DNA of 5,801 bases from Thermoplasmata archaeon (GTDB lineage: Archaea > Thermoplasmatota > Thermoplasmata > Thermoplasmatales > Thermoplasmataceae): contig JAJZZQ010000102.1 in assembly GCA_021797525.1 (NCBI GenBank), positions 1 to 5,801 on the forward strand, read 5' to 3'. A program made the translations under genes and the position numbers. A model generated the notes under the pieces. It saw only the letters and a list, made by a program, of their open reading frames with translations. It made no database searches and had not been told where the DNA came from. Of this stretch, positions 1 to 5,801 are shown piece after piece (positions within the stretch are counted from its first letter, which is position 1; each line of letters begins with the position of its first letter).

Positions 1-2
1 GT

Positions 3-116
3 TTATATGTTCATCAACAAAATGGTATCGGCTTTTCTTTTTACAAAAAGAATGGGTTCGACGTTAAGGATGTAGATGGAGACCATTTTGTAATGAACAA
101 AAATTACCATCTTTAA
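3..116 (+). CDS. GNAT-family N-acetyltransferase, C-terminal end only (5' partial)
   Basis: Frame 3 is open from the left edge to TAA at 114-116 and gives 37 residues. They contain the block FYKKNGF (about residues 14-20 of the fragment), preceded by VHQQNGI and followed by an acidic strand ending HFVMNK. This is the usual end of a GNAT acetyltransferase: an 'N..A..FY.K.GF' helix-strand element of the acetyl-CoA-binding fold, then a last beta strand ending in 'M.K'. GNAT enzymes move an acetyl group from acetyl-CoA to an amine, often a protein N-terminus, lysine, polyamine or drug; the substrate cannot be read from this tail. The acetyl-CoA loop (Q/RxxGxG/A) and the start lie outside the window. 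The frame is not in the supplied ORF list because it lacks a start here. The family call is fairly secure; function is unknown. Confidence 0.72.
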   Translation, partial: LYVHQQNGIGFSFYKKNGFDVKDVDGDHFVMNKNYHL

Positions 117-380
117 AGAAGGCAATGAAATATGCATTGAAATATATTTTAATTTGAGGGCTATAATGATGTGTAGAGGCAATAGTTCAGAGTTCCTCAA
201 CTTGCCAAATATTTAGTTTTGTATTGTTTTATCCTTTTCTATCCACCTTCGAGATTGGACCTATTTATATCATTCACATCTTGGCTTTTCCTTTTTATAT
301 TCGTGTTTCATAATATATAGCAATATTTTTCTAGAAAACATGTTGGGTTCTTTGCTACACAACAAAAAGCAAATTGGTCA

Positions 381-414
381 TCTAATTAGAATTTCTGCTT
401 AGATAATTATCTAA
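381..414. promoter_or_regulatory. Pair of AT-rich palindromes, possible operator
   Basis: Two perfect palindromes sit 8 bases apart: TCTAATTAGA (381-390) and TTAGATAATTATCTAA (399-414). They share the half-site TCTAA/TTAGA. A 16-base perfect palindrome next to a related 10-base one is the form of a binding site for a dimeric helix-turn-helix repressor. However, they lie about 230 bases before the P450 start, far from its TATA box, and the local A+T richness raises the chance of accidental symmetry. No regulator gene is visible nearby. Confidence 0.3.
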
Positions 415-612
415 ATATTTCAGAATTCGTTCGGCAGGATTTTCTATGTAAGAATGCACGAATAAAAGGTAGAATAGATAGAACTAGAAGATTCTCTATA
501 ACAATATCGAAAGAGAATATTATAATTGTAGTGGATTATGCTAAAATATTAATCTGGCTTCTTTATTTGTGAAAAACAACTGCCTATTGGCCACGTTTCA
601 AAAAAAATAATA

Positions 613-620
613 TTTAAATA
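613..620 (+). promoter_or_regulatory. TATA box of the P450 gene (leaderless pattern)
   Basis: TTTAAATA matches the archaeal TATA consensus (TTTAWATA) and is preceded by an A-rich run (600-607 are all A), suitable as a BRE for TFB. Its centre is about 26-27 bases before the GTG at 643, which puts the predicted transcription start on or next to the start codon. No Shine-Dalgarno sequence precedes the GTG, so a leaderless mRNA is likely. This spacing also supports the choice of GTG as the start. Confidence 0.65.
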
Positions 621-642
621 AATTAAATTTCTTACGACAAAA

Positions 643-1857
643 GTGTCAGGTAATGATAAACTTGAATTCAATCCATCATTGCTGGTAAATGATCCATATC
701 CTGTTTATCGTGCTATTAGAGAGAATTCTCCTGTAGTTTACGTTGATTCTCTGAAGGCATACTTGGTCTCAAGGTTTGAAGACTCAAAAAAGATACTCTC
801 AAATGTGAAATTTTTCAAACACCCGCCTAATCATGAAACATATATCAACGTAGAGAAGAAGATTCTTGCTGAAAATTATGGCAAATATCCGAAAAAGGCA
901 GAGCAGTCAATCCTGACGCTGAACCCTCCTGATCATACAAGGTTGAGATCTCTTGTGACAAAAGCGTTTACTCCAAGGATGGTTGAATCCCTAAGGCCAT
1001 TCGTTAAGTCAATTACGACAAGTTTGATGGATAAGCATACTGGAGAATCTTTTGATATAATTTCCTCAATAGCAGCCCCTGTACCGGCCTATGTTATAGC
1101 AAAAATGATGGGCGTCCCTGATAAAGACAGGGATAAGTTCAAGCAGCTATCCGATGATTTGATCCTGTCACTTGACCCATCGAAAGGTGAAGAGACTATG
1201 ATGAAATCTGCTAAGGCAAGCTACGAATTGGCTGCCTACTTCAACAAATTGATTGAGATTAAAACCAAAGAACCACAGGATGATCTTATTAGCTCCCTGA
1301 TAAAGATAAAAGAGACTGAGGGAAAGATCTCGGATCCAGAATTAATATCTATGTGTGTTCTAGTATTGTCTGCAGGGCATGAAACAACTACAAACCTGAT
1401 TGGAAATGGGTTTTTCACATTGTTGCGTCACCAGGATCAGATGGAAATTCTGAAAAATGATCCGAAAGTCCTTAAAAATGGAATTGAAGAGATGCTGAGA
1501 TATGAATCACCAGTTCAGTTAACGTCACGAATAGCACCAGAGGATGTTAATATGGCTGGGGTCAACATAAATAAAGGTAGCAGGCTGATAACACTAATAG
1601 GCTCTGCAAACAGGGATCCCGATGCAAATGAGGACCCAGATGCTTTCAACGTAGAGAGAAAAAATGTCAAGCACATCTCTTTCAGTGAAGGTATACATTT
1701 TTGCCTGGGGGCTCCGCTAGCGAGAATGGAGGCAGAAATTGTATTTGATCTACTTCTTGAAAGATATTCTGAGGCAAAGATTGCAAATGAACCAAAATGG
1801 AAAGACAATATAACTATGCGGGGGCTAGAAAGCTTGGTCATAAAGCGTAAATCCTAA
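643..1857 (+). CDS. Soluble cytochrome P450 monooxygenase
   Basis: The 404-residue product is a class I-type soluble P450 that would use electrons from a ferredoxin or similar donor to put one oxygen atom of O2 into an organic substrate; the substrate is not predictable. Visible landmarks are the C-helix block PPDHTRLRSLVTKAFTP (95-111), the I-helix oxygen-activation motif AGHETT (244-249), ExxR as E283-R286, the segment SPVQLTSR (289-296), and the haem loop FSEGIHFCLG (347-356) with C354 as the proximal thiolate. No signal peptide or membrane anchor is present, so it should be cytoplasmic. The length matches bacterial CYP107/CYP109-like enzymes and exceeds my recollection of archaeal CYP119 (about 370 residues), hinting at transfer from bacteria. 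The start is GTG, supported by the TATA box at 613-620. It is monocistronic, convergent with the broken uxuA-like gene, and no ferredoxin or reductase gene is in the window. Confidence 0.96.
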   Translation: MSGNDKLEFNPSLLVNDPYPVYRAIRENSPVVYVDSLKAYLVSRFEDSKKILSNVKFFKHPPNHETYINVEKKILAENYGKYPKKAEQSILTLNPPDHTRLRSLVTKAFTPRMVESLRPFVKSITTSLMDKHTGESFDIISSIAAPVPAYVIAKMMGVPDKDRDKFKQLSDDLILSLDPSKGEETMMKSAKASYELAAYFNKLIEIKTKEPQDDLISSLIKIKETEGKISDPELISMCVLVLSAGHETTTNLIGNGFFTLLRHQDQMEILKNDPKVLKNGIEEMLRYESPVQLTSRIAPEDVNMAGVNINKGSRLITLIGSANRDPDANEDPDAFNVERKNVKHISFSEGIHFCLGAPLARMEAEIVFDLLLERYSEAKIANEPKWKDNITMRGLESLVIKRKS

Positions 1858-1922
1858 AAGTATGACTGTACCTCTATTAAGAGCAATAGTGTTTCCATAT
1901 TGATATATTAGACAATTGCATG

Positions 1923-2732
1923 TTATAAGATCGCTAAATAACCCCTATGCCATAATTCATCTCTAAAATGAACAAATGTAACTTTTCCCATTTTAACGAA
2001 ATGCTCTATTACTCCTGGAAGATCATCGGTAATAAGAGTGAAGTTTCCCTGGCAGAGAGTTATAGTATTGCTGTCGCTATCCACCAGCCTGATGAGCCTG
2101 TCATATGATTCTATAGAATTCATTATTCTTTACACGCCTCGAACCTCTTTCAGAGGTGGGTCATCCGGATGCATGGACAGTTTGACATTATTTTCTTCAG
2201 CAACAGGGATCACCTCTTCAAGGAACCATTTAAGTGATTTCCACAGGGTATCTGATGACACTTTTCCCAGTCTGGGAGGTGGATCCTGTTTCACATCATC
2301 ATAATTAAACGATGTTGTTAAGGCGTCCCCCCTTATTCTGACAGCTGTTCTTGTCCTCAGCCAGCCAACACCCGCCATCCAGTTGTAACACCAGATTCCG
2401 ATGCCAAGTTTTCCCATGTTTTCTACCATCTTAATTACGTTCTCAAGTTCCTCCTCCTTGCCTTCAATACCGTATTTTATACTGTCCATAGGCGGGTCAT
2501 CCTCAATGCATGCCAGGCTATAGCCGTAATCTGAAAGGAGGTCTCTGTATCTGGCCAGTGATGAATAGCTCCACGGTTCATCGGATGCCCCCTGCCTCCA
2601 GTCAAAAAATGTTCTGGGTAATGTACCCACTACTTCGTCTACTCCTACCTGCTTCAGCAGTTTCCATGAATCATCCGGGTTTGATTTTGTTATGATTTCT
2701 GCTATCCTGAGGTTTTGCACTGATAACACCAT
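1923..2732 (-). pseudogene. uxuA: Mannonate dehydratase-like gene (UxuA family), nonsense-interrupted and 3'-truncated
   Basis: An intact copy would encode a metal-dependent TIM-barrel enzyme like D-mannonate dehydratase, converting D-mannonate to 2-keto-3-deoxygluconate in hexuronate breakdown. From ATG at 2732 the frame gives 200 codons with WCYNWM (114-119), WLRT (124-127) and MHPDDPP (187-193), then meets TAA at 2132-2130. The same frame continues at once with RIMNS, LCQGNF (C227) and FVHFRD (253-258). The family pattern at this point is 'HPDDPP...G-x-x-R-I', so the stop replaces one residue without an indel. After FVHFRD (about position 1959) homology ends; eleven unrelated residues lead to TAA at 1925-1923. 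Three presumed metal ligands (H188, C227, H255) remain, but the C-terminal part with the fourth, an Asp, is absent. In relatives the protein should run roughly 50-100 residues further. It is most likely a pseudogene; the first 200 codons might still be translated as a fragment. The exact substrate of archaeal members is uncertain. Confidence 0.85.
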
Positions 2733-2751
2733 AACTGTATTATGGATTCTT

Positions 2752-2759
2752 TATTTATG
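2752..2759 (-). promoter_or_regulatory. Remnant TATA box of the uxuA-like pseudogene
   Basis: On the minus strand CATAAATA, followed by AAG, lies with its centre about 24 bases before the ATG at 2732. It partly matches the archaeal TATA consensus, and no Shine-Dalgarno sequence is visible before the ATG. The gene may therefore still be transcribed as a leaderless message even though it is broken. Confidence 0.4.
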
Positions 2760-2788
2760 CATTATATCCCCCCATCAGAGTGAACAGG

Positions 2789-2830
2789 TGAATATAATAA
2801 ACCAATTCTTTACACATCTAATGAATATAA
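2789..2830 (+). promoter_or_regulatory. Duplicated TATA-like element before the radical SAM-fold gene
   Basis: The nonamer TGAATATAA occurs twice, at 2789-2797 and 2822-2830, 33 bases apart. The second copy runs into AAGG and its TATA-like core is centred about 27 bases before the TTG at 2855. The first is centred about 27 bases before the ATG at 2821. Each is thus correctly placed for a leaderless start at a different codon. Which one is used cannot be decided from the sequence. Confidence 0.4.
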
Positions 2831-2854
2831 AGGAATCTGAACAACTGGACTAAT

Positions 2855-4060
2855 TTGTTTCAGAATCTGGGAAAATTAATTGAATCCCTTTACATAAAGG
2901 TAAACATGGAATCACTGGGAATTAGGGTCAATTCTGGAATATTCACAATTTCAGACGCAGACAGAAATGTTGTGAACTTCGACATGGAAGGTCGCCCGAT
3001 GTTTATTACACTGGACTCAAAAACTTACAGAAGGGGACTTAACAACAGACTTATTCAGATGTCCTGGAATGGTGAGGAGAGAATCATCGGAAATGTTGGG
3101 AAAGAAGAATCAGAACTGATACTGTCTAGAGCACTTTCATACCCAGGGAAAGTTGGCAGTCCAGAACAGGCATCGAATGAAATCTCTCTTGACAGATTGT
3201 CAGGCAGAAACATTGAATGGTTGAAACAGGACTCAGGCAGAATAAGTTCGCTATACAAGATTTATCCAATTCTTCCTCCAGATGCGTCGCATTCCATATA
3301 CTTCGAGGGTTCCTATGGGGCCAGGTGGAATCTTTCCACAGTGACATCCTCACATATATCCAGGGAAGTCCAGTTTAAGACTCAGGAGGATCTTAAGAAA
3401 CACGCCATTGACATTAAGGACAGAATCGGAGAGGGCATCAGGGCCAGAAAAGGGATATTCCTGGGGGATGCCAACATAATGAACATGGATCAGAAACTGC
3501 TGCTATGGCTGCTTGATCTTTTGAAGAGCAGTTTCTCTTTGCCTGTAATGGCCTCATTTGATATGTACACAACTCCAAAAAAGAAAAACATGATTCATTT
3601 CAGAGATATGAAGGATCATGGGCTTAACAGGGTAACAGTTTTCATAGAGTCGGGCAGTTATAAGGTTCTCCGTTTATTCAACGAACATACCAATGCCACT
3701 GAAACACTGAACCTTGTGAACAATCTCAAGGATTCGGGCTTGAATGTCACCATAGTGGCAATGATCGGCACCGGAGGCAAAGAGTATTCAAAAGACCATG
3801 AAGAGGGCACTTCCAATGTTATCTCCCAGATGCCGCTGGACTCACAGGATAAAGTCTATCTTGCGCCTATATTTGAGGACGACGATCCATGGTATGTTCA
3901 GATGGAATCATCCCGCGGGATAACAAGAATGACATATGCTGAAAAGATATCACAGATGTCCAACCTCTCATTGAAAATAAAGGAATCATTCAAAGGTATA
4001 AATGGGACTGCCTTTCCGGGCACACTTGCAAATTATGATTTAAGAGAACTGATCTACTGA
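2855..4060 (+). CDS. Radical SAM-fold protein lacking all cysteines (degenerate, function unknown)
   Basis: The 401-residue product keeps the barrel signature of radical SAM proteins: IYPILPPDASHSIYFEGSYG (136-155) before the expected cluster site, IFLGDAN (201-207) at the 'GGE' position, FIESGSYKVLRLFNEHTNA (263-281) matching the common 'G.ESGS..VL..INK..TA' block, LKDSGLNV (291-298), and MIGTGGKEYSKDHEE (303-317) matching 'G.GGKE.S..H'. Where relatives have GC..NxCxFC, this protein reads GARWNLSTVT (155-164). I found no cysteine anywhere in it, so the [4Fe-4S] cluster cannot be bound in the normal way. It may bind SAM for another purpose, or be structural. No membrane segment is evident. 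Start: TTG at 2855 has a TATA box at -27, but ATG at 2906 (residue 18) has AGGT four bases before it; the true start is open. The 3' end converges on pyrH with 20 bp between. The frame is intact, arguing for selection. Confidence 0.8.
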   Translation: MFQNLGKLIESLYIKVNMESLGIRVNSGIFTISDADRNVVNFDMEGRPMFITLDSKTYRRGLNNRLIQMSWNGEERIIGNVGKEESELILSRALSYPGKVGSPEQASNEISLDRLSGRNIEWLKQDSGRISSLYKIYPILPPDASHSIYFEGSYGARWNLSTVTSSHISREVQFKTQEDLKKHAIDIKDRIGEGIRARKGIFLGDANIMNMDQKLLLWLLDLLKSSFSLPVMASFDMYTTPKKKNMIHFRDMKDHGLNRVTVFIESGSYKVLRLFNEHTNATETLNLVNNLKDSGLNVTIVAMIGTGGKEYSKDHEEGTSNVISQMPLDSQDKVYLAPIFEDDDPWYVQMESSRGITRMTYAEKISQMSNLSLKIKESFKGINGTAFPGTLANYDLRELIY

Positions 4061-4080
4061 CATAAATAATTTACAGAGTA

Positions 4081-4761
4081 TCAGGAAATTACCGAACCCC
4101 CTTTCCCTGAACCGTCTATAATGTTCCGTATTAGGGCAGTATCTCTTCCATCAACGACGTGAACCTTTATCCTTGATCTCTTTGCAATATTCAGGGCTGT
4201 AAGATCCATAAAAACGTTAGGGCCGGCACCAACTGATTCTGAAATTGCTATTCTTATCGCAGAATCGTAATCAAGATTTTCCAGTTTTTTAGCTGAACTG
4301 TCTTTTCTGGGGTCAGCAGTATAAACGCCATCAACGGATGTCGCGTTTATCATGACACTTGCCCCTATTCTCTCCGCCAGAAGCATTGCAACGGTATCTG
4401 TGGTATGCCCCGGTTCTGTTCCACCCATCACCGTGAACCGGTATATCCTTGAGAGCTCAGCAGCGTCATTTACTGTTGTAGGTATCTTGCTGTTTGAATC
4501 ATTAAGGAACGAGGAAAGTGCAAGAGCATTCATTCTGGTGGCGTTTATCCCGATTTCATCAAGGATATTGTCATTGACTCCTGCATCTCTCAGTGCCCGA
4601 ATATAATTCCTGGCAAGCATTCCTCCACCTACAACAATTCCGAATTTAAGTTTCTCAGGGGACTCTGATAGAACAGAGGAAAAATCCTGAATGTATTTTA
4701 TGTTAAGGCTGTCAGTAGAAACGAGGGACCCACCTAAGGATATCACTATGGTTTTTTCCAT
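4081..4761 (-). CDS. pyrH: UMP kinase, archaeal type
   Basis: UMP kinase phosphorylates UMP to UDP with ATP in the cytoplasm, the step after de novo UMP synthesis. The 226-residue product has the amino acid kinase fold: the N-terminal phosphate loop SLGGSL (8-13), VVGGGMLAR (43-51), the nucleotide segment [11 protein letters not shown] (112-122), the ATP-site strand [15 protein letters not shown] (138-152) with a following basic stretch, and [17 protein letters not shown] (180-196) near the end. The length fits archaeal PyrH, which is a little shorter than the bacterial enzyme and acts as a hexamer. The ATG is well placed, as the family begins a few residues before the first glycine loop. No clear Shine-Dalgarno sequence precedes it. 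The gene is divergent from prf1 across 95 bp and convergent with the radical SAM-fold gene; all key residues are present, so it is very likely functional. Confidence 0.96.
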
Positions 4762-4827
4762 CTTTATGAGGTAGGGATGATACGGTATTCAATTTTTCCG
4801 GAAATGTAAGCCGCAGATATAGTATTC

Positions 4828-4836
4828 CTTTTATAC
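4828..4836. promoter_or_regulatory. Shared TATA element between pyrH and prf1
   Basis: On the plus strand TTTTATAC (4829-4836) is centred about 25 bases before the prf1 ATG at 4857, right for a leaderless message. On the minus strand the same bases read TATAAAAG (4835-4828), preceded by the A/G-rich AAAATAAG, a good BRE-like element pointing toward pyrH. In that direction the predicted start would leave a leader of about 40 bases before the pyrH ATG. One element may serve both genes, or pyrH may use a weaker box nearer its start that I do not recognise. Confidence 0.45.
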
Positions 4837-4856
4837 TTATTTTAATTCGGAAATGG

Positions 4857-5801
4857 ATGTCTACCGATGATCTGCAGCTCAGGCGATACGAATTCAAAAG
4901 AGCCCTTCAGGAGCTTGAGCAGCTCAGAGGCAGAGGAACAGAGTTAATCTCCCTTTACATACCTCCGGATAAACAGATTCCAGATGTTGTGCAGTATCTG
5001 AGGGAGGAATTTTCAACTTCCTCTAACATAAAGTCAAAATCAACGAGAAAGAATGTTCTTGCAGCAATTGAATCCATTATGTCAAGGTTACGAGGTTACA
5101 GGTTCCCTCCGGAAACAGGTCTGGTTTTCTTTGTTGGCCATATCGCGACAAGGGGTGACCAGACAGAAATGTATGCCAAGATTATTGAGCCTCCGGAGCC
5201 AATACAGACATTCATGTATCAGTGTGATTCAACCTTCCATCTCGAGCAGCTTAAGCTTCAGATTGCCACTAAGGAATCATACGGGCTTATTGTGATTGAC
5301 AGAAAAGAGGCCACGATTGGTTTCCTGAATGGAACTAACATTTCTGTTGTAGCAAATGAACAGTCTCTTGTACCAAGCAAACACCATCAAGGGGGCCAGT
5401 CCTCTCGAAGGTATGAACGTCTTATTGAAATCGCTGCCCATGAATTCTTCAAAAAAGTGGGTGAGATTGCAAACAATGCATTCATTCCCGTTATAAAGGA
5501 TCTGAAAGCGGTATTCATAGGCGGCCCCGGGGCCACGAAGGAATACTTTTTCGAAAAGGACTATCTCAGAAATGAAATAAAATTCAAGGTAAAGGATCTC
5601 CTTGATATAGGTTATACAGATGAAACTGGCCTCAGGGAACTTGTTGAAAAAGCTTCTGAGACCATGAAAGAGATGCAGGTCGCACGTGAGAGGGACCTGA
5701 TAAACAGATTTCTCCTTGAGATAAAGAAGCCAGATGGAGGCCTTGGTATATACGGAGAGGTACCGATAAAATCTGCACTAGAGCTGAAGGCTGTAGATCT
5801 G
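4857..5801 (+). CDS. prf1: Peptide chain release factor aRF1 (3' partial)
   Basis: aRF1 recognises all three stop codons in the ribosomal A site and triggers release of the peptide; it works with aEF1A and ABCE1-type recycling in archaea. The frame is open from ATG 4857 to the window edge (315 codons of roughly 410-420). Domain 1 has [10 protein letters not shown] (29-38), the NIKS stop-codon motif (57-60) and the YxCxxxF motif as YQCDSTF (121-127). Domain 2 has GGQ (179-181), followed by SSRRYERL; Q181 is the residue that enters the peptidyl transferase centre. The residues just before it are HHQ, a slight variation on the usual H-basic-x. Domain 3 begins near residue 205, and [10 protein letters not shown] (222-231) is typical of it. 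The C-terminus lies outside the window. The ATG at 4853 is out of frame and quickly stopped, so 4857 is the start, supported by the TATA element at 4829-4836. Confidence 0.97.

Follow-up and report, generated by a model that had tools for sequence, protein, structure and literature searches.

What does a radical SAM barrel do once the residues that give it its chemistry are gone? In radical SAM enzymes, three cysteines hold the [4Fe-4S] cluster that cleaves SAM. The locus described here encodes a protein with the predicted fold and without the cysteines. We analyzed the whole stretch of DNA around it, 5,801 nucleotides from a Thermoplasmata archaeon assembly (contig JAJZZQ010000102.1), which we refer to as the window (Table 1). 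No tRNA was found in the window, nor any Rfam match at gathering score.

Table 1. Features of the window, with coordinates counted from its first nucleotide.
Feature	Position	Strand	Remarks
Cytochrome P450	643-1857	+	GTG start; best NCBIfam model Cyp119, 236.6 bits (cut-off 680)
Broken mannonate dehydratase (uxuA)	1923..2732	-	One in-frame stop; 3' end lost
Conserved 5' leader with AAAGGT	2859..2905	+	41/47 nt identical in window, L001 and L002
Cysteine-free radical SAM-fold protein (predicted)	2906..4060	+	384 aa; ORF from TTG 2855, 401 aa
Former cluster loop GARWNLSTVT	3317..3346	+	GCxWNxCTxC in kin (alignments)
FLGDAN	3458..3475	+	Block after barrel strand 2, retained; G187 and D188 in 34/34 subfamily rows
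ESGS	3647..3658	+	Block after a barrel strand, retained; family profile aligns with IESGS of 9ccb
UMP kinase (pyrH)	4081..4761	-	TIGR02076, 247.8 bits (cut-off 158.05)
Peptide chain release factor aRF1	4857..5801	+	Cut by window end; TIGR03676, 443.1 bits (cut-off 234.7)

Reading Frame and Lost Motif

Judging from sequence, the gene probably starts at ATG 2906 and not at TTG 2855. The ATG column is the exact start in 19 of 28 aligned homologues, the longer start is matched in sequence by only one of the others (P0002), and the ribosome-site-like AAAGGT lies immediately 5' of the ATG. The two nearest loci from metagenome-assembled genomes (MAGs) are those of UBA447 (L001, 90% identity) and FK_Sedi_A_Bin.74 (L002, 82%). 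The leader identity that they share with the window contrasts with the gene's third codon positions, of which only 197/384 are identical between the window and L002. Together with the homologue starts, this makes positions 2859-2905 more likely a leader than coding sequence. The segment is kept at the DNA level though the gene upstream of it in L002 differs.

The initial annotation had counted no cysteine in the 401 residues, and the translated frame (2855-4060, + strand) bears out that count. As a signal it is weak on its own, since 35 of the 162 ORFs of this size class (300-500 aa, called mechanically) in the retrieved loci are also cysteine-free (Poisson P about 0.10); the neighboring 226-aa pyrH product likewise has none. 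Going by these translations, absence of cysteine by itself is ordinary here, and it is the loss of the motif that matters. The annotation had further proposed that GARWNLSTVT (residues 155-164 of the longer frame, 138-147 of the 384-aa protein) stands in place of a three-cysteine motif. Homologue alignment agrees, with A139, S144 and T147 found where C, C and C are expected. This loss is not a matter of chance, because all three cysteines occupy those columns in 150 of the 197 family rows gathered (near-duplicates included; 46 are broken and one is gapped). Assembly error is also unlikely, as the same loop occurs in P0002-P0005 and in both MAG loci; P0002, P0003 and P0004 are the inspected representatives of clusters of 21, 5 and 6 member sequences.

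Fold and Superfamily Membership

The AlphaFold2 model (pLDDT 90.0, pTM 0.88), compared with the PDB, predicts the partial (beta/alpha)6 barrel of radical SAM proteins, in line with the fold first proposed. Descent from motif-bearing members is supported by two trees, in which the window protein is nested within members with all three cysteines (CCC). Its PF04055 score of 25.5 bits falls below the gathering cut-off of 29.5. The blocks that the initial annotation took to flank the active site, FLGDAN and ESGS, are indeed retained; conservation of the former was scored on 34 hand-picked subfamily rows, 18 with a broken motif and 16 intact (broken G007/P0046 and G094a/G095a left out).

A few unrelated barrels (beta-amylase, methylisocitrate lyase) also appear in the Foldseek list, ranked below the radical SAM rows. 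Single-protein sequence comparison against the PDB returned chance matches only, and a profile match to the designed PPR protein 6een was discarded as a repeat artefact. Identity with lipoyl synthase LipS1/S2 was likewise dropped: nine family members match no lipoate family, and LipS1/S2 are grouped in one cluster with biotin synthase (PMC10332631).

Repeated Cysteine Loss Within One Subfamily

The close homologues form a mixed subfamily, in which lineages with all three cysteines occur alongside others lacking one, two or three: among 47 proteins, the GCxWNxCTxC motif has all three cysteines in 13 and is broken in 34. Window-clade loops are of the AST and AAA types, and their proteins have no cysteine, or one or two outside the motif positions. 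The xCS types (TCS, VCS, ACS, SCS) keep the middle cysteine and the CxC types (CTC, CSC) the outer two; further broken types are SCA and ATV, and SCF and SGF. All broken rows seen belong to a single Thermoplasmata subfamily, since only P0079 is broken among the 107 wider matches added (best 120 of at least 139, from 7997 scored candidates), and it sits in the CxC clade itself. The more distant relatives that carry bacterial names (Deinococcus and Limnochordales, for instance) are intact among the matches listed, and intact relatives reach down to 26% identity (P0047). The earlier suggestion of an undescribed subfamily in acidophilic archaea thus fits, but intact and broken lineages are mixed within it.

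A first tree (69 rows; loop columns excluded, fragments and near-duplicates dropped) united the nine rows of the window clade with 100/100 support, so that the cysteine loss is conserved in a clade, a check that had been proposed at the outset. Their sister is the intact pair P0026/P0033, with support of 98/91 in this tree and 86/90 in the second. The second tree (59 hand-picked rows, its three outgroup rows not together on one side of a branch) needs six changes; its bootstrap trees need five or six, and the starred branches alone account for at least four. In the third (37 hand-picked rows, without the very-long-branch pair G094a/G095a) five changes are needed, and the union of all 15 broken rows as one group is rejected (p-AU 7e-74). 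Two groupings of these 37 rows, both named after the tree was built, are more permissive: the window and CxC clades are only marginally held apart (p 0.021), and one common loss is possible for P0010 and the xCS clade (p-AU 0.096). Genome G102, which has several genes in pieces, is in no tree. As the outgroup rows are CCC, we read the changes as losses, and these alignments put the number of separate cysteine losses at four to six.

Selection and Residue Conservation

Pairwise dN/dS (NG86) among the window, L001 and L002 genes was 0.085, 0.068 and 0.058, from frames that include some codons 5' of the ATG and at dS of 0.7 to 2.0, the larger values being near saturation. Two xCS pairs gave 0.098 and 0.053 (dS of one xCS pair was not computable), and four intact pairs 0.085 to 0.196. 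The neighboring genes are held more tightly, at 0.026-0.037 for pyrH and 0.003-0.012 for aRF1. This comparison, called for by the initial annotation, indicates purifying selection in the window clade. With the frame open in all nine clade rows, it supports the accompanying view of a re-purposed protein and not of recent decay.

Residue conservation gives a more differentiated picture. Over 41 columns conserved at 85% or more in intact kin, retention is 0.767 in the window clade and 0.764 in intact near kin; among broken rows beyond the window clade it is 0.63 in G095a and 0.71 in xCS. Over the 20 columns conserved at 95% or more, the window clade retains 0.80 as against 0.93 in intact near kin. 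Within seven rows of the clade, A191 is replaced in six, Y150, E248 and S320 in four, and D126 in three; together with the lower retention at the strictest columns, these replacements show that the pocket has drifted. By the aligned residues, erosion in the window clade is limited to a few of the strictest columns, and the rest are kept; D219, G288, G290 and the GD of FLGDAN are retained too. Other residues mark the subfamily as such: M229, Y252, N263, N269 and Q308, for example, are invariant in the 18 broken and 16 intact rows and are not conserved outside it. W141 and N142 of the old loop are kept in 34/34 rows and in the broken G007, P0046, G094a and G095a as well.

E248 (384-aa numbering; positions 3647-3649 of the window), the glutamate of the ESG block, is present in 99% of intact kin. 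It is Q in three broken groups (P0005-P0008, xCS, G007/P0046) and in the intact pair P0026/P0033.

Genomic Neighborhood

Among 43 locus rows, two of which are pieces of one gene, 15 have a PadR gene, a DrrA-type ATPase gene and an ABC-2 permease gene upstream, the permease adjoining on the same strand (families named on L002 representatives). Downstream, pyrH follows the family gene directly in 17 of the 43. The exporter-linked rows comprise six broken (L002, G085, G086, G087, G090 and G095a) and nine intact ones, including G103, G104, G105 and G107. The remaining broken rows, out of 11, are the window, L001 and L006, with no exporter gene adjoining; L007, where the exporter lies three ORFs off; and L061, where the sequence stops. 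Intact G088 and G089 likewise have no adjoining exporter. The link is therefore not obligatory, being absent beside the window gene, L001, L006 and these two intact copies.

In the window and L001, uxuA lies upstream, in the place where L002 and others carry the ABC exporter genes. The window copy has no match beyond residue 257 of the open 335-aa gene that L001 has at the same place, so that a decayed uxuA adjoins a well-kept cysteine-less gene. Upstream of uxuA, L001 has an enolase-superfamily gene and the window a cytochrome P450.

The exporter of genome G001 is on a separate contig that ends 135 nt past the permease and holds no radical SAM region match. The module thus appears to be split with both parts persisting, unless the contigs are misbinned. 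The G001 permease (L085, at the end of C66) and that of L002 (6799-7599) are unusually strictly conserved, with 263/267 residues and 647/801 bases identical. Acquisition of the G001 exporter by recombination was considered and dropped, because the silent sites of the permease have diverged as elsewhere.

Neighbors of the distant intact copies vary by lineage (TP_methylase, SpoIIM, prephenate dehydratase, an ATP-grasp protein) and indicate no function. In L044 and L046 the intact member overlaps a preceding TP_methylase-type gene by 4 bases (family named on L044), which suggests translational coupling. In L049 (G102) several adjacent genes appear to be in pieces, as if from sequencing errors; the transporter, ABC ATPase and radical SAM genes are among these.

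A Proposed Cluster-Free Pseudoenzyme and Its Rivals

The explanation we prefer, with somewhat better than even confidence, is that the protein is a pseudoenzyme that has no cluster and whose role no longer depends on radical chemistry. Computation supports this through the predicted fold, the absence of all three ligands, the signs of purifying selection, the recurrence of cysteine loss across the subfamily and the retention of most other conserved residues. A barrel of this sequence would be unable to hold [4Fe-4S] as radical SAM enzymes normally do, and reductive cleavage of SAM is not to be expected of it; given the lost ligands, established knowledge of the superfamily excludes canonical cluster chemistry for the window clade. 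The barrel would be under strong selection for another job, and because selection persists and relatives lost their cysteines on several separate occasions, that job is probably done without the usual radical chemistry. Purifying selection, the similar conservation of intact and broken members, and repeated loss also suggest that the cluster had become dispensable for the subfamily's function. We infer that this function already did without radical chemistry when the cysteines were lost, which left individual lineages free to lose them.

Four other explanations were weighed. The protein may use SAM without a cluster, in a non-radical way such as polar transfer or sensing of the SAM level; the kept GD of FLGDAN, D219, G288 and G290 would suit this. 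In the radical SAM fold, however, the cluster itself anchors the amino and carboxylate groups of SAM, several broken lineages have Q for E248, and most of the window clade has lost A191; we consider such a use unlikely. Alternatively, the barrel may be half of a two-protein enzyme, binding substrate or SAM while a partner gives the cluster and the radical chemistry. Certain pseudo-SAM proteins that pair with active radical SAM proteins may work as such halves, and G094 and G095 each have one broken and one intact family copy. Another radical SAM gene, moaA (so annotated on L002), is found within a few genes of the family member in seven loci, five of them with a broken copy. Yet the retrieved sequence flanking several of the broken copies, where neighboring genes were annotated in part, contains no moaA, and MoaA makes molybdenum cofactor. 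Moreover, eight of the ten genomes with a broken copy show a single family copy (G001, G002, G006 and G007 searched at E 1e-3; G085, G086, G087 and G090 at 1e-8), G007 alone among them being stated as complete, in its title. An intact family copy that could act as the partner protein proposed by the initial annotation is thus mostly not seen, and this arrangement is distinctly unlikely.

A different cofactor, whether Fe-S or another metal, may instead be bound through non-cysteine ligands or residual cysteines (one in xCS, two in CxC), which xCS and CxC rows do keep at constant places. In the window clade, by contrast, the motif positions read A/S/T or A/A/A, with cysteine absent or one or two elsewhere, and we regard this as very improbable. 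That the gene is a relic, its function lost and its sequence in slow decay, could be argued from the missing cysteines, the few eroded strictest positions and the truly broken uxuA upstream. The frame open in nine clade rows, dN/dS of 0.06-0.09 and full retention of many subfamily-specific residues largely refute it, leaving decay the faintest of these prospects.

Within the preferred cluster-free reading, the most likely job, put forward more weakly, is that of a ligand- or partner-binding protein of a PadR-regulated DrrAB-type ABC exporter module. This putative role is suggested by the exporter operon of relatives, the window copy itself not being beside an exporter. The old active-site pocket may hold the exported substrate or else a small molecule, which could still be SAM or a nucleotide. 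The cluster-free roles listed by the initial annotation (SAM binding, RNA binding or a scaffold) are conjectural. No family member with a known substrate was found. A wider claim can be entertained only tentatively: that the subfamily's role came to be independent of the cluster with the cysteines still present, that at least four Thermoplasmata lineages therefore lost them separately, and that the barrel now serves as a ligand sensor or substrate carrier of the PadR-controlled exporter. If true, CCC, xCS, CxC and none would form a natural series from enzyme to pseudoenzyme. The possibility is also raised that intact subfamily members may not use the cluster for their selected function.

Comparison With Known Systems

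The window protein resembles the radical SAM superfamily (PF04055) in predicted fold, sequence descent and neighboring motifs, and differs from it in having no cluster ligands and a Pfam score under the cut-off. Its nearest family, with the motif CX4CX2C, is uncurated and goes in the sources under 'radical SAM protein' or 'YgiQ (UPF0313 family)'; within the archaeal subfamily, the automatic label 'radical SAM protein' is misleading for many genes. It is unlike MgmA/Mmp10, the methyl-coenzyme M reductase glutamine C-methyltransferase (9ccb): identity is 13%, TIGR04014 scores 15.2 bits against an equivalog cut-off of 360, and Mmp10 PDB entries carry, by title, a [4Fe-4S] cluster and cobalamin.

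In the parts of the open-licence literature covered, we recognized no description of cysteine-less radical SAM proteins of this kind and found no graded series of separate losses in one close subfamily. A radical SAM descendant that lacks the radical SAM function is nevertheless an already known kind, as NCBIfam names one in TIGR04347 (pseudo_SAM_Halo). That family is of another lineage and has, by name, a SPASM domain. It was met as a below-cut-off match of a MoaA neighbor, and was not among the five matches of the window protein at E ≤10, where HMMER filters drop most above about 0.1. Given this precedent, the surprise is the repetition of the loss. Most pseudoenzymes are encountered only once the change is complete. 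This archaeal subfamily still has intact members alongside partly and fully stripped ones, many of them with the same operon, so that it becomes possible to test in what order the events took place and what function is left.
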